Translations under genes and position numbers: made by a program
DNA from: Massilia sp. R2A-15
GTDB lineage: Bacteria > Pseudomonadota > Gammaproteobacteria > Burkholderiales > Burkholderiaceae_D
DNA: 64,000 nt
Assembly (NCBI RefSeq): GCF_030704305.1
Contig: NZ_CP131935.1
Coordinates: forward strand, 2,046,001-2,110,000
Direction: 5' to 3'
In this document: positions 1 through 64,000 of the stretch, in pieces
Layout: each line of letters opens with the position of its first letter
Numbering within the stretch: the stretch's first letter is position 1
Notes under the pieces: model-generated
What the model saw: only the letters and a program-made list of their open reading frames with translations
Told to the model about the DNA's origin: nothing
The model's database searches: none

Positions 1-42
1 ACGTGAACGACCGCGCGGCAGATCGAAGGCTTGCGCCAAGAT

Positions 43-67
43 GGGGCCAGTCCGCAGGACCAGCCCC
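43..67. repeat. Degenerate copy of the 27-nt palindromic repeat
   Basis: This 25-nt segment matches the palindrome found intact at 10681, 19686 and elsewhere, apart from the loss of one base in each arm and one substitution. It lies 14 nt beyond the stop codon of the leftmost gene, the usual intergenic setting of this repeat. The coordinated loss in both arms keeps the hairpin, which suggests that the structure matters more than the sequence; that is inference. Confidence 0.6.
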
Positions 68-80
68 CTCCTCTCCTGCG

Positions 81-1571
81 TCAGTTGTTCACTGGCTGCG
101 GCTGAGGCGTCGGCGTGGCCGGATTGACCACCGGCGTGTCATCGCCGGCAATCGACAGGTACTTGCTAGGATAGTATTTCGACATCCACATTTCGGCCAG
201 TTCCGACTTGGTCACCGGTTTCAGGTAGTAATTGATCGGCACGCCCAGGTTGCCGGCCAGCGCCTTCTGGATGTAGTCGTCCAGCGCGTCCATCATCGAG
301 TTGATGTCGAGCATCTTGTTGGCCTTGGTGTCCACCGTGGCCAGGCCGGCGAGCAGGCCCTGCACCTTGGAGGTCTCCATCGCGATCATCTGCTGGCCGG
401 TGCGCGCGGCGTCGGCGGACGAGTCCACCGTCTTCTTGTCGCTGGCCGTGGCGTTCTGCAGCATCGCCAGCTTGTTCATCGACTCCTCGCCGTCGAACTT
501 GGCGAACTGCTGCACCGCCGATTTCACCTCGTTCGACTTGATCGACGGGATCGATCCCATGGTGACCAGGGTGCAGTGCGACGTGACGTTCTGGGCGGAG
601 AGCAGGTTCTTGGCGTCGTCCGAGAACGAGCTGTCCACGCCGAAGCCGCCCGATTCGTCGGCGAACCAGCCGCCGATCTCGAACTGGCCCTGCATGCTCG
701 CCGCCACCGAGTACATGGTCTCGCTGGCGGTGGTGTTGGTGGTGTCGAGCACGTGCACCATGCCTATGAAGCAGGAGCCGTAAGTGGCGCCCGACAGCAG
801 CTGCAGCGCCTTCTCGTCCTTGGTGTTGGCCTTGGCGGCGATGTCCATGACGTTGGCCAGGCTGTCGGTCTTGATCATGTCGTCGGGGTAGATCTTGTTC
901 CAGACCCGGATGCCCTTGTCCACATCGAGCACGAACGGCGCCAGCATCACCGCGTCCTTGTGGGTGCAGGTGACGCTGATGACGAGCGTGCCGGCGATGT
1001 CGTGGCGCGAATACTGGCTGTTCATCTGCGACTGCGCGGCGCTGCTGGCCTGGTCCTTGAACGAATCGCCGAAGATGTCGAGTTCGTCGCTGACGAAGCT
1101 CTTGATGGTCAGGGCCGCGGTGTTCGACTGCTGGTCGTTGTCCTCGAACGAGAAGTACTGGACGTTCATCTTCAGCGAATCGGACGACAGCGGCATCTTC
1201 TTCAGCTGCGACTTGTTGTAGTCGATCGGGCTCTCGTAGGAGTCGTTGCTGGTGTGGACCTGGGACTTGAGCGGCATCAGCGCGGTCAGCCCGGCGATTT
1301 TTTTCTGGGCATAGTCAATCGCCGCTTTCTGCACCTGCTTGTTGACGTCATTGGACTGCTTCAGCAGGTCGGTGGTGTCGATGTGCATGTCGAGCAGTTC
1401 CTGAATCGTCATGTCGATGCTGCGCTTGAGCGCGATGAGCGAGTTCAGGTTGTCTTCGGCGGCGTCGACCGGCGCCTGGATCGTCGCCATGTCCATCACG
1501 TTTTTCAGGACCGCATCGTTGACCAGATTGCCCAAGATGAGGGATGGGTCATACGGAATCGTCATTGCCAT
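81..1571 (-). CDS. Hypothetical protein, 496 aa, unknown function
   Basis: I do not recognise this family. The protein starts MAMTIPYDPSL after a good ribosome site (GGGAGA, 7 nt upstream on the minus strand). It has no signal peptide and no membrane segment. The sequence is rich in Met, Asp, Ser, Lys and Asn and poor in Arg, unlike the Arg/Ala/Gly-rich proteins around it. Residues 1-110 and 380-450 look helical and may form coiled coils; the middle looks like alternating strand and turn with three isolated cysteines (VTCTHKD, GSCFIGM, SHCTLV). The C-terminus is a Pro/Thr/Gln-rich tail (TPTPQPQP). The gene diverges from a winged-helix regulator across a 231-bp spacer holding an FNR-type box. 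It is a real gene by start context, length and codon bias, but the function is open. Confidence 0.85.
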   Translation of the reverse strand: MAMTIPYDPSLILGNLVNDAVLKNVMDMATIQAPVDAAEDNLNSLIALKRSIDMTIQELLDMHIDTTDLLKQSNDVNKQVQKAAIDYAQKKIAGLTALMPLKSQVHTSNDSYESPIDYNKSQLKKMPLSSDSLKMNVQYFSFEDNDQQSNTAALTIKSFVSDELDIFGDSFKDQASSAAQSQMNSQYSRHDIAGTLVISVTCTHKDAVMLAPFVLDVDKGIRVWNKIYPDDMIKTDSLANVMDIAAKANTKDEKALQLLSGATYGSCFIGMVHVLDTTNTTASETMYSVAASMQGQFEIGGWFADESGGFGVDSSFSDDAKNLLSAQNVTSHCTLVTMGSIPSIKSNEVKSAVQQFAKFDGEESMNKLAMLQNATASDKKTVDSSADAARTGQQMIAMETSKVQGLLAGLATVDTKANKMLDINSMMDALDDYIQKALAGNLGVPINYYLKPVTKSELAEMWMSKYYPSKYLSIAGDDTPVVNPATPTPQPQPVNN

Positions 1572-1707
1572 GCTGTCTCCCTAGTGCCGCCGGGCACTGC
1601 GTCGGCGCCGGCGAGCAAATGTTGATGCCGGATATTTCCGGCAGGAAGACTACCTTATCGAGCCAGCGCGCAGCTTGTCTTCCGATAAGCTTCCGATCCT
1701 CGAAAGC

Positions 1708-1766
1708 TTGATCCAAATCAAACAAGCGCCCATCAAAAGCTCAGGCGAGCGCGGCAGTCTTAGAAT
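1708..1766 (+). promoter_or_regulatory. FNR/ANR-type box plus -10 element upstream of the winged-helix gene
   Basis: TTGATCCAAATCAA at 1708-1721 is a perfect match to the FNR/ANR consensus TTGAT-N4-ATCAA. A -10-like TAGAAT lies at 1761-1766 with no good -35 hexamer at 1738-1743, as expected for an activator-dependent promoter. With a start site near 1773-1776 the box would be centred at about -58 to -62, the position of class I FNR activation. The box is symmetric and lies in a divergent spacer, so it could also act on the leftward 496-aa gene. The match is seen; the regulation is inferred. Confidence 0.6.
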
Positions 1767-1802
1767 GATGGAAGCTTGCCAATAAATCATCTCCAGCCCC
1801 CC

Positions 1803-2429
1803 ATGAACGAGCCCAGTTTCACCTTTGGCGCCTGCCGCATCGACCCGGCCGCCAACGCCGTGCTGCGCGATGGCCAGCGCTATCCGGTCGAACCGCGCGC
1901 GATGGACGTGCTGGTGGCGCTGTGCGGCCGCCCGCAAACGGTGATGAGCATTGGCCAGCTGCTCACCGAGTGCTGGCCCGGCGCCGATGTGGGCGACAAC
2001 CCGGTGCACAAGGCGATCGCCCAATTGCGGCGGGCGCTGGGCGACTCCGCGGCCACGCCCTGCTACATCGAGACGATCCGCAAGCGCGGGTACCGGACGG
2101 TGGCCGCCGTCCGCCCCGAGCAGCCAGAGACCGGCGCGGCCATCCTCGCGGAGCGGCGCTGCCTCGCGGTCGCTCCCGACGGCTCGGAGCACCTGCTGCG
2201 CATGGGAGTGTCGCCGCCCCAGCGCGAAGCGGGCGGCGCCTGGTGCTGCGTCGCCTCGGCCGGCCTGGGCGAACACGGTATCGGCTGTTATGGCATGGAT
2301 GCGTGGGCGGCGTTTGCGCGCGCGATGGATCACTGCGCGAAGCTGGGACGCATGCGCGAGCAAGACGGCTGGCGATTCTTTTCGCTTGGCGCCCGCGAAC
2401 CGGTGCACTTCGTCGAGCCGGGCCCGTGA
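1803..2429 (+). CDS. Winged-helix (OmpR/CadC-type) transcriptional regulator, short form
   Basis: The 208-aa product carries an N-terminal Trans_reg_C winged helix (about residues 5-100). Landmarks are the FGACRIDPA strand, the VEPRAMDVLVAL helix, the LLTECWPG turn, the HKAIAQLRRALGD recognition helix and the IETIRKRGYR wing. There is no receiver domain and no transmembrane helix, so it is neither a classical OmpR response regulator nor a membrane-bound CadC. The last 100 residues form a small unassigned domain rich in Trp, Cys and Gly that could be a sensor. ATG at 1803 is preferred; an in-frame TTG at 1776 would lie at or inside the predicted transcription start. The FNR-type box upstream suggests oxygen-linked control. 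Confidence 0.8.
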   Translation: MNEPSFTFGACRIDPAANAVLRDGQRYPVEPRAMDVLVALCGRPQTVMSIGQLLTECWPGADVGDNPVHKAIAQLRRALGDSAATPCYIETIRKRGYRTVAAVRPEQPETGAAILAERRCLAVAPDGSEHLLRMGVSPPQREAGGAWCCVASAGLGEHGIGCYGMDAWAAFARAMDHCAKLGRMREQDGWRFFSLGAREPVHFVEPGP

Positions 2430-2587
2430 TCGCCCGCGATGCAGCGTTAGCGACTGTTCAGATCTCTTGTCGTCGTGGCAGCGATCGGCTGTGACCGGGC
2501 ACGACGAAGATCATCGGACAGCCACGGCGCGTGCGCGGCCGCTGGCCCCATCCGAATGAGCGACGCAGGGATTAACAATAGCTTATC

Positions 2588-2603
2588 TAGACATCGCTGT
2601 CTA
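2588..2603. promoter_or_regulatory. Perfect inverted repeat, possible operator
   Basis: TAGACA-TCGC-TGTCTA is a perfect 6+4+6 inverted repeat, flanked on both sides by the octamer GCTTATCT. It is about 160 bp upstream of the small gene at 2763. The size and symmetry suit a dimeric regulator; nothing identifies which one. Confidence 0.35.
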
Positions 2604-2704
2604 CAATGCCGCTTATCTATCGTCGGGGGCGTATTAAAACAACTGATCTTCGACGAATAGGCATGGACACCGCGCTCGGGTACAGTTGAGGTTCACTCAG
2701 CATG

Positions 2705-2721
2705 GTGTGCAAATCGCACAC
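2705..2721. promoter_or_regulatory. Perfect inverted repeat just upstream of the small gene
   Basis: GTGTGC-AAATC-GCACAC is a 6+5+6 perfect palindrome ending 41 bp before the ATG at 2763. It could be an operator or a short 5' UTR hairpin. Confidence 0.35.
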
Positions 2722-2762
2722 GACCGGCGGCGAAGCCACCCTTTTCTCAAGGACGAAAACAG

Positions 2763-3053
2763 ATGGATGAATTGGTTAGAGCAGAAATACTTTCTATGAG
2801 TCGCGAAGCCCATCGCCTGACCGAATCGGCCTATCAACAGGATTCGTCCACGCGAGGCGAGTCAGGATGGAGCGAAAAACAGAGAGTGCTCCTCGCCGAT
2901 ATGGCGCTCCATTTGTTGCAAACCGCGTTAAGCAGCGGTGAGCTTTCAAAAGACGATCTCAAAAGAAATCTGTTTTCAATTTTGATGGTCTCCGATCAGT
3001 TTATGCCAGGCCAACGGTTGAAAGCTGCGGCTGAAGCGCTGCATGCTTGTTGA
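2763..3053 (+). CDS. Small hypothetical protein, 96 aa
   Basis: I do not recognise this protein. The ATG is preceded by AAGGAC at a suitable distance. The product is mostly helical and soluble, with a charged N-terminal half and a C-terminal region (about 60-96, ALSSGELSKDDLKRNLFSIL) that looks like two or three amphipathic helices. Its codon usage is less GC-biased than its neighbours, which fits a lineage-specific or acquired gene. It stands alone, with palindromes upstream that suggest its own regulation. Confidence 0.7.
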   Translation: MDELVRAEILSMSREAHRLTESAYQQDSSTRGESGWSEKQRVLLADMALHLLQTALSSGELSKDDLKRNLFSILMVSDQFMPGQRLKAAAEALHAC

Positions 3054-3178
3054 CCGCTGTCGGACTAGTACAGCCTGAATGGACGCGCGACCCTGAACTG
3101 CTCGCGCGCCCAGCGTGCCGAATACCAGCCCATACAGGCGACTGCGTTTGACGTCAAACGAACTGTGGAAGCGCCGCC

Positions 3179-3571
3179 TTATTTCGCGCGATAGACGGCG
3201 CAGAGCTTGTTGCCGTCCGGATCGCGAACGTAAGCCAGGTGCATCGCGCCCATCGCCCCTTCGCGCAGCCCTGGCGGATCTTCAATGGATCGGCCGCCGA
3301 ACGCGACCGCAGTGTCGTGAAATTTCTGCACCTGTTCCGGCGAGTCGCATTTGAAGCCGATGGTGCCGCCGTTGGCGAAGCTCGCCTCTTCTCCGTTAAT
3401 CGGCTCGCTGACCCCGAAACTGCCGCCGCCGTGCCGGTAGAAAAGCCGCGCCTGGCCGGTCGGAGCCTGACCACGGAACGGTTCGCCTGCTCCGAGGACT
3501 CCCAGTACAGCGTCGTAAAACCGTTTCGACTTTTCGATGTCGTTCGAACCAACCATGATGTGACTAAACAT
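3179..3571 (-). CDS. VOC (glyoxalase/bleomycin-resistance) family protein
   Basis: The 130-aa single-module VOC protein starts MFSHIMVGSNDIEKSKRFYD after a strong AAGGAG site. An upstream in-frame ATG at 3640 would add 23 unlikely residues. Family features are the first beta strand with a His metal-ligand position (SHIMVG), the FYDAVLG helix and the final strand ending in DPDGNKLCAVY. VOC proteins bind a divalent metal and act as lyases, isomerases, dioxygenases or binding proteins; the substrate cannot be read here. It lies 70 bp downstream of the FAD oxidase gene and may be the last gene of that transcript. Confidence 0.85.
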   Translation of the reverse strand: MFSHIMVGSNDIEKSKRFYDAVLGVLGAGEPFRGQAPTGQARLFYRHGGGSFGVSEPINGEEASFANGGTIGFKCDSPEQVQKFHDTAVAFGGRSIEDPPGLREGAMGAMHLAYVRDPDGNKLCAVYRAK

Positions 3572-3641
3572 ACGCTCTCCTTGAATTTTCCTCAGTGTAC
3601 GAGAAATATTGCTGCCGTCACAAGTACATTTCAAAATCACG

Positions 3642-4919
3642 CTATTCGCGCAGGCGGTCGCGCAAGGTGTAATACCAGTAGCTCAGCTGTGCGGCAAACA
3701 GGCCCGCAGGGCCGCCGGTCGCCGGCAACTGCCACGGCGCGAATCGGGCCAGCTCCGCGCCCTCGCCGCACAAGGCGGCGGCCAGCACCTCGCCGCCCAG
3801 CGTGGTCGGACCTACGCCGTGGCCGCCGAAACCCATCCCGTACCACAGGCCATCCGGCAGGCGCCCCAGTTGCGGCATCTTGTGGCGGCCATAGCTCATC
3901 ATCCCGCTCCACGCGTGATCGACCTTCACCCCTTCCAGCTGCGGATACACGCGCAGCATGTCGCGGTACAGCAGCCGCGCGACCTCATTGGCGGCGCGGT
4001 CGCGCACCGAAATGCGGCCGCCCCACAGCAGACGCGTATCCGCCAGCGGGCGGTAGTAGTCGAACGCGAATCGGGTGTCATAGACCGCGGCGCCGGTGCG
4101 CAGCGCCCCGTGCAGGCGCGCACCAAGCGGCTCAGTCGCCATCACGTAGGTCGCAATCGGGAGCATGGCGCCGGCCAGTTTCGGCTGCAGTCGCTCAAGG
4201 TAGCCGCCGCAGCACATGACGACCTCGCGCGCCCTCACCTCGCCATGCGCCGTGGTGATGCGCCAGCCGGCGCCGTCGCGCGCGATGCGCAACGCGCGGC
4301 TGCGTTCGTGCACGCGCACGCCGCCGGCGTCCAGCGTGCGCGCCAGGCCTTGCGCATACTTCAGCGGATGGAAATGGAAGGCGCCCGCTTCGAACAGCGC
4401 GCCGGAATAGCGGTCGGTCAGCAAGCGGTCCGCCAGGTCGGCGCGGGCGATGCGCTGCCACTCGACGCCGAAATGATCGGCCATGAATCGCTGCTGCCGA
4501 TCGAGGATGCGCTGGTCGGAGAACCAGTTGGCGAGATAGACGCCATCTTCGGCGGGCTCGCAGTCGATCCGGTACTGGTGAATGCGGCGTCGTATTGTGG
4601 CCACCGCGTCGAGCGTGAGCTGATAGAGTTTGCGGGCTTCGTGCGGACCGACGGCGGCGACCAGCGCGCGCTCGCCCAGCGAAAAGCCGCCAAACACGAA
4701 GCCGCCATTGCGCCCGGACGCGCCGAAGCCGATCCGGTCGGCCTCCAGCAGCGCCACGTCGTTCTCGCCGCGCTCCATCAGCGACATCGCTGTCGCCAGG
4801 CCGGCGAAGCCGCCGCCGATGATGCAGATCGCATAATCGGCGCGGCCCTCGATGGCTGGGTGGCCGGCCGCAGCCGATGTCGCCCAGTAGTAGTGCTGAC
4901 CGGGCGACGCGTCAGGCAT
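3642..4919 (-). CDS. FAD-dependent amine/amino-acid oxidase (DAO family, PuuB-like)
   Basis: The 425-aa protein has an N-terminal Rossmann dinucleotide fold (YAICIIGGGFAGLATA, GxGxxG at about 35-40), the adjacent FGASGRNGGFVFGG segment typical of gamma-glutamylputrescine oxidases and related DAO enzymes, and a C-terminal FAD contact (WYGMGFGGHGVGPTTLGG). Such enzymes oxidise a primary or secondary amine to an imine with release of H2O2. The closest well-known type is PuuB in putrescine breakdown, but no other puu gene is nearby, so the substrate is uncertain. Its start overlaps the stop of the LD-carboxypeptidase gene by 8 nt, so the two are probably translationally coupled. Confidence 0.85.
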   Translation of the reverse strand: MPDASPGQHYYWATSAAAGHPAIEGRADYAICIIGGGFAGLATAMSLMERGENDVALLEADRIGFGASGRNGGFVFGGFSLGERALVAAVGPHEARKLYQLTLDAVATIRRRIHQYRIDCEPAEDGVYLANWFSDQRILDRQQRFMADHFGVEWQRIARADLADRLLTDRYSGALFEAGAFHFHPLKYAQGLARTLDAGGVRVHERSRALRIARDGAGWRITTAHGEVRAREVVMCCGGYLERLQPKLAGAMLPIATYVMATEPLGARLHGALRTGAAVYDTRFAFDYYRPLADTRLLWGGRISVRDRAANEVARLLYRDMLRVYPQLEGVKVDHAWSGMMSYGRHKMPQLGRLPDGLWYGMGFGGHGVGPTTLGGEVLAAALCGEGAELARFAPWQLPATGGPAGLFAAQLSYWYYTLRDRLRE

Positions 4920-5826
4920 ACCCTATGGTGGGGTAGTCGCTCATCGTCAGCTGGAAGCGCGAATGGTCGGACACCAGGCTGGCGGTGGCGCCGAACGGGA
5001 TGGTCACGCGTTTCGGGATATGGCCAAACTGCAGGCCGGTGAGCACCGGCAGCGGCAGCGTTTCGCGCAGGTAGGCCAGCATGGCGTCGAAGTCATAGCC
5101 GTTGTCGGCGGCGGCGAGGCGGTACCCCGACACGTCGCCGAGGATCAGCGCCTTCTGCTTCGCCAGCACGCCGGCCTGCATCAGCTGCAGCAGCATGCGC
5201 TCGATGCGGTACGGATGCTCGTTGATGTCCTCGATGTACAGGATGCCGTCTTCAACCACCGGGAAGTACTCGGTGCCGAGCAGCGACACCATCATCGCCA
5301 GGTTGCCGCCCCAGATCGTACCGGTCAGGTTGAGCGACGGATTGCCGGTGGCCAGCTCGGTGATGGTGTGCGTCGGCCCGGCCAGGCACTGCCAGAAATT
5401 CTTCAGCGTAAAATCGACCGTCTTCTCGATGCAGAAGTCACCGGCGAACATCGGCCCGGCGTAGCTCTTGGCGCCGGTCTTGGCCATCAGCCCCATGTGC
5501 AGCGCAGTCATGTCGGAAAAGCCGACGAAGATCTTGCCGCTCTTTGCGATCGCGTCGAAATCGATTTTCGGCAGAATGCGCGTGATGCCGTATTGGCCGC
5601 GCAGTGCCATCACCACCTGAACGTCGAGGTCGGCCACTGCCGCCGCGATCTGCCCGAGCCGGCCGGCGTCGGTGCCGCCGAAGCGCTGGTGGATCAATGA
5701 GGGTTCGTAGTAGTTGTGGACGATGCAGCCGTGCTGTTCGAGGCGCTCTATCCCGCGCGGGATGGCGGAGTCGTCGGGGGCGTTGCCGCCCGGAGCGATG
5801 ATGGCGATACCGAGTTTTTTGGTCAT
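4912..5826 (-). CDS. ldcA: Muramoyltetrapeptide LD-carboxypeptidase (S66)
   Basis: The 304-aa cytoplasmic S66 serine peptidase removes the terminal D-Ala from murein tetrapeptide during peptidoglycan recycling. The catalytic Ser lies in VGFSDMTALH (S104), the Glu in LYIEDINEHPYR (about E199) and the His in FGHIPKR (about H269), matching the Ser-Glu-His triad of Pseudomonas LdcA. Length is normal for the family. Its ATG overlaps the stop of the upstream hydrolase gene as TAATG (1 nt), and its own stop overlaps the FAD oxidase start. Confidence 0.92.
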   Translation of the reverse strand: MTKKLGIAIIAPGGNAPDDSAIPRGIERLEQHGCIVHNYYEPSLIHQRFGGTDAGRLGQIAAAVADLDVQVVMALRGQYGITRILPKIDFDAIAKSGKIFVGFSDMTALHMGLMAKTGAKSYAGPMFAGDFCIEKTVDFTLKNFWQCLAGPTHTITELATGNPSLNLTGTIWGGNLAMMVSLLGTEYFPVVEDGILYIEDINEHPYRIERMLLQLMQAGVLAKQKALILGDVSGYRLAAADNGYDFDAMLAYLRETLPLPVLTGLQFGHIPKRVTIPFGATASLVSDHSRFQLTMSDYPTIGYA

Positions 5827-6752
5827 TATTGTTTTTCGAAGAGGCGTGGTTGGGGGTCTGCAGCCATCTTACCGCGCGCATGGGTGTCGATCAAGGCGAG
5901 CACCCTTTCGATCAGCTGCGCCGGCAGGTCGTGGCCCATGCCTTCGATGACCTCGAGGCGCGCGCCGGCCACCTCCCGCGCGGTGTCGATGCCGCACGCC
6001 AGCGGCACCATCGGGTCGGCGGCGCCGTGGATCACCAGCGTCGGACGTTCGATCCGCCGCAGCAGCGCTGTGCGCGCGGGTGCCGCCAGGATCGCCGCCA
6101 TCTGGCGCGCCTGGCCGGGGCGGCACACGTTGCGCGCGATCGCCGCCTCGACCTGTTCGCGCAGCTGCTTGTCGGAGGTGGGATAGGCCGGGCTGCCAAT
6201 CAGGCGCCAGATATTGAGCACGTACTCCACCAGCTCGCGATGGTCGGACAGGTCGCGCACGCGCCGCAGCATGGCCTTGCGCACCGCCCGCGTGCTGCCC
6301 GGCAGGCCGCGCCGGCCGCTGCTCGACATGATGGAAGTGAGCGTCAGCACGCGCTCGGGATGGCGCGCCGCCAGCAGTTGGGCGATCATCCCGCCCATCG
6401 ACCAGCCCACCACGTGCGCCTGTTCCACGCCCAGCGCATCGAGCACGCCGAGCGCGTCGAGCGCCATGTCGTCCAGCGTGTAGGGGGTTCGCGCCGGCAG
6501 CCGGAACAGCGCGCGCAGCCAGGCGACGGTGAGGTTGGGCGTGCCGCCCTGCGCGATTTTGGTGGACAGGCCGCAGTCGCGGTTGTCGAAGCGGATGACG
6601 TAGTAGCCCAGGTCGATCAGACCGTCGATGAAGTCCTGCGGCCACGCGGTCAGCTGCAGGCTCAGTCCGGAGATGAGGAGTATCGGCATGCCACGAGGAT
6701 CGCCGGCGGTTTCGCAGGCGATGGTGATCCCGTTGGCGGTCAGGTTCGGCAT
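5826..6752 (-). CDS. Alpha/beta-fold hydrolase
   Basis: The 308-aa protein has a canonical alpha/beta hydrolase layout: the oxyanion strand PILLISGLSLQLTAW, the FDNRDCGLS segment, the nucleophile elbow GWSMGG (Ser at about 118) and a late aspartate/histidine region (HGAADPMVPL ... EGMGHDLP). It resembles esterases and aclacinomycin-methylesterase-like hydrolases; the substrate is unknown. It is the first of three overlapping genes (hydrolase, ldcA, FAD oxidase), 63 bp downstream of tadA. Confidence 0.87.
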   Translation of the reverse strand: MPNLTANGITIACETAGDPRGMPILLISGLSLQLTAWPQDFIDGLIDLGYYVIRFDNRDCGLSTKIAQGGTPNLTVAWLRALFRLPARTPYTLDDMALDALGVLDALGVEQAHVVGWSMGGMIAQLLAARHPERVLTLTSIMSSSGRRGLPGSTRAVRKAMLRRVRDLSDHRELVEYVLNIWRLIGSPAYPTSDKQLREQVEAAIARNVCRPGQARQMAAILAAPARTALLRRIERPTLVIHGAADPMVPLACGIDTAREVAGARLEVIEGMGHDLPAQLIERVLALIDTHARGKMAADPQPRLFEKQ

Positions 6753-6815
6753 GGTGGCTCTCCTGGAACCAGCATACCATCATTAGAGCGTGCCTTGCGC
6801 GCGCTCGCGCGAAGG

Positions 6816-7728
<913 letters not shown>

Positions 7729-7731
7729 TGC

Positions 7732-8367
7732 TTAAGGTATCTGTAAAAGTTTATGGGTTTGCAAGCTCAGCTTCCACTTCGGGTGGCGCTTGCAGGTCTC
7801 GATCGCCAGGCGCGTGTTGTGTTCGGCCAGCGGGCCGTCCATCGGCTGCACGAAAAAATTGTCGAAATCGAGCTGTTCGTAGGCGCCCAGGTCCTGGCCC
7901 GTCTGCGGGATCACGACCTTGATTTCATTGCCTTTTTCTACCACCAGCGTCGAACCCATCTTGGGGCTGACGCAGATCCAGTCCACCCCGGCCGGCACCG
8001 GCAAGGTGCCGTTGGTTTCGATCGCGATCTCGAAGCCTGCGCGGTGCATCGCGTCGATCAGCGGCGCGTCGAGCTGCAGCAGCGGTTCGCCGCCGGTGAA
8101 GACGACGTACTTGCTGGCCGGATAACTGGCCGGCCACAGGGAGTCGATTTCCGCGGCCAGCGCCTCGGCCTGGGGAAACTTGCCGCCCCGTTCGCCATCG
8201 GTGCCGACGAAGTCGGTGTCGCAAAAGGTGCAGGTGGCGGTGGCGCGGTCGCTCTCGCGGCCGGTCCAGAGATTGCAGCCGGAAAAGCGGCAGAACACCG
8301 CCGGACGGCCGGCGTGCGCGCCTTCGCCCTGCAAGGTGTAGAAAATTTCTTTGATGCTGTAAGTCAC
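7732..8367 (-). CDS. queE: 7-carboxy-7-deazaguanine synthase
   Basis: QueE is a radical-SAM enzyme that contracts the pterin ring to 7-carboxy-7-deazaguanine. I start it at the GTG at 8367 (MTYSIKEIFYTLQGEG), which has GAGG six bases upstream and leaves a leader after the predicted promoter; a TTG at 8379 is an alternative. The cluster cysteines are C31, C46 and C49 (CX14CX2C) rather than the usual CX3CX2C, as known for Burkholderia multivorans QueE. The SAM-binding FTGGEPLLQ and the ETNGT motif are present. It heads the queE-queD-tadA run. Confidence 0.95.
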   Translation of the reverse strand: MTYSIKEIFYTLQGEGAHAGRPAVFCRFSGCNLWTGRESDRATATCTFCDTDFVGTDGERGGKFPQAEALAAEIDSLWPASYPASKYVVFTGGEPLLQLDAPLIDAMHRAGFEIAIETNGTLPVPAGVDWICVSPKMGSTLVVEKGNEIKVVIPQTGQDLGAYEQLDFDNFFVQPMDGPLAEHNTRLAIETCKRHPKWKLSLQTHKLLQIP

Positions 8368-8392
8368 TGTAAACCTCAATCGTCAACCGGTC

Positions 8393-8398
8393 ATTATA
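8393..8398 (-). promoter_or_regulatory. -10 element of the queE promoter
   Basis: TATAAT reads perfectly on the minus strand, with a predicted transcription start near 8386, about 19 nt before the preferred GTG start of queE. No good -35 is seen; the position it should occupy abuts the repeat at 8421-8447. Confidence 0.5.
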
Positions 8399-8420
8399 CC
8401 GCGCCGGCGGCTCCACCGCC

Positions 8421-8447
8421 GGGGGCAGGTCCGCATGACCAGACCCC
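8421..8447. repeat. Single copy of the 27-nt palindromic repeat
   Basis: It matches the palindrome consensus except at two positions (bases 5 and 16 of the unit). It sits in the divergent spacer between queE and a histidine-kinase gene, the only divergent setting of this repeat in the window, touching the expected -35 region of the queE promoter. Confidence 0.75.
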
Positions 8448-8550
8448 AGGCAGTAGATGCTCTAGCGTAAGAGTTGACTTGAGACAAGACGCCCTGCCCG
8501 CTGCGCGGTAATCTCAGCCTCACGCCTTGATCCATGTCGCAAAGGATGCC

Positions 8551-9528
8551 ATGAATCCCGTACCGCGCCGACTTGCCGCCACCGCCCTCGCGCTTGCCGC
8601 GCTGGCCGCGTCCGCCGCGGCGGCGTCCGGCGCCTGGCCGGCCATGCAGCCGGCGGTGCTGGTCGCAGGCCTCTGGCTGACGCTGGTCGGCTGGGGTTTT
8701 CGCGGGGCGCTCGCACACCACCTGCGCTTCAGGGACCGCCTGGCGTATTGCGAGACCCAGCTGGCCACGGAGCGCCACGCGCGCACGCAGGCCGAGCGTT
8801 CGCTGGCCGACGCTCACGCCTCCCTGTGCCGCCTGATCGGCCAGCAGGAACAGGTGCGCGAATGCGAACGCAAGCGCATCGCGCGCGACATCCACGACGA
8901 CCTCGGCCAGCACCTTCTTGCGCTGAAGATCGAGTTGTCGGTGATCCAGGCGCGCGCCGGCCTGACCGATCCGCGCATCCAGCAAAAGGTCGGCAGCCTG
9001 CTGGCCAACCTGGACCTGTCGATCGCCTCGCTGCGCACAATCATCAACGACCTGCGCCCGCCCGCGCTGGCCCAGGGCCTGCAGTCCGCGATCCAGGCGC
9101 ACATGGCCGAATTTTCGCGCGTGAGCGGCATCCGCCATCACTTCGACGCCAGCGGCGATGCGTTCGGCGCGGCCGCCGATCCGGCGCTCGAAGCGATGCT
9201 CTTCCGCATCATGCAAGAGGCGCTGGCCAACGTCGTGCGCCATGCGCAGGCAAGCGAAGTGAAGGTGGCGCTCGAGCACCATGGCGGGCGCCTGAACCTG
9301 AAGATCCAGGATAACGGCGTGGGCATGCCCGCCGGCGACGACCACCGGGGCTGCGGCCTGCCCGGCATCGCCGACCGCATCGCGGCCGCGAACGGCACGT
9401 TCGTCATCGACAGCGCGCCGGGCAAGGGAACGACCCTGTCGCTGTCAGTCCCGCTGGCGCCGTCCGCAGCCCCTGTTGCAAGCACCGAAACCTTGTTGAA
9501 GATCAATAATTGCGTGAAGTCATCGTAG
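8551..9528 (+). CDS. Membrane sensor histidine kinase, NarX/DegS (HisKA_3) type
   Basis: The 325-aa kinase starts MNPVPRRLAATALA with AAGGA upstream (an earlier in-frame ATG at 8527 lacks one). Two membrane helices lie at about 9-25 and 32-50 with almost no external loop, so it probably senses within the membrane or through a partner. A coiled linker leads to the HisKA_3 dimerisation helix (RIARDIHDDLGQHLL, phospho-acceptor H115). The HATPase has N-box NVVRHAQAS, G1 DNGVGMP and a shortened CGLPGIADRI. HisKA_3 kinases normally pair with NarL-type regulators; none is adjacent, but one is at 63207-63839 with its own partial kinase. A GGDEF gene follows 62 bp downstream. Confidence 0.88.
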   Translation: MNPVPRRLAATALALAALAASAAAASGAWPAMQPAVLVAGLWLTLVGWGFRGALAHHLRFRDRLAYCETQLATERHARTQAERSLADAHASLCRLIGQQEQVRECERKRIARDIHDDLGQHLLALKIELSVIQARAGLTDPRIQQKVGSLLANLDLSIASLRTIINDLRPPALAQGLQSAIQAHMAEFSRVSGIRHHFDASGDAFGAAADPALEAMLFRIMQEALANVVRHAQASEVKVALEHHGGRLNLKIQDNGVGMPAGDDHRGCGLPGIADRIAAANGTFVIDSAPGKGTTLSLSVPLAPSAAPVASTETLLKINNCVKSS

Positions 9529-9590
9529 CAAAATTAGAACTTGTCGGCAGTCAATCATTTGCCCACCGGACAATTTTCACAGGACCGCAC

Positions 9591-10586
9591 ATGCACACCA
9601 CCACGCTACAACGCAGCGCCCCGATGGCGCCGCCTCTTCACCAGGATGCGTTCGCCGCCCGCCTGATGGAAATGCTGGCCATACCCGCTTTTGTGCTCGA
9701 TACCGGCTGTAAGGTGATGATCTGGAACCGCGCCTGCGAGCGCCTGACCGGGGTGCCCGGCTATGAGGTGATCGGAACCTCCGACCATTGGCGCAGCTTT
9801 CATGAAGCGCCGCGGCCCAGCCTGGCCGACCTGGTGATCCAGAACCGCACGGACGAGATTCACCAGATCTATCCGCGCCAGGTCAAGCAGGCCGGCCCGG
9901 TCGGCAACCTGTGTGCGGAAAGCTGGTGCGAGATGCCGCGCGTGGGCGCGCGCCGCTACCTGGCGTCCGACGCCAGCCCCATCCTGGACGACGACGGCGC
10001 GCTGGTGGCGGTGGTGCAGACCGTGCGCGACATGACCGACGAGAAGATGGCGCAGATCTCGCTCGAGCAGCTGGCCACCCGCGACGGGCTGACCGGGCTG
10101 GCGAACCGCCGCTGTTTCGACGAAACCCTGCACGCCGAATGGGCGCGCGCGCAGCGCCAGAAGCAGCCGCTATCGCTGCTGATGGTCGATGTCGACAACT
10201 TCAAGGCCTACAACGACGCCAACGGCCACCTGGGCGGCGACGAATGCCTCAAGCGCATCGCCAGTGCGGTCGCGAGCGAGATGCGCGCCAACGACTTGGT
10301 AGCCCGCTACGGCGGCGAGGAATTCGCGGTGATCCTGCCGAACCAGTCGCTCAAGGGCGCGGCCATCGTGGCCGAGCGGATCCGCTGCCGCGTCGAACGG
10401 CTGATGGTGCCGAACGTGGGCGCCGCGCCCGGTCACGTGACGGTCAGCATCGGCGCCGCGACGGCACTGGCGTCGCCCGAAGCCAGCGCGAGCCAGCTGG
10501 TGGCCATCGCCGACGCGGCGCTGTACCGCGCCAAGCACATGGGGCGCAACCGGATCAGCCTCCCGGTGGTCGAGCCGATGGGCTGA
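9591..10586 (+). CDS. PAS-GGDEF diguanylate cyclase
   Basis: The 331-aa soluble protein has a PAS domain (about 25-150, including the IWNRACERLTG motif) and a C-terminal GGDEF domain (about 160-325). The active-site motif is GGEEF (241-245), a functional variant, and an RxxD inhibitory site (RAND, 232-235) lies five residues before it. This predicts an active, product-inhibited diguanylate cyclase making cyclic di-GMP. The ATG at 9591 with AGGA upstream is preferred over an earlier in-frame start inside the kinase gene's end. It lies just downstream of a histidine kinase on the same strand. Confidence 0.92.
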   Translation: MHTTTLQRSAPMAPPLHQDAFAARLMEMLAIPAFVLDTGCKVMIWNRACERLTGVPGYEVIGTSDHWRSFHEAPRPSLADLVIQNRTDEIHQIYPRQVKQAGPVGNLCAESWCEMPRVGARRYLASDASPILDDDGALVAVVQTVRDMTDEKMAQISLEQLATRDGLTGLANRRCFDETLHAEWARAQRQKQPLSLLMVDVDNFKAYNDANGHLGGDECLKRIASAVASEMRANDLVARYGGEEFAVILPNQSLKGAAIVAERIRCRVERLMVPNVGAAPGHVTVSIGAATALASPEASASQLVAIADAALYRAKHMGRNRISLPVVEPMG

Positions 10587-10613
10587 GTGAACATTTGCCC
10601 TGCCCGCAGAATC

Positions 10614-10707
10614 GGGGTCTGGTCCTGCGGACCTGACCCCATGTTCAGAATTTCGACGGCGCCGAGGGCGACATCAAAATGGGGTCAGGTCCGCAGGACC
10701 AGACCCC
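10614..10707. repeat. Inverted pair of 27-nt palindromic repeats
   Basis: Two intact copies in opposite orientation (10614-10640 and 10681-10707) flank a 40-nt spacer. The spacer begins with nearly the same bases (ATGTTCAGAATTTCGACG) that follow the copy at 19571, so the mobile or copied unit is longer than the palindrome. A degenerate copy of an outer arm seen at 19741 (CTTAACTTAGCATCAGG) lies at about 10726. The pair sits between convergent genes and could act as a two-way transcription terminator. Confidence 0.85.
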
Positions 10708-10767
10708 GACGGTGCGCGCTGCAGACTTAACTTAGCATCAGGGGCCGGCCCGCGAGGTCAGCCCAAG

Positions 10768-11637
10768 TCAATGCAGGTGCGTGATCCGGTCCCACCCGTG
10801 GCGCACCGCCGCCTTGAACTTGCCCCACGCCGTGCCAGGGTTGTTGGTTTCCCACTCGCTGCGCAGCGCCGGCTCGACATCCTTCCATAACTGGCCGCGA
10901 TAGGTCTCCCCGGTCGCCATCTTCGACCCGTAGCGGTAGGCCGGCGCGTAGTCGTCATACTGGTTGCCCGCGCCGCTGCCGGCGTAATTGGCGTTGTAGT
11001 GGCTGCGATAGTAGCGCTCGTCCTCTTCCGACAGGTCCGACAACGACGGCTCGGCAACGTGCGAAAACACCTTCACGGGACTGCGCGCCGCCGGCGGCAC
11101 CGCACCCGGCCCTTCCGGGATGATGGCGCGCTGCTCCGAACCCGCGCTGCTGCCGCCCTGCATGCTGCCCTGCGCGCTCTGCTGCGACATCGCCGCCGAC
11201 TGCTGCTGCGCGCCCATGCCCATGCGGATCGCTTCGCCGGCCATCGGACCGCCGCTCCACTCGGCGACCTTCTCGTCGATATCGACCGGGCCGTAGCGCT
11301 CGACGATGGCGGCCGCGCGCTCGACTTCCGGCTCGTCGGCAGTGGTCATGGTCAGCACGTGATGGCCGCGCGTGACGGCATCGGAGTATTTCTGCACGTA
11401 CACGCTGTTGTCGGTGCCAAATATATTGGACAGGAAGGTGCGGATGCTGTCGGTGATGGAGCCGCCGCTGGGGGCGGGTTCGGCCGTGGCGGCGCCCGTG
11501 ATCGCGCTGTCGCGCCCGGTGGGGTCGCCTTCGCTGAGGCGGATGTCCGGGCGCGGAAAACCGGACAACACCAGCTCCTCGACGGCGGACTGGGCGTCCC
11601 CGCGATTGTCGAATACGGCAATAAGTGTGCGTTTCAT
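10768..11637 (-). CDS. General-stress-protein 17M-like hypothetical protein
   Basis: The 289-aa product begins MKRTLIAVFDNRGDAQSAVE after a strong GGAGG site. Residues 1-110 resemble the short ferredoxin-like YflT/GSP17M stress module (strand, helix with AVEELVLSGF, strand, HHVLTMTTADEPEVERA). The middle (about 135-200) is a low-complexity stretch of Gln, Ser, Gly and Met, and the C-terminal 90 residues are rich in Tyr, Asp and Trp (EEDERYYRSHYNANYAGSG), a composition common in proteobacterial stress-linked orphans. No signal peptide. Function unknown. The frame stays open far upstream, into the next gene, but only this part has a start and ribosome site. Confidence 0.8.
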   Translation of the reverse strand: MKRTLIAVFDNRGDAQSAVEELVLSGFPRPDIRLSEGDPTGRDSAITGAATAEPAPSGGSITDSIRTFLSNIFGTDNSVYVQKYSDAVTRGHHVLTMTTADEPEVERAAAIVERYGPVDIDEKVAEWSGGPMAGEAIRMGMGAQQQSAAMSQQSAQGSMQGGSSAGSEQRAIIPEGPGAVPPAARSPVKVFSHVAEPSLSDLSEEDERYYRSHYNANYAGSGAGNQYDDYAPAYRYGSKMATGETYRGQLWKDVEPALRSEWETNNPGTAWGKFKAAVRHGWDRITHLH

Positions 11638-11747
11638 GATGGTTCCTCCGAGAGGTTTCGGGCCACCAGATCCGGGCTTCCGGCAAGAGCGGCCCATTTC
11701 ACCCAGAGTACCGCAATCGGCCTGCGGGCCGCGCACCATTGCCCGGC

Positions 11748-12833
11748 TTACGGCAAGAGAAGCGTGTGCTGGGTCGCGGTGTGGAAATCGCGCCAGACGC
11801 GGTTGATTTCCGTGTCGCCGCTGGCCGCGTACAGGCCGCAGAAAGGATACAGTTCGTCGACCGCCTTGCGCGCCACGCCGACCAGGTCCAGCGACGCCGC
11901 ATGCAGCGCCTGCGTTTGCGGCGCGCGGCTCGCCAGCACCTCTCCCCACGCCTGGTCGAGCAGCCGATAGAACGTGGCGCGGGCGGCATTGAAATTCGCC
12001 TGCGCCTCGCGCACCCGCCCCGCAACGCCAGGCGCCTCGAGCAAGGGGATGCCGCTGACCGGCTGCTTGCGGCGCGCGATGCATGGCGCCGCCAGCTCCA
12101 GGAAATGTCCTGCCATGCCGGCCGCGTTGACTGCCAGCGTGACATACGCCAGCGACATGAAGGGAAAGCGGTACAGCGGTCCGTCCGCGGTCGCGTGGGC
12201 GGCGTCGATCTGGAAGCCGTGCGCGGCGCCCACCCAGCGGTGGTCGATGCGGTAGCTGTGCGAGGCCGTGGCGCGCAGGCCGATACTGCGCCAGGACGGC
12301 ACCAACTCGACGTCGCCAGCGGGCACGATGAAGGCGCGGATGCGCGGTGAGCCGGCGGCGTCGAGCAGGACCTGTCCATGCTCGCGCAGGATCGCGTTGA
12401 GCGTGAAATGGGTGGCGAACGGCGCGCCGCTGGCGTAGTCCCAGCGGCCCGTCAGGCGGAAGCCGTCGCCGTCGATGTCGGCGTGGCCGGTCGGGGCGCC
12501 GCTGCCGGCGACGCACACGCGGCGCGTGCCGACGATTTCGCGCGCCAGCGCCGGCGGCAGGAATCCGGCGAACCAGCCGGCGCCGGCGCACAAGGTCACA
12601 GTCCAGCCGATGCTGCCGTCGCATGCCGCGAGCCGCTCTTCCAGCCGCACCACTTCCGGCAAGGCCAGCTCGAATCCGCCCGCCGAACGCGGCGCCAGCA
12701 TGCGCAGCCAGCCGCGCCGGTGCAACAGGGCCTGCTGCACCGGGCCGATTGCGCCGTCGGCGTCGGCCTGGGAGGCGCCCGCAAGAATCCGCCGCAGGTC
12801 GCGCGCGCGCAGGTCGAGTCGTTTCTGGTCCAT
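11748..12833 (-). CDS. Acyl-CoA dehydrogenase-like flavoprotein
   Basis: The 361-aa protein follows the acyl-CoA dehydrogenase / flavin monooxygenase (HpaH, DszC-like) layout: N-terminal helices, a central beta domain (VAGSGAPTGHADIDGDGFRL, then GRWDYASGAPFATHF) and a C-terminal helical domain. It lacks the clear catalytic Glu of classical acyl-CoA dehydrogenases, so an oxygenase-like or divergent role is more likely. ATG at 12833 is chosen over a TTG at 12848. It is alone on its transcript, 37 bp downstream of the WYL regulator gene on the same strand. Confidence 0.78.
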   Translation of the reverse strand: MDQKRLDLRARDLRRILAGASQADADGAIGPVQQALLHRRGWLRMLAPRSAGGFELALPEVVRLEERLAACDGSIGWTVTLCAGAGWFAGFLPPALAREIVGTRRVCVAGSGAPTGHADIDGDGFRLTGRWDYASGAPFATHFTLNAILREHGQVLLDAAGSPRIRAFIVPAGDVELVPSWRSIGLRATASHSYRIDHRWVGAAHGFQIDAAHATADGPLYRFPFMSLAYVTLAVNAAGMAGHFLELAAPCIARRKQPVSGIPLLEAPGVAGRVREAQANFNAARATFYRLLDQAWGEVLASRAPQTQALHAASLDLVGVARKAVDELYPFCGLYAASGDTEINRVWRDFHTATQHTLLLP

Positions 12834-12870
12834 CCGTTTCGCTTTCAATTTTTAAATGGGGAGCAGCATA

Positions 12871-13824
12871 TCAGGCCGGGCCGGCCATGCGAAGCAGGCG
12901 CGCGGCCAGCGCGGCGACGTGCGCGCGCAGCGCCGGCGGGTTGACCACCTCGGCCTCGAACGGCGCGGCGCACAGCTGGCGCGCGAACCAGTCCAGGTCG
13001 TCGGCCTGGCTGCGCAGCAGCACGCCGCCTTCGCACGGCGCGAAAAAGCCGATTTCGTCGCTGAAATGGCGCGCGGCGCTGGCCAGGTCGGTGCGCAGCA
13101 ACACCTCGACGGCGTGAAGGCGCGGCAGGGCGGCCATCGAATCGCGCAGGTAGCCCAGCGCATCGAATCCTTGCGGACGCAGGAAGGACGCCGGCCTCGC
13201 AACGACGCCGGCGATGCGGTCCACGCGAAACGAGCGCATCGCCGCGCGCAGGCGGCACATGCCCACCACGTACCAGCAGCCGTTGCGCAGCGCCAGTCCA
13301 TACGGGTCGATCTCGCGCTCGCTGCGTTCGCCGCCGGCGCCCCGGTAATCGAGCAGCACGCGCTGCTGCGCCAGCGCCGCGGCCGACAGAGCGACCAGCG
13401 CATCGTTGGCCTCGGGCGGCGAGCCGCCGGCCAGATCCAGCTGCACCGTCTCGCCGATCGCGCGTACGCGGCGCTTCAGGCGGTCCGGCATGATGCGCTC
13501 GAGCTTGGCCTGCGCGCTTGCCACTGCGGGCGCCGCCTCGGCCAGCGCCACGCCGCGCGCGGCGATCAGGCCGACCGACAGGGCCAGCGCCTCGTCGTCG
13601 GTAAACATCATCGGCGGCAGCTTGAAGCCGGCCATCAGCGCGTAGCCGCCGTCGCGCCCGCGCCGCGTGGTGATCGGGATGCCGATGCCGTCGAGCGTGG
13701 CGATATAGCGGCGTACGGTGCGCGCGTCGATGGCCAGCCGCGCCGCAATTTCGGCGCCGCTCAGCTGGGCATGGGTCTGCAGCAGTTCGAGCACTGCAAG
13801 CACCCGGGTGGTCGGATGGTACAT
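12871..13824 (-). CDS. WYL-domain transcriptional regulator (YafY type)
   Basis: The 317-aa regulator has an N-terminal winged helix (about 1-60: RVLAVLELLQTHAQLSGAEI, then the recognition helix DARTVRRYIATLDGIG) and the GRDGGYAL wing. A WYL ligand-sensing domain (about 140-225, with LLDYRGAGGERSEREIDPYGL) and a WCX-like C-terminus follow. Such proteins are usually repressors or activators of neighbouring genes. It diverges from the LysE exporter across 87 bp containing an inverted repeat, so lysE is the likely target. The open frame extends upstream through the lysE region, but ATG 13824 is the sensible start. Confidence 0.88.
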   Translation of the reverse strand: MYHPTTRVLAVLELLQTHAQLSGAEIAARLAIDARTVRRYIATLDGIGIPITTRRGRDGGYALMAGFKLPPMMFTDDEALALSVGLIAARGVALAEAAPAVASAQAKLERIMPDRLKRRVRAIGETVQLDLAGGSPPEANDALVALSAAALAQQRVLLDYRGAGGERSEREIDPYGLALRNGCWYVVGMCRLRAAMRSFRVDRIAGVVARPASFLRPQGFDALGYLRDSMAALPRLHAVEVLLRTDLASAARHFSDEIGFFAPCEGGVLLRSQADDLDWFARQLCAAPFEAEVVNPPALRAHVAALAARLLRMAGPA

Positions 13825-13836
13825 GGCAGGACAATA

Positions 13837-13860
13837 ACAGATTATTAGGGCCAAATCTGT
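13837..13860. promoter_or_regulatory. Inverted repeat, candidate operator of the WYL regulator
   Basis: ACAGATT and AATCTGT form 7-bp perfect arms separated by 10 bp in the 87-bp divergent spacer between the WYL gene and the LysE exporter. The geometry (arm centres 17 bp apart) suits a winged-helix dimer. Confidence 0.45.
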
Positions 13861-13911
13861 CCTGTATTGGGTGGACACTGTGTTTTGCGATCGACCAACC
13901 AGGAAAACACA

Positions 13912-14550
13912 ATGATCAGCACCACCAGCCTCTGGCTCTACTTTATCGTCGTCTTCGGCATCGTCGCCTTGCCCGGCATGGACATGGCCTTCGTGATGGC
14001 CACCGCACTGCTGGGTGGCAGGCGCGCGGGCATCGCGGCCGTGGCAGGCATCGTCGCCGGCGGCTTGTGCCACCTGGTCATGGCCGGACTGGGCGTGGCG
14101 GCGATCCTGCGCTGGTCCCCCGCGCTGTTCCAGATCATGCTGGCCGGCGGCGCCGCCTATATCGCGTGGATGGGCGTGGGCTTCCTGCGCAGCAGCGGCA
14201 TCGCCCTGCCCGGCAACGGCAGCCCGATCGCCGACCCGGCCCAGGCATTTCGCCGCGCCATCGTCACCAACCTGGTCAATCCCAAAGCGTACATCTTCAT
14301 GTTCGCGATCTTCCCGCAATTTCTGCAGCCGGCAACGGGGCCGGTATGGCTGCAGGCGGGCGCGCTCGGCACGATCACCGCGCTGACGCAGGCCGCGGTG
14401 TACGGCGCCCTGGCGCTGGCCTCGAGCGGCGCCGCCGGCTGGTTCGCGCGCAACCCCGGCGCCAGCGTCACCGTGGCGCGCGTCACCGGCGCGTTGCTGC
14501 TCGGCGTGGCGGCCCTGACGGCGGCGCAAGCGGTTAGTTCCATTCGATAA
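13912..14550 (+). CDS. LysE-family amino-acid/metabolite exporter
   Basis: The 212-aa membrane protein begins MISTTSLWLYFIVVFGIVAL with AGGA upstream. It has six predicted membrane helices, the early PGMDMAFVMATALLGGRRAG segment matching the LysE/RhtB PGP region (here PGM), and NLVNPKAYIFMFAIFPQF, a RhtB-family hallmark. Such transporters export amino acids or homoserine lactones by proton antiport. It is divergent from the WYL regulator, with the shared spacer carrying the candidate operator. Confidence 0.9.
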   Translation: MISTTSLWLYFIVVFGIVALPGMDMAFVMATALLGGRRAGIAAVAGIVAGGLCHLVMAGLGVAAILRWSPALFQIMLAGGAAYIAWMGVGFLRSSGIALPGNGSPIADPAQAFRRAIVTNLVNPKAYIFMFAIFPQFLQPATGPVWLQAGALGTITALTQAAVYGALALASSGAAGWFARNPGASVTVARVTGALLLGVAALTAAQAVSSIR

Positions 14551-14630
14551 ATATTTTTTCCCGTTAGTTATTATTACCGCTACAATCTTTGCACCTTTCG
14601 GTTGGCGCTTCGATAATAAATGGAACGGGT

Positions 14631-16235
14631 ATGAAAATAGCAGATGTACGAATCGGGAATCGCCTGAACGTCAGCTTTGCGCTGGCCACCGCCATGCTCG
14701 CCGTGGTCGTGATCCTGGGCGCGACGCGTCTCATTGGCGTGAGTACCGGCGTGGACGCGGCAATCAAGGACAACTTTTCGGCGGTGGACGACATCGGCCA
14801 CGCGAAAGGCGCGCTCGAACAGCAGTCGCGCCACCTGCGCGACGCCTTGCTGGCAGCCGACGGGGCGCGCATGGCGGCCGAGCTCGACGCCGCCGACCGC
14901 CTCGGCGCGCAGGCCGACGCGATGCTGTCCCGGCTTGGCGAACGACTGCCGCTGCCCGGCCTTGCCGCCTTCGGCACCCAGCGCGAGCGCCTGGCGCGGC
15001 TGGCGCGCTCCGGCCAGAAGGACGCGGCGATGGCGGCCCTGCCCACGCTGGCGGCCGCCGAACAAGCCTATTTCGATGCCCTCGACCAGCTCGCCGGCGC
15101 CCAGGCAAGCCAGTTGCGTGAGCGCGCCGGCAACGCCACCGACGGCGCCGTGTTTGCCAGCCGGGAGTTGATCGTCATCGGCGCAATTGGCGCCGGCCTC
15201 AGCACGTTTACGGCCTGGTACCTGGGCCTGGGCATCGTGGCGCCGATCCGCCATTCGGTGAAAGTGGCACGCACTGTCGCCTCGGGCGACCTGTCGAGCC
15301 ACATCGAGGTGCGCTCGCGCGACGAAGTGGGCCAGCTTTCGGCCGCGCTCAAGGAGATGAACGACAGCCTGGCGCGCATCGTCGGCCAGGTGCGCAGCGG
15401 CACCGACACGATCGCCCGGGCGTCGCAGGAAATCGCGGCAGGCAACCAGGACCTGTCGGCGCGCACCGAGCAGCAAGCTTCCACGCTGGAAGAAACCGCG
15501 TCGTCGATGGCGCAGCTGACCGGCACCGTCGGCCACAACGCCGACAACGCCGCGCAGGCCAAGGCGCTGGCGCTGGCGGCGTGGGACCTGGCGGTCCACG
15601 GCGGCGACGTGGTCGGCCAGATGGCCACGACGATGCAGTCGATTCACGCCGGATCGCGCCGGATCGCCGAAATTGTCGGCGTGATCGACTCAATTGCGTT
15701 CCAGACCAATATCCTGGCGCTGAACGCGGCGGTCGAAGCGGCGCGCGCCGGAGAGCAGGGTCGCGGCTTTGCGGTCGTGGCGGGCGAAGTGCGCAACTTG
15801 GCGCAGCGCTCGGCGGCGGCGGCGCGCGACGTCAAGCTGTTGATCGACGCTTCCGGCGATGAAATGGCGGCCGGCGCGCGCCTGGCCTCGGACGCCGGCC
15901 GCAGCATGACCGACATCGTCGGCGGCATCGGCCGCGTCAGCGCGCTTGTCAGCGAAATCGCCGACGCCAGCAGCGAACAGCTGGCAGGCATCGTCCACGT
16001 CAACGCCGCGCTGGCCCAGATCGACCAGGCGACCCAGCAAAATGCCGCGCTGGTCGAGGAAGCGGCAGCGGCGGCCGCGTCGATGCGCGCCCAGGCGACC
16101 GAACTCGCCGCCGCGGTAGACTGGTTCACGCTGTCCGCGCAGGACGCCAGGCGTCCCGCACTGGCCCCGGTGATTGCACTGGCGCACGATTGCGCACCGC
16201 AGGAATTGTCGGAATCGCATAAAATGCGCGCTTGA
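14631..16235 (+). CDS. Methyl-accepting chemotaxis protein
   Basis: The 534-aa chemoreceptor has a first membrane helix at about 14-35, a periplasmic helical bundle (about 36-175, 4HB-like), a second membrane helix (about 180-205), a HAMP domain ([20 protein letters not shown]) and a cytoplasmic signalling domain. The kinase-contact hairpin tip is [20 protein letters not shown], which is invariant. It binds CheA/CheW in receptor arrays. No other che gene is in the window. The ATG at 14631 is chosen because the upstream extension to 14589 lacks a ribosome site and would precede the membrane helix with odd residues. Its signalling half is clearly different from that of the tandem pair at 44.5-48 kb. 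Confidence 0.93.
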
Positions 16236-16257
16236 TTCAATTCTGCCTGGAAACCCC

Positions 16258-16656
16258 GTGCCTGCACGCGAGCAGCCCCCCATCCCGGAAGACCTGCGCC
16301 GCTTTGTGCTGACCGGAATCCCGTCCGTGCCCTTCCTCGAAGCGCTGCTGTTGCTGCGCGGCGATCCGGATGGAACCTGGCTGGCCGCCGACGTTGCCCG
16401 CAGGCTGTACGTGCGCGAACGCGACGCCCAGGCGCTGCTGGAACGCCTGTGCCATGCGGGCATGGCGCGTCGCTGCGGCGACGACGGCAAGGCCATCTGT
16501 TACGATCCCGCGACGCCGGCCCTGGCCGATCTGATCGACCGCCTGGCCGAGCTGTACGCGCGCCAGCTGGTGCAGGTCACCACGCTGATCCATTCGACGC
16601 TCGACCGCAAGGCGCAGCAGTTTGCCAACGCATTTACTTTGCGCAAGGACTCCTGA
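16258..16656 (+). CDS. Small winged-helix protein, 132 aa
   Basis: The GTG at 16258 (after CTGGAAA) gives a protein starting MPAREQPPIPEDLRRF. Residues about 20-85 form a compact helix-turn-helix with LEALLLLRGDPDGTWLAADVARRL and a wing (GDDGKAICYDP), typical of MarR/ArsR-like winged helices. The C-terminal helix (ALADLIDRLAELYARQLVQV) could dimerise. It is followed at 1-nt spacing by two small membrane-protein genes and a hybrid kinase, so it is likely part of that unit; its DNA target is unknown. Confidence 0.75.
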   Translation: MPAREQPPIPEDLRRFVLTGIPSVPFLEALLLLRGDPDGTWLAADVARRLYVRERDAQALLERLCHAGMARRCGDDGKAICYDPATPALADLIDRLAELYARQLVQVTTLIHSTLDRKAQQFANAFTLRKDS

Positions 16657-16657
16657 C

Positions 16658-16915
16658 ATGGCAGAGACCATCTATACCCTATGCACGCTCACCTCGCTCG
16701 CCTGCGGCTGGCTGCTGCTGTCGAGCTACCGCCGCACCGGCCATCGGCTGCTGTTCTGGAGCGGCCTGTGCTTTGTCGTGATGACTCTGAACAACATTTT
16801 GCTGCTGCTCGACAAGCTGGTGCTGCCCGACACCGACCTGAGCACGGTGCGCATGGGCACGGCGCTGGTGGCCTTGCTGCTGCTACTGTACGGCCTGATC
16901 TACGAAAAGGAGTGA
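16658..16915 (+). CDS. Small membrane protein (DUF5985-like), first of a pair
   Basis: The 85-aa protein begins MAETIYTLCTLTSLACGWLL and has three hydrophobic helices (about 3-22, 30-50 and 62-82) with short charged loops. It resembles the second small protein that follows; both look like the DUF5985 family (family name from memory). Its ATG is 1 nt after the stop of the winged-helix gene. A role as sensor or partner of the hybrid kinase encoded downstream is inference from the gene order. Confidence 0.75.
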   Translation: MAETIYTLCTLTSLACGWLLLSSYRRTGHRLLFWSGLCFVVMTLNNILLLLDKLVLPDTDLSTVRMGTALVALLLLLYGLIYEKE

Positions 16916-16919
16916 GCCC

Positions 16920-17201
16920 ATGATGAACGCGATCCTTACTGGGGCGATCGGCATGGCGTCGTTTGTCATCGCGCTGTTTTTCCTGCGCTTCTGGCGCGAT
17001 GCCGGCGACCGCTTCTTCCTGTATTTCGCGCTGTCGTTCGCCATCGAAGGCGCGCACCGGCTGGTATCGATGGTCGTGTTGAGCAGCCAGGAGGATTCGC
17101 CGCTACACTATCTGATCCGCCTGCTGTCGTATGGCTTGATCTTGTGGGCGATCCTGGAAAAGAACTGGCCCCGCGCCAAACCGCGCAATGAAAGCAACTG
17201 A
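16920..17201 (+). CDS. Small membrane protein (DUF5985-like), second of a pair
   Basis: The 93-aa protein has three predicted membrane helices (about 4-22, 33-52, 67-85), conserved charged residues between them (RFWRDAGDRFF, AIEGAHR) and a basic tail. It resembles the gene product just upstream in length and topology and probably arose by duplication. An AAGGAG-type site precedes the ATG. The end overlaps the kinase start by 14 nt, so the three proteins are likely made together. Confidence 0.78.
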   Translation: MMNAILTGAIGMASFVIALFFLRFWRDAGDRFFLYFALSFAIEGAHRLVSMVVLSSQEDSPLHYLIRLLSYGLILWAILEKNWPRAKPRNESN

Positions 17202-19509
17202 TCCGATGTCGCACCTCCGGCCCTCCAACTTCGTCCTGCTGGTCGAACACCCTGCCGCGCCGGTTGCGGGCATCGACAACATCTGCGCCGAACTGGACGT
17301 GGTCCTGGTGCGCGCGGCCACCGCCGCCGACGCGGCCGAGCTGGCGCACAAAACGCCGTTCCTGCTGGTACTGGCCACGGTGCCGGGCGATGGCGCCGGC
17401 GCACCTGAACTGGTGGGCGAACTGGCCGCGTTCGGCGCGCCGGTCATCATGCTGGCGCCGCAGGCCGGCCCTGCGTTCCCGCTCGAGCGCTGCTACGAAG
17501 CCGGCGCAGCCGATGTGCTCGCCGGCGCCGTGTCGCCGCTGATTCTGCGCGCCAGGGCACGGTTCCTTTCCCATGCCGCGCACGCGGCGCGCGAGCGGCG
17601 CCTGGTGCACGACGCGCTGCTGGACAGCCACGTGCGGCTCGACAACACGGCGACCTACGGCGAACTGGCGCTGTGGAGCTGGGACATCAAAGCCGACCGC
17701 GTCACCGCCGACGTCGCGATGCAATTCCTGTTCAGCGTCACGCCCGCGCAGGCCGCCGGCGGCCCGGTCAGCGCCTACTACGCGGCCATCCATCCCGCCG
17801 ATGCCCCGCAGAATGAACTCAACATCCAGCGCGCGATCGAAACCGGGATGACGTACGAGTCGCGCATGCGCGTCAGGGCCATCGACGGCGAGTATCACCT
17901 CGTGCTGTCGCGCGGCCAGGTGCTGTACGACGCCGACGGCAAGCCCCAGACCATGCGTGGCATGGTGCGCGACATCACACGGGAAACACAGGCCCAGGCA
18001 GACCTGCGCGAGAGCGAGGAACGCTATCGCGCCTTGTTCGAAGCAATCGACGAAGCAGTCTGCATCATCGAGATGATCTACGACGACGCCGGGGCGCCGG
18101 TCGACTACCTGTTCCTCGAGACGAACAAGGCGTTCGAACAGCACACCGGGCTGGTCGGCGCGGCCGGCAAGACCGTGCTCGAACTGGTTCCGGGCCACGA
18201 CACGCACTGGATGAAACTGTACGGCGACGTCGCCCGCACCGGCGTGCCGGTCCGGCATGAAAACGAGGTCGGCGTAATGAACCGCTGGTTCGACGTCTAC
18301 GCTACCCGGGTCGGCGCCGAGGGCAGCAACAAGGTCGCGGTGCTGTTTACCGATATCAGCGAACGCAAGCTCGCCGAATTCGAACTGCAGCGCCTGGCCG
18401 ACGACCTGAAGGAAGCCGACCGCCGCAAGACCGAATTCCTCGCCACGCTCGCCCACGAACTGCGCAACCCGCTGGCGCCGCTGCGCAGCGGGCTGCAGGT
18501 GATGCGCCTGTCGGCCGGCGACCGGGCGGCCACCGCGCGCGTGACGGAAGTGATGGAGCGCCAACTCGCGCACATGGTAGAACTGGTCGACGACCTGCTC
18601 GATGTCGCCCGCATTACGCGCGGCCAGGTGGAGCTCAAGCACGCCCACATCGACCTGAAGGACGTGCTCGACCTGGCGGTGGAAACGGCGATGCCGGCCA
18701 TCGACGACCGCCACCACCGGCTCGACATCCGGCCAGCCGGCGAGTCCCTGCCTCTGTTTGCCGATGCGACGCGCCTGATCCAGGTCGTCAACAATCTGCT
18801 CAATAACGCCGCCAAGTACACGCCGCACGGTGGCACGCTGACGCTGGCGACTCGCCGCGATGGGGCCGAAGCGGTATTGACCGTGACCGACAACGGCGTG
18901 GGGATCGCGCCGGAGGCGCTCGACGAAGTATTCGGCATGTTCAACCAGGTGGGGCGCAGCCGCGACCGCACGCATGGCGGGCTCGGGATCGGGCTGTCGC
19001 TGGTGCGCAGCATGGTTGAACTGCACGGCGGCAGCGTGTCGGCCGCCAGCCCCGGGCCGGGCCGGGGCAGCACCTTTACCGTGCGCCTGCCGCTGGCCGT
19101 CGCCGCCGCGCCTTCCGAGGAGCCGGCGCCGGCGCCGCCGGCGGCGGTGCACAAGGTGCGCGTGCTGGTGGTGGACGACAACCGCGATGCGGCCGACACC
19201 TTGTCGGCGCTGCTCGACCTGCTTGGCCACAATGCCCAGGTTGCCAACGACGGCCGCGCCGCGCTCGACGCGATGCAGGACTTCAGGCCGCAGGTGGTAT
19301 TCCTCGACATCGGGATGCCTGGCATGAACGGTTACGAAGTGGCCGAGGCGATCCGCAACGACCGGCGCTTCGACCAGCCCTTGTTGGTCGCCCTGACCGG
19401 CTGGGGCGGCGAGGACGACCGCCAGCGCACCAGCGCGGCCGGCTTCGACCTGCACCTGACCAAGCCGGTGGACTTGGGCGAAATCGAGAAGATGCTCGCG
19501 GGGGTCTGA
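17188..19509 (+). CDS. Hybrid sensor histidine kinase (REC-like, PAS, PAS, HisKA, HATPase, REC)
   Basis: The 773-aa soluble protein begins with a degenerate receiver-like domain (about 1-120) lacking a clear phospho-Asp. PAS domains follow at about 145-265 and 280-400. HisKA carries FLATLAHELRNPLAPLRSGL (His at about 427) and the HATPase has N-box NNLLNNAAKYTPHG and DNGVGIA. A genuine C-terminal receiver (about 650-770) has VLVVDDNRD, the phospho-Asp in VVFLDIGMPG and the Lys in LHLTKPV. It lacks membrane helices, so membrane input could come from the two small membrane proteins encoded just upstream. ATG 17206 is an alternative start. The stop codon falls inside a palindromic repeat (GGGGTCTGA). 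Confidence 0.9.
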   Translation: MKATDPMSHLRPSNFVLLVEHPAAPVAGIDNICAELDVVLVRAATAADAAELAHKTPFLLVLATVPGDGAGAPELVGELAAFGAPVIMLAPQAGPAFPLERCYEAGAADVLAGAVSPLILRARARFLSHAAHAARERRLVHDALLDSHVRLDNTATYGELALWSWDIKADRVTADVAMQFLFSVTPAQAAGGPVSAYYAAIHPADAPQNELNIQRAIETGMTYESRMRVRAIDGEYHLVLSRGQVLYDADGKPQTMRGMVRDITRETQAQADLRESEERYRALFEAIDEAVCIIEMIYDDAGAPVDYLFLETNKAFEQHTGLVGAAGKTVLELVPGHDTHWMKLYGDVARTGVPVRHENEVGVMNRWFDVYATRVGAEGSNKVAVLFTDISERKLAEFELQRLADDLKEADRRKTEFLATLAHELRNPLAPLRSGLQVMRLSAGDRAATARVTEVMERQLAHMVELVDDLLDVARITRGQVELKHAHIDLKDVLDLAVETAMPAIDDRHHRLDIRPAGESLPLFADATRLIQVVNNLLNNAAKYTPHGGTLTLATRRDGAEAVLTVTDNGVGIAPEALDEVFGMFNQVGRSRDRTHGGLGIGLSLVRSMVELHGGSVSAASPGPGRGSTFTVRLPLAVAAAPSEEPAPAPPAAVHKVRVLVVDDNRDAADTLSALLDLLGHNAQVANDGRAALDAMQDFRPQVVFLDIGMPGMNGYEVAEAIRNDRRFDQPLLVALTGWGGEDDRQRTSAAGFDLHLTKPVDLGEIEKMLAGV

Positions 19510-19820
19510 CCCGTTCCTTGGGTCAGACCCTAATGCCGTTAAGTTAAGCATCGGCAGCGTGCGCATCGTCGGGGTCTGGTCCTGCGGACCTGACCCCATG
19601 TTGAGAATTTCGACGACATCGAGAGCGCTTAGATGTTTTTGGTACCGAAAGATACTGTTTCGATAGTTTGCGGCCAAATCAAAATGGGGTCAGGTCCGCA
19701 GGACCAGACCCCCGGTTCTACGATTCGCGCCAACTTTCACCTTAACTTAACAGCATTAGGGTCCGACCCTGGAATGGATGCTGAAAACCAGGGTCAGACC
19801 CAAAGAAGGGGTCAGACCCT
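19501..19820. repeat. Nested inverted-repeat element spanning two stop codons
   Basis: Three concentric inverted repeats are visible. The outer arms are 19501-19519 and 19802-19820 (16 of 19 match). The middle arms are 19520-19548 and 19741-19769 (27 of 29). The inner arms are the intact 27-nt palindromes 19571-19597 and 19686-19712. GGGTCAGACCC-type subrepeats also occur at 19759 and 19791. The element lies between convergent genes and provides the TGA of the hybrid kinase and the TAG of the NUDIX gene. It contains no gene. It looks like a MITE- or REP-like element and probably works as a strong bidirectional terminator, which is inference. Confidence 0.8.
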
Positions 19821-20247
19821 ACCACTCCAGCGCCGTTAGCCGCTGCGCCATCCTCGGCCAGCACAGCTTGGCCAGCTGCGAACGCTCGACCCAACGATAG
19901 GCATCCACTTCTGGCGTCTCGTCGCCGGTCTGGTGATGCGGGAAAAAGCTGGTGCACACCAGGTGATCCAGCGATGCCAGCTCGTCGCCGCTGCGCACCA
20001 GGTACAGGTGCAGGCGCTTGTCCGGCCGGTAGTCGAACAACCCGAGATCGGTGAAACGATCGGCGTCGAATGCGATCCCGGCCTCCTCGCGCAGCTCCCG
20101 CATCGCCGCTTCCAGCGTGGTCTCGCCTTCGTCCTGCATGCCTTTCGGGATATCCCACTTGGGCGTATGGGTCACATGGCACAGCAGCAGCTGGCCGGCG
20201 GGATTGACCACCAGCGTGCCGCACGAAACGGGCAGGTGTCCCTTCAT
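19819..20247 (-). CDS. NUDIX hydrolase
   Basis: The 142-aa single-domain NUDIX protein has the full Nudix box, GX5EX7REUXEEXGU, from GMQDEGE through RELREEAGI (about 36-58). It starts MKGHLPVSCGTLVVN and resembles the small diadenosine-polyphosphate / (di)nucleotide pyrophosphatases; the substrate is not predictable. Its ATG overlaps the stop of the 1205-aa hybrid kinase (ATGA, 4 nt), so it is the second gene of that transcript. The stop codon lies in the nested repeat. Confidence 0.9.
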   Translation of the reverse strand: MKGHLPVSCGTLVVNPAGQLLLCHVTHTPKWDIPKGMQDEGETTLEAAMRELREEAGIAFDADRFTDLGLFDYRPDKRLHLYLVRSGDELASLDHLVCTSFFPHHQTGDETPEVDAYRWVERSQLAKLCWPRMAQRLTALEW

Positions 20248-23200
20248 TTCTTCCTCCCCGCAGCCGCGCGCAGCGCGCGTTCGAGCGCATCGATGCTGAC
20301 CGGCTTGGTCAGGTGCTGGTCGAAGCCCGCCTCGCGCGAGCGCTTGACGTCGTCGCCGGCGCCCCAGCCGGTCAGCGCCACCAGTTCGACCTGTTCCATG
20401 CCAGCGCTGGCGCGGATCGCGCGCGCCACTTCATGCCCGTTCATGCCCGGCATGCCGATATCGAGGAACACCAGGTCGGGCACGGCCCGCCGCGCCGCCT
20501 CGAAGCCGCTGCGACCATCGAGCGCCACTTCGGCCTGGTGGCCCAGCATCGACAGCAGCGCCGACAGGCTCTCGGCCGCGTCGGCATTGTCGTCCACCAC
20601 CAGCACGCGCAGGCCGCTTGCCGGGCTGTCCGCGTCGGCGACGGCGCCGGCCGCGGCGCGGCCGCTGTCGCCGAGCGGCAAGCGCAGCGTGAAGGTGCTG
20701 CCCTCGCCGCGCCCTGCGCTGGCCGCCGCCACGCTGCCGCCGTGCAGTTCGGCCAGTCGCCGCACCAGCGACAGGCCGATGCCGAGGCCGCCCTGGGCGC
20801 GGTCGATATTGCCGCGCACTTGGGTGAACATGTCGAACACGGTGCCCAGCGCTTCGGCCGGGATGCCGATGCCGCTGTCGCTGACCGCCACCACCGCCTG
20901 GCCCTCCTCGGTCCACGCGCGCACGGCGATGCGCCCGCCGGGCGGCGTGTACTTGGCGGCGTTGTTCAGCAGGTTGCTGAGCACCTGGACGATGCGCGTG
21001 CTGTCGACCTCAAGCATGATCGGATCGGCCGGAAGCTCAACCGTGAGCGCATGGCCGCTGGCCTCGACCAACGCGGCGCCGGTTTCCAGCGCCATCGCCA
21101 CCAGCGACTTCAGCTCCGCCGGCTCCTTCTTCAGTTCGATCTTGCCGCGCGTGATGCGGGCCACGTCGAGCAGGTCGTTGACGAGGTGGATCAGGTGGCC
21201 CAGCTGGCGGTCCATCATGCCCAGGATGCGCGTCAGCGCTGCCGGTTCGGGCGGCGCCATGCGCAGCAGGTCGAGGCCGGTGCGGATCGGCGCCAGTGGA
21301 TTGCGCAATTCATGCGCCAGCGTGGCCAGGAACTCCGACTTGCGGTGATCGGCTTCCGACAGGTCGGCGGCGACGCGGCGCAACTCGTCCTCCGCGCGCT
21401 TTTGCTCGGTGATGTCGCGCGTGACGGTGGCCAGGCCGATGATCTCGCCGCGGTCGTCGCGCACCGCAAAGCCCTTGAAATACACCGGCGCCACCTCGCC
21501 AGTGGCCAGGTGGGCGAAGCGCAGCTCGCCCTCCCAGCGCGCCGGCGCACCCGTCAGCGCAGGCAGCACTTCGTCGAGCACGAACTGGCGGCTTTCGGGC
21601 GCGAAGAAGTCGGCCAGCGAGTAGTTCGATATCGGCGCGTCGGCGGCGATGCCCGACAGGCGCCGCCCGGCCGGGTTGAGGAACATGCCCATCGAGTCCG
21701 GCGTGGCGATGCCGATGAAGTCGGGCGACTGTTCGGCCACCGCGGCCAGCCGGCGGATGCCCTCCTCGGCCAGGCGCCGGTCGGTCTCGTCGCGAAAGTA
21801 CAGCGCGATGCCGCCGTCGGGCGTCGGGCAGCTGTTGATCTCGAACCAGCGCCCGAAAGGATCGTAATAAGCCTCGAACTTGACGTGGGTGCGTTGCTCC
21901 ACGCTGCGCCGCAGCCCTTGCTCGATGGCGCCGCCGCGCAGCTCGGGAATCGCGTCCCACAGCACGGCGCCCACCAGCGCCTGTCGCCCGGCGCCGGTAA
22001 TCTGCTCGGCCGCGTGGTTGGCGTAGCTGATGCGCCAGTCGCCGCCGATGGCCAGGAAGCCCTCGCTGATGCTCTCCAGGATGTTGAGCGAGCGCGCCTC
22101 GGCCGCCAGCCGTTCCTGCGCCTCGTGGCGCTGGCCGATCACCAGCGAGGCGGTGTTGGCCAGCAGCGCCAGCGCCTCCTGCTGTTCCTCGCCATGCTCG
22201 CGCAGGTCACGGCAGTACCAGCAGAACACGCCCAGCACGGCGCCCGACGGCGCCAGGATCGGCAGCGAGCGGCACGAGCGCAGGCCGTGCGCCTGCGCCA
22301 GCGCGCGGTAGGCCGGCCAGCGCTGCTCGAGGCCGATGTCGGCCACCGCCACCACCTCTCCGCTGGCCGCGGCCAGCGCCTCCGGCCCCGCCTGGACTCC
22401 CGGCGGCAAGGCGTCCAGGCCGTCGAGGAACTCTTGCGGCAGGGTCGGCCCGGCGGCCTGGCGCAGGCTCCCGCGTTCGCCGTCCGCCAGGCGGATCGCT
22501 GCCATGCCGGCACCGCCCGAGAAGTCTTCCGCGGTACTGGCCAGGACATCGAGCACATCGCCCAGCGGCGCATCGCTGACGGCCAGTTCGAGCGCGCTAC
22601 GCTGGCCTTCCGCCAGCAGGCCGGCCAGGGTACGCTCGGTGACGTCGATGCCGTGCACCAGCACGCCCGAGATCGCGCCGTCGGCCTCGCGCAGGGCGAT
22701 GCAGACCGCATCGACGAAGCGCTGCTCCAGCGCGCCGCCTTCGCGGCGCAGCAGCATGCGCTGGTTGCGGTCTTCGACCGGCTCGCCGTCCCGATAGACC
22801 GCGCCGTACTGTTCCAGCAGGCCCTGGTCTTCGAGTTCGGGCAGGGCCTCGCGCACCGTGAGTCCGAGCAGCGGCCGATCGCCGACCAGTTGCATGAAGC
22901 GCTGGTTGGCGAACTCGAACTTGTGCTCCGGGCCGCGCATTACGCACATGAAGGCGGGCGCGCGCTGGAAGATGTCGGCCAGGCGGTCGCCCGCCGCTTC
23001 GACCTGGCGAAACAGGCGTTCGCGTTCGGCCTCGATCTCCGCCAGCTGCTCGGACGCGAGCTTTTCGGCGGTCGCGTCGCGGAAGATATGGGCATAGCCG
23101 CGCAGCTTGCCCGCATCGTCGCGCAGCGGAACCATCACACCCTCGGCAAAGAAGCGCGATCCGTCGCGGCGCACATGCCAGCGCTTGTCCGTCGCGCGGC

Positions 23201-23861
23201 CCGTTTCCAGCGCCAGCGCCCGCTGGGCCCGCGGCACGCCGGCGGCGCGGTCCTCGTGCGTGAAGATCATGTCGGCGCTGCGCCCGCGCGCGCTGCCGGC
23301 ATCCCAGCCGAGGATATCGAAGGCGCCGCCTTCCCATTCGGTGACGACGCCCTCAGCATCGGTGCCGATGAAGGCATAGTCGCGCGTGCTGTCGAGGATC
23401 AGGCGGATGCGCTCGTCGCGCGCGCGCAGCGCGGCCTGGTGGCGCTGATGGTGCAGCAGCGCGATGGCGGCGGTCTTGCGGTACAGGTCGATGAATACCG
23501 ATACCCGCGCGCGCAGCACCACAGGGTTGAACGGCTTGGTGATGTAGTCCACCGCGCCCAGCGCGTAGGCTTGTTCGACCGGGAACGCGTCCTGGCTGGC
23601 GGCGGTCAGGAAGATGATCGGCAGTTCCTGCGAGCGCGGGTGGCGCCGCATCAGCGCCGCGGTGTCGAAACCGCTCATGGTAGGCATCTGCACGTCGAGC
23701 AGCACCAGTGCGAACGAGTGATCGAGCACCGCGCGCAGCGCCTGTTCGCCCGAGCCCACGCTGACCAGTTCTTCGTCAAGCTCGGCCAGCACCGATTCGA
23801 GCGCCGTCAAGTTGGCCGGTTGGTCGTCCACCAGGAGAATCTTGACTTTCTTCTTATTCAT
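20244..23861 (-). CDS. Large hybrid sensor kinase: REC, four PAS, GAF, HisKA, HATPase, REC
   Basis: The 1205-aa soluble protein opens with a receiver domain (VKILLVDDQPAN, phospho-Asp D56 in LVLLDVQMP, ITKPF). PAS domains follow at about 155-270 and 295-410, a GAF domain at about 425-570 (with ALLANTASLVIGQRHE), then PAS domains at about 590-700 and 710-830. The HisKA motif is SEFLATLAHELRNPLAPIRT, the HATPase has NNLLNNAAKYTPPGG and DSGIGIP, and the C-terminal receiver has DNADAAESLSALLS and DLVFLDIGMPG. It integrates several soluble signals, probably redox or ligand, and passes phosphate to its own C-terminal receiver. It is closely related in its last 400 residues to the kinase at 17188, suggesting paralogy. 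Confidence 0.92.
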   Translation of the reverse strand: MNKKKVKILLVDDQPANLTALESVLAELDEELVSVGSGEQALRAVLDHSFALVLLDVQMPTMSGFDTAALMRRHPRSQELPIIFLTAASQDAFPVEQAYALGAVDYITKPFNPVVLRARVSVFIDLYRKTAAIALLHHQRHQAALRARDERIRLILDSTRDYAFIGTDAEGVVTEWEGGAFDILGWDAGSARGRSADMIFTHEDRAAGVPRAQRALALETGRATDKRWHVRRDGSRFFAEGVMVPLRDDAGKLRGYAHIFRDATAEKLASEQLAEIEAERERLFRQVEAAGDRLADIFQRAPAFMCVMRGPEHKFEFANQRFMQLVGDRPLLGLTVREALPELEDQGLLEQYGAVYRDGEPVEDRNQRMLLRREGGALEQRFVDAVCIALREADGAISGVLVHGIDVTERTLAGLLAEGQRSALELAVSDAPLGDVLDVLASTAEDFSGGAGMAAIRLADGERGSLRQAAGPTLPQEFLDGLDALPPGVQAGPEALAAASGEVVAVADIGLEQRWPAYRALAQAHGLRSCRSLPILAPSGAVLGVFCWYCRDLREHGEEQQEALALLANTASLVIGQRHEAQERLAAEARSLNILESISEGFLAIGGDWRISYANHAAEQITGAGRQALVGAVLWDAIPELRGGAIEQGLRRSVEQRTHVKFEAYYDPFGRWFEINSCPTPDGGIALYFRDETDRRLAEEGIRRLAAVAEQSPDFIGIATPDSMGMFLNPAGRRLSGIAADAPISNYSLADFFAPESRQFVLDEVLPALTGAPARWEGELRFAHLATGEVAPVYFKGFAVRDDRGEIIGLATVTRDITEQKRAEDELRRVAADLSEADHRKSEFLATLAHELRNPLAPIRTGLDLLRMAPPEPAALTRILGMMDRQLGHLIHLVNDLLDVARITRGKIELKKEPAELKSLVAMALETGAALVEASGHALTVELPADPIMLEVDSTRIVQVLSNLLNNAAKYTPPGGRIAVRAWTEEGQAVVAVSDSGIGIPAEALGTVFDMFTQVRGNIDRAQGGLGIGLSLVRRLAELHGGSVAAASAGRGEGSTFTLRLPLGDSGRAAAGAVADADSPASGLRVLVVDDNADAAESLSALLSMLGHQAEVALDGRSGFEAARRAVPDLVFLDIGMPGMNGHEVARAIRASAGMEQVELVALTGWGAGDDVKRSREAGFDQHLTKPVSIDALERALRAAAGRKK

Positions 23862-24067
23862 TTGCTGGCGGCACGTTCAAATCCTGTCTGACAGTGTGAG
23901 TTTGCAAATGTAGGCTGCGCACAATTGGAAGTCAACGGCGGCAAGGAACCTGGGCCATGTAATCCCACTCTTACAGAAGCGCGGCGCGGCCGCCTCTTTC
24001 ACGCGTGCATCTTTTTTTGCACACTAGTCAAGATTTAGCCTTCCCGACAATAACGACGAGACCCAAC

Positions 24068-25534
24068 ATGCCCGAGCAAGCAGCCTCCCTGCCCCGCGAC
24101 CAACACCACGCGCCCGCCCGCAGCGGCGCCATGCGCCAGCTTTACCTGGACCTGAGCGAGCGCGACATCCAGCCGGCGGCGCGCGATCAAGCGGCGCAGT
24201 GGCTGCAGGCCCGGCTCGACGCAGCGGGCCCGGCGCCATCGCCGCTGCCGCGCGGCGCCGAGCAGTTCGCCGCCTGGAGCGCCGCAAACACCGCCGCCGT
24301 CGGCGATCAGTACAAACAGTACCTGGCCGAGCGCAAGGCCGGCGCGCCGCGCCGCTACTTTGGCAGCAAGGCCCACGCGCTGTACTTCCTCAAGGGCGTG
24401 GCGCCGACCAAGCTGGTTGACGGCGCCTGGTTGTTCGGCCTGCTGAAGCACTGGGAAAATGGCGCGATGGCGCCACTGATCACCACCTACCTGGAGGAGC
24501 TTGGCAACGGCGTGCCCGAGAAAAACCACGTCGTCATCTTCCAGCAGCTGATCGATGCGCACGGCAGCAATCAGTGGCAGACGCTGCCCGAGGACCATTT
24601 CGAGCAGGGCCTGGTGCAACTGGCGCTGGCCCACAATGCCGACCAGTTCCTGCCCGAGCTGATCGGCTACAACCTCGGCTACGAACAGCTGCCGCTGCAC
24701 CTCTTGGTCACCGCCTACGAACTGAACGAACTGGGCATCGACCCATATTACTTCACGCTGCACGTCACCGTGGACAATGCCGACACCGGCCACGCGCGCA
24801 AGGCGTGGGAAGCGCTGCAGAAGCTCACGCCGCAAGTGGGCGACGCCGACGAATTCCTGCGCCGGGTGGAGGCTGGCTACCGCCTCAACGACCTGGGCGT
24901 GGGCACCGAGGCGGTGATCGCTTCGTTCGACCTGCACGCGGAGCTGGTCGGCATCCTGCGCGCGAAAAGCGCGGTCGGCAAGAACATGCACTCGGACTAT
25001 TGCAAGGTCGGCGGGCGCACGCTCAACGACTGGCTGTCCGATCCCGACAATGTGCCGCAGCTGCTTGCGGCGCTGGAGCAGCAAGGCTGGTTCACGCGCG
25101 GCGAGCCGCCCGAGGACAGCCGTTTCTGGGGCCTGATCCAGGGCGACCGCGCGCAGATGTTCGGCGTGTTCAGCGCCTACGAGCAGCAGGTGCTGCACGA
25201 CTGGATCGCCACGCCGCCGCATCCGGCCGATGCCGCGCGGGTGCCGCGGCTGGCCACCCACCGCGCCTTGCAGCGCGCCGCCTCGGCGCTGGAAGGCCCG
25301 CCGCGCCGCATCCGCGAAAGCGCCGAGCGCGGCCTGATCCGCCACCGCTTCCCGGACGACGAGCATGCTTGGGAAGCGATCGCCTGCGAACTGCGGCTGC
25401 TGGAAGCGAAGCTTGCGGCATCCGATAGCAAGGAAGAAGCGATCGCTATGCTGACCGCGCTGATGTCGCCGGCCAGCCACCACACGTCCGCCGGCCTGAT
25501 GGCCACGCGGATCTTCTCGAAGCTGTTCGCCTGA
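24068..25534 (+). CDS. Iron-containing redox enzyme family protein (haem-oxygenase-like fold)
   Basis: The 488-aa protein begins MPEQAASLPRDQ; an earlier in-frame ATG at 24005 lacks a ribosome site. The helical core resembles haem-oxygenase-like diiron oxidases (Haem_oxygenas_2): FLKGVAPTKLVDGAWLFGL, LEELGNGVPEKNH, GYEQLPLHLLVTAYELNELG, and a helix with spaced His/Asp residues (LHVTVDNADTGHA) that could be metal ligands. The C-terminal 150 residues are an extra, unassigned domain. Members of this fold oxidise amines, fatty acids or amino-acid carriers in small-molecule pathways. It is translationally coupled (TGATG) to a SAM methyltransferase. The product is unknown. Confidence 0.75.
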   Translation: MPEQAASLPRDQHHAPARSGAMRQLYLDLSERDIQPAARDQAAQWLQARLDAAGPAPSPLPRGAEQFAAWSAANTAAVGDQYKQYLAERKAGAPRRYFGSKAHALYFLKGVAPTKLVDGAWLFGLLKHWENGAMAPLITTYLEELGNGVPEKNHVVIFQQLIDAHGSNQWQTLPEDHFEQGLVQLALAHNADQFLPELIGYNLGYEQLPLHLLVTAYELNELGIDPYYFTLHVTVDNADTGHARKAWEALQKLTPQVGDADEFLRRVEAGYRLNDLGVGTEAVIASFDLHAELVGILRAKSAVGKNMHSDYCKVGGRTLNDWLSDPDNVPQLLAALEQQGWFTRGEPPEDSRFWGLIQGDRAQMFGVFSAYEQQVLHDWIATPPHPADAARVPRLATHRALQRAASALEGPPRRIRESAERGLIRHRFPDDEHAWEAIACELRLLEAKLAASDSKEEAIAMLTALMSPASHHTSAGLMATRIFSKLFA

Positions 25535-26481
25535 TGGACCGCCACGGCGCCCTACTCGAACTCGGGCGGGCGCTCGCGCGGACCGGATATCGCCACGTCA
25601 CCGTCACGCCGGCGACGCACCAGCGGGTGCTGCGGCGCGACCCCGTTGGCGCAGCAAGCCTCGCCGATATCTTCGGCTGGAGCCGACGCTTCCGCGCGTG
25701 CGAACTGCCGCAGCCGATGATGGAACTGATGCAGGCCGCCGGCGTGGCGTGCGCCGACGGCGACGGCTGGCGCAGTGCCGTGCGCGTGACGAGCCTCGAT
25801 GGCCAGCTGTATCTCCACTCGGCGTTTCCCACCAGCGCCGCCAATGCCGTGTTCTTCGGCCCGGACACCTACCGCTTTCTGCGCGCGCTCGGGCAGGAGC
25901 CGGACCGCCCGGTCGCCCGCGCGATCGACATCGGCTGCGGCAGCGGCGCCGCCGCCATCGCCATTGCGCTGCGCTGGCCGAACGCCGAGGTGCTGGCGGT
26001 AGACATCAACGACGAAGCGCTGCGGCTGGCCGCGGTCAACGCCGAACTGGCCGGCGCCGCCAATGTGCGCACGCTGCACAGCGACCTGCTGTCCGGCGTC
26101 GACGGCAGCTTCGACCTGATCGTCGCCAATCCGCCCTACCTGCTCGATCCCAGCGAGCGCGCCTACCGGCACGGCGGCGGCGAACTGGGCGCCGGGCTGT
26201 CGCTGGCGATCGTGGACGCCGCGCTGGGGCGGCTGGCGCCGGGCGGACGGCTGCTGCTGTACACCGGCGTGGCCATCGTCGACGGGGCCGACCCGTTCCT
26301 GGCGCGCATCGCGCCGGTGCTCGACCGCGCCGGGGTGGACTGGCGCTACGAAGAGATCGATCCCGACGTGTTCGGCGAGGAGCTCGACGAAGCCGGGTAC
26401 CGCCGCGCCGACCGCATCGCCGCGGTGTGGCTGCGGGTTGATTCAACCGTGCGCCGCAGTAAGGGCGAATCGGGCGCTTGA
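25534..26481 (+). CDS. Class I SAM-dependent methyltransferase (HemK/PrmC-like)
   Basis: The 315-aa protein has a Rossmann-fold methyltransferase core with motif I AIDIGCGSGAAAIAIA (about 131-146), an acidic strand end (VLAVDINDEAL), motif IV NPPYLLDP (N-P-P-Y as in enzymes methylating amide or amino groups) and a late WRYEEIDPDVFG strand. The first 100 residues are not PrmC-like. Its ATG overlaps the preceding stop by 1 nt, so it is coupled to the haem-oxygenase-like enzyme and probably acts on the same pathway. Confidence 0.85.
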   Translation: MDRHGALLELGRALARTGYRHVTVTPATHQRVLRRDPVGAASLADIFGWSRRFRACELPQPMMELMQAAGVACADGDGWRSAVRVTSLDGQLYLHSAFPTSAANAVFFGPDTYRFLRALGQEPDRPVARAIDIGCGSGAAAIAIALRWPNAEVLAVDINDEALRLAAVNAELAGAANVRTLHSDLLSGVDGSFDLIVANPPYLLDPSERAYRHGGGELGAGLSLAIVDAALGRLAPGGRLLLYTGVAIVDGADPFLARIAPVLDRAGVDWRYEEIDPDVFGEELDEAGYRRADRIAAVWLRVDSTVRRSKGESGA

Positions 26482-26553
26482 GGTATATTGGGAAGACATT
26501 CCCGCGCATTGCATGCCGCCGGAATCGCCCTCCTGCCACAACAAGGTGCGAAC

Positions 26554-26898
26554 ATGTCAGACAGCCATCACTCCGAACCCGAAATTCCGTTTCGCACCCT
26601 GCTGTACCGCTTCATGTTCTTCGAATGGATGTTCGCCGACATGAGCGCGGCGCGCGACCTGTTCGAGCGGCACGCGGCGTGGCAGCACAATCGCCGCATG
26701 TGCCGCTACCTGCCGGTGTATCTGCGCCGCTGGTCGGTGCTGACGTTCTTCGACTTCGGGCTCGGCATGCTGTTCGAGCGCGCGCTGCAGGCCAGCCTGC
26801 TGTCGGCGTGGTTCTTCACCTGGTCGTGCGTGAGCCTCACCGGGATGGTCGTCATTTCGGTCGCGTGGATCGTGCTGTCGAACGCGAAGATGTCGTGA
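26554..26898 (+). CDS. Small hypothetical membrane protein, 114 aa
   Basis: The ATG at 26554 has AAGG upstream. The N-terminal half is rich in Phe, Met, Arg and His (LLYRFMFFEWMFADMSAARD) and resembles a cytoplasmic amphipathic region. The C-terminal half has two hydrophobic segments (about 66-86 and 90-110). I do not recognise the family. It lies 72 bp after the methyltransferase gene on the same strand and may share the transcript. Confidence 0.65.
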   Translation: MSDSHHSEPEIPFRTLLYRFMFFEWMFADMSAARDLFERHAAWQHNRRMCRYLPVYLRRWSVLTFFDFGLGMLFERALQASLLSAWFFTWSCVSLTGMVVISVAWIVLSNAKMS

Positions 26899-26906
26899 TT
26901 CCGGTT

Positions 26907-27017
26907 GTCGTTCCCGCCACCGGCGGGAACGACTTCCTGCGAAGGCAGGAACCCATGCTGAATCTGAGTTCACCGAAACGACCGCTCAGTATAGTTTCCT
27001 GCCTACGCAGGAACGAC
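26907..27017. repeat. Cluster of three hairpins between convergent genes
   Basis: A perfect 12-bp stem with a 3-nt loop lies at 26907-26933 (GTCGTTCCCGCC and its complement). Two 7-bp stems of the TTCCTGC...GCAGGAA type follow at 26934-26951 and 26996-27013, the second pair separated by CCCATGCTGAAT-like sequence. This style matches REP elements widespread in proteobacteria. There is no T-tract, so any terminator role would be Rho-linked or structural. Confidence 0.7.
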
Positions 27018-27019
27018 AG

Positions 27020-28216
27020 TCAGGCGGTTCTTACGCCAACGGCCTGTCCATCGGCGTCGAACTTGTCCGCCACCGACACCGCCTGAATCCCCATCGCGCG
27101 CAGCGCTTCGCACAACTCGTCGAGCTCCGCCTCCACGTCGCCGGCCAGGTCGAAGCCCTTTTCGGCCGACACCATCGGCCCGTCCTCGCCGCCGCGGTAC
27201 AGGTTGATCCGCAACGTCAGCTCGTCCCCGGAAGCGGCCGGCGCGACGATCGCACTCAGTTCGGCCGGATCGACCGCGTGAGCTTCAAGCGCCTGGCCGA
27301 TCTCCGACATCACGCCCAGCATCGCCAGTTCGGCCATGCCCTGCTCCTTGGCGCCGTAGAACAGGTCCTGGTACAGGAAGTTCAGCGACACCGATGAAGG
27401 ATCGGCCGCCAGGCAGGCCTGCAGCAGCGGCGCCGCGTCCAGCGTCCACTGGCGGTAGCGCTCCATGCGCGCGTCGTACCATGCCTCGGCCGCAGCCTCG
27501 CCGGCCGGCTCGGCGTAGAACGGATCGTCGGCGCGCCGGCGCACGAAGCCCAGCAGGAAGCGCAGCTCCATCGCTTCGTCTTCCGGCGCGAAACCGCCTC
27601 CGGACCAGCCGGCGATGCTGGCCGACAGCACCGGCGTATCGACCATCTTCTTCTCGCTCATCGTCGCGGCCACTTCGCGCAGCATGTCGTTCAGCTGGCT
27701 GTAGCTGATGCGGTCGATTTCGTCGAGGTCGTAGGCGTGGCTGATCAGGACAACGGTGGCGTCCGCGCTCTCCAGCCCGGCCTGCTGAAAGCTGGCGCGC
27801 AGCAGTTCGAAAGCGGCGACGTCCTGGAACGTCTGCTCCTGTTTCAAGCCGCCCGTCGTGCTGACGAACACCGGCACCAGGAAGGCGTCGATCTCCTCGG
27901 CCGGCCGGCCCTCGCGCCGCAGCGTGGTGGTCGCGGCGGCCTCCTCGACCTTGCCGCGCAGGTAGCCAAACGCGCCGGCGTCGGTGAAGCGGGCCTGCTC
28001 GATCGCGCCGTACAGCACCTCGTCGTTCTTCTTGCGCAGCGCATTGCGCACCAGGCGCGCCAGTTCCGCTTCCTTTTCGCGCAAGGCGGCGGGATCGTCC
28101 TCTTCGCGTTCGGCGATGTCGAGCGCCAGGTCGGCCAGCGCCTGCGCCATCTGCTCGGTATTGTCCTCGGGCGCGGAGGCGGATTTTCGAGGGACTGGGC
28201 GCTTATTCTTTGGCAT
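27020..28216 (-). CDS. Hypothetical protein, DUF2863-like
   Basis: The 398-aa soluble protein begins MPKNKRPVPRKSASAPEDN, a basic, Pro/Ser-rich start followed by acidic helices (residues about 20-90: ALADLALDIAEREEDDPAAL). It resembles the DUF2863 family of Burkholderiales as I remember it; I could not confirm this. The middle (RISYSQLNDMLREVAATMSE) and the C-terminus (DEELTLRIN-like strands, AMGIQAVSVADKF) look alpha/beta. No catalytic motif, signal peptide or membrane helix is visible. An upstream in-frame ATG at 28267 has no ribosome site. It is monocistronic and divergent from the DUF4331 gene. Confidence 0.72.
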   Translation of the reverse strand: MPKNKRPVPRKSASAPEDNTEQMAQALADLALDIAEREEDDPAALREKEAELARLVRNALRKKNDEVLYGAIEQARFTDAGAFGYLRGKVEEAAATTTLRREGRPAEEIDAFLVPVFVSTTGGLKQEQTFQDVAAFELLRASFQQAGLESADATVVLISHAYDLDEIDRISYSQLNDMLREVAATMSEKKMVDTPVLSASIAGWSGGGFAPEDEAMELRFLLGFVRRRADDPFYAEPAGEAAAEAWYDARMERYRQWTLDAAPLLQACLAADPSSVSLNFLYQDLFYGAKEQGMAELAMLGVMSEIGQALEAHAVDPAELSAIVAPAASGDELTLRINLYRGGEDGPMVSAEKGFDLAGDVEAELDELCEALRAMGIQAVSVADKFDADGQAVGVRTA

Positions 28217-28289
28217 GGGAAACGGACGGGCGGTTTGTAAAACGCTATGGTAGCAAACGGCGTTCATATTTGATTACAACTTTCACAAA

Positions 28290-28317
28290 TTGACATCATG
28301 TGTTCGTTACTTAACAT
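28290..28317 (+). promoter_or_regulatory. Candidate sigma-70 promoter of the DUF4331 operon
   Basis: TTGACA at 28290-28295 is a perfect -35. TAACAT at 28312-28317 is a moderate -10 with a 16-bp spacer. The start site would be near 28324, leaving a leader of about 68 nt before the ATG at 28392. Confidence 0.5.
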
Positions 28318-28391
28318 TGCGCCAATGATCAGCCTGATACCGTGTTTGTCCTGAACAACCAGTTTTCTAAACCACGAACGGGACCCGCATC

Positions 28392-29903
28392 ATGAAGAAA
28401 ATGAAGAGCCAACATCGGGCGCTGGCCGCGCTGATTTCGAGCCTCATGCTTGCGGGCGCGTTCGGCCCCGCGCACGCATCGAGCCACCGCGAAGCGCCGT
28501 TCCTGACGAACGCGCCGAAAGTCGACGGAACCGACTTCTACATGTTCCGCAGCTATGAACCAGGCCGCGACGGTTACGTCACCATGATCGCCAACTACAT
28601 CCCGTTCCAGGATCCGCAGGGCGGCCCGAACTTCTACCAGTTCGACCAGAATGCGCTGTATGAAATCCATGTCGACAACAACGGCGACGCCAAGGAAGAC
28701 ATCACGTTCCAGTTCCGTTTCACGAACACCTCGAAACATACGCCGCTGACTGTCGGCGGCAAGCAGGTCATGATCCCGCTGATTAACTCGGGCACCATTT
28801 CCGGCGTCAATCCGGCCACGCTGAATGTGCGCGAGACCTTCAGCATCGACATGGTCAAGGGCGACCGCCGCGCAGGCGCCGCCGGCCGCACCCACCTGAC
28901 CGCCACCGGCGGCGGCTCCTCGTTCGACAAGCCGGTCGATAACATCGGCGACAAGACCTTCGGCGGCGCGAGCGGCTACGAGACCTACGCCAACCAGCAT
29001 ATCTACAACGTCTCGATGGGCGCCTGCGGCACCGGCCGCGTTTTCGTGGGCCAGCGCAAGGAGCCGTTCTACATCGCCGTCGGTAAGATCTTCGACCTGT
29101 TCAACCTGAATCCGCTGGGGCCTGAAAACGGCGGCAACGCCAACGACCTGGAGAAGAAGAACGTCAGCTCCATCGCGATGGAAGTGCCGATCGCCTGCCT
29201 GACCAGCGGCAGCGAGCCGGTGATCGCGGCGTGGACCACGGCGAGCATGCGCCAGGGCCGCCTGCTCAATCCATCGCCGGCGTCGGGCATCAACAACGCC
29301 ACCAAGGAAGGCGGTGCCTGGAGCCAGGTATCGCGCGTCGGCATGCCGCTGGTGAACGAGGTCGTGATCGGCATGGACGACAAAGACCGCTTCAACACCT
29401 CAAGGCCGACTGGCGACGCGCAGTTCGCCACCTACGTCACCAATCCGACCCTGCCGGCACTGGTCGAGACGCTGTTCCCGACCGCGAAGGCGCCGACCAA
29501 CTTCCCGCGTACCGACCTGGTGGCCGCGTTCCTGACCGGTATCGCCGGTGTAAACCAGTCGAAGTCACAATCGACGGTCGTCACGTATGAAGCGCTGCGC
29601 CTGAACACCTCGATCCCGCCGACCCCGATCGCCAACCAGAACGTGCTGGGCGTAGCCGCTGGGGACAATGCCGGGTTCCCGAACGGACGCCGTCCGGCCG
29701 ACGACGTGGTCGACGTGTCGCTGCGCGTGGCGATGGGCGCCCTGTGCGTACTGACCGGCGCGACCGACACCCTGAAAGTGGGCTGCAAGCCAGCGGACGC
29801 ACCGGCCGGCGGCGCCGCGCTGACCGACGGCGTGCGCAAGGCGGCGACCGACTTCAAGCCAGCCTTCCCTTACCTGAACACGCCGCTGCCAGGCAATCAA
29901 TAA
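28392..29903 (+). CDS. Secreted DUF4331 family protein
   Basis: The 503-aa protein has a signal peptide (basic start, hydrophobic 10-22, cleavage near AHA-SS at about 30) and matches the DUF4331 family: SSHREAPFL at the mature N-terminus, DGTDFYMFRSYEPGR, and repeated GLNPLGP-like loops. An acidic loop at 95-103 (DNNGDAKED) looks like a calcium site. The function of DUF4331 is not established; the mature start and repeats suggest a beta-rich extracytoplasmic protein. A strong -35 lies upstream. A lipoprotein gene follows after 14 nt, and HupE/UreJ and DoxX genes further on belong to the same strand run. Confidence 0.9.
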   Translation: MKKMKSQHRALAALISSLMLAGAFGPAHASSHREAPFLTNAPKVDGTDFYMFRSYEPGRDGYVTMIANYIPFQDPQGGPNFYQFDQNALYEIHVDNNGDAKEDITFQFRFTNTSKHTPLTVGGKQVMIPLINSGTISGVNPATLNVRETFSIDMVKGDRRAGAAGRTHLTATGGGSSFDKPVDNIGDKTFGGASGYETYANQHIYNVSMGACGTGRVFVGQRKEPFYIAVGKIFDLFNLNPLGPENGGNANDLEKKNVSSIAMEVPIACLTSGSEPVIAAWTTASMRQGRLLNPSPASGINNATKEGGAWSQVSRVGMPLVNEVVIGMDDKDRFNTSRPTGDAQFATYVTNPTLPALVETLFPTAKAPTNFPRTDLVAAFLTGIAGVNQSKSQSTVVTYEALRLNTSIPPTPIANQNVLGVAAGDNAGFPNGRRPADDVVDVSLRVAMGALCVLTGATDTLKVGCKPADAPAGGAALTDGVRKAATDFKPAFPYLNTPLPGNQ

Positions 29904-29917
29904 GCCAAGGAGACACC

Positions 29918-30169
29918 ATGGATAAATCTAAACTCAGCGCGATCGCCGTGGCGGTCCTCGCGGCTGCGGGCCTGGCGGCCTGCGGCGGGACCGAGACGAC
30001 GATCTTCCCGGTCCCGGATCCAACCCAGACCACGCCGGCGGCCGATGCCTTCTTCTCCGTCGTTTCTGGTATTGTTTCGACAACGTCGGAAGACGGTTTG
30101 CCGAAGGACCCGATCGACACCATCGTCGCGACCGCGCCGGAAGACACTCAGCCGGAGCCGGTCGGCTAA
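29918..30169 (+). CDS. Small lipoprotein, 83 aa
   Basis: The 83-aa product starts MDKSKLSAIAVAVLAAAGLA and has a lipobox ending LAAC (Cys at about 22), so it should be lipidated and anchored, with Gly-Gly at +2/+3 favouring the outer membrane. The mature part is acidic and rich in Pro and Thr (PVPDPTQTTPAADAF). An AAGGAG site precedes the ATG, 14 nt after the DUF4331 stop. A terminator follows immediately, so DUF4331 and this lipoprotein form the main transcript. Function unknown. Confidence 0.8.
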   Translation: MDKSKLSAIAVAVLAAAGLAACGGTETTIFPVPDPTQTTPAADAFFSVVSGIVSTTSEDGLPKDPIDTIVATAPEDTQPEPVG

Positions 30170-30195
30170 TCCGCGCACCGCTCGCATCACCACGG

Positions 30196-30234
30196 CTGGA
30201 ACCGGGCTCACAAAAGGCCGGTTCCAGTTTTTTT
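30196..30234 (+). terminator. Rho-independent terminator
   Basis: A 10-bp GC-rich perfect stem (CTGGAACCGG and CCGGTTCCAG, 30196-30205 and 30218-30227) with a 12-nt loop is followed by a run of seven T. It lies 27 nt after the lipoprotein stop and ends 12 nt before the next start codon. Because the downstream genes continue on the same strand, read-through would attenuate the TPR/HupE/DoxX part of the cluster. Confidence 0.92.
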
Positions 30235-30245
30235 GCAAGGGCTCC

Positions 30246-31430
30246 ATGAACGCAGCATTACTCTTTCGACGACTGCTCCCTGCGCTGCTGCCGATGCTGT
30301 GCGGCGCCGTGTTCGCCACTCCCTACATTCCGAAAGACGGCAAGCAGGTGCTCGAACACCTGCCCAGCCGCGCCGACCCGGTGCAGCGCGAACTGATGCA
30401 AATGCGCGCCGCCTTGTCGGCCAATCCGAACGATCTCGCCCGGGCCGCCGCGCTGGCGCAACGCTACATCGAACAGGCGCGCACCGAAGGCGACCCGCGC
30501 TACCTGGGCTACGCGCAAGCGGCGCTGGCGCCGTGGTGGAAGCTGCCGGCGCCGCCCGACCAGGTGCTGGTGCTGCGCGCGACGCTCCGCCAGAGCACCC
30601 ACCAGTTCCAGGCCGCGCTGGCCGATCTGGACGCCGTCCTGAAGCACGACAGCGGCAACGCTCAGGCCTGGCTGACCCGCGCCACGGTGCAGCTGGTGAT
30701 CGGAGACTACGCCGCCGCCAAGGCCAGCTGCATGCGCCTGGCCATGCGCGCGCCGTCGCTGGTCACGCAGACCTGCCTGGCCAACGTCGCCAGCGTCAAC
30801 GGCGACGGGCGCGCCAGCTATGCGCGCCTGAAGGCCACGCTCGAACGCCAGCCGGACATCGATCCCAACCTGCGCAGCTGGGTTGAGACGCTGATGGCGG
30901 AAATGGCCGCGCGGCTCGGCGAGGACGCCGACGCCGAGGCGCTGTACCGCAAGGCGCTGGCCGCCGGCGAGCCGGACAGCTACCTGCTCGGCGCCTGGTC
31001 CGATTACCTGCTCGATCATGGCCGCGCGCCGGAAGTGGTCAGGCTGCTCAAGGACAAGGGCCGCGTGGACGCGCTGCTGCTGCGCTACGCGATCGCGTTG
31101 AAGACGCTTGGCGCGCCGGACGCCCGCGCGCAGGCCGACGCGCTGCGCGCGCGTTTCGACGCCGCCATGCTACGCGGCGACACCGTGCACCAGCGCGAAC
31201 AGGCGCGCTTCGAACTGGCGCTGCGCGGCGACCCAAAGGCCGCCGTCAAACTGGCGCTGCAGAACTGGGCGGTGCAGAAGGAGCCGGCCGACCTGCGCAT
31301 CCTGGTGGAGACGGCGGCCGCCAGCGGCGACGCCACCGCGACGAAGACAGCGCTGGACTGGATCGCGAAAACGAAGATCGAGGACCGCGCCATCACCGCG
31401 CGGGCCGCAAAGCTGAAGGTGGCGCCATGA
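30246..31430 (+). CDS. Secreted TPR protein
   Basis: The 394-aa protein has a signal peptide (hydrophobic 5-22, cleavage near VFA-TP) and a helical-repeat body of TPR type, with recognisable repeats such as AQAWLTRATVQLVIGDYAAA and DADAEALYRKALAAGEPDSY. It should act in the periplasm or outer membrane as a protein-binding scaffold. AAGGG precedes the ATG. It lies 11 nt after the terminator run and its stop overlaps the HupE/UreJ start (ATGA), so it is coupled to a membrane protein of the same cluster. Confidence 0.85.
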   Translation: MNAALLFRRLLPALLPMLCGAVFATPYIPKDGKQVLEHLPSRADPVQRELMQMRAALSANPNDLARAAALAQRYIEQARTEGDPRYLGYAQAALAPWWKLPAPPDQVLVLRATLRQSTHQFQAALADLDAVLKHDSGNAQAWLTRATVQLVIGDYAAAKASCMRLAMRAPSLVTQTCLANVASVNGDGRASYARLKATLERQPDIDPNLRSWVETLMAEMAARLGEDADAEALYRKALAAGEPDSYLLGAWSDYLLDHGRAPEVVRLLKDKGRVDALLLRYAIALKTLGAPDARAQADALRARFDAAMLRGDTVHQREQARFELALRGDPKAAVKLALQNWAVQKEPADLRILVETAAASGDATATKTALDWIAKTKIEDRAITARAAKLKVAP

Positions 31431-32557
31431 TCCGCCGTCTGATGGTTGCCCTGCTGGCGTTGCTGCTCGCTGCGCCGGCGCTGGCCCACAAGCCGAGCGA
31501 CAGTTACCTCACCCTCAAGGTCGAAGGCAGGCAAGTCACCGGCCAATGGGACATAGCCCTGCGCGACCTCGACATGGCGATCGGCCTGGACGCCGACGGC
31601 AACGGCGAGCTGACCTGGGACGAGGTGCGCGCGAAGCACGCAGCCATCGCCGCCTACGCCCTGTCGCGCCTGTCCCTCGCCGTGCCGAAAGCAGGCGCCT
31701 GCCCGCTTGCCGTGACCGGACACCTGATCGACGACCACAGTGACGGCGCCTACGCCGTGCTGCACCTGCAGGCGGCCTGCCCCGCGGAGGCGGCCACGCT
31801 CGACGTCGAGTACAAGCTGCTGTTCGACATCGACCCGCAGCACAAGGGGCTGCTGCGGCTCGAACACGGCGCGCTGACATCGACCGCCATCTTCACGCCC
31901 GACAGCGCGCACCAGTCGCTGCAAGTCGACGGCGCATCGCGCTGGCGCCAGTTCGCCGACTACGTGAAGCACGGCGTCTGGCATATCTGGATCGGCTACG
32001 ACCACATCCTGTTCCTGCTCTCGCTGCTGCTGCCGGCGGTGCTGGTCCGGCGCGACGGCAAATGGGACGGCGGCGCCAGCTTCCATGCGTCCTTCATCGA
32101 CGTGCTGAAGATCGTCACGGCGTTCACGCTGGCGCACTCGATCACGCTCAGCCTGGCGGCGCTCGGGGTGCTGTCGATCGCGTCGCGGGTGGTCGAATCG
32201 GCGATTGCGCTGTCGGTGGCGCTGGCGGCGCTGAACAACATCTGGCCGCTGTTTCACGGGCGCCGCGCGCTGGCCGCGTTCTGCTTCGGCCTGATCCACG
32301 GTTTCGGCTTCGCCAGCGTGCTGCTCGACCTGGGCCTGCCGGCGACTTCGCTGCTGCTCTCGCTGGTCGGTTTCAATGCGGGCGTCGAATTGGGGCAGCT
32401 GACCATCGTTGCGATCTTCCTGCCGCTGGCGTTTGCTGCGCGCCGAACGGCGTTTTACCGCAATGTGGTGCTGGTGGGCGGATCGGCGCTCATCTTCGCA
32501 ATCGCCACCGTGTGGCTGGCCGAGCGCCTGCTGAACCTGAAGATCATTACCGCATGA
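31427..32557 (+). CDS. HupE/UreJ-family membrane protein with a periplasmic EF-hand
   Basis: The 376-aa protein has a signal peptide (cleavage near ALA-HK), a periplasmic N-terminal domain of about 150 residues and seven to eight membrane helices from about 175 on, with the HupE signature WHIWIGYDHILFLLSLLLPA and the second motif CFGLIHGFGFASVL. Residues 55-66 form a near-canonical EF-hand loop (DADGNGELTWDE), so it may bind calcium. HupE/UreJ proteins are linked to nickel/cobalt uptake, but this long form with an N-terminal domain is functionally open. ATGA overlap with the TPR gene upstream and with DoxX downstream. Confidence 0.88.
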   Translation: MIRRLMVALLALLLAAPALAHKPSDSYLTLKVEGRQVTGQWDIALRDLDMAIGLDADGNGELTWDEVRAKHAAIAAYALSRLSLAVPKAGACPLAVTGHLIDDHSDGAYAVLHLQAACPAEAATLDVEYKLLFDIDPQHKGLLRLEHGALTSTAIFTPDSAHQSLQVDGASRWRQFADYVKHGVWHIWIGYDHILFLLSLLLPAVLVRRDGKWDGGASFHASFIDVLKIVTAFTLAHSITLSLAALGVLSIASRVVESAIALSVALAALNNIWPLFHGRRALAAFCFGLIHGFGFASVLLDLGLPATSLLLSLVGFNAGVELGQLTIVAIFLPLAFAARRTAFYRNVVLVGGSALIFAIATVWLAERLLNLKIITA

Positions 32558-32943
32558 TGGCCGGACGTTTGCTGCTCGCCGTATTCTTCGTTGTCGCCGG
32601 CGTGTTGCATTTCGTGCTGCCGGACACCTACGCGAAGGTGATGCCGCCTTGGCTGGGTTGGCACGCGCAATTGGTGGCGATCAGCGGCGCCTGCGAAATC
32701 GCCGGCGGCATCGGAGTGGTCGTGCCGCGGCTGCGGCGCGCGGCCGGATGGGGCCTGATCCTCCTGTCGATTGCGGTCCTGCCGGCCAATGTGCAAATGC
32801 TGCTCGATGGTCTGGAGGCCGGACGTCCGGCCTGGCAGATTGGGCTGCTGGTCCTGAGGCTGCCGCTGCAGGCATTGTTAATCTGGTGGATCTGGCGCGT
32901 CGCCGCTTCCGCTGAACCCGGGGCTCTGGTCCTGCGGACCTGA
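32554..32943 (+). CDS. DoxX-like membrane protein with a repeat-derived C-terminus
   Basis: The 129-aa protein starts MMAGRLLLAVFFVVAGVLHF, overlapping the HupE stop by 4 nt, and has four membrane helices (about 3-20, 43-60, 68-86, 95-115) with the FFVVAGVLHFV entry typical of DoxX-like proteins. The last residues (ALVLRT) and the TGA stop are read from the 27-nt palindromic repeat at 32920, so the original stop has probably been lost or replaced. Partner or substrate unknown. Confidence 0.82.
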   Translation: MMAGRLLLAVFFVVAGVLHFVLPDTYAKVMPPWLGWHAQLVAISGACEIAGGIGVVVPRLRRAAGWGLILLSIAVLPANVQMLLDGLEAGRPAWQIGLLVLRLPLQALLIWWIWRVAASAEPGALVLRT

Positions 32944-33006
32944 CTCCATCTTCATCGTCGCCGCGTGAGCTTCAAAAACGGGGTCAGGTCCGCGGGACCA
33001 GACCCC
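32920..33006. repeat. Inverted pair of 27-nt palindromic repeats
   Basis: A slightly altered copy (32920-32947, one inserted C and one substitution) and an intact opposite copy (32980-33006, one base different in the loop) flank a 32-nt spacer. The left copy contributes the end of the DoxX-like gene. Confidence 0.82.
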
Positions 33007-33095
33007 ACCTGCGCTACTGCCGGCGATTTGCGCGCACCGTCTGCATCGTCGCCCATATATACTGTCGGGATTCGCAGCCGTTCAGGGAGAACACA

Positions 33096-34388
33096 GTGTC
33101 GCTTGAAACCTTTTTTAAACTCAGGGAGAGCGGCACCGACGTGCGCACCGAACTGGTGGCCGGCCTGACCACCTTCCTGACGATGGCCTACATCGTCTTC
33201 GTCAACCCGACCATCCTGGGCGACGCCGGCATGCCGAAGGAAGCCGTGTTCGTCGCCACCTGCCTGGCCGCCGCGCTGGGCACGGCGATCATGGCGCTGT
33301 ACGCGAACTACCCGATCGGCATGGCGCCGGGCATGGGCCTGAACGCCTACTTCGCCTACGCCGTGGTGCTGGGCATGCACGTGCCCTGGCAGTCGGCGCT
33401 GGGCGCGGTGTTCATCTCGGGCTGCCTGTTCGTGCTGGTCAGCGTGCTGGGCCTGCGCGAGATGATCGTCAACGGCATCCCGCGCTCGCTGCGCACCGCG
33501 ATCACGGTCGGCATCGGCCTGTTCCTCGCGCTGATCGCATTGAAAAGCGCGGGCCTGGTGGTGGCCAGCCCGGCCACCATGGTCACCGCCGGCGACCTGC
33601 ACCAGCCGACCGTGTTGATGGCGGTGTTCGGCTTCCTGCTGATCGTCACGCTCGACCGCCTGCGCGTGAAGGGCGCCATCCTGATCGGCATCATCGTCGT
33701 CACGGTCCTGAGCTTTTTCTTCGGCGGGAACACCTTCAAGGGCATCGTCTCGGCGCCGCCTTCGCTCGCGCCCACTTTCCTGCAACTGAATGTCCAGGGC
33801 GGCCTGTCGATGGGCTTCCTGAACGTGGTGCTGGTGTTCTTCCTGGTCGAACTGTTCGACGCCACCGGCACCCTGATGGGCGTGGCCAACCGCGCCGGCC
33901 TTCTGGTCGAAGGCAAGATGGCCCGCCTGAACAAGGCGCTGCTGGCCGACAGCGTGGCGATCGTCGCCGGCTCCGCGCTGGGCACGTCGAGCACCACCGC
34001 CTACATCGAAAGCGCGGCCGGCGTGCAGGCGGGCGGGCGCACCGGCCTGACCGCGCTGACCATCGCCGTGCTGTTCCTCGCTTGCCTCCTGATCGCGCCG
34101 CTGGCCGGCGTGGTGCCAGGCTATGCCACCGCCCCGGCGCTGCTGTTCGTGGCCTGCCTGATGCTCAAGGAACTGGGCGAGATCGAATGGGCCGACACCA
34201 CCGAAAGCGTGCCGGCGGCGATCTGCGCGCTGGTGATCCCGTTCACCTACTCGATCGCCGAAGGCATCGCGTTCGGCTTCATCACCTACGCGATCCTGAA
34301 GCTGACCACGGGGCAAGCGCGCAAGGTCAAGCCGATTGTCTGGGTGATCGCCGCGGTCTTCGTGTTCCGCTTCGCCTGGCTGCACTAA
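33096..34388 (+). CDS. NCS2 purine permease (AzgA-like)
   Basis: The 430-aa protein starts at GTG 33096 after GGGAGA (first residues MSLETFFKLRESGTDVRTEL). It has 12-14 membrane helices and the AzgA/GhxP features: GLTTFLTMAYIVFVNP in helix 1, GMGLNAYFAYAVV, a central FFLVELFDATGTLMGVANRAG and ALGTSSTTAYIESAAGVQAGGRTG. Such permeases import adenine, guanine or hypoxanthine with protons. A TATACT -10 lies at 33058, but no purine riboswitch is visible in the short leader. It converges on uspA with a 4-nt overlap. Confidence 0.92.
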   Translation: MSLETFFKLRESGTDVRTELVAGLTTFLTMAYIVFVNPTILGDAGMPKEAVFVATCLAAALGTAIMALYANYPIGMAPGMGLNAYFAYAVVLGMHVPWQSALGAVFISGCLFVLVSVLGLREMIVNGIPRSLRTAITVGIGLFLALIALKSAGLVVASPATMVTAGDLHQPTVLMAVFGFLLIVTLDRLRVKGAILIGIIVVTVLSFFFGGNTFKGIVSAPPSLAPTFLQLNVQGGLSMGFLNVVLVFFLVELFDATGTLMGVANRAGLLVEGKMARLNKALLADSVAIVAGSALGTSSTTAYIESAAGVQAGGRTGLTALTIAVLFLACLLIAPLAGVVPGYATAPALLFVACLMLKELGEIEWADTTESVPAAICALVIPFTYSIAEGIAFGFITYAILKLTTGQARKVKPIVWVIAAVFVFRFAWLH

Positions 34389-34819
34389 GCCTTGCCCAGC
34401 GCGACCAGGATGCTGCAGGGCGCGCGCTCGAGCAGCGTCTCTTCCTCGGCTTCGCTCCACCAGCGCGCCAGGCGCGAACGGTGGCGATGGCCGACCACGA
34501 CAAGGTCGCAGCCGAGCGAGCGCGCGCAGGTGGCGATGTGGCCGACCGGGTCGCCGAATACCAGCTGGCCCTGGGCGTCGAGGTTGCGCGCCTTTAGCCA
34601 TTCGACGCCTTCGCGCAGGATCCGCATCGCGGCCTGCTGGTGTTCGTCGGGAAGGTGGGTCGCGCCGAGCGGTTCGGCCGACAGGTCGGCGCCGCTGCTG
34701 CGCAGGATCGCCAGGAGATGGGTGTGGGCGTTCATCGCCAGCGCCACGTCGGCGCCTTCCTTCAGGGCGTTGATACCCTCTTCGCTACCGTCGTAGCACA
34801 GCAGTATATTGCGGTACAT
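34385..34819 (-). CDS. Universal stress protein, UspA family
   Basis: The 144-aa single-domain Usp begins MYRNILLCYDGSEEGINALK, with the Usp beta1-alpha1 start and a terminal ATP-binding region (LVVVGHRHRSRLARWWSEAEEE). The canonical G-2X-G-9X-G(S/T) loop is poorly kept, so nucleotide binding is uncertain. It is convergent with the purine permease and 31 bp downstream of the phosphatase-like gene on the same strand. Confidence 0.87.
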   Translation of the reverse strand: MYRNILLCYDGSEEGINALKEGADVALAMNAHTHLLAILRSSGADLSAEPLGATHLPDEHQQAAMRILREGVEWLKARNLDAQGQLVFGDPVGHIATCARSLGCDLVVVGHRHRSRLARWWSEAEEETLLERAPCSILVALGKA

Positions 34820-34850
34820 GATGCTCTCCCACCGGGAGATTGTAGCGCAA

Positions 34851-35345
34851 TCAGCGTGGGCCGATATCGTGCAGGCGCGCCAGGGCTTCCTCGGGCTCCA
34901 GCTGTTCCAGCGGCAGCTCGATCAGTTCGCGCATCGCCTGCTCAAGCCGCGCACACACGCTGGAAAACACCGCGCGCACTTCGGCGTCGCTGCCCTGCAC
35001 CGTACCCGGCGACGGCAAATTCCAGTACAGCTGCGGCGGGCTGCCCGGCCATGCGGGATGGCGCTCGTCGACCACCTTGCCGCACACGCCGATCAAGAGG
35101 CTCAGCGGCGGCGCGTCTTCCTTGCTGAAGCGGCTCCAGGATTTGCTGGCCAGGCCGTCGGTCGGATAGCCGCGCAGGCGCAGCTGTTCGAGCGCCAGCG
35201 GATTGACCCGCCCGGTCGGATGGCTGCCTGCACTGAAGGCGCGGAAGCGCTCACCGCCCAGTCGCCTGAGAATCGCTTCGGCCATGATGCTGCGGGTGGA
35301 ATTACCCGAGGATAGGAATAGTACGTTGATGCACTGCTGGTTCAC
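34851..35345 (-). CDS. Low-molecular-weight phosphatase / ArsC-like protein lacking catalytic residues
   Basis: The 164-aa protein has the fold of LMW tyrosine phosphatases and thioredoxin-coupled arsenate reductases: CINVLFLSSGNSTRSIMAEA, FSAGSHPTGRVNPLAL, SKSWSRF, HPAWPGSPPQLYWNL. The P-loop Cys (Cys-X5-Arg) is Ser12 (codon TCC), and the general-acid Asp of the LPDP motif is Ser112 (LPSPG). Of the ArsC redox cysteines only C88 remains. Both changes should abolish catalysis, so a binding or regulatory role is likely. I read both codons from the DNA and see no frameshift. It sits between uspA and a DoxX gene. Confidence 0.85.
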   Translation of the reverse strand: MNQQCINVLFLSSGNSTRSIMAEAILRRLGGERFRAFSAGSHPTGRVNPLALEQLRLRGYPTDGLASKSWSRFSKEDAPPLSLLIGVCGKVVDERHPAWPGSPPQLYWNLPSPGTVQGSDAEVRAVFSSVCARLEQAMRELIELPLEQLEPEEALARLHDIGPR

Positions 35346-35526
35346 ACAAGAATCCTGACGTTCGATCGGGCCCGCCGGCGCAGCGGCCGGCGGCCAGGCG
35401 ACAATCGCTTGCCGCCAGTTGTATGCGGAATGTTCAGCCTTCGATTGTACCGCTGCCCTTCCGCAACAACAGTAGGATGTATTGATGAGTCCGCGTAGGA
35501 TCGCGCCTACGCCCGCAGCGCGCCAC

Positions 35527-35904
35527 TCAGACCCGCTTGCGGTCGATCGCCGGCGGCTCGGCGCCGTAGCGCACGAACATCAGCAGGCCGCCCGCCATCG
35601 CGATGTTCTTCATGAAGTTAATCATCTGCATCTGGTCGCTGAAGTTCATGTGGAAGATCAGCGCGGAAAGCACCGTAAAGCCGGCCAGCGCGAGCGCGAC
35701 CCAGCGGGTCTGGAAGCCGAACAGCAAGGCCAGGCCGCCGCCCAGTTCGGTCAGGATCACCAGCGGCAGCAAGGCGCCCGGCACGCCCATCTTGGCCATG
35801 TAGGCCTGGGTGCCGGCGTAACCGGTGATCTTGCCGATCCCCGAGATGATGAAGATTTGCGACATCAGGATGCGCGCGATCACGTTCATGAAGCTGTCCA
35901 TCAT
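35527..35904 (-). CDS. DoxX family membrane protein
   Basis: The 125-aa protein has four membrane helices (about 6-24, 45-63, 68-86, 98-115) and the DoxX hallmarks: ARILMSQIFIISGIGKITGY at the start and a central PLVILTELGGGLALLFGFQT. DoxX proteins are implicated in membrane redox and stress tolerance. GGGAG precedes ATGATG at the start. It is 134 bp downstream of the thioredoxin gene on the same strand, with a palindromic repeat between them. Confidence 0.9.
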   Translation of the reverse strand: MMDSFMNVIARILMSQIFIISGIGKITGYAGTQAYMAKMGVPGALLPLVILTELGGGLALLFGFQTRWVALALAGFTVLSALIFHMNFSDQMQMINFMKNIAMAGGLLMFVRYGAEPPAIDRKRV

Positions 35905-36003
35905 GTTCTCCCGTGGTTGAGTGTCAACTCAAGGATACGGGATGTTGGACGGTCATGCAATTAAGATAACGAAGCGTGCACACGCGTTCCTGTGGATCGA
36001 GAT

Positions 36004-36030
36004 GGGGTCAGGTCCGCGGGAACAGACCCC
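36004..36030. repeat. Single copy of the 27-nt palindromic repeat
   Basis: It differs from the consensus by two bases in the loop half. It lies 8 bp beyond the stop of the thioredoxin gene and upstream of doxX on the minus strand. Confidence 0.78.
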
Positions 36031-36038
36031 GGCTCCGG

Positions 36039-36356
36039 TCAGCCGGCGGCTGCCAGCGCCTGCTCCACCTCGGCGCTGTCGGCCGGACGCACTACGCGCC
36101 CGACCTCCTTGCCGTCCTTGAGCACCACCACGGTCGGCCACAGCTTGACCCGGAAAGAGCGGCCCAGCGCTCGCCCCGGCCCGTCCTCGACCTTGATGTG
36201 GGTGACGCCCGGCCGCGCGCCGATCGCCTGCGTGATGGCGCCCGCGGCGCCTTTGCAAAAGCCGCACCAGTCGGTGCCGAATTCGAGCGCGATAACGCCG
36301 GCCATCGCATCGATGTCGGCCCGTTCCGGCTGCTTGGTCTCGTAGGGTGTAGGCAT
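36039..36356 (-). CDS. Thioredoxin-like protein (WCGFC)
   Basis: The 105-aa protein begins MPTPYETKQPERADIDAMAG after GGGGAT. It has a thioredoxin fold with the active site WCGFC (C31, C34), the cis-proline region LWPTVVVLKDG and a terminal helix. The Phe in place of the usual Pro of WCGPC should raise the redox potential or alter partners. No signal peptide, so it acts in the cytoplasm. A hypothetical gene lies 54 bp upstream. Confidence 0.9.
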   Translation of the reverse strand: MPTPYETKQPERADIDAMAGVIALEFGTDWCGFCKGAAGAITQAIGARPGVTHIKVEDGPGRALGRSFRVKLWPTVVVLKDGKEVGRVVRPADSAEVEQALAAAG

Positions 36357-36410
36357 GGATATCCCCGCTGTTGGCAAAACCGCCAGCCTACCGCAAATTG
36401 ACGCCGCGCG

Positions 36411-36656
36411 TCATCCGTGTGGCGCCGCGCCGGACTTGGCCGCGCGCCGCGCCTGCTGGCGCGACAGCACGCGCGCGGCCAGCTCGTCGGGGATGCCGCG
36501 GCTGGCGTAAAATTCCCGCGCCACCGCGTCGCCGTGGGTTTTCTGGTAGGTCAGACCGACGTCGATCAACACCGACAGGATGTGGTTGGACGCCTGGCGG
36601 CGCTCCGCCGCTGGCCCCGGCGCTTCCATGAGACTGAGTCTGCAATCGTATGTCAT
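36411..36656 (-). CDS. Small hypothetical protein, 81 aa
   Basis: The product starts MTYDCRLSLMEAPGPAAERR, though a start at an inner ATG (36629) is possible and an upstream frame to 36749 is open. The middle (ASNHILSVLIDVGLTYQKTHGDAVAREFYASRG) reads like a single helix-turn-helix bundle, and the end is basic and Ala-rich (SRQQARRAAKSGAAPHG). No family recognised. It is alone between the thioredoxin gene and yfiR. Confidence 0.55.
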   Translation of the reverse strand: MTYDCRLSLMEAPGPAAERRQASNHILSVLIDVGLTYQKTHGDAVAREFYASRGIPDELAARVLSRQQARRAAKSGAAPHG

Positions 36657-36801
36657 GTGGGAGCCCGATCTGCACGCGCGGACGGAAGAGCATCCGCCAT
36701 GGTGCGCAAGTTTATGCAAGCTGCATATCCACTTCGATGGTGCTCCCAAACCTACCAGCTGTCAATTTTTCGTCACGCGGGGCGACGATTTCCTGACCGC
36801 T

Positions 36802-37419
36802 TCAGTGGCCCGCGCGCTGCACCTTGTAGGCAACCGCGAGCAGGCGCGAACTGAGCTTCAGGTTGCTTTTCTCGGCCGCCTCCAGCGACACCTCGAAGCG
36901 CACCCGCTCGTCGATCACGCGGAAGTTGATCACGCTGTCCAGGCGCAGGTTGCGCCCGGTCTCGGTGACCGTCAGGACCGGCTGCTGGCGCACCGACGCC
37001 AGCGCCCGTTCAATGCCGGCCGCGTCGTCGTCGCCGATGAACAGCAGGTGCAGCTTGCCCGGCGCCTCGCCCTGGCGCAGCTTGCGCACCGCGACCTGGC
37101 GCCCGTTCATGCCGCGCCCCGCGGTGATCCTGGACAGTTCCTCGGCGACCGCGTCGTCGCCCAGCACGCCGATCACCAGCGGCTCGCCGGCCGTCGGCGC
37201 GGCATTCTCGGGAAAATCGACGTAGCCGAGAAACTTGACCAGAAACGCGGCCTTGACGTTGCGTTCGAGGTTGGCGACGTCGGCGCCGGACTGGGCGCCC
37301 ACGGCGTTGAAGCAGAACAGGGCCAGCAGCACGGCGCCGGCTACGAAGGCCGGCAGCCAGTGACGTGGATGCGGCCAGCGGGGCGCGAACGGCTGTGGGC
37401 GGGAAAACGAAATGGCCAT
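36802..37419 (-). CDS. YfiR-like periplasmic protein (DUF4154)
   Basis: The 205-aa protein has an N-terminal hydrophobic signal (about 23-42, WLPAFVAGAVLLALFCF, cleavage near AVGA) and a mature domain with YfiR features: NVKAAFLVKFLGYVDFP, GVLGDDAVAEEL, GRQVAVRKL, LLFIGDDDAAG and VINFRVIDERVRFEVSLEAA. YfiR proteins are periplasmic inhibitors that control diguanylate cyclases, and in this lineage they usually accompany a TonB receptor. The start is 2 bp after the receptor stop, so the two form an operon. Confidence 0.85.
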   Translation of the reverse strand: MAISFSRPQPFAPRWPHPRHWLPAFVAGAVLLALFCFNAVGAQSGADVANLERNVKAAFLVKFLGYVDFPENAAPTAGEPLVIGVLGDDAVAEELSRITAGRGMNGRQVAVRKLRQGEAPGKLHLLFIGDDDAAGIERALASVRQQPVLTVTETGRNLRLDSVINFRVIDERVRFEVSLEAAEKSNLKLSSRLLAVAYKVQRAGH

Positions 37420-37421
37420 GA

Positions 37422-39335
37422 TCAGAACCGCTGGGTGAGTTTCAGCAGCACGCTGCGCTCGAACACGCTGCGCGCCGGGGCGGCGCCGAATTCCACGTGC
37501 GAACGGTGCAGCAGGTTCTGGCCGATCAGCGACAGTTCGGTGTCGGGGCGCAGCGCCCACGACCAGCGCGCGTCCATTTCATAATAGGCGGGCACCGCCG
37601 GCTTGGGCAAGCTGCCCGCGTAACGCAAGCTGACGTCGAGCTGGCTGGTGTCGCTCAGGTCCTTCGACGCGCGCAGCAGCCAGTGGCGGCCCGGATCGTT
37701 GGTGGTCAGGCCGGTGGTGCCGGACGAATCCCGGCTGCCTTCCGACAGCCCGGTGCGGATCGATTGCTGCACCAGGCCGGCCGACAGGTGCAGCGTAGCC
37801 GACGGATGCCAGCGCCCCCACAGTTCAATGCCGCGCACCCGGCCTTCGCCGAAATTGCGGAACGCGACGCCGCCGCCGGCCAGCGGCTCGAGCGTGCGCA
37901 GCCGATCGTAATCGGCGTAGAAGGCGGTGGCCGAATACGAGAACTGCGCCGACGGCTGCGCGCGGTAACCCAGTTCGAGCACGTTGGCGGTCTCGGAGAT
38001 GAAGTCCGGGCCGCCGGCGATGGTGTAGCGCGGCACGCCGTTGACAATGGGCGCCACCGCCGGCGAATAGAAATCGTGGTCGATGCGCGACGGCGCGCGC
38101 ACCGTGCGCGACAGGCTGGTCCACAGCAGCGCCGCCTCGGCCGGCGACCATCCGAGGCGCAGGTTGGGCAGCAGCTCGGCGCCTGTGTAGTTATTGTGTT
38201 CGACCTTCAGGCCGGCCGTGAAACGCAGCGCATCGGTCAGCGCAATCTCGTCCTGCGCGAACAGGTTCCCGGTATGCAGCTGCAAGTGATCCGGCAGGAA
38301 GGCGAACCCGGCGCCGTTCTCGATCCGGTCCTGCGCCCCGCGGTAGCCGGCGCCGGCCGACATGCGGTGGCGCCCGGCCTGCAAGTTGTACTGCGCCTGG
38401 ACGTCGATGGTGTCGAGGTATTCGACGAAGGCGGTCGGCTGGTTGCGCTCGGTGTGGTCGAACAGCACCTGCAGGCGATAGTCGCTGGCCTCGCCGCCAT
38501 GGCCGGTCAGGCTGGCGTTCAGGTTGGCGCCGGCGATGCCGATGTCGCGCGTGCCCGCCTGGTGCAGCGATCCCTGGTAGGCGTCGCCGGACAAGGTGGC
38601 GCCGCCGCCCTCGAGGTCCCAGTCGGCACGAAAGCCCGCCTGGCGGCGTTGGTAGCCGGTGTGCGTGCTGGCGCCGGCGGCGTTCTCGGTGTCGTCGTTC
38701 TGGCGGTACTTCGCGTACAGCCGATAGTTCGCGTGTGCGCCCAGCGCGGCGCCGTAGCGCATGGTGCCGGCGCGCTCGTCGGCGCCGGCGATCAGCGCGG
38801 CGCGTCCGCCCGGCACATCCTTGGCCGACTTGGTGATCACGTTGATCACGCCATTGACCGCGTTGGCGCCCCAGATCGTCGAGCCGGGGCCGCTGATCAC
38901 TTCGATGCGCTCGATGTCGTCGAGCACCAGGTCCTGCGCGTCCCAGAACACGCCGGAGAACAGCGGGCTGTAGACGCTGCGGCCGTCGATCAGGACCAGC
39001 AGCTTGTTCTCGAAGGGGCTGTTGAAGCCGCGCGCGGTGATCGCGTAGTTGCGCGCGTCCACCCGCGCCACCTGCAGGTTCGGCGCCAGGCGCAAGGCCT
39101 CGGGAATCGACTGCGCGCCGCTGCGGCGAATGTCGCTGGCGCTGATGATGTAGATCGAGGCGGCGGCATGCGCCAGCTTCTCTTCCTGGCGCGACACCGA
39201 GGTGACGACGACGTTGCTCAGTTGTTCGAGCGACAGGTCGGTCAGTTCGCTGGCGGCGGGTGCGGCCAGCGCGGAGGAAGCGGCCAGCGCGGCGCAGGCG
39301 GCGGCGATCAGGACGCTCTTGTTATGTGGACGCAT
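37422..39335 (-). CDS. TonB-dependent outer-membrane receptor
   Basis: The 637-aa protein has a signal peptide (MRPHNKSVLIAAACAALAAS, cleavage near LAA-PA), an N-terminal segment LTDLSLEQLSNVVVTSVSRQ typical of the YfiR-linked receptors, a plug domain (SGAQSIPEALRLAPNLQVAR, GPGSTIWGANAVNGVINVIT) and a 22-strand beta barrel ending in ERSVLLKLTQRF, a C-terminal Phe as needed for assembly. It takes up a siderophore or other ligand with TonB energy. It shares a promoter region with marR, divergently, and is followed at 2 bp by yfiR. Confidence 0.93.
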   Translation of the reverse strand: MRPHNKSVLIAAACAALAASSALAAPAASELTDLSLEQLSNVVVTSVSRQEEKLAHAAASIYIISASDIRRSGAQSIPEALRLAPNLQVARVDARNYAITARGFNSPFENKLLVLIDGRSVYSPLFSGVFWDAQDLVLDDIERIEVISGPGSTIWGANAVNGVINVITKSAKDVPGGRAALIAGADERAGTMRYGAALGAHANYRLYAKYRQNDDTENAAGASTHTGYQRRQAGFRADWDLEGGGATLSGDAYQGSLHQAGTRDIGIAGANLNASLTGHGGEASDYRLQVLFDHTERNQPTAFVEYLDTIDVQAQYNLQAGRHRMSAGAGYRGAQDRIENGAGFAFLPDHLQLHTGNLFAQDEIALTDALRFTAGLKVEHNNYTGAELLPNLRLGWSPAEAALLWTSLSRTVRAPSRIDHDFYSPAVAPIVNGVPRYTIAGGPDFISETANVLELGYRAQPSAQFSYSATAFYADYDRLRTLEPLAGGGVAFRNFGEGRVRGIELWGRWHPSATLHLSAGLVQQSIRTGLSEGSRDSSGTTGLTTNDPGRHWLLRASKDLSDTSQLDVSLRYAGSLPKPAVPAYYEMDARWSWALRPDTELSLIGQNLLHRSHVEFGAAPARSVFERSVLLKLTQRF

Positions 39336-39379
39336 TGGCGGAATTCTGTTGTTCGTGGTTGGGGAAAGGGCACGGGAGT

Positions 39380-39404
39380 TTCCACGTGGAATGGGCGAAT
39401 TATA
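39380..39404 (-). promoter_or_regulatory. Promoter (-10) and palindromic operator of the TonB receptor gene
   Basis: On the minus strand TATAAT (39399-39404 on the plus strand as ATTATA) is a perfect -10. The predicted start near 39392 is followed directly by the perfect 12-bp palindrome TTCCACGTGGAA (39380-39391). The palindrome therefore covers about +1 to +12, a repressing position. No good -35 is seen. Confidence 0.55.
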
Positions 39405-39436
39405 GGGTATTTACCCGCGCACCCGAGGCTATTGTG

Positions 39437-39478
39437 TTGCACGAGCGCACTGAAACCGCTAAAATAGATAGATCTCTA
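39437..39478 (+). promoter_or_regulatory. Promoter and likely autoregulatory operator of marR
   Basis: TTGCAC (39437-39442), a 17-bp spacer and TAAAAT (39460-39465) form a good sigma-70 promoter with a start near 39472. An imperfect palindrome TAGATAGATCTCTA (39465-39478, AGATCT core) covers the end of the -10 and the start site, which is where a MarR repressor would block its own operon. Confidence 0.6.
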
Positions 39479-39493
39479 CTCATTTCATGGCAA

Positions 39494-39946
39494 ATGATGA
39501 CCCCTCTACCTGATACCGAGCTGTCCGCCCGCTTCTCTTCCGCGTTGCACAGCACCGCACGCAGCTGGCGTCAGGCGATCGATGCGCGTCTGAAGGACCT
39601 GGGCCTGTCGCAGGCCGGCTGGATGACCATCGCCATGATCGCCAAGTCCGACGCCGACCTGTCGCAAAAGCAGCTGGCCGACCTGCTGGGGGTGGAAGGC
39701 CCGACCATCGTGGCGATGGTGGACCGGCTCGTCACCGCGGGCCTGGTGCTGCGCGCGCCGTCGGAGCTGGACCGGCGCGTCAAGCTGATTCGCCTGACCG
39801 ACGCCGGCCGCGGCATGTACGCCAAGGTCAAGCAGCGCGCCGACGAATTTCGCGCCAGCCTGATGGCCGGCGTCGATCCGGCCGCGCTGGCCGCCGCCAC
39901 CGCGCTGCTCGAGACGCTGCAGGCGCGCATCGAAGGGCCGCTGTGA
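39494..39946 (+). CDS. MarR-family transcriptional repressor
   Basis: The 150-aa protein begins MMTPLPDTELSARFSSALHS. It has a MarR winged helix: AGWMTIAMIAKSDADLSQKQ, the recognition helix LLGVEGPTIVAMVDRLVTAG and the wing ELDRRVKLIRLTDAGRGMY with the conserved D/R pair. The C-terminal helix completes the dimer interface. It heads an efflux operon and probably represses it until a phenolic or other ligand binds. Its stop overlaps the GTG start of the MFS gene. An extension upstream to 39260 is open but lacks a ribosome site. Confidence 0.92.
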   Translation: MMTPLPDTELSARFSSALHSTARSWRQAIDARLKDLGLSQAGWMTIAMIAKSDADLSQKQLADLLGVEGPTIVAMVDRLVTAGLVLRAPSELDRRVKLIRLTDAGRGMYAKVKQRADEFRASLMAGVDPAALAAATALLETLQARIEGPL

Positions 39947-41475
39947 CCGAGACCGGCATCAACCGGCGCATGATCACCGTCTCGATCATGCTCGCCACGA
40001 TCATCCAGGCGCTCGACGGAACCATCGCCAACGTCGCGCTGCCGCACATGCAGGGCAGCCTGTCGGCGTCGCAGGACCAGATCACCTGGGTCCTGACCTC
40101 GTTCATCGTCGCCGCGGCGATCGCCACCCCGCTCAACGGCTGGCTGTGCGACCGCTTCGGCCTGAAGAAAATCTTCCTCGTCTCGGTGGCCGGGTTCACG
40201 GTCGCTTCCGTACTGTGCGGTCTGTCCGGCTCGCTGACGCAGATCGTCCTGGCGCGCGTGCTGCAAGGCCTGTTCGGCGCCGCGCTGGTGCCGCTGTCGC
40301 AAGCGGTCCTGCTCGACATCAATCCGCGCGAGAAGCACGGCTCGGCGATGGCCGTGTGGGGCATGGGCGTGATGATCGGACCGATCCTCGGCCCCACCCT
40401 GGGCGGCTGGCTCACCGACAGCTACGACTGGCGCTGGGTGTTCTTCATCAACGTGCCGGTCGGCGCCCTCGCCTTCTACGGCATCTGGAAGTACATCAAG
40501 CCCACCGCCGCGCCGCGCCGCATGCGCTTCGACACCTTCGGCTTCGTCACCCTCAGCCTGGCCATCGGCGCGCTGCAGATGCTGCTCGACCGCGGCGAGC
40601 AGAACGACTGGTTCGGCTCGACCGAAACCTGGGTCGAAGCGATCCTGCTGGCGATGAGCGCGGCCTACTTCGTCGCCCACACCGCGACGCGCCCCGCCGG
40701 CCAGTCCTTCCTCGACTACCGGCTGCTGAAGAACCCGAACTACGTCACCGGCCTGCTGTTCATCTTCATCGTCGGCATGGTGCTGTTCGCCACGCGCGCG
40801 CTGATGCCGTCGATGCTGCAGTCGCTGATGAACTACCCGGCCGCGCTGGCCGGCCTGGTGACCGCGCCGAGCGGGCTAGGCACCATGCTGGCGATGCTGG
40901 TGGTCGGACGCCTGACCGGCAAGGTCGATTTCCGCGTCCTGCTCGCGCTGGGCTTCGGCATCACCGCGTTCTCGCTGTGGCAGATGACGCACTACACGCT
41001 GGTGCTCTCGCGCAGCGACATCGTCTGGCCAGGCATCATCCAGGGCATCGGCCTCGGGCTGGTGTTCGTGCCGCTGTCGGCCGCCACCTTCGCCACCCTG
41101 ACGCCGGCGATGCGCGCCGAAGGCACGGCGGTCTACAGCCTGGTGCGCAACATCGGCTCGTCGATCGGCATCGCCCTGGTGCAGACGCTATTGGTGCGTA
41201 ACACCCAGACCGTCCACGCCTCGCTGGGCGCCCACGTCAACTACGCCAACCCGGCGCTGCAGGACGCCGGCGTCTCGACCATCTACAACCTGTCCAGCGG
41301 CGCTGGCATGACGGCGCTGAACGGCGAGATCACGCGTCAGGCCTCGATGATCGCCTACGTGGACGACTACTGGCTGATGATGATCCTGACCCTCGCGGTG
41401 ATCCCGCTGCTGCTGCTGGTGCGCAAGCCGAAAGCGGCCGCGCCGGCGCCGGTCGACCATGCCGCCCTCGATTAA
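39943..41475 (+). CDS. emrB: MFS drug exporter, DHA2/EmrB type
   Basis: The 510-aa protein starts at GTG 39943 (overlap of 4 nt with marR) and has 14 membrane helices of the DHA2 family. Landmarks are QALDGTIANVALPHMQG in helix 1 (the D-x-T-I-V-N-V-A-L-P type motif), WVLTSFIVAAAIATPLNGWL, the motif C-like GMGVMIGPILGPTLGGWL, and a late SLVRNIGSSIGIALVQTLL. It exports hydrophobic toxins or drugs in exchange for protons, with the EmrA-like adaptor and outer-membrane channel encoded downstream. Confidence 0.92.
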   Translation: MTETGINRRMITVSIMLATIIQALDGTIANVALPHMQGSLSASQDQITWVLTSFIVAAAIATPLNGWLCDRFGLKKIFLVSVAGFTVASVLCGLSGSLTQIVLARVLQGLFGAALVPLSQAVLLDINPREKHGSAMAVWGMGVMIGPILGPTLGGWLTDSYDWRWVFFINVPVGALAFYGIWKYIKPTAAPRRMRFDTFGFVTLSLAIGALQMLLDRGEQNDWFGSTETWVEAILLAMSAAYFVAHTATRPAGQSFLDYRLLKNPNYVTGLLFIFIVGMVLFATRALMPSMLQSLMNYPAALAGLVTAPSGLGTMLAMLVVGRLTGKVDFRVLLALGFGITAFSLWQMTHYTLVLSRSDIVWPGIIQGIGLGLVFVPLSAATFATLTPAMRAEGTAVYSLVRNIGSSIGIALVQTLLVRNTQTVHASLGAHVNYANPALQDAGVSTIYNLSSGAGMTALNGEITRQASMIAYVDDYWLMMILTLAVIPLLLLVRKPKAAAPAPVDHAALD

Positions 41476-41477
41476 CC

Positions 41478-42905
41478 ATGAAAAAGCAATTCAACGTGCG
41501 AGTATTCACACTGTTACCGCTGCTGGCCGCGCTGGCCGGCTGCGCCCACGTCCCCTACGACAGCGCGCGCCCGGCCGAGCCCGATTTCACGCGCGCCCAG
41601 CACGCCGCGTCGATCCGGCTGGCGCGCGACGGCTGGCCCGAAGCGCGCTGGTGGACCCGCTACCACGATGCCCAGCTCGACGTGCTGATCGACCAGGCGC
41701 TGCATGACAGCCCGACGCTGGCGGTGGCCGCGAGCCGTGTCGCGCAGGCGCGCGCCGCGCTGGGCGTGGCCGGCACCGAGGGCGGCGCCTCCGTCGGCCT
41801 CGAAGTGGGCGCCAACCGCCAGCGCTACTCCGGCAACGGCCTGTTCCCCGAGCCGATCGGCGGCAATTTCTTCAACGACGCCTCCGTGCAGGTGAAGGCG
41901 GGCTACGACTTCGACTGGTGGGGCAAGCACCGCGCGATGGTTTCCGCCGCGCTGGGCGACGTCAATGCGCGCCGGGCCGAAGCGCGCCAGGCGGAGCAGA
42001 CCCTGGCCGCGGCGGTCGCGCAGACCTACTTCCGGCTGCAGGTGCTGTGGGCGCGCATCGACAACACGCAGGCGCTCGCGGCGCTGCAGCGCGCCGTCGT
42101 CGCGGATCGCAAGGCGCGCATCGCGCGCGGCCTGGCCAACATCGACGAACAGAACACCGCCGAGCGCGACTTGGGCGCCCTGAATGAACAGGTAGCGGCG
42201 CTGGCGGCGCAGGCCGGACGCGAGAAGGAAGCGCTGCGCGCGCTGATCGACGCCGGCCCCGAGGACCTGGCCACGCTGGAACGCCGCCCGGTCGCCCCGG
42301 GCGTGGCCAGCCTGCCTTCGCGGCTTGGTATCGAACTGCTGGCGCGCCGGCCCGACCTGCAGGCGGCGCGATGGCGCGTCGAGGCGACTCTTGGCCGCGT
42401 GGCCGCGCGCCAGGCCGCCTTCTACCCGGACATCAACCTGGCCGGGGCGTTCGGCCTCGATGCGGTCTCGATCGGCAGGCTGCTGCGCCCTGACAGCCGC
42501 ACCATGATGATCGGCTCGGTGATCCAGCTGCCGCTGTTCGACAGCAAGCGCCTGGACGCCGACCTGGGCGTCGCACGCGCCGACCGCAACGCCGCCATCG
42601 CCGACTACAATCAATCGGTGCAGCGCGCCGTAGCCGAAGTGGCCGAGGAAGGCGCCACGCTGCAGGGCCTGGAGAAACAGGCCGCGGCGCATGCGGCCAC
42701 CCACGCCTCGGCCGCCGCGCTGGCCGCCAGCGCAACCAAACGCATGAACCAGGGCTTGGCCGACCGCGCCGCGCTGCTGCTAGCGCAGCAAGGCGTGCTG
42801 CGCCAGGAAGACCTGCGCCTGCAGCTGCAGGACGCCGCATTACAGACCGAAGTCGCGCTGATCAAGGCGCTCGGCGGCGGTTACCGGATTGAACACACCC
42901 AATAA
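41478..42905 (+). CDS. Outer-membrane efflux channel, NodT/OprM type lipoprotein
   Basis: The 475-aa protein has a lipobox LAGC (Cys at about 22) after a hydrophobic leader and the two-repeat helical layout of TolC-like factors: ARWWTRYHDAQLDVLIDQAL, ALLLAQQGVLRQEDLRLQLQ and FDWWGKHRAMVSAALGDVNA. It forms the outer-membrane exit duct for EmrAB. It starts 2 nt after the emrB stop and is followed by emrA. Confidence 0.92.
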   Translation: MKKQFNVRVFTLLPLLAALAGCAHVPYDSARPAEPDFTRAQHAASIRLARDGWPEARWWTRYHDAQLDVLIDQALHDSPTLAVAASRVAQARAALGVAGTEGGASVGLEVGANRQRYSGNGLFPEPIGGNFFNDASVQVKAGYDFDWWGKHRAMVSAALGDVNARRAEARQAEQTLAAAVAQTYFRLQVLWARIDNTQALAALQRAVVADRKARIARGLANIDEQNTAERDLGALNEQVAALAAQAGREKEALRALIDAGPEDLATLERRPVAPGVASLPSRLGIELLARRPDLQAARWRVEATLGRVAARQAAFYPDINLAGAFGLDAVSIGRLLRPDSRTMMIGSVIQLPLFDSKRLDADLGVARADRNAAIADYNQSVQRAVAEVAEEGATLQGLEKQAAAHAATHASAAALAASATKRMNQGLADRAALLLAQQGVLRQEDLRLQLQDAALQTEVALIKALGGGYRIEHTQ

Positions 42906-42913
42906 GCGACACC

Positions 42914-44062
42914 ATGACAACTGAAACCACGAACCCGAACAAACGCCGCACCGTCCTGATTGCGATCACGGCGCTCTTCATCCTGGCCGGCCTGGCCTAC
43001 TTCGCCTACTACAAGCTGGTGCTGTCCGGCCGCGCCGACACCGACAACGCCTACGTGGGCGGCAACCTGGTGACCGTCTCGTCGCAGGTGGCCGGCAGCG
43101 TGATCGAGATCGCCGCCGACGAAACCCAGATGGTGCAGGCCGGAGCCGAGATCATCAAGCTCGATCCGTCGGACGCCCAGGTTGCGCTGAACCAGGCCGA
43201 AGCGAAGCTCGCCTCGGTGGTGCGCCAGCAGCGCGAGCGTTATTCGAACGTCGACCAGTTCGACGCCCAGGTGGCGCAGCGCGAGATCGAGCTGAAGGCG
43301 GCGCAGGACGACCTGGCGCGGCGCCTGCCGCTGGCCGCCGACCACACGGTCTCGGGCGAGGACATCGCCCATGCGCGCCGGGCCGTGGACAACGCCCGCG
43401 CCGCGCTCGAGGTGGCGCGCAAGCAGTCGGGCGCCGCGCGCGCCGGCGTCTCCGGCGTGGCGCTGGCCCAGCATCCGTATGTGCTTGCCGCGCGCGCCGA
43501 TTACACCGCCGCCTGGCTGGCAGCGCGCCGCAACGCGATCGTCGCGCCGGTGTCCGGCTATGTCGCCAAGCGCAGCGTGCAGGTTGGCAGCCGCATCACG
43601 CCGGGCGCTCCGCTGCTGACGATCGTTCCGCTCGACCAGTTGTGGGTGGAGGCGAACTTCAAGGAATCCGAATTGCGCGACATCCGGGTCGGCCAGCCGG
43701 CGACCGTGGAGGCGGATATGTACGGCGGCAAGGTGACCTTCCACGGCAAGGTGCTGGGACTGTCCGCCGGCACCGGCAGCGCGTTTTCCCTGCTGCCGGC
43801 GCAAAACGCCAGCGGCAACTGGATCAAGGTGGTGCAGCGCGTGCCGGTGCGGATCGCGCTCGATCCGAAGGAGCTGGCCGAGCATCCGCTGCGCGTGGGC
43901 CTGTCGGCCACGGCGTCGGTGGACATCACGCAGAAAGGCGGCGCGCTGGGCGCGGTGCAGGCGCCGGCAACGCAGCGTTACGCGACGACCGCGCTGAGCC
44001 AGCCGCTCGAGCAGGCGCGCGCCGCGACGGACGCGATCGTGGCGAAGAACCTGGCGAATTAA
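42914..44062 (+). CDS. emrA: HlyD-family membrane fusion protein, EmrA type
   Basis: The 382-aa adaptor has one N-terminal membrane helix (about 14-36), a lipoyl-like half (RADTDNAYVGGNLVTVSSQV), a long coiled coil (about 90-185, LNQAEAKLASVVRQQRERYS) and the closing strand APVSGYVAKRSVQVGSRITP, followed by the beta-barrel. It joins the inner-membrane exporter EmrB to the outer-membrane channel. It is the last gene of marR-emrB-nodT-emrA; its end overlaps the convergent monooxygenase gene by 4 nt. Confidence 0.92.
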   Translation: MTTETTNPNKRRTVLIAITALFILAGLAYFAYYKLVLSGRADTDNAYVGGNLVTVSSQVAGSVIEIAADETQMVQAGAEIIKLDPSDAQVALNQAEAKLASVVRQQRERYSNVDQFDAQVAQREIELKAAQDDLARRLPLAADHTVSGEDIAHARRAVDNARAALEVARKQSGAARAGVSGVALAQHPYVLAARADYTAAWLAARRNAIVAPVSGYVAKRSVQVGSRITPGAPLLTIVPLDQLWVEANFKESELRDIRVGQPATVEADMYGGKVTFHGKVLGLSAGTGSAFSLLPAQNASGNWIKVVQRVPVRIALDPKELAEHPLRVGLSATASVDITQKGGALGAVQAPATQRYATTALSQPLEQARAATDAIVAKNLAN

Positions 44063-44382
44063 ACGGCGTTGAAATCGTAGTCGCGCTCGACCCGGCAGAT
44101 GCGGGTCTTGTAGGCGGCGTACCAGTTGTCGCGGCCGAGCTTTTGCGCGACGAGATGGGCGGCGTCCTGCTTCCAGGAGGAGATGGCATCCAGGCTGGCC
44201 CAGTAGGACACCGTGATGCCGACCTCCTCGCGCGCCGATTCGACGCCGAGAAAGCCGGGCTGGCGCGCCGCGCTCTCCATCATCGCATCGGCCATGGCGC
44301 CGTAGCCCTCGTCGCCGTCGGTGCGGATCGAGGTGAAGATCACGGCGTAGTATGGGGGCGCGGGTGTGGCGGCGATCGTCAT
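44059..44382 (-). CDS. Antibiotic-biosynthesis-monooxygenase (ABM) domain protein
   Basis: The 107-aa protein is a small ferredoxin-like ABM protein: YYAVIFTSIRTDGDEGYGAM, AARQPGFLGVESAREEVGIT, VSYWASLDAISSWKQDAAHL. ABM proteins are cofactor-free oxygenases or scavengers of reactive quinones; a stress-related role beside an efflux operon would fit but is inference. It converges on emrA. Confidence 0.85.
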   Translation of the reverse strand: MTIAATPAPPYYAVIFTSIRTDGDEGYGAMADAMMESAARQPGFLGVESAREEVGITVSYWASLDAISSWKQDAAHLVAQKLGRDNWYAAYKTRICRVERDYDFNAV

Positions 44383-44417
44383 TGCAGGCTCCTTGAGAAG
44401 GGAACCTATTCTACATC

Positions 44418-44492
44418 GGGGTCTGGTCCTGCGGACCTGACCCCATCTTCACTACGACGCAAAATGGGGTCAGGTCCGCGGGACCAGACCCC
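44418..44492. repeat. Inverted pair of 27-nt palindromic repeats
   Basis: An intact copy (44418-44444) and an opposite copy with one loop change (44466-44492) are separated by 21 nt. They lie between the ABM gene and the first chemoreceptor stop, 8 nt from that stop codon. Confidence 0.85.
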
Positions 44493-44500
44493 GGCGATGC

Positions 44501-46123
44501 TTACGCAGCAAGAAGGCGTTGCGCCGGCGCGCGCGCACCGGTATGGCGGATGCGCGAATCGGTCGGCGCCATCGCCGCGTCGAGCGTGAACACGCCGACC
44601 GCCTGCGACAGGCTCGCCGCCTGGTCCTGCATCGAGGCCGAGGCCGCGGCCGCTTCCTCGACCAGCGCCGCATTCTGCTGCGTCACCTGGTCCATCTGCA
44701 CCACCGCCATGTTGATCTGCTCGATGCCGGCGCTTTGCTCGGCGCTGGCGGCGCTGATCTCGCCCATGATGTCGGTCACGCGCTGCACGCTGTCGATGAT
44801 CGCCGACATCGTCTGGCCGGCCTCGTTGACCAGCCGGCTGCCGGCGTCGGTCTCCTGCACCGAGCGGTCGATCAGGTTCTTCACTTCCTTGGCCGCTTCG
44901 GCCGAGCGCTGCGCCAGCGTGCGCACTTCCGACGCCACCACCGCGAAACCGCGCCCTTGCTCCCCGGCGCGCGCCGCTTCCACCGCCGCGTTCAGGGCGA
45001 GGATATTGGTCTGGAACGCGATGCCGTTGATGACGCCGATGATATCGACGATGTTCTTGCCCGACGCCGCGATCGATTCCATCGTCGTCACCACCTGCGC
45101 CACCACGGCGCCGCCCTGCGCGGCCACGTTCGACGCGGACTCCGCCAGCACATTGGCCTGGCGCGCGTTGTCGGCGTTCTGGCGCACGGTCGATGTCAGC
45201 TCTTCGAGCGACGACGCGGTTTCCTCAAGCGCGCCGGCCTGCTGCTCGGTGCGGGCCGACAGCTCCTGGTTGCCGGCGGCGATTTCGCCCGACGCGGTCG
45301 CGATCAGGTCGGTCCCGGCGCGCACGTCGCGCACCACGCCGGCCAGCTGGGCGCGCATCGCTTCCATCGCGAACATCAGGCTGCCGCTGTCGTTCTTCGC
45401 CAGCGCGACGTGCACGCCGAGGTTGCCCGCGGCGATCGCGCCCGCGATCTCGGCCGCGTAATCCGGTTCTCCGCCGAGCTGTTTAAGCAGGCGGCGCGTG
45501 ATCAGCGTGCCGGTCACGCCGGCCAGCGCCAGCGCCAGCACGCCAAGGCCGATCAGCTGGTTGCGCGAATCGGTGTAAGTCTGTTGCGCCGCTTTCGCGG
45601 TGATAGCAATACCATCGGCCTCGTGCTTGATCAGGATGGCCAGCACTTCCTTGTACGCGAGCAGGACCGGACGCAGTTCCTTGACCAGGTATTGCTTCGA
45701 TTCGTCTTCCCGGCCGGCCTGGATCAGTGCGATCAACTCGTTCTGGCCTTTCATATACCTGGCGCGCGCGTCCTGGACGCGGGCGAGCAACGCCCGGCCT
45801 TCGACGGTGACGTGGACCTTGTCCATCCGGGCCATGATGTCGTCGACCTTCCTGCGGGCCGCCATGATGGTCTCGAGCTGGCCCTTGCGGTCGTCTTCGT
45901 TCGGGTTGAGCATCATGTTGCGCAAAGCGATGGCGATCGCGTCGACGTTCTCCAGCAGCGTGTGCGCCATTTCCATCTTCGGCATCTTGTTGTCGACGAT
46001 GTAGTTGGTGCCTTCGTTGAGCGCCGCGACCTTGCTGATGCCCAGGCCGATCGTAATGAGCAGCAACAGGCACACGCATCCAAATCCCAGGCTCAGCCGG
46101 GTTCCAACTTTTAAATTGTTCAT
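44501..46123 (-). CDS. Methyl-accepting chemotaxis protein, tandem copy A
   Basis: The 540-aa chemoreceptor has a membrane helix at about 9-30, a periplasmic four-helix bundle (about 35-185), a second helix (about 188-208), a HAMP-like segment ([17 protein letters not shown]) and a signalling domain with the tip [20 protein letters not shown]. From the HAMP segment to about residue 515 it differs from copy B (46303-47916) at only about six of some 315 positions, while the ligand-binding halves are only moderately alike. The ends after residue 515 are unrelated. The ATG at 46123 fits the basic [10 protein letters not shown] start. Confidence 0.94.
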
Positions 46124-46302
46124 TGTTCTCTAACGTTGACGAAAATTGGACCGGCCATTGCGCGGGACGGGGATTCGGTCCGGCACGGAGAATTGCAGGG
46201 CAAGGCGAAGCTTGCGAAGGGAGGACGGTGATAAATAAAGGTATTGAAAAATTCTAACAGAAAATCACGCGTCATATTACCTTTGCGCAATGTCTGTTGC
46301 CC

Positions 46303-47916
46303 TTAATCCACAAGTGCGGGGATCAGTTTCTGCGCAACCGATCCCCGGCGCAACGCAGGCGCTGGACGGCCGGCCAGCGCGAACACGCCGACCGTGCGGG
46401 ACAGGCTCGCCGCCTGGTCCTGCATCGAAGCCGAGGCCGCGGCCGCTTCCTCTACCAGCGCCGCATTCTGCTGCGTCACCTGGTCCATCTGCAGCACCGC
46501 CATGTTGATCTGCTCGATGCCGGCGCTTTGCTCGGCGCTGGCCGCGCTGATCTCACCCATGATGTCGGTCACGCGCTGCACGCTGTCGATGATCGCCGAC
46601 ATCGTCTGGCCGGCCTCGTTGACCAGCCGGCTGCCTGCGTCGGTCTCCTGCACCGAGCGGTCGATCAGGTTCTTCACTTCCTTGGCCGCTTCGGCCGAGC
46701 GCTGCGCCAGCGTGCGCACTTCCGACGCCACCACCGCGAAGCCGCGGCCCTGCTCCCCGGCGCGCGCCGCTTCCACCGCCGCGTTCAGGGCGAGGATGTT
46801 GGTCTGGAACGCGATGCCGTTGATGACGCCGATGATATCGACGATGTTCTTGCCCGACGCCGCGATCGATTCCATCGTGGTCACCACCTGCGCCACCACG
46901 GCGCCGCCCTGCGCCGCCACGTTCGACGCGGACTCCGCCAGCACATTGGCCTGGCGCGCGTTGTCGGCGTTCTGGCGCACGGTGGACGTCAGCTCTTCGA
47001 GCGACGAGGCGGTCTCCTCCAGTGCGCCGGCCTGCTGCTCGGTACGCGCCGACAGCTCCTGGTTGCCGGCGGCGATTTCGCCCGACGCGGTGGCGATCAG
47101 GTCGGTCCCGGCGCGCACGTCGCGCACCACGCCCGCCAGCTGGGCGCGCATCGCTTCGATCGCGAACATCAGGCTACCGCTGTCGTTCTTCGCCAGCGCA
47201 ACGTGCACGCCGAGCTTGCCCGCGGCGATGGCGCCGGCGATCTCGGCCGCGTAATCCGGTTCGCCGCCCAATTGCCGGAGCAGGCCCCGCGAGATCAGCA
47301 CGGCGATCGTGGCGGCGACGGCGAGGGCCAGAACGCCCATGCCGATCAGCTGGTTGCGCGCATCGATGTAGGCCTGCCTGGCGGCCAGCGCGGTTGCTTG
47401 GATCTGGCCCGTCTGGCGCTCGATCATCTTGCCAAGCGCAGCCTTGTATGCGGCCAGCAGCGGACGTACCTCCCTGATCGAATATGCCTTGACCTCTTCC
47501 AGCTTGCCGGCCTGGATCAGGGCGATCTGCCTGTCCTGGGCGGCCTGGTACCTCTCGCGGTCCGCATGGATGGCGCCCATCATCGCCTGCCCGTCCGGCG
47601 TGACCATTGCCCCGGTCAGCCGTTCGAGCATGTCGGCGCCGACCTTGCGCGATTCCATGATGGCCTGGATCTGGCGCTGGCGGTCGGCCTCGTCGTCGTT
47701 GAGCATCATGTTGTTGGCGGCGATTACGGAAGCGTCCACTTGTTCGAGCAGGACGTGCGACTGCTCGATCTTCGGAAACTTGTTGTCGACGATGAATTTG
47801 GTACCGTCGTTGAGCGCGGAAATCTTGCTGAGGCCAAGGGCAATGGAAATTATTAGCAATACGCACACGCAACCGAACCCGAGCATCAGGCGCGTTCCTA
47901 CTTTTAGTTTGTTCAT
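46303..47916 (-). CDS. Methyl-accepting chemotaxis protein, tandem copy B
   Basis: The 537-aa paralogue of the neighbouring receptor starts [20 protein letters not shown]; a longer frame to 47985 is open but would bury the membrane helix. Its periplasmic half (about 32-185) differs from copy A, so the two should sense different ligands, while the cytoplasmic half is nearly identical. It ends [11 protein letters not shown], unlike copy A, with no CheR-docking pentapeptide. The spacer to copy A is 179 bp, so each may have its own promoter. A possible NtrC-type site lies about 170 bp upstream. Confidence 0.94.
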
Positions 47917-48084
47917 CGTTCGTCGTCGGGGAGGTTCGGGAAGGGGGAATTTCGTCCAGGACGAAATGATACTGCAATTGTGCAATTATTCTTGCGATTG
48001 AGAAATAAAAGCGCGGAATGTGTTGCGGATGAACGCCACCGATAAAGCGCCGTTGTGGGACCATAACCGCACGTTGAACGAAAT

Positions 48085-48101
48085 TGCACCAATTTGGTGC
48101 G
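48085..48101. promoter_or_regulatory. NtrC-type palindrome upstream of chemoreceptor copy B
   Basis: TGCACC-AATTT-GGTGCG matches 11 of 12 positions of the NtrC site TGCACC-N5-GGTGCA. It lies 12 bp past the stop of the SCO gene and about 170 bp upstream of copy B on the minus strand, a normal enhancer distance. A clear sigma-54 promoter is not seen (a weak GG-N10-GC only), so the assignment is tentative. Confidence 0.35.
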
Positions 48102-48112
48102 TTTTCGGAGTG

Positions 48113-48781
48113 TCAGCGGACGGGCCGTTCCAGCACCAGCGTCTTGATATCGTTGAGCAGCACCGCCGGGTGCAGGAAGGAAGTGGTGTAGATTTCGCGC
48201 ACGCTGCCCTGCGCGTCGATCAGGTAGACCTTGAGCATGTGGCTCAGCACCGGCGCGCGCTGGTTGGCCGGCTGGGAGACCACGTCGACATCCTGGCCAA
48301 AGCCGTCGAGCAAGGGCGCGAGCTGCTTGCCCGAGCGCGTGGTGAGGAAATGCCAGCGCGGCCCGCGGGTGTCGCGCGCGTCCGCCCCGCCGTAGCTGCG
48401 CATCGCTTCGGGGGTATCGAAAGCCGGATCGAAGCTCATGCTCACCAGGCGCACCCGGTCGCGCAGGGCCGGATGGGCGGCCAGCGTCTCCTTCAGCGCG
48501 TGCAAGGTGGCGTAGGCCAGCGGGCAGCCGCGCGCATCGGTGCAGTAGGTGTAGATGAATGAGAACAGCGTGATCTTCCCGGTGGTGAAATCACGCAGGC
48601 GGTGCGCGCTGCCGTCGCTGTCGAGCACAGGGCCGTCGGGCGCGGGCATGATGTGCTCGAGCCGGTAGCTGCCGGCGGCGGGCGGCACGAAGCCCAGTGT
48701 CGCGATCTGGGCGGCGCCCTCCGCGGGCATGGCCAACGCCAGCAGCGACGCCGCGGCGCGGCCGATGAAGCGCAGCGCCAC
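48113..48781 (-). CDS. SCO1/SenC-family copper chaperone with CX5C motif
   Basis: The 222-aa protein has an N-terminal signal (about 1-24) and a thioredoxin-like SCO domain. The copper cysteines are in FIYTYCTDARGCPLAYATL, a CX5C spacing instead of the usual CXXXC, and a His is kept in PVLSHMLKVYLID. It lies 4 bp after the mtoX stop. SCO proteins adjacent to mtoX are known for the copper-dependent methanethiol oxidases and are thought to supply copper. No MauG gene is in the window. Confidence 0.85.
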   Translation of the reverse strand: MALRFIGRAAASLLALAMPAEGAAQIATLGFVPPAAGSYRLEHIMPAPDGPVLDSDGSAHRLRDFTTGKITLFSFIYTYCTDARGCPLAYATLHALKETLAAHPALRDRVRLVSMSFDPAFDTPEAMRSYGGADARDTRGPRWHFLTTRSGKQLAPLLDGFGQDVDVVSQPANQRAPVLSHMLKVYLIDAQGSVREIYTTSFLHPAVLLNDIKTLVLERPVR

Positions 48782-48785
48782 GGTC

Positions 48786-50096
48786 CTACTTCGCCGCCAG
48801 CGTTGGCGAGCCTTGGGCGGCGCTAGCGTAGCCTTGGGCCGCCCTGGCGCCCAGCTTCATGTGGTGGGCGCGGCCGAGCTTGAGCTTGTAGAAGTCCACC
48901 TTCCAGGTTTCCTTCAGCTCCTTGCCGTCCCATCCGAACAGTTTGACGAACTGCTCGTCGTCGGCGCCCTTCTTGTCCCAGTTGGCCAGCAGCGAACTGC
49001 TGACGTAGACGCGCTTGCCGTCCCAGCTTTGCGAGACCATGTTCACCTGCGAGCCGGTGTGCTTCGCATAGGTCTCCTTCGGCGCCTCCGGATTGGACAG
49101 GTCGAAGCGGCGCGTCATGCCGTCCATGAAGGTATTGATCCACAGCGCCTTGCCGTCGGCGCTGATCGAGATATCGACCGGCAGCGGGATCTTGGCCGGA
49201 TCGCCAATGGTGGCCACCTGCTTCGCCTGCCACTCGCCCTTCGCGTCCTTCTTCACCAGCCACAGGGCCGAGGTCAGCGCGGTGGCCGTGATGGCCCAGT
49301 CGTCGCCCTCCTTCAGCGACCAGCGGATCTCCAGCGGCGCCCCCGGCACGTTGAACACCTTCTCCGGCTGCATCGCCTTCAGGTTCCACATCACCATGGT
49401 CGTGCCGAACTGCTTCATCGCCGGCGCGTCCTTCATCAGCGCGCCCAGGTCCTTCATGTAATTGTTCCAGCCCGTGAAGCTCGACGTCAGCATGGCGTTC
49501 TTCGCGGGATTGATGGCGATGTCGTAGCCGTAGCCGTCGCCGCCCTTGGTGGTCGGCATGTCGTACTTGCTGATGAAGTCACCCTTGTTGCTGTACATCG
49601 CCATGCCGGTGGCGCCGCCGTGATCCTTCGCGTTCGACAGAGCCCCGATCAGCATGCGGCCCGGCATCGCGTAATACGTGTGCGGGCCGACCAGGCCGGT
49701 GCGCGCGCTGAAGTCGCTGATGGTCTTGACCAGTTTCGGCTTGCCGGGATCGGCATGCACGTCGAACACGTAGATCTTGCTGTCGTCCAGGCCTCCGGCC
49801 CACAGGAAGCGCCGGTCGTCGGTGAAGCCGACGTGGTGCGCCTCGCCGCGCCCGCCCACCGACACCTGCGCCACTACCTGGCCGTAGCGTTTCGAAGCCG
49901 GGTTCACGTCCAGCGTGACCAGCTTGTCGGAGCCGTCGCCCATGCCCGGCACGCCGAGCGTCCACACGTACAGGAAGTCTTCCTGGCCCTTGATCAGGTT
50001 CGACATGTAAGGCGAATTGCAGGTTTCGTCGGCTTGCGCGGCGCAGGCGCAGAAGGCCAGGGCGGCGAACGCCAGTTTGACGGGGCTGATGCGCAT
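48786..50096 (-). CDS. mtoX: Methanethiol oxidase (SBP56 / selenium-binding protein family)
   Basis: The 436-aa protein has a signal peptide (cleavage near AQA-DE at about 22) and a seven-bladed beta-propeller like SBP56: TCNSPYMSNLIKGQEDFLYVW, GGRGEAHHVGFTDDRRFLWA, GPHTYYAMPGRMLIGALSNA, and a C-terminal KLKLGRAHHMKLG. MtoX converts methanethiol to formaldehyde, H2S and H2O2 with copper, in the periplasm. Identity is supported by the adjacent SCO gene. GGAGAT precedes the ATG. An FNR-like box and a palindrome lie upstream. Confidence 0.85.
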   Translation of the reverse strand: MRISPVKLAFAALAFCACAAQADETCNSPYMSNLIKGQEDFLYVWTLGVPGMGDGSDKLVTLDVNPASKRYGQVVAQVSVGGRGEAHHVGFTDDRRFLWAGGLDDSKIYVFDVHADPGKPKLVKTISDFSARTGLVGPHTYYAMPGRMLIGALSNAKDHGGATGMAMYSNKGDFISKYDMPTTKGGDGYGYDIAINPAKNAMLTSSFTGWNNYMKDLGALMKDAPAMKQFGTTMVMWNLKAMQPEKVFNVPGAPLEIRWSLKEGDDWAITATALTSALWLVKKDAKGEWQAKQVATIGDPAKIPLPVDISISADGKALWINTFMDGMTRRFDLSNPEAPKETYAKHTGSQVNMVSQSWDGKRVYVSSSLLANWDKKGADDEQFVKLFGWDGKELKETWKVDFYKLKLGRAHHMKLGARAAQGYASAAQGSPTLAAK

Positions 50097-50119
50097 GCGG
50101 ATCTCCGGTAAGGGGAAGG

Positions 50120-50139
50120 ATCATGCAAGTTCGCATGAT
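50120..50139. promoter_or_regulatory. Palindrome in the mtoX leader
   Basis: ATCATGC-AAGTTC-GCATGAT is a 7+6+7 perfect inverted repeat starting 24 bp upstream of the mtoX ATG and just downstream of its predicted start site. It could be an operator or a leader hairpin. Confidence 0.45.
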
Positions 50140-50146
50140 GCTTGCG

Positions 50147-50188
50147 TTTTAACAAGCTGGTAATTGAAAGAGGATTGATATCGCTCAA
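50147..50188 (-). promoter_or_regulatory. FNR-like box and -10 of the mtoX promoter
   Basis: On the minus strand TTGAGCGATATCAA (50175-50188) matches the FNR consensus at nine of ten defined bases. TTAAAA (50147-50152) is a possible -10. With a start near 50140 the box centre would be at about -41.5, the class II FNR position. The geometry is right, but the box has one mismatch and is not proof. Confidence 0.4.
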
Positions 50189-50240
50189 GCAATATGCTTT
50201 TATTGCCAAGACGCCAAACAATCTCTTAGAATCGGTGCCT

Positions 50241-50702
50241 ATGAAAATAGTCACCGACGACCTGACCCATCCCGCGATCCACGCCCTGCTTGCGGAGCAC
50301 TTGCAGAGCATGTACGAACAGTCCCCGCGCGAAAGCGTGCATGCGCTCGACCTGGAACGGCTGCGCGATCCCTCGATCACGTTCTGGTCGGCGTGGGACG
50401 GCGACCAGCTGCTCGGATGCGGCGCGCTGCGCGAGCTCGATCCGGCGCACGGCGAGATCAAGTCGATGCGCACGCCGAACGCACTGCGCCGGCGCGGCGC
50501 CGGACGGGCGCTGCTGGCGCATATTATTAATGAGGCCCGGGAGCGCGGCTACCAGCGGCTGTATCTGGAAACCGGGTCGATGGAATCGTTCCGGCCGGCG
50601 CAGCAGTTGTACGAAAGCGCCGGCTTCACCCCCTGCGCGCCGTTCGGCGACTACAAGGAAGACCGCCACAGCGTATTCATGACGAAGTCGCTGCGGCCAT
50701 GA
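50241..50702 (+). CDS. GNAT N-acetyltransferase
   Basis: The 153-aa GNAT starts MKIVTDDLTHPAIHALLAEH and has the acetyl-CoA loop in the form RRRGAGRALLAHIINEARER (R/QxxGxG/A), the preceding IKSMRT strand and the final HSVFMTKSL. It resembles PhnO/YjgM-like acetyltransferases; the substrate is unknown. It overlaps the next GNAT by ATGA, so the two are coupled. Confidence 0.88.
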   Translation: MKIVTDDLTHPAIHALLAEHLQSMYEQSPRESVHALDLERLRDPSITFWSAWDGDQLLGCGALRELDPAHGEIKSMRTPNALRRRGAGRALLAHIINEARERGYQRLYLETGSMESFRPAQQLYESAGFTPCAPFGDYKEDRHSVFMTKSLRP

Positions 50703-51241
50703 CCTCGCTGTGCGCGGGCGCCTTCGTGCTGCGCCCCTTCACGCCCTCGGATGCGCCGGCCTTTGCCGCCGCGGTGAGCGAATCGATGGCGACCGTGGGC
50801 AAATGGATGCCCTGGGCTGGCGCCGGCTTCGGCGAGGCGGACGCGCTGACCTGGTTCGACTCCTGCGAGAGCGCCCGCGCAAACGGCAGCGCCCACGAAT
50901 TCGGGATTTTCCGGCGAGACGGAGGCGCGCTGGTCGGGGGCGCCGGGCTCAATCAATTCAATCCCAACTACCGCTTCTGCAATCTTGGATACTGGGTCCG
51001 CGAGTCCGCGCAACGGCAAGGCGCCGCCCTGGCTTCCGTCGCCGCGCTTTGCCGGTATGCGTTCGAGGAATTGGCGCTGACGCGGGTGGAGCTTGTCATC
51101 GCCGACGGTAACGCTGCCAGCATCGCGGTGGCGCGCAAGGCTGGCGCCACGCACGAATGCCTGGCGAGGAACCGCCTGCGCCTCAATGACGCACCGATCG
51201 CGGCGCACGTTTTTTCCCTGCTGCCCGAATCGCGCGCCTGA
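50699..51241 (+). CDS. GNAT N-acetyltransferase, RimJ/RimL type
   Basis: The 180-aa protein begins MTSLCAGAFVLRPFTPSDAP. It follows the RimL/RimJ pattern: early RPFTPSDAPAF, the sheet NYRFCNLGYWVRESAQRQGA, and VELVIADGNAASIAVARKAG. RimJ/L-like enzymes acetylate N-termini, ribosomal proteins or small amines. It is translationally coupled to the preceding GNAT. Confidence 0.88.
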   Translation: MTSLCAGAFVLRPFTPSDAPAFAAAVSESMATVGKWMPWAGAGFGEADALTWFDSCESARANGSAHEFGIFRRDGGALVGGAGLNQFNPNYRFCNLGYWVRESAQRQGAALASVAALCRYAFEELALTRVELVIADGNAASIAVARKAGATHECLARNRLRLNDAPIAAHVFSLLPESRA

Positions 51242-51266
51242 CCCGCGATAAAGGGTTGACCCCGTT

Positions 51267-52055
51267 TCACTTGCCCTGCAGGCCCAGGTCCAGTTCGATC
51301 CATGTCGGCGCGTGGTCGCTCGGTTTCTCGCGCCCGCGCACGTCGCGGTCCACGTTGGACGCTTTCAGCGCCGGCGCCAGCGCGGGACTGAGCAGCAGGT
51401 GGTCGATGCGCAGGCCAGCGTCGCGGCCATACGCATTGCGGAAGTAGTCCCAGAAGGTGAAGATCGTCTCGCCCGGATGCATGGTGCGCAGCGCATCGGT
51501 CCAGCCCTGCTCCATCAGCCGGTCGAATGCGGCGCGCGTCTCGGTGCGGAACAGCGCGTCATCGACCCAGCGCTCCGGCTTGTAGACATCCGCTTCGGTC
51601 GGAATCACATTGAAGTCGCCGCACAGCACCACCGGCGCACCGCTGTCGAGCAACTGCTTCGCGTGGACGATCAGCCTTTCCATCCACTTAAGCTTGTAGT
51701 CGAACTTCGGACCGGGCGCGGGATTCCCGTTGGGCAGGTACAGGCAGGCGATCAGGATGCCGTCCACGATCGCTTCGATATAGCGGCTTTGCTCGTCCTC
51801 GGGATCACCCGGCAGGCCGCGCCCCACTTCCAGCGGCTCGCCGCCGCGCGCCAGGATCGCCACGCCGTTCCAGCTTTTCTGGCCGTGCCAGATGGGGAAG
51901 TAGCCGGCCTCGCGGATCGCCGCCTCCGGGAATTTCTCGTGCGGCGTCTTGAGCTCCTGCAGGCAGGCGACGTCCGGCCGGGTCTCGGCCAGCCAGTCCA
52001 GCAGGGCCGGCAGCCGGGCGTTCATTCCATTGATGTTGAAGGTGGCGATGCGCAT
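51267..52055 (-). CDS. xthA: Exodeoxyribonuclease III
   Basis: The 262-aa AP endonuclease/3'-exonuclease begins MRIATFNINGMNARLPALLD after GGAGA; the frame continues far upstream but without a real start. Active-site motifs are LQELKTPHEKFP (metal-binding Glu), LCGDFNVIP (D, N), the IDHLLLSP region and the final DHAPTWIELDL (catalytic D-H). It repairs abasic and 3'-blocked sites. It is 71 bp downstream of the last gene of the signalling operon. Confidence 0.94.
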   Translation of the reverse strand: MRIATFNINGMNARLPALLDWLAETRPDVACLQELKTPHEKFPEAAIREAGYFPIWHGQKSWNGVAILARGGEPLEVGRGLPGDPEDEQSRYIEAIVDGILIACLYLPNGNPAPGPKFDYKLKWMERLIVHAKQLLDSGAPVVLCGDFNVIPTEADVYKPERWVDDALFRTETRAAFDRLMEQGWTDALRTMHPGETIFTFWDYFRNAYGRDAGLRIDHLLLSPALAPALKASNVDRDVRGREKPSDHAPTWIELDLGLQGK

Positions 52056-52126
52056 GGTCTCTCCGCAATTGGTCGGGCAACTCCCTATTGTGAACGCAGA
52101 ACCGGTCGATGCGCCGCACGGATGGG

Positions 52127-52633
52127 CTAATCGAGGTAGATCGAGCCGTCTGGCGCGCGCCGCACCTGCGTGATGCCGGGCTCCTCCCGCTCCAGCTTGC
52201 GCGCCTCGAGCTCCTGCGCGGACAGCGCGGGCGGCTGGCGCAGCCGCACCGCCTCGTCGTGGCGGCCGAACGCCTGCAGGAAGATCTTCTTCAGTTCCTC
52301 GCCTTCCCACGGCTTTGCGACGTAGCGGAACACCTCGGCGCGGTTGATCGCGTGCGATACTTCGGCGAACTCGGTCGATGCGCTCAGCATCAGCCGCACC
52401 GCCTGGGGCTGCACGCCCTTCACCAGCTGCAGGAAGTCGGCGCCGGTCAGGCCCGGCATCCGGTAGTCCGACATCACGATGTCGAACGTGACTTCGGCGC
52501 AGCGCAGCAGCGCTTGCTCCGGGTCGGTGAACGCCTCGATCTCCGCATCCTGCTCCTGCAGGAACGGGCGCAATGTGCGCTGCAGTGCGCTCAGCACGCG
52601 CGCCTCGTCGTCGACCAACAGTACGCGCCTCAT
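52127..52633 (-). CDS. Response regulator (receiver only, KPW type)
   Basis: The 168-aa protein is a receiver domain with RVLLVDDEARVLSALQR, the phospho-Asp D56 in IVMSDYRMPG, LMLSAST and the FRYVAKPWEGEEL segment. It is closely like the receiver domains of the HD-GYP protein and the large GGDEF-EAL protein in the same operon. A short C-terminal tail of 40 residues has no output domain. It overlaps the HD-GYP gene by 4 nt and is the last gene of the eight-gene run. Confidence 0.88.
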   Translation of the reverse strand: MRRVLLVDDEARVLSALQRTLRPFLQEQDAEIEAFTDPEQALLRCAEVTFDIVMSDYRMPGLTGADFLQLVKGVQPQAVRLMLSASTEFAEVSHAINRAEVFRYVAKPWEGEELKKIFLQAFGRHDEAVRLRQPPALSAQELEARKLEREEPGITQVRRAPDGSIYLD

Positions 52634-53919
52634 GCCGCCTCCGCTTTCAATTTCACATACACCAGGAACGTCGAGCCGGACGTGCGTTCGAAATCGCCGA
52701 TCTGGCGGATCATCCGCTCCGTCAGCACGTGGTCGGCCGACAGCAGCAGCGAGCCTTCCTTCGTCACCAGGTCGCGCGTGGTGCGCATCCCGGGCTTCAA
52801 CTTGGCCACCGGCAGCCCGGTGTCGCGCAGGGCCTCGACCGGGTTCTTGCCGGTGGTGACCTCGCCGAACGCGGCCACCACCGCCGGATCGTAACGCTTG
52901 CCGCTGCTCTCGATCACGATCTTCGCCGCCTGGTCGGGCCGCAACTGGCGCTCGCTCAGGGTGCCGATCTGCAGGTTGTCGTAATCGCTGGCCAGCGCCA
53001 GGATGCGCGCCCCGATCGGGATGTCGAGACCCGCCAGCCGGTCCGGGAAGCCTTCGCCGTCGAAGCGCTCCTGGTGCGCGCGCACCAGCGTGGCCGCGTC
53101 GCGCAGGTCCTCGAGCGGCATCAGGAGCTGCTCGCCGCGCGCGGGATAGCTGCGGTAAAGCCCCAGCAGCTCGCCGTTCATGCGCGGCACCGGCAGGTCC
53201 AGCATGCTGTCGGAGAAGCCGATCTTGCCGATGTTGTGCAGCAGGCCGGCGATGAAGATCTGCTGGGTCTCGCGCGCGTCGAGCCCCATCCGCAGCGCGA
53301 TCCGGCGCGCCAGGTCGGCGACGCGGCGCGAGTGGCCTGCCAGGTTTTCGCCGCGCAGTTCGATCAGGCTGGAAAACACCTGGATCGAGGTCAGGAAATT
53401 GCGCTTGAGCTTATCGTTCGAGCCGACCAGCTCCGCGGTGCGGCTGGCCACCTTGGCCTCCAGGCTCTGGTTCAACTCGCGCAGCTGTTCGTTCTGCTGA
53501 ACGCTCAACGCTTCGAGCCGGCGCCGGTCGCGCTCCAGGTTCTGGCGCTCGAGCGCGTGGCGCACCACCAGCGTCATCTCGTGGTCGTCCCACGGCTTGG
53601 TGATGTAGCGGTAGATTTCGCCGCGGTTGACCGCGTCGAGGATCTGGCTCACGTCGGCGTGGCCGGTCAACAAAACGCGCATGGTGTCGGGAGTATGCTG
53701 GCGCGCCTGTTCGAGGAACGCGACGCCGTCCATTTCAGGCATGCGCATGTCCGAGATGATCAGGTCGACCTGGCGCGACGCCAGCACTTCCAGGCCGGCG
53801 CGTCCGCTGTCGGCGCTCACCACCTCGTAACCCTGGGTGCGGAACAGCCGCCGCAGTGCCGACAGGATGTGCGGTTCATCGTCCACGCACAGGACCACGC
53901 CAGTAACATTCGCTTGCAT
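52630..53919 (-). CDS. Response regulator with a degenerate HD-GYP domain
   Basis: The 429-aa protein has a receiver (1-120, phospho-Asp D57 in LIISDMRMPEMDG, YRYITKPWDD), a coiled linker (about 125-180), an HD-GYP domain (about 180-365) and a C-terminal beta module (about 370-425). The HD-GYP metal and substrate motifs are altered. HD is HN (228-229, AAC codon read directly), the metal-binding His of the HPxxG motif is Tyr258, HHE is HQE (282-284), the ADxxDAL Asp is Ser311 and GYP is GFP (290-292). Cyclic-di-GMP phosphodiesterase activity is therefore unlikely. The histidine-kinase gene is just upstream (1-nt overlap). Confidence 0.9.
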   Translation of the reverse strand: MQANVTGVVLCVDDEPHILSALRRLFRTQGYEVVSADSGRAGLEVLASRQVDLIISDMRMPEMDGVAFLEQARQHTPDTMRVLLTGHADVSQILDAVNRGEIYRYITKPWDDHEMTLVVRHALERQNLERDRRRLEALSVQQNEQLRELNQSLEAKVASRTAELVGSNDKLKRNFLTSIQVFSSLIELRGENLAGHSRRVADLARRIALRMGLDARETQQIFIAGLLHNIGKIGFSDSMLDLPVPRMNGELLGLYRSYPARGEQLLMPLEDLRDAATLVRAHQERFDGEGFPDRLAGLDIPIGARILALASDYDNLQIGTLSERQLRPDQAAKIVIESSGKRYDPAVVAAFGEVTTGKNPVEALRDTGLPVAKLKPGMRTTRDLVTKEGSLLLSADHVLTERMIRQIGDFERTSGSTFLVYVKLKAEAA

Positions 53920-54881
53920 CACGCCTCCTGCTCCGCCGCGCGGCGAATCGGCAAGGTGATGCGGAAAGTGGTGCCGCAGCCGGGCGCGCTGCGCACCTCG
54001 ATCTGGCCGCCGTGCTTCTGGATGATCCCGTACGACAGCGACAGCCCCAGCCCGGTGCCGCTGCCAATCGGCTTGGTGGTGAAGAAGGGATCGAAAATGC
54101 GCGACTGGATCTCGAGCGGAATGCCGCTCCCGGTATCGGCGATCTCGATCCAGACGTGGGTCGGGTCGCAGCCGGTACGGATGGTGATCTTTCCGCGTTC
54201 GCCGCTGATCGCGTGGGCGCCATTGATCACGATATTCATGATCACCTGGTTGATGTGCGACGGCTGGCACTCGATATCCGGAATCTGGCCGTACTCCTTG
54301 ACGACGTCGGCCTTGTATTTGACTTCGTTGCTGACGATGTTCAGGGTCGAGTCGATCCCGGCGTGCAGATTGGCCCACTGCCATTCCTGGTTGGCGTCCA
54401 CGCGCGAGAAGTCTTTCAGGTCCTGGACGATCTTGCGCACGCGGGTGATGCCCTCGCGCGACTCCGACATCAGCACCGGGATGTCCTCGATCAGGAATTC
54501 CAGGTCGGCCGTTTCGCGCTCGACGCGCAGCGCGGCGCGCACGGCTGGGTCGGCGATGCTGTCCTCGGCGTCCTGGTACAGCTTGAACATGGCCAGCATG
54601 CGCCCGATGTAGGTGCCGAGTGTTTCGAAATTCGAGAACACGTAGCCGATCGGGTTGTTGATCTCGTGCGCGACGCCGGCCGCCAGCTGGCCGATCGACG
54701 CCAGCTTCTCCTGCTGCATCAGCTGCTGCTGCGCCATCGACAGGCGCGCGTTCAGTTCGGTCAGCTCCAGATTGCGGCGCGTCAGCTCGGCCTCGGCCGC
54801 CTCGCACTTGCGGATGTCTTCCTCCAGGCGCTGCATGGTTTGCGCGGGCTGCGAGTTCATTGGGATATCGGTCGTGGTCAT
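53919..54881 (-). CDS. Soluble sensor histidine kinase
   Basis: The 320-aa kinase begins MTTTDIPMNSQPAQTMQRLE; the longer frame to 54917 is not needed. It has a coiled-coil start (about 15-60), the HisKA-type H-box GQLAAGVAHEINNPIGYVFS (His at about 69) and an HATPase (N-box VIMNIVINGAHAIS, G1 DTGSGIPLE, F-box FDPFFTTK, G2 GTGLGLSLSYGI). It has no sensor domain or membrane helix, so it should act through partners in the operon. It would phosphorylate the adjacent receiver proteins. Confidence 0.92.
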   Translation of the reverse strand: MTTTDIPMNSQPAQTMQRLEEDIRKCEAAEAELTRRNLELTELNARLSMAQQQLMQQEKLASIGQLAAGVAHEINNPIGYVFSNFETLGTYIGRMLAMFKLYQDAEDSIADPAVRAALRVERETADLEFLIEDIPVLMSESREGITRVRKIVQDLKDFSRVDANQEWQWANLHAGIDSTLNIVSNEVKYKADVVKEYGQIPDIECQPSHINQVIMNIVINGAHAISGERGKITIRTGCDPTHVWIEIADTGSGIPLEIQSRIFDPFFTTKPIGSGTGLGLSLSYGIIQKHGGQIEVRSAPGCGTTFRITLPIRRAAEQEA

Positions 54882-54889
54882 GGCTTTTC

Positions 54890-55738
54890 TCAGTGCGATG
54901 CGATCAGGATCTGGCACGCGTTGTCAAATTCGGATTCGGTGTCGGCAAACACGCGGCGCAGGCCGGCGGCGTCGATGCGCAGGCTGTCCCATGCGCCCTG
55001 CACGACGGCCGGCACCCGCTCGTCGTCTTGGCCGGCCAGGTCGAGCGCGTGGACGATCGCGTCGGCCACGTGCACCACGCTGGCGATGTCGCCAAGGTCC
55101 TGCCCGGCCGGCGCGTGGTGGTTGGCGATCGCGCGGCGGATCAGTTCGGGGAACTTCCAGTGCTCGGCCAGCGCGCGCCCGACCACCGCGTGGTCGATCG
55201 ACAGCACCTCCCGTTCGGCCGCCATCATCTCGCAGTCGTGGGCCGCGCGGTACGCAATCGCCTCGTCGTACTCCTTCGGGCAGATGGTCACCAGCACCAG
55301 CCGGCCGATGTCGTGCAGCAGTCCGGAAACGAAGGCGAACTCCTGGTTGCGGCCGGTGAGCCTGGCCAGGCTCTTGGCGCACAGCGCCGTGCCGACCGCG
55401 TGGCGCCAGAATTTGGCAAAGTCGAAGCCGGCCGCGCCGGCGCCCCCAAAGGCGCCGATGATGCCGGCCGACGTGACGAGCGCGCGCACGCTGTCGAAAC
55501 CGAGCACCGCGATCGCCTGCTCGATGGTGCGCACCTTGCACTGCAGGCCGTAGAACGAGGAATTGGCCAGCCGCAGCGTCTTGGCGGTCAGCGCCTGGTC
55601 CTTCGACACCTTGGCCGCCAGCTCGCTGGTGCTGACGTCGGCCTGGTCGAAGGTGGCGATCAGTTCGGTGACGATCAGCGGCAGGGTCGGCAAGTCGCGC
55701 ACATTGGCCACCACTTGTTCAAGCGTGATCCGGGTCAT
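54890..55738 (-). CDS. HDOD-domain protein
   Basis: The 282-aa protein is a single HDOD domain (about 5-220) with ALTAKTLRLANSSFYGLQCK, the HD-like stretch GLLHDIGRLVLVTICPKEY and AIANHHAP. HDOD proteins are non-enzymatic HD relatives that often work with chemotaxis or cyclic-di-GMP systems. The HDIGR motif is kept, but HDOD domains lack the other HD-GYP ligands. Its start overlaps the small module gene by 4 nt; an 8-nt gap separates it from the kinase gene. Confidence 0.88.
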   Translation of the reverse strand: MTRITLEQVVANVRDLPTLPLIVTELIATFDQADVSTSELAAKVSKDQALTAKTLRLANSSFYGLQCKVRTIEQAIAVLGFDSVRALVTSAGIIGAFGGAGAAGFDFAKFWRHAVGTALCAKSLARLTGRNQEFAFVSGLLHDIGRLVLVTICPKEYDEAIAYRAAHDCEMMAAEREVLSIDHAVVGRALAEHWKFPELIRRAIANHHAPAGQDLGDIASVVHVADAIVHALDLAGQDDERVPAVVQGAWDSLRIDAAGLRRVFADTESEFDNACQILIASH

Positions 55739-56055
55739 TGCAGGCTTTCCATGCGATAGGCGGTCAGCTGGGCCTGGAGCAGCGCATTGGCCTCGTTCGC
55801 CGCCGGCAACCGGAACAATTTCGCCAGGCGCGCCGCGACCAGTTCGCGCTCGCGCGCCAGGTCCTCGCTTGAAATGGCGTCGTCGACCACGCTCACGCTG
55901 TCGATCGCGCGGCGCCGCATCGAGGTCAGGAGGGCCTCGGTGAGCGGCGCGCCGGCCGGCAGCAGCACGCTGCCCTGGTGGTCGAGGACGGCGGCGGCCA
56001 GGACCATGCCGGCTTCGGCATCGTCGAGGTCCAACTGTTTGTACCTGCTGATCAT
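55735..56055 (-). CDS. Small beta-module protein, 106 aa
   Basis: The product begins MISRYKQLDLDDAEAGMVLA. It contains a pattern of strands and turns (GMVLAAAVLDHQGSVLLPAG, then APLTEALLTSMRRRAIDSVS) that is repeated, diverged, at the C-terminus of the HD-GYP protein of the same operon (LKPGMRTTRDLVTKEGSLLL). The C-terminal 45 residues form a helix. The function is unknown; I read it as a free-standing copy of a module that HD-GYP-type proteins carry. It is coupled to its neighbours by ATGA overlaps on both sides. Confidence 0.75.
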   Translation of the reverse strand: MISRYKQLDLDDAEAGMVLAAAVLDHQGSVLLPAGAPLTEALLTSMRRRAIDSVSVVDDAISSEDLARERELVAARLAKLFRLPAANEANALLQAQLTAYRMESLQ

Positions 56056-59000
56056 GCTGCTTCCTTGTTGATGTCGGCCGCCAGCGCGGCCTTGAAGATG
56101 ACGAGGCGGCCGCGCGCGCGCGTGCCTTTGCCCATGCTGTGCGCGACCACTTCGTAGTCGGCGCCGTGCAGCCGTTCGAGGCACGCGCCGCCGTCTTCGG
56201 CGCGCGCGATCGACTCCAGCAGCGCCGGCATGAACAGCGCCGCCGGGCTGCCGAGCAGCATCCCGTGCTGGCGGAACAGCTCCTGGGCGGCCGAATTGGC
56301 AAAGGCGACCACCTGCTCTTCGTCCAGCCCGAGCACCGGCAGCGGCACGTGCTGCAACGCCTCGCGCACGATATCGAGCGAGATGCCGGTGCGCGCGATC
56401 TGTTCCTGCTGCTGGCGCAGAACTTCTTCCAGCTGGCGGTTGGCCTGGGCCAGGCCGGCGTTGGCGGTGCGTACCTCCAGGTCGAGCCGGCGATTTTCGT
56501 CGGCCATCTCCTTGTGCAGCATCGCTTCCTGGATGTGGCCGCGCAGCTGGGTGTCGTCCCACGGCTTGGTGAGGAACTTGTAGATGGCGCCTTCATTGAC
56601 AGCGTCGGTGACCGACTGCAGCTCGGTGAAGCCGGACAGCACGATGCGCACCGTGTCCGGATGGGAGGTCTTCACCGCGCGCAGGAAGTCGACCCCGGTC
56701 ATGCCCGGCATGCGCTGGTCCGACACGATCACGTCGATCGCCTCGCGCTCGAGCAGCGCCAACCCTTCCGCACCGCTGGCCGCGGTCAGGATGCGCAGGC
56801 CGGTGCCGCGCAACTGGCGCTTCAGCGCGGACAGGATGTTCGGCTCGTCGTCGACCAGCAGCAGCGTGCGTTCGCGCTTGTGCAGGCGCAGCAGGTGCGG
56901 CGGCAGCCGCTTGTCTTCGGCCAGCATCGCCTTCAGCGCGGATGCTTCGAGCGCCGGCGCGAACAGGCGTCCCTGGATTTCGTCGCACATGTTCCGGGCC
57001 AGGAATTCGCACTGGGCTTCGCTTTCCACGCCCTCGGCGACGACCCGCATTCCCAGGTTGTGGGCCAGCGAGATGATCGCGTCGGGAATCGCGTCGTCGT
57101 TACGCTGGCCCGAAATTTCGCGCACGAACGACGGGTCGATCTTGAGCGCGTCCAGCGGATAATTCTTCAGCTGCGCGAGGCTCGACAGGCCGGTGCCGAA
57201 GTCGTCCACCGCCACGCTCACGCCCAGCGTGCGCAGGCCTGCCAGGGTGGTTTGGGCTCGCTCGACGTCGCTCATCACCATCCGCTCGGTCAGCTCCAGC
57301 TCCAGGCAGTTCGGCGCCAGGCCGGTTTCGTCCAGCACCTGCGCCACCAGCGACGGCAGGTCCGGCTGATTGAATTCGCGCGTCGCCAGGTTCAGCGCCA
57401 GCCGCAGTCCCGGGCTGCCGTCGTACTGCCAGGCGCAGACCTGGGCGCACGCGCGGCGCATGGCCCACATGCCGATCGGGACGATCAGGCCGGTGTCCTC
57501 GGCCAGCGCCAGGAAGCACGACGGCATCAGCATGCCCAGCTCCGGATGGCGCCAGCGCAGCAAGGCTTCGACGCCGACGATGCGGCCGCTGCGCAGGTCG
57601 AGCTGCGGCTGGTAGTGCAGTTCGAATTCGTCGCGCTCGAGCGCACCGCGCAGCGCCACTTCGAGGCGCAGCCGCTCCTGCGCCTGCTGGTTCATCTGCG
57701 GCAGGTAGAACTGGTAGTTGTCGCGCCCCTGCTGCTTGGCGCAGTACATCGCCAGGTCGGCATATTCGATCAGCGCCTCGGGATCGTCGCCGTCGCGCGG
57801 GTAGCTGGCCACCCCGACGCTGCAGCTGAGGAAAAAATCCTGGCTGCCGATGGTCACCGGCCGCGCCAGCGACTCCATGATCCGGTCCAGCACCGACGTG
57901 CTCAGTTGGCCCTGCCCGCGCTCGGCCAGCACCAGCATGAATTCGTCGCCGCCCAGGCGCCCGACCGTGTCCTCGGGACGCACTGCGGCCACCAGCCGCT
58001 GCGCCACCTCGCGCAGGCAGTCGTCGCCGGCGCGGTGGCCGACGCTGTCGTTGACGAACTTGAAGCGGTCGAGGTCGACGAACAATACCCACACCGACTG
58101 GCCCTTGCGCGCGCAGGCGGCGATCTCCTGGCCCAGCCGCTCGCGCAGCAGCTTGCGGTTGGCCAGCCCGGTTAGCGCGTCGTGCGCCGCCTGGTATTCC
58201 AGTTCGGCCTGGTGCCGGCGCTTCTCGGTGACATCGGCCAGCACCGCCACGAAGTGATTGACGCCGCCGGCGGCGTCGCGCACCGGCGAGATGGAGGCAC
58301 GGGTCCATAGCTCGCTGCCGTCCTTGCGCCACATGCGCAGCACCGCGCTGCCCTCGCGCTGTTCGTCCATCATTGCGGTCAATTCGAGCACGCCGGCCTG
58401 CCCCGCATCGGCCGCAACCAGCCTGCTGCCGTCATGACCGCTCACTTCGGCGCGCGAATAGCCCGTCATCTTCTCGAACGCCGGATTGACGTATTCGATC
58501 GGATAGGACGGCGTCCGCGCGCCGATGATGACGATGCCGTTGAAGCAGGCGTCGACCGCCTGGCGCATCAGTTGCTGCGAGCGGTTCGCCAGGGTCAGCG
58601 CCGCGGTGCGCTCCTTCACCAGCCGGTGCACCCCGCGCGTGCGCGCCGCCAGCGCGCCGACGTAGGCCGCCGCCAGCACGCTGCCGAAGCAGCCGCAGAC
58701 CAGCATCAGCAGCGAACCGAGCCCGCCGGGCAGCAGCGGCGCGGGCGCCGCCGCGATCGCGATGTGCCATGGCCGCCCCGCCACATCGAACGTGGCGCTG
58801 GCGTTGCGCGGCTCACCGCCGAAGCGCACCGGCAGGGCCGGACGCGCGCCAGACGCGCCCTGGTGGAAAACCAGCTTGCCCGGCGCGGCGACGCGGTCTT
58901 CGTAGACCCGCACGTCGAAGCCCGGTTCGGCCAGCAGGCGGGCGCTGGCCAGCGTTTGCGAGAAGAGCGCGCCGCTGAGAACGCCGACCACTGCGTAGCC

Positions 59001-59684
59001 GTCGACTTGCGAGCAGCCGCTGCCGCCTGGCCGGTAGACCGGCATCATGATCGTGAAGCCCGGCTGCATCAGGTTGCCCAGCAACACCCGGTACTGCGGC
59101 GTCATCGACGGCAGGCCGGTCGCGCAGGCGCGGTTGCGCGCTTCCAACGATTCCGTGCGCGAGTCGGCATTGAGTCCGAATGCAGTTTCGTTGCCGGCCA
59201 TCGGCACCAGGTAATCGACCACGCGGTAGCTGGGGCTGTGCGGCGCCGTCACCGCCTTGCCTCCGATGATCGCGCGGATCTCGAAGCCGGGCAGGCTGGC
59301 GCGGTGCGCCGCCTCGTAGGCAGGACGCTGTGCATCGCTCACCACGCGCTGGTAGCCGATGAACTGGATCTGCGGACTGTCCTTCAACATTGGCTGGGCG
59401 AAATCGACGAACTGGCGCGGGCCGACCGGCTGCATCGCGGAAAACACCCGGTTCACCGTGGCCAGCACATCGACCGCGCCCTCCAGGCCTTCGCGGATGG
59501 CGGCGATGCGGGTATTGGCGCGCCGTTCAAAGTCCTCGCGCATGCGCTGCTGTTCGCCGGCGCGGATCGCGCCCGACAGGCCGATAGTAAACAGCAGGCC
59601 GGCCAGCAGCGTGAGCGAGCCAGGCTGCTCCATGATGATCTGCAGGGCGCGCATGTTGCGCACCAGGCGGCGCAGGCGGCTCAT
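56052..59684 (-). CDS. Membrane CHASE-PAS-GGDEF-EAL-REC-PAS protein
   Basis: The 1210-aa protein has a membrane helix (about 23-42), a CHASE-type periplasmic sensor (about 60-310), a second helix (about 325-352), PAS (about 370-480), GGDEF (RLGGDEFMLVL intact), EAL (VGVEALLRWRHPELG, LELTERMVM, VDDFGTGLSSL, AEGVES), then a receiver (LLLVDDEPNILSALKRQL, VIVSDQRMPGM, FLTKPWDDTQ), a coiled linker and a last PAS (about 1100-1200). Both cyclase and phosphodiesterase sites look intact, so it may switch between making and breaking cyclic di-GMP. A receiver and PAS after the EAL domain is an unusual order. Confidence 0.9.
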   Translation of the reverse strand: MSRLRRLVRNMRALQIIMEQPGSLTLLAGLLFTIGLSGAIRAGEQQRMREDFERRANTRIAAIREGLEGAVDVLATVNRVFSAMQPVGPRQFVDFAQPMLKDSPQIQFIGYQRVVSDAQRPAYEAAHRASLPGFEIRAIIGGKAVTAPHSPSYRVVDYLVPMAGNETAFGLNADSRTESLEARNRACATGLPSMTPQYRVLLGNLMQPGFTIMMPVYRPGGSGCSQVDGYAVVGVLSGALFSQTLASARLLAEPGFDVRVYEDRVAAPGKLVFHQGASGARPALPVRFGGEPRNASATFDVAGRPWHIAIAAAPAPLLPGGLGSLLMLVCGCFGSVLAAAYVGALAARTRGVHRLVKERTAALTLANRSQQLMRQAVDACFNGIVIIGARTPSYPIEYVNPAFEKMTGYSRAEVSGHDGSRLVAADAGQAGVLELTAMMDEQREGSAVLRMWRKDGSELWTRASISPVRDAAGGVNHFVAVLADVTEKRRHQAELEYQAAHDALTGLANRKLLRERLGQEIAACARKGQSVWVLFVDLDRFKFVNDSVGHRAGDDCLREVAQRLVAAVRPEDTVGRLGGDEFMLVLAERGQGQLSTSVLDRIMESLARPVTIGSQDFFLSCSVGVASYPRDGDDPEALIEYADLAMYCAKQQGRDNYQFYLPQMNQQAQERLRLEVALRGALERDEFELHYQPQLDLRSGRIVGVEALLRWRHPELGMLMPSCFLALAEDTGLIVPIGMWAMRRACAQVCAWQYDGSPGLRLALNLATREFNQPDLPSLVAQVLDETGLAPNCLELELTERMVMSDVERAQTTLAGLRTLGVSVAVDDFGTGLSSLAQLKNYPLDALKIDPSFVREISGQRNDDAIPDAIISLAHNLGMRVVAEGVESEAQCEFLARNMCDEIQGRLFAPALEASALKAMLAEDKRLPPHLLRLHKRERTLLLVDDEPNILSALKRQLRGTGLRILTAASGAEGLALLEREAIDVIVSDQRMPGMTGVDFLRAVKTSHPDTVRIVLSGFTELQSVTDAVNEGAIYKFLTKPWDDTQLRGHIQEAMLHKEMADENRRLDLEVRTANAGLAQANRQLEEVLRQQQEQIARTGISLDIVREALQHVPLPVLGLDEEQVVAFANSAAQELFRQHGMLLGSPAALFMPALLESIARAEDGGACLERLHGADYEVVAHSMGKGTRARGRLVIFKAALAADINKEAA

Positions 59685-62443
59685 GGCAGCGCGCCCAGGC
59701 GCAGGCTGTCCAGCGCCAGCGCCCTGCCTTCTCCCAGCAGGCGCGCGCAGGCATCCGCGGCGAGCGGACGGCTAAACAGATAACCCTGCATTTCATCGCA
59801 GCCGTTTTCAGCCAGCAGCGCCAGTTGGCCGGCCGTCTCCACGCCCTCGGCGATCACCGTCAGTCCCAGGCCGTGGCCCATCGCGATCACCGCTTTCGCG
59901 ATCGACAGGTCATGCGGATCTGTTGCGATCTCGCGCACGAACGACTGGTCCAGCTTGAGCTTGTCGACCGAGAAGCGCTTCAGGTAGCTCAGGTTCGAGT
60001 AGCCGGTGCCGAAGTCGTCGATCGCCAGCTGGACGCCCATGTCCTTGAGCTGGCGCAGGATCTCGAAGGTCCGCTTCGGGTCTTCCATCGACGCGCTCTC
60101 GGTCAGCTCGAGTTCCAGCAGATGCGGTGCCAACCTGGTTTCGGCGAGAATGCGCTCGACCGTGATGACGATATGCTCGGAGAACTGGCGCGCCGACAGG
60201 TTCACCGACACCGGCACGGCTGGCAGCCCCTCGCGCTGCCACGCGCAGCTTTGCTGGCACGCGCGGCGCAGCACCCATTCGCCGATCGGCAGGATCAGGC
60301 CGGTCTCCTCGGCAAGGCCAATGAAGCGCCCCGGCGCGATCAGCCCCAGTTCCGGGTGCTGCCAGCGCACCAGCGCCTCGATGCCGATGATCTTCCCGCT
60401 CGCCAGGCTGGCCTGCGGCTGGTAGTGCAGCACGAACTCGCCGCGCTCGATCGCCCGCCGCAGCGCGCTCTCCAGTCGGAAGCGCTCGTGCGCGCCCTGG
60501 TTCAGTTCCGGCCGGTAGAACTCGTAGCGCTCCTCGGCGCCGGCCAGCGCGCGCCGCACCGCCGCTTCGCTGCCCTGCAGCAGGCTGTCGTAGTCCGCGC
60601 CGTCGGTCGGATACACGGCGATGCCGATGGCCGGTTCGAGGTGCAGCTCCTGGCCGTCGTGCAGGAACGGCAGGCTCAATTCGGCCAGCAGCTCGCGCGC
60701 CAGCACCGACAATTCTTCGGGCGATTTGCGCAGCGCCGCGATGGCGAAGGTGCGCTCGCCCACGCGCGCCACGCTGGCCGAGCCGTGCTCCCAGCGCGCC
60801 AGGCGCCGGGCCATCTGGCGCAGCATCGCCTCCTCCGCCTCCAGGCCAAGGCTCTCGCCGATCAGGCGCAGGCGTTCCGGCTTGAGCATCAGGTAGCCGA
60901 CCAGCTCGCGGCTGCCGGCCGCCTGCTCCTTCATCTGATGCACGCGGTCGCGCATCAGGATGCGGTTCGGCAGGCCGGTCAGGGTATCGAAGCTGCTCAG
61001 GTAGCGCACCTGCTCCTCGGCGCCGCGCAGTTCGGTCACGTCGACACCGGTGCCGAGAAAATATTCGACCTGGCCGTCGGCCTTGCGTAGCCAGGTGGTG
61101 GACCAGACGATCTCGCGCAAGCCGCCGTCGCGCGCGCGCCACACGCCGCTCACTTGCGACGGCCCGGTGCTTTCGGGCGGGTGCTCGAAGAACCGGCGCA
61201 GCCCCGATCCGCCGCTGGCCTTCTCGAACACTTCCCAGCAAGGACGGCCGATCGCCTCTTGCGCCGGCCAGCCCATGGCCTGCTCGCAGGCCGGGTTGAA
61301 CAGCCGGATCACGCCCGCGGTGTCGACCATGCACACCAGCGCGCCGCTGGTGTTGACCACCGCCGACAGCAGCTTGCGCTCGGACTGCCAGGCGTCGGTG
61401 CGCTCCTTGACCTGCGCTTCCATGCTGCCGTACAGGCGCGCGCGCTCGACGGCCACGGCGATCTGGTTGCCGACCGTCTCCAGCACCTGCCACTGGTCGC
61501 CGGCCAGCTTGCTCTCGCTCGTCATCAGGCACAGCACGCCGCGCGTGCCGGCTCCGGTGGCCAGCGGAATGCAGGCATGCGGCCGGTCGAGCTGCTCGCA
61601 CGTGAGCACAAGCTGCGGCGCGGTTAGCGCGCCGGACCGCAGCTGCCGCTCGCACTGGCAGGTCGCGCACGCGTCGCTGGCGTAGCTGTCGATCGCGAAG
61701 TCGCGCGCCGCGACCAGGCGCAGCTTGCCGTCCGCGCCGAACAGCTTGATGCAGGCGCCCAGCACGCCGGGGAAGTCGAGCAGGCGTTCGAGCGCCAGTT
61801 CGCCCACCGCCTGCTCGGTGAGCGCGGGATTGAGCGCCTCGGCGATGCGGTACAGGCCCTCGAGCGACTGGTAGTTATGGGCGATGCGTTCCTGCTGCGC
61901 CTTGAGCTGCTCGGCCATCTGGATCGCTTCTTCGTAGGTCGAGATCAGCAGGTCGAAGATCTGCTGGCGCTCGGCCGTGATGAAGTGGGTCTGGCCGCCA
62001 AGATTGACCTGCATGCCCAGCTGGACCCGGTCGGCGCGCGTGCCGCGGTTGGCCAGGATCACGCGGATCCGGCCCAGCAGGTAGTTGCCGTCGAAGGGCT
62101 TGCGGATGAAATTGTCGGCACCGCAGTCGAGGCCCCGGATCACGTCGTGCAGGCTGGTGAGCGATGTCAGCAGGATCACCGGGACGTCGCGCAAGGCGGG
62201 GTCCTTCTTGATCTCGCGGCACATCGCAAAGCCGTCCATCACCGGCATGGCGATGTCGCTGACGATCAGCGTGGGCGCCGCCTCGCGCGCCTGGCGCAGG
62301 CCGTCGCGGCCGTCCACCGCGATGCGCACGGCGTAGCCGCCGGCCTGCCGCAGCATCTGCGCCAGGAATTGCGCCTGGGTGGGGCTGTCCTCGATCACCA
62401 GGATGTCGACCGGTTGCTCCGCAGCGGTGCGTATCGTGCTCAT
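59681..62443 (-). CDS. REC-GAF-PAS-GGDEF-EAL cyclic-di-GMP protein with a dead GGDEF
   Basis: The 920-aa soluble protein starts MSTIRTAAEQPVDILVIEDS. It has a receiver (phospho-Asp D63 in IVSDIAMPVMDG), a GAF domain (about 195-350, CATCQC cysteines inside), PAS (about 365-480), a GGDEF domain in which the signature is replaced by GERTF, and an EAL domain with all usual motifs (IEALVRWQHPELG, SVNLSARQFS, LELTES, IDDFGTGYSNLSYLKRFS, VIAEGVET). It should act as a phosphodiesterase with the GGDEF as a nucleotide-sensing regulator. ATGA overlaps on both sides. The frame is open upstream of 62443 with no start signal. Confidence 0.9.
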   Translation of the reverse strand: MSTIRTAAEQPVDILVIEDSPTQAQFLAQMLRQAGGYAVRIAVDGRDGLRQAREAAPTLIVSDIAMPVMDGFAMCREIKKDPALRDVPVILLTSLTSLHDVIRGLDCGADNFIRKPFDGNYLLGRIRVILANRGTRADRVQLGMQVNLGGQTHFITAERQQIFDLLISTYEEAIQMAEQLKAQQERIAHNYQSLEGLYRIAEALNPALTEQAVGELALERLLDFPGVLGACIKLFGADGKLRLVAARDFAIDSYASDACATCQCERQLRSGALTAPQLVLTCEQLDRPHACIPLATGAGTRGVLCLMTSESKLAGDQWQVLETVGNQIAVAVERARLYGSMEAQVKERTDAWQSERKLLSAVVNTSGALVCMVDTAGVIRLFNPACEQAMGWPAQEAIGRPCWEVFEKASGGSGLRRFFEHPPESTGPSQVSGVWRARDGGLREIVWSTTWLRKADGQVEYFLGTGVDVTELRGAEEQVRYLSSFDTLTGLPNRILMRDRVHQMKEQAAGSRELVGYLMLKPERLRLIGESLGLEAEEAMLRQMARRLARWEHGSASVARVGERTFAIAALRKSPEELSVLARELLAELSLPFLHDGQELHLEPAIGIAVYPTDGADYDSLLQGSEAAVRRALAGAEERYEFYRPELNQGAHERFRLESALRRAIERGEFVLHYQPQASLASGKIIGIEALVRWQHPELGLIAPGRFIGLAEETGLILPIGEWVLRRACQQSCAWQREGLPAVPVSVNLSARQFSEHIVITVERILAETRLAPHLLELELTESASMEDPKRTFEILRQLKDMGVQLAIDDFGTGYSNLSYLKRFSVDKLKLDQSFVREIATDPHDLSIAKAVIAMGHGLGLTVIAEGVETAGQLALLAENGCDEMQGYLFSRPLAADACARLLGEGRALALDSLRLGALP

Positions 62444-62895
62444 GGCGTCGACAATGGTTGCGCCAGCTGCGCGGCCAGCGCGTCGAGCTGGCCGCACAGG
62501 GCCAGCGCCTGGTTGCGGATACGGCCGGCCGGCTGGCCGGTCAGCTGCGGCGCCAGCGCCAGCGCGGCGGCGACGGCGCCCTGCTGCCCGGGGGCCGCGC
62601 CGGTGTCGCGCGCGGCGGCGAACACCCGCTCGAGCGCGCGACACAGCCATTCGAGTTCGGCCAGGTCGACCGAGCGCGCGGCGCCGGCCAAGGTGTGCAG
62701 GGTATCGAGCACCGCGCCGAGCGCCGCGCCGTCCCTCCCGTGGCCGAGCGCGGCGAGGTCCGCCTCGACCTGCCGCAGGTGGGCGTGAGCCTCGGCGGCG
62801 AAGATCGCCAGCAGCGACGGCTCAGGAAAATGCCCCGCGTCCGCCATCATGCGCAGCAGCCCAAAAAGAAGTAACAGCAATGCAACGACATACAC
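62440..62895 (-). CDS. Hpt-type phosphotransfer protein
   Basis: The 151-aa reading has an N-terminal hydrophobic segment (about 1-16) and a four-helix Hpt domain with the His in LDTLHTLAGAARSVDLAELE. A start at the inner ATG (62850) would remove the hydrophobic segment and give a plain soluble Hpt; the outer ATG has AGG eight bases upstream, so a membrane-anchored form is the stronger reading. Hpt proteins relay phosphate between receivers. It is the first gene of the eight-gene signalling operon and overlaps the next by 4 nt. Confidence 0.78.
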   Translation of the reverse strand: MYVVALLLLLFGLLRMMADAGHFPEPSLLAIFAAEAHAHLRQVEADLAALGHGRDGAALGAVLDTLHTLAGAARSVDLAELEWLCRALERVFAAARDTGAAPGQQGAVAAALALAPQLTGQPAGRIRNQALALCGQLDALAAQLAQPLSTP

Positions 62896-63206
62896 CTGGA
62901 CATCTTGACATAACCTTATTCGTAAACACGGACGGCAATCTTCATTGCGCTACGGCAATGAGAAATCAAACTCCATGGTAACGAAAATCCCTGCTTCAGT
63001 TCGCTAACGGAGCGACCCGTGCGCGGCTGCGAAACGCCGCCGGAGGCGTCCAGGACCGCGCCAAGTCCTTGATTTTTCGCGTAACTTAAATATCAGGAAA
63101 TAGTTCTTGGAAAGAAACTGTCACGCATTCTGCATAGCGCTGTCGCGAAATGAACGACAAGGAATGGAGCTATAACGTTGCGTCAAATTCACATGCTTGT
63201 AGGCAA
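62896..63206. other. Intergenic region between the signalling operon and the NarL-type regulator
   Basis: I see no gene or clear terminator in these 311 bases. They are more AT-rich than their surroundings and presumably hold the promoter of the minus-strand operon starting at 62895 and the 3' end of the NarL-type gene, but no convincing -35/-10 pair stands out on the minus strand. Confidence 0.5.
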
Positions 63207-63839
63207 TTAACTAACCAGGCCGCTCTTCAGGGCATAGCGGATCACGGCCGCGTTCGACGACAGGCCCATCTTGCGGAAGATGCGGTTGCGGTAGGTGTTG
63301 ACGGAACTGACGCTGATGCCCAGTTCGGCGGCGACCTGCTTGACCTGCTTGCCGGCGCCGATCAGGGCGACGATTTCGGCCTCGCGCGCGGTCAGGTTGT
63401 GGTGCGACGGCCGCGGCTCGGGATCGAGCGCCTGACGCGCCAGCAGCTCGGCCAGGCGCGGCCCGATATAGGTGCTGCCTGCGACGACCTGGCGGATCGC
63501 CTTGACCAGTTCCTCGGCGGCCATCGCCTTGGTGATGTAGCCGGCGGCGCCTGCGCGCAGCGCGCTCACCGCATAGCGCTCCTCCGCGTACATGCTGAGC
63601 ATGACCACCTTCTGCTCCGGGAACTGGCGGCGCAGTTCGGCCAGTCCTTCCAGGCCGTCGTGTTCGGGCAGGCTGATGTCGAGCACCACCACGTCGGGCT
63701 GGTGCTGCGCCACCAGCGCCAGCGTCCTGGCAAGGTCGGCCGCTTCGCCGACGATGCGCAGGTCGGCGCTGGAGCGGATGATTTTCTTGACGCCTTCGCG
63801 AATCAGCTCGTGGTCGTCGGCGATGACGATGCGGATCAT
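63207..63839 (-). CDS. NarL/FixJ-type response regulator
   Basis: The 210-aa regulator has a receiver (RIVIADDHELIREGVKKI, phospho-Asp D54 in VVLDISLPEHD, Lys in YITKAMAAEEL) and a LuxR-type helix-turn-helix (LTAREAEIVALIGAGKQVKQ, ELGISVSSVNTYRNRIFRKM). It should bind DNA as a phosphorylated dimer. Its start overlaps the stop of an upstream histidine-kinase gene by ATGA. Confidence 0.94.
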   Translation of the reverse strand: MIRIVIADDHELIREGVKKIIRSSADLRIVGEAADLARTLALVAQHQPDVVVLDISLPEHDGLEGLAELRRQFPEQKVVMLSMYAEERYAVSALRAGAAGYITKAMAAEELVKAIRQVVAGSTYIGPRLAELLARQALDPEPRPSHHNLTAREAEIVALIGAGKQVKQVAAELGISVSSVNTYRNRIFRKMGLSSNAAVIRYALKSGLVS

Positions 63840-64000
63840 GGTCGTCCTCCTTTTTCTTTGTGCTGCGCATCCATCGGTATCAGCGCCGACACCAGCGTGC
63901 CGCGCGGCTGCAGCGGTCCCACGCGCAGCCGGCCACGCACCAGCGCGGCCCGTTCCTGCATGCCGGTAATGCCCAGCGACCGCACCGCGCGCGCGTGCTG
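63836..64000 (-). CDS. Sensor histidine kinase, C-terminal fragment (runs off the window)
   Basis: The last 54 codons of an open frame entering from beyond the window end in the HATPase tail GITGMQERAALVRGRLRVGP and a final strand GTLVSALIP, as in NarX/UhpB-type kinases. The stop overlaps the start of the NarL-type regulator by 4 nt, as expected for a cognate pair. The N-terminal part is outside the sequence given. Confidence 0.85.
   Translation of the reverse strand, partial: QHARAVRSLGITGMQERAALVRGRLRVGPLQPRGTLVSALIPMDAQHKEKGGRP

What the first reader, a model, noticed from the sequence alone, without database searches (positions are those of the whole stretch)
52127..62895. Eight-gene, nearly gapless cyclic-di-GMP / phosphorelay operon
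Hpt, REC-GAF-PAS-GGDEF*-EAL, CHASE-PAS-GGDEF-EAL-REC-PAS, a small beta-module protein, HDOD, a soluble histidine kinase, REC-HD-GYP* and a lone receiver follow each other on the minus strand. Six of seven junctions overlap by 1 or 4 nt; the seventh is an 8-nt gap. The run encodes a full phosphate path (kinase, four receivers, Hpt), a cyclase, two phosphodiesterase candidates and two degenerate domains (asterisks). Three receivers share the same KPW-type segment. I know of no described system with this gene set; the order suggests one physical complex or pathway.
Basis: partly seen in the sequence, partly recalled or inferred. Interest (0 to 1): 0.72.

Follow-up and report, generated by a model that had tools for sequence, protein, structure and literature searches.

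The report
Two fused c-di-GMP signalling modules
A tightly packed run of eight bacterial signalling genes turns out to be two known-type switches for the messenger cyclic-di-GMP joined end to end, one of which has lost its chemotaxis-like sensor array and kept only a small phosphate-carrying fragment of it that seems to have become a gene of its own.

Summary
In detail: eight minus-strand genes, five 4-nt overlaps, one 1-nt overlap, one 8-nt gap. They are two modules. (B) A REC-PAS-bearing EAL protein, small beta protein, HDOD, kinase, degenerate REC-HD-GYP and lone receiver form a core that recurs in the family (all six in 24 of 60 loci). Its REC-HD-GYP passes NCBIfam's NosR cut-off, but no FIST/NosP sensor was found in the genome. 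(A) Hpt plus REC-GAF-PAS-GGDEF*-EAL is the stump of a Wsp-like chemosensory operon: in 17 of 24 genomes with this EAL regulator CheB lies directly upstream, and in the 14 with enough contig the full CheW-CheR-CheW-MCP-CheA-CheB set. The Hpt is the freed P1 domain of that CheA: 31 stand-alone copies form one clade beside and within the linked CheAs' P1s; 28 of 31 lack the HxxKG lysine. A and B lie 2.1-12.2 kb apart in 15 of 18 genomes holding both, in two orders. The exact eight-gene set was seen only here. Likely output: phosphorylation-controlled c-di-GMP hydrolysis; phosphate flow through the Hpt is unproven. A new variant of known kinds.

The parts
62440..62850 (-). Stand-alone Hpt, 135-136 aa: freed P1 domain of a CheA (His in LHTLAGAAR)
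   Evidence: Pfam Hpt 39.1 bits; 37-42% identity to the first ~135 residues of four CheAs from related loci; one clade with 30 other stand-alone copies, nearest to linked CheA P1s
59681..62443 (-). REC-GAF-PAS-GGDEF*-EAL (called RGPGE here), output regulator of the lost Wsp-like array; GGDEF degenerate, EAL motif intact
   Evidence: Pfam; 23 other genomes of 392 at >=400 bits over REC-GAF; no GG[DE]EF motif in 26 of 26 sequences, DDFGT in 26 of 26, window included
56052..59684 (-). CHASE-PAS-GGDEF-EAL-REC-PAS; CHASE sensor joined to the core's REC-PAS unit; GGDEF and EAL motifs intact here
   Evidence: Pfam; the part before REC-PAS differs in relatives: PAS, protoglobin, EAL alone or nothing
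55735..56055 (-). Small beta protein, 106 aa: free-standing relative of the NosR C-terminal module plus a helical tail
   Evidence: NCBIfam NosR positions 366-409, 18.5 bits; profile comparison with NosR C-termini, probability 96.9, 45 columns; AlphaFold model mean pLDDT 80, pTM 0.48
54890..55738 (-). HDOD protein
   Evidence: Pfam HDOD 209 bits; found upstream of the REC-HD-GYP gene in 45 of 60 loci
53919..54881 (-). Histidine kinase without recognised sensor domain, H-box HEINNP, NosK-like
   Evidence: Pfam HATPase_c 92.1 bits; HisKA just under its cut-off; HEINNP in 52 of 52 sequences, window included
52630..53919 (-). REC-HD-GYP*, NosR family, catalytic HD replaced by HN and GYP by GFP
   Evidence: NCBIfam NF053512 548.8 bits, cut-off 400; HD kept in 23 of 64 sequences, window included
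52127..52633 (-). Lone receiver (KPW type) with short tail
   Evidence: Pfam Response_reg 64.8 bits; after the REC-HD-GYP gene in 36 of 60 loci
63207..63839 (-). NarL-type response regulator that precedes module A here and in relatives
   Evidence: Pfam REC + GerE; same place in G181 and G045 and Massilia niastensis (L166)
51267..52055 (-). Exonuclease III-like gene (xthA; name recalled, not searched); marks the right flank: in same-genus G070 it directly follows RGPGE, without the core
   Evidence: 79% identical gene 91 bp after RGPGE in L138

Best explanation
The run is two c-di-GMP modules. Shown by comparison: module B (REC-PAS protein, beta, HDOD, NosK-like kinase, NosR-like degenerate REC-HD-GYP, lone receiver) is a recurring core with an exchangeable sensor. 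Shown by comparison: module A is the end of a Wsp-like chemosensory operon whose array genes are missing in this genus where it could be seen; the CheA P1 domain was kept as a separate Hpt gene, with the EAL output regulator. Inferred: the kinase of B sets the phosphorylation of its three KPW receivers; the degenerate HD-GYP acts as an adaptor rather than an enzyme; the Hpt still passes phosphate to the EAL regulator, taken from the receiver of another kinase (the 1230-aa hybrid kinase just upstream, or the lone receiver of module B). Phosphorylation would switch c-di-GMP hydrolysis by the two EAL proteins; the sign is unknown.
For: Domain and motif calls. Core order in other genera. CheB directly upstream of RGPGE in 17 of 24 genomes, the full Che set in all 14 of these with enough contig. 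Hpt matches the P1 part of the linked CheAs and ends where P1 ends; stand-alone clade 100/98, sister to a linked CheA P1 98/88 (61). 12 invariant residues, the His included, in 31 of 31 stand-alone copies. Loss seen elsewhere too: G212 has only CheW and CheB remnants before RGPGE, and no Che or Hpt match was found beside RGPGE in G374 and G388. Linkage A-B in 15 of 18 genomes. In G390 and G334 the core has no kinase while the Che set is present, as expected if CheA can serve the core's receivers; kinases elsewhere in those genomes were not searched. The own genome's best matches to the lost CheA and CheB are only 33 and 38% identical. Precedents, passages read: NosK phosphorylates a degenerate NosR (PMC12570481); RpfG binds WspR's GGDEF domain and inhibits it independently of its own enzyme activity (PMC9758175).
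Against: In G070 and G091 (same genus) the two modules lie on different contigs with other genes beside RGPGE, and G045 has no core match, so A can exist without B (15, 35, 37, 73). A hybrid kinase sits upstream here, but the kinase at that place in G045 is not hybrid. 28 of 31 stand-alone Hpts lack the HxxKG lysine, so phosphotransfer could be weak. In the core, GGDEF and EAL motifs of the REC-PAS protein are eroded in several relatives, so its enzyme activity is not a constant of the system. I found no transcription, phosphorylation or c-di-GMP data for these proteins.
Confidence: 0.6

Rival explanations
1. One closed phosphorelay inside the operon: the kinase phosphorylates the lone receiver, which passes phosphate through the Hpt to the REC of the EAL regulator (His-Asp-His-Asp), so all eight products form one pathway.
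For: All four steps are encoded with overlapping or abutting genes; modules A and B are linked in 15 of 18 genomes; phospho-sites are intact.
Against: Hpt plus EAL regulator exist without the core in G045 and apart from it in G091; the RGPGE receiver is 22-34% identical to the three KPW receivers, which are 33-44% identical among themselves; in 12 of the 15 linked genomes the EAL regulator has a CheA beside it instead.
Confidence: 0.25
2. The Hpt is a decaying leftover: the array was lost by deletion, the stump is not used, and RGPGE is phosphorylated by small-molecule donors or acts through GAF/PAS only.
For: Array genes were lost elsewhere too, with RGPGE kept and no Hpt match found in G374 and G388; lysine of HxxKG absent in 28 of 31.
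Against: 31 distinct stand-alone copies with an invariant His and 12 invariant residues; ATGA overlap with RGPGE in the 3 genomes where it can be seen.
Confidence: 0.2
3. Module B is a NosP/NosK/NosR nitric-oxide system whose NosP works from elsewhere.
For: NosR profile over cut-off; one relative, G037, has a FIST gene directly upstream of the core.
Against: No FIST match in the own genome; comparing the coordinates by eye, a FIST gene lies within 10 kb of the core in 1 of the 60 loci (fragmented contigs could hide others); the sensor slot is filled by CHASE, PAS or protoglobin in the proteins scanned.
Confidence: 0.07

Closest known systems
NosR-NosP-NosK nitric-oxide two-component system (Burkholderia; PMC12570481, abstract and passages read)
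   Same: Kinase with no recognised sensor domain and H-box HEINN; REC-HD-GYP partner with degenerate catalytic residues; NCBIfam NosR profile met
   Different: No FIST/NosP found in the genome; REC-PAS EAL protein, HDOD, free beta module and lone receiver added; sensor is CHASE here
Wsp chemosensory system, R- and H-types (PMC8552884 and PMC9758175, passages read)
   Same: In relatives the parts match: receptor, two CheW, CheR, CheA with REC, CheB, REC-bearing output
   Different: Array lost here except the CheA P1 domain; output is an EAL protein with dead GGDEF, neither WspR (GGDEF) nor WspH (kinase); gene order CheW-CheR-CheW-MCP-CheA-CheB-output
Chemosensory pathways with alternative cellular functions that carry CheR-TPR (PMC3447774, passages read)
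   Same: Multidomain response regulator in a che cluster; the paper reports 2 cases of REC fused to both GGDEF and EAL; G181's CheR has weak TPR hits, under the cut-off
   Different: Linked to a NosR-type core; array lost in this genus
WspR-RpfG complex of Lysobacter (PMC9758175, passages read)
   Same: REC-HD-GYP protein acting with a Wsp-type system as adaptor
   Different: There the two belong to separate systems and RpfG is an active enzyme; here the HD-GYP is degenerate and gene-linked

Membership tests
NosRPK system | REC-HD-GYP of the NosR family | tested here: met
   NF053512, 548.8 bits against cut-off 400
NosRPK system | FIST-domain NosP encoded with the kinase | tested here: not met
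   No FIST match in the own genome
NosRPK system | Kinase with phosphatase motif H-E/D-x-x-T/N | tested here: met
   HEINNP in 52 of 52 sequences, window included
NosRPK system | Nitric oxide changes kinase activity | not testable with these tools
   needs protein
Wsp system | Receptor, two CheW, CheR, CheA-REC and CheB at the locus | tested here: not met
   Absent at the locus; best matches of the relatives' CheA and CheB in the genome 33 and 38%; present in relatives
Wsp system | Output is WspR (REC-GGDEF) or WspH (REC-kinase) | tested here: not met
   REC-GAF-PAS-GGDEF*-EAL; GGDEF motif lost in 26 of 26
CheA P1 domain | Phospho-acceptor His in HxxKG | tested here: inconclusive
   His kept in 31 of 31; Lys in 3 of 31, window not among them
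CheA P1 domain | Groups with CheA P1 domains of the same operon type in a tree | tested here: met
   Sister to Massilia niastensis CheA P1, 98/88; tree rooted at the midpoint
Active HD-GYP phosphodiesterase | HD and GYP catalytic motifs | tested here: not met
   HN and GFP here; HD in 23 of 64 sequences

The most novel reading that the evidence does not exclude
A chemosensory array was dismantled while its CheA P1 domain was set free as a new gene and re-employed as a phosphorelay Hpt that links a NosK/NosR-type two-component core to an EAL phosphodiesterase: a receptor array turned into a soluble His-Asp-His-Asp relay, with the HxxKG lysine shed after the change of partner.
Probability: 0.3. 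Interest if true: 0.7.

Novelty: new variant of a known kind. Interest (0 to 1): 0.5.

Why it matters
If the Hpt works, this shows how a stand-alone Hpt can be born: by freeing the P1 domain of a CheA when its array is lost. It also gives a Wsp-like pathway whose output would break c-di-GMP down, and a genetic link, repeated in two gene orders, between chemosensory arrays and NosR-type HD-GYP proteins. Related genomes hold the full array, a partly decayed one, none, or the freed Hpt, so the steps can be tested side by side.

Tried and rejected
Rejected: Hpt starting at GTG 62895 (no counterpart in the same-genus copies). Hpt as a CheA-CheB fusion scar: its tail does not match CheB (best CheB hits have E 0.05 in BLAST and 0.014 in phmmer, and the BLAST one is not at the tail). 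NosP elsewhere in the genome: none found. A CheA or CheB ortholog moved elsewhere: none found. Promoter and terminator scans of 62400-63400 and 51000-52700 gave nothing above shuffles. Foldseek of the beta protein against the PDB gave only weak hits (best E 7e-3, MoeA, then RNA polymerase parts; none at E<=0.001); not used as evidence. A first gene predictor failed on genomes of other composition and was replaced. In one search the subject file held four loci, so its other hits could not be placed; only the HDOD hit was confirmed for L009. L165 appears to be the same contig as G214 (same length, 10767).

Papers: the listings (titles and abstract starts; some searches listed only part of the papers that matched) showed none that describes this gene set, a Wsp-type system in Massilia, or an Hpt derived from CheA. 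The library holds open-licence papers only. PMC8846402, a census of c-di-GMP sensing, was seen in listings but not opened.

Not done: transcript mapping, phosphotransfer, complex prediction, transmembrane prediction.

Full report
Observation. Reading frames and junctions were rechecked. Five of seven junctions are 4-nt ATGA overlaps, one is a 1-nt overlap, one an 8-nt gap. Pfam confirms Hpt, REC-GAF-PAS-GGDEF-EAL, CHASE-PAS-GGDEF-EAL-REC, HDOD, HATPase_c (HisKA at 26.6 bits, cut-off 26.9) and REC-HD; the small protein has no Pfam hit. The Hpt most likely starts at 62850 or 62847.

Module B, the core. NCBIfam names the REC-HD-GYP a NosR-family regulator (548.8 bits, cut-off 400), and the C-terminal end of the same model matches the small beta protein at 18.5 bits. 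A profile comparison of 39 beta sequences, window included, with NosR C-termini aligns 45 columns at probability 96.9. NosR is the partner of kinase NosK and heme protein NosP in Burkholderia; its HD-GYP is degenerate there too (PMC12570481, outline, abstract and passages read). No FIST protein was found in this genome. In the family, 77 of 195 genomes have a match to the REC-HD-GYP protein at E<=1e-30, receiver-only matches included. Of 67 near-full-length matches outside the own genome I fetched 60 loci (7 were left out, of which G070 came later) and annotated them. By tblastn near the REC-HD-GYP gene: kinase (>=55% identity) in 50 of 60, HDOD 45, lone receiver 36, beta 35, a REC-PAS partner 54 (this last criterion is loose and may count a receiver alone); all five in 24 of 60, contig ends counted as misses. 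The protein that carries REC-PAS has CHASE here, PAS in others, protoglobin in G012 and G085, and in the genus-g5 loci it is a REC-PAS protein of about 260-290 aa (one g5 protein was scanned with Pfam). G037 has a FIST gene directly before it. In G114, G055, G126 and G214 three genes (an Arf/MglA-like GTPase, a kinase, and a REC-MshEN-T2SSE ATPase; Pfam on G114, the others 54-80% identical to these) sit upstream of the REC-HD-GYP gene, in the first three also upstream of beta/HDOD; in G214 no HDOD match was found in the stretch.

Module A, the stump. RGPGE relatives: 24 of 392 genomes, own included, at >=400 bits over REC-GAF. What lies directly upstream: CheB in 17 (CheA also seen in 16; the contig of G214 ends inside CheB), and in the 14 of these whose contig reaches far enough the full CheW-CheR-CheW-MCP-CheA-CheB set; a stand-alone Hpt in 3 (own, G091, G045); remnants of CheW and CheB in 1 (G212); nothing of the kind found in 2 (G374, G388); contig end in 1 (G070). 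In G181 the order is NarL regulator, CheW, CheR, CheW, MCP, CheA-REC, CheB, RGPGE, then the core. The NarL regulator is also just upstream in the window and in G045, so the array was lost between NarL regulator and RGPGE. The own genome's best matches to G181's CheA and CheB have 33 and 38% identity, against 47-81% for those of the linked relatives. Weaker RGPGE relatives exist (G018, G305: NarL regulator directly followed by a 51-52% identical regulator, without Che genes or Hpt).

The Hpt. It aligns with the P1 part of four CheAs of related loci, 37-42%. A database search limited to proteins of similar length, with candidates capped at 7997, gave 28 other stand-alone relatives; many are on short contigs, but four are on contigs of 48-381 kb and all lengths are 131-174 aa. 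In an alignment of 31 stand-alone sequences 12 residues are invariant, the His among them. In a tree with 24 CheA rows (2 pairs identical) the 31 form one clade (100/98), sister to the P1 of Massilia niastensis CheA (98/88), within the set of RGPGE-linked CheAs if the root lies among the other CheAs; it was set at the midpoint. P1s of the own genome's other CheAs fall outside; several of these are long branches of unsure place, and G021's linked CheA also falls outside. HxxKG: CheA rows K 19, A 1, motif not matched 4; stand-alone A 24, G 4, K 3. The three K rows (G091, P0017, P0020) form the side branch beside all others, so the lysine was probably lost after release.

Linkage of A and B. REC-HD-GYP matches at E<=1e-100 were found in 133 of 392 genomes, by handles the same draw. 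Of the 24 RGPGE genomes 18 have one, and in 15 of 18 the two lie on one contig and strand 2.1-12.2 kb apart: RGPGE first in 5 (own, G181, G114, G372, G117), core first in 10 (all genus g18; one, G390, is Massilia phosphatilytica by its contig length and coordinates, L167) (recounted). The three others, G070, G091 and G214, have them on different contigs of fragmented assemblies, with other genes directly downstream of RGPGE. G357 shows core, a second HDOD, the full Che set and RGPGE in a row; in G390 and G334 the same row lacks the kinase and beta. Related genomes are not independent, but two gene orders need at least two events. In the REC-HD-GYP tree the window groups with G181 and G372 (100/100), then G114 (94/87); same-genus G091 falls elsewhere and G070 was not included. 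In G070 RGPGE is followed directly by the exonuclease III-like gene that in the window follows the core; whether the core was gained here or lost there I cannot tell.

Mechanism. The three KPW receivers are alike (33-44%); of the receivers compared, the RGPGE receiver is nearest to CheA's (38%). I therefore see two phosphate circuits side by side: kinase to KPW receivers, and Hpt (formerly CheA) to RGPGE. The hybrid kinase whose gene runs over the window's end (1230 aa, HisKA-HATPase-REC-PAS-HisKA_3-HATPase, L161:2837-6529) is a possible donor for the Hpt. RGPGE has lost GGDEF in 26 of 26 sequences and keeps EAL in 25 of 26 and DDFGT in 26 of 26, so the output of the array was probably c-di-GMP breakdown. 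The degenerate HD-GYP is probably an adaptor; RpfG binding WspR is the precedent (PMC9758175, passages read). These steps are inference.

Known kinds. PMC8552884 (passages read) reports that all 794 Wsp clusters it found go with WspR or WspH; this EAL output is outside both. PMC3447774 (passages read) mentions one REC-EAL and two REC-GGDEF-EAL regulators in clusters with CheR-TPR, so the kind is not without precedent. Verdict: a new variant of known kinds, with an interesting origin for its Hpt.

Noticed in passing
G000:C1:914000-933000 (L160): The own genome holds another chemosensory cluster that looks like canonical Wsp: MCP, CheW, CheR, a 224-aa protein, CheA, CheB, GGDEF protein (labels by similarity only).
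   Followed up: partly
G000:C1:3474758-3475306: A 461-aa open frame with a stretch 51% identical to residues 9-191 of RGPGE (REC and beyond); frames of similar length occur in many genomes listed. It may be a WspH-like REC-kinase (not checked).
   Followed up: no
L044:7566-11685, also L046, L051, L249: An Arf/MglA-like GTPase, a kinase and a REC-MshEN-T2SSE ATPase inserted in or before the core in four genomes: a possible link to a pilus or type II secretion motor.
   Followed up: partly
G000:C1:3661705-3662289 (L009:6661-7500): A second HDOD protein in the own genome, 52% identical to the operon's.
   Followed up: no
L063:8048-10294, L074:7495-10194: Protoglobin in place of CHASE in front of the EAL-REC protein, suggesting gas sensing in those relatives.
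   Followed up: partly
L139, 7210-8018 on the reverse-complemented locus: Remnants of CheW and of a frame-broken CheB before RGPGE in G212: array loss in progress outside the window's genus.
   Followed up: partly
L140:4224-6695, L103:7228-9804 and L161:2837-6529: The kinase before the NarL regulator is hybrid (with REC) in the own genome but not in G045 or G181.
   Followed up: partly
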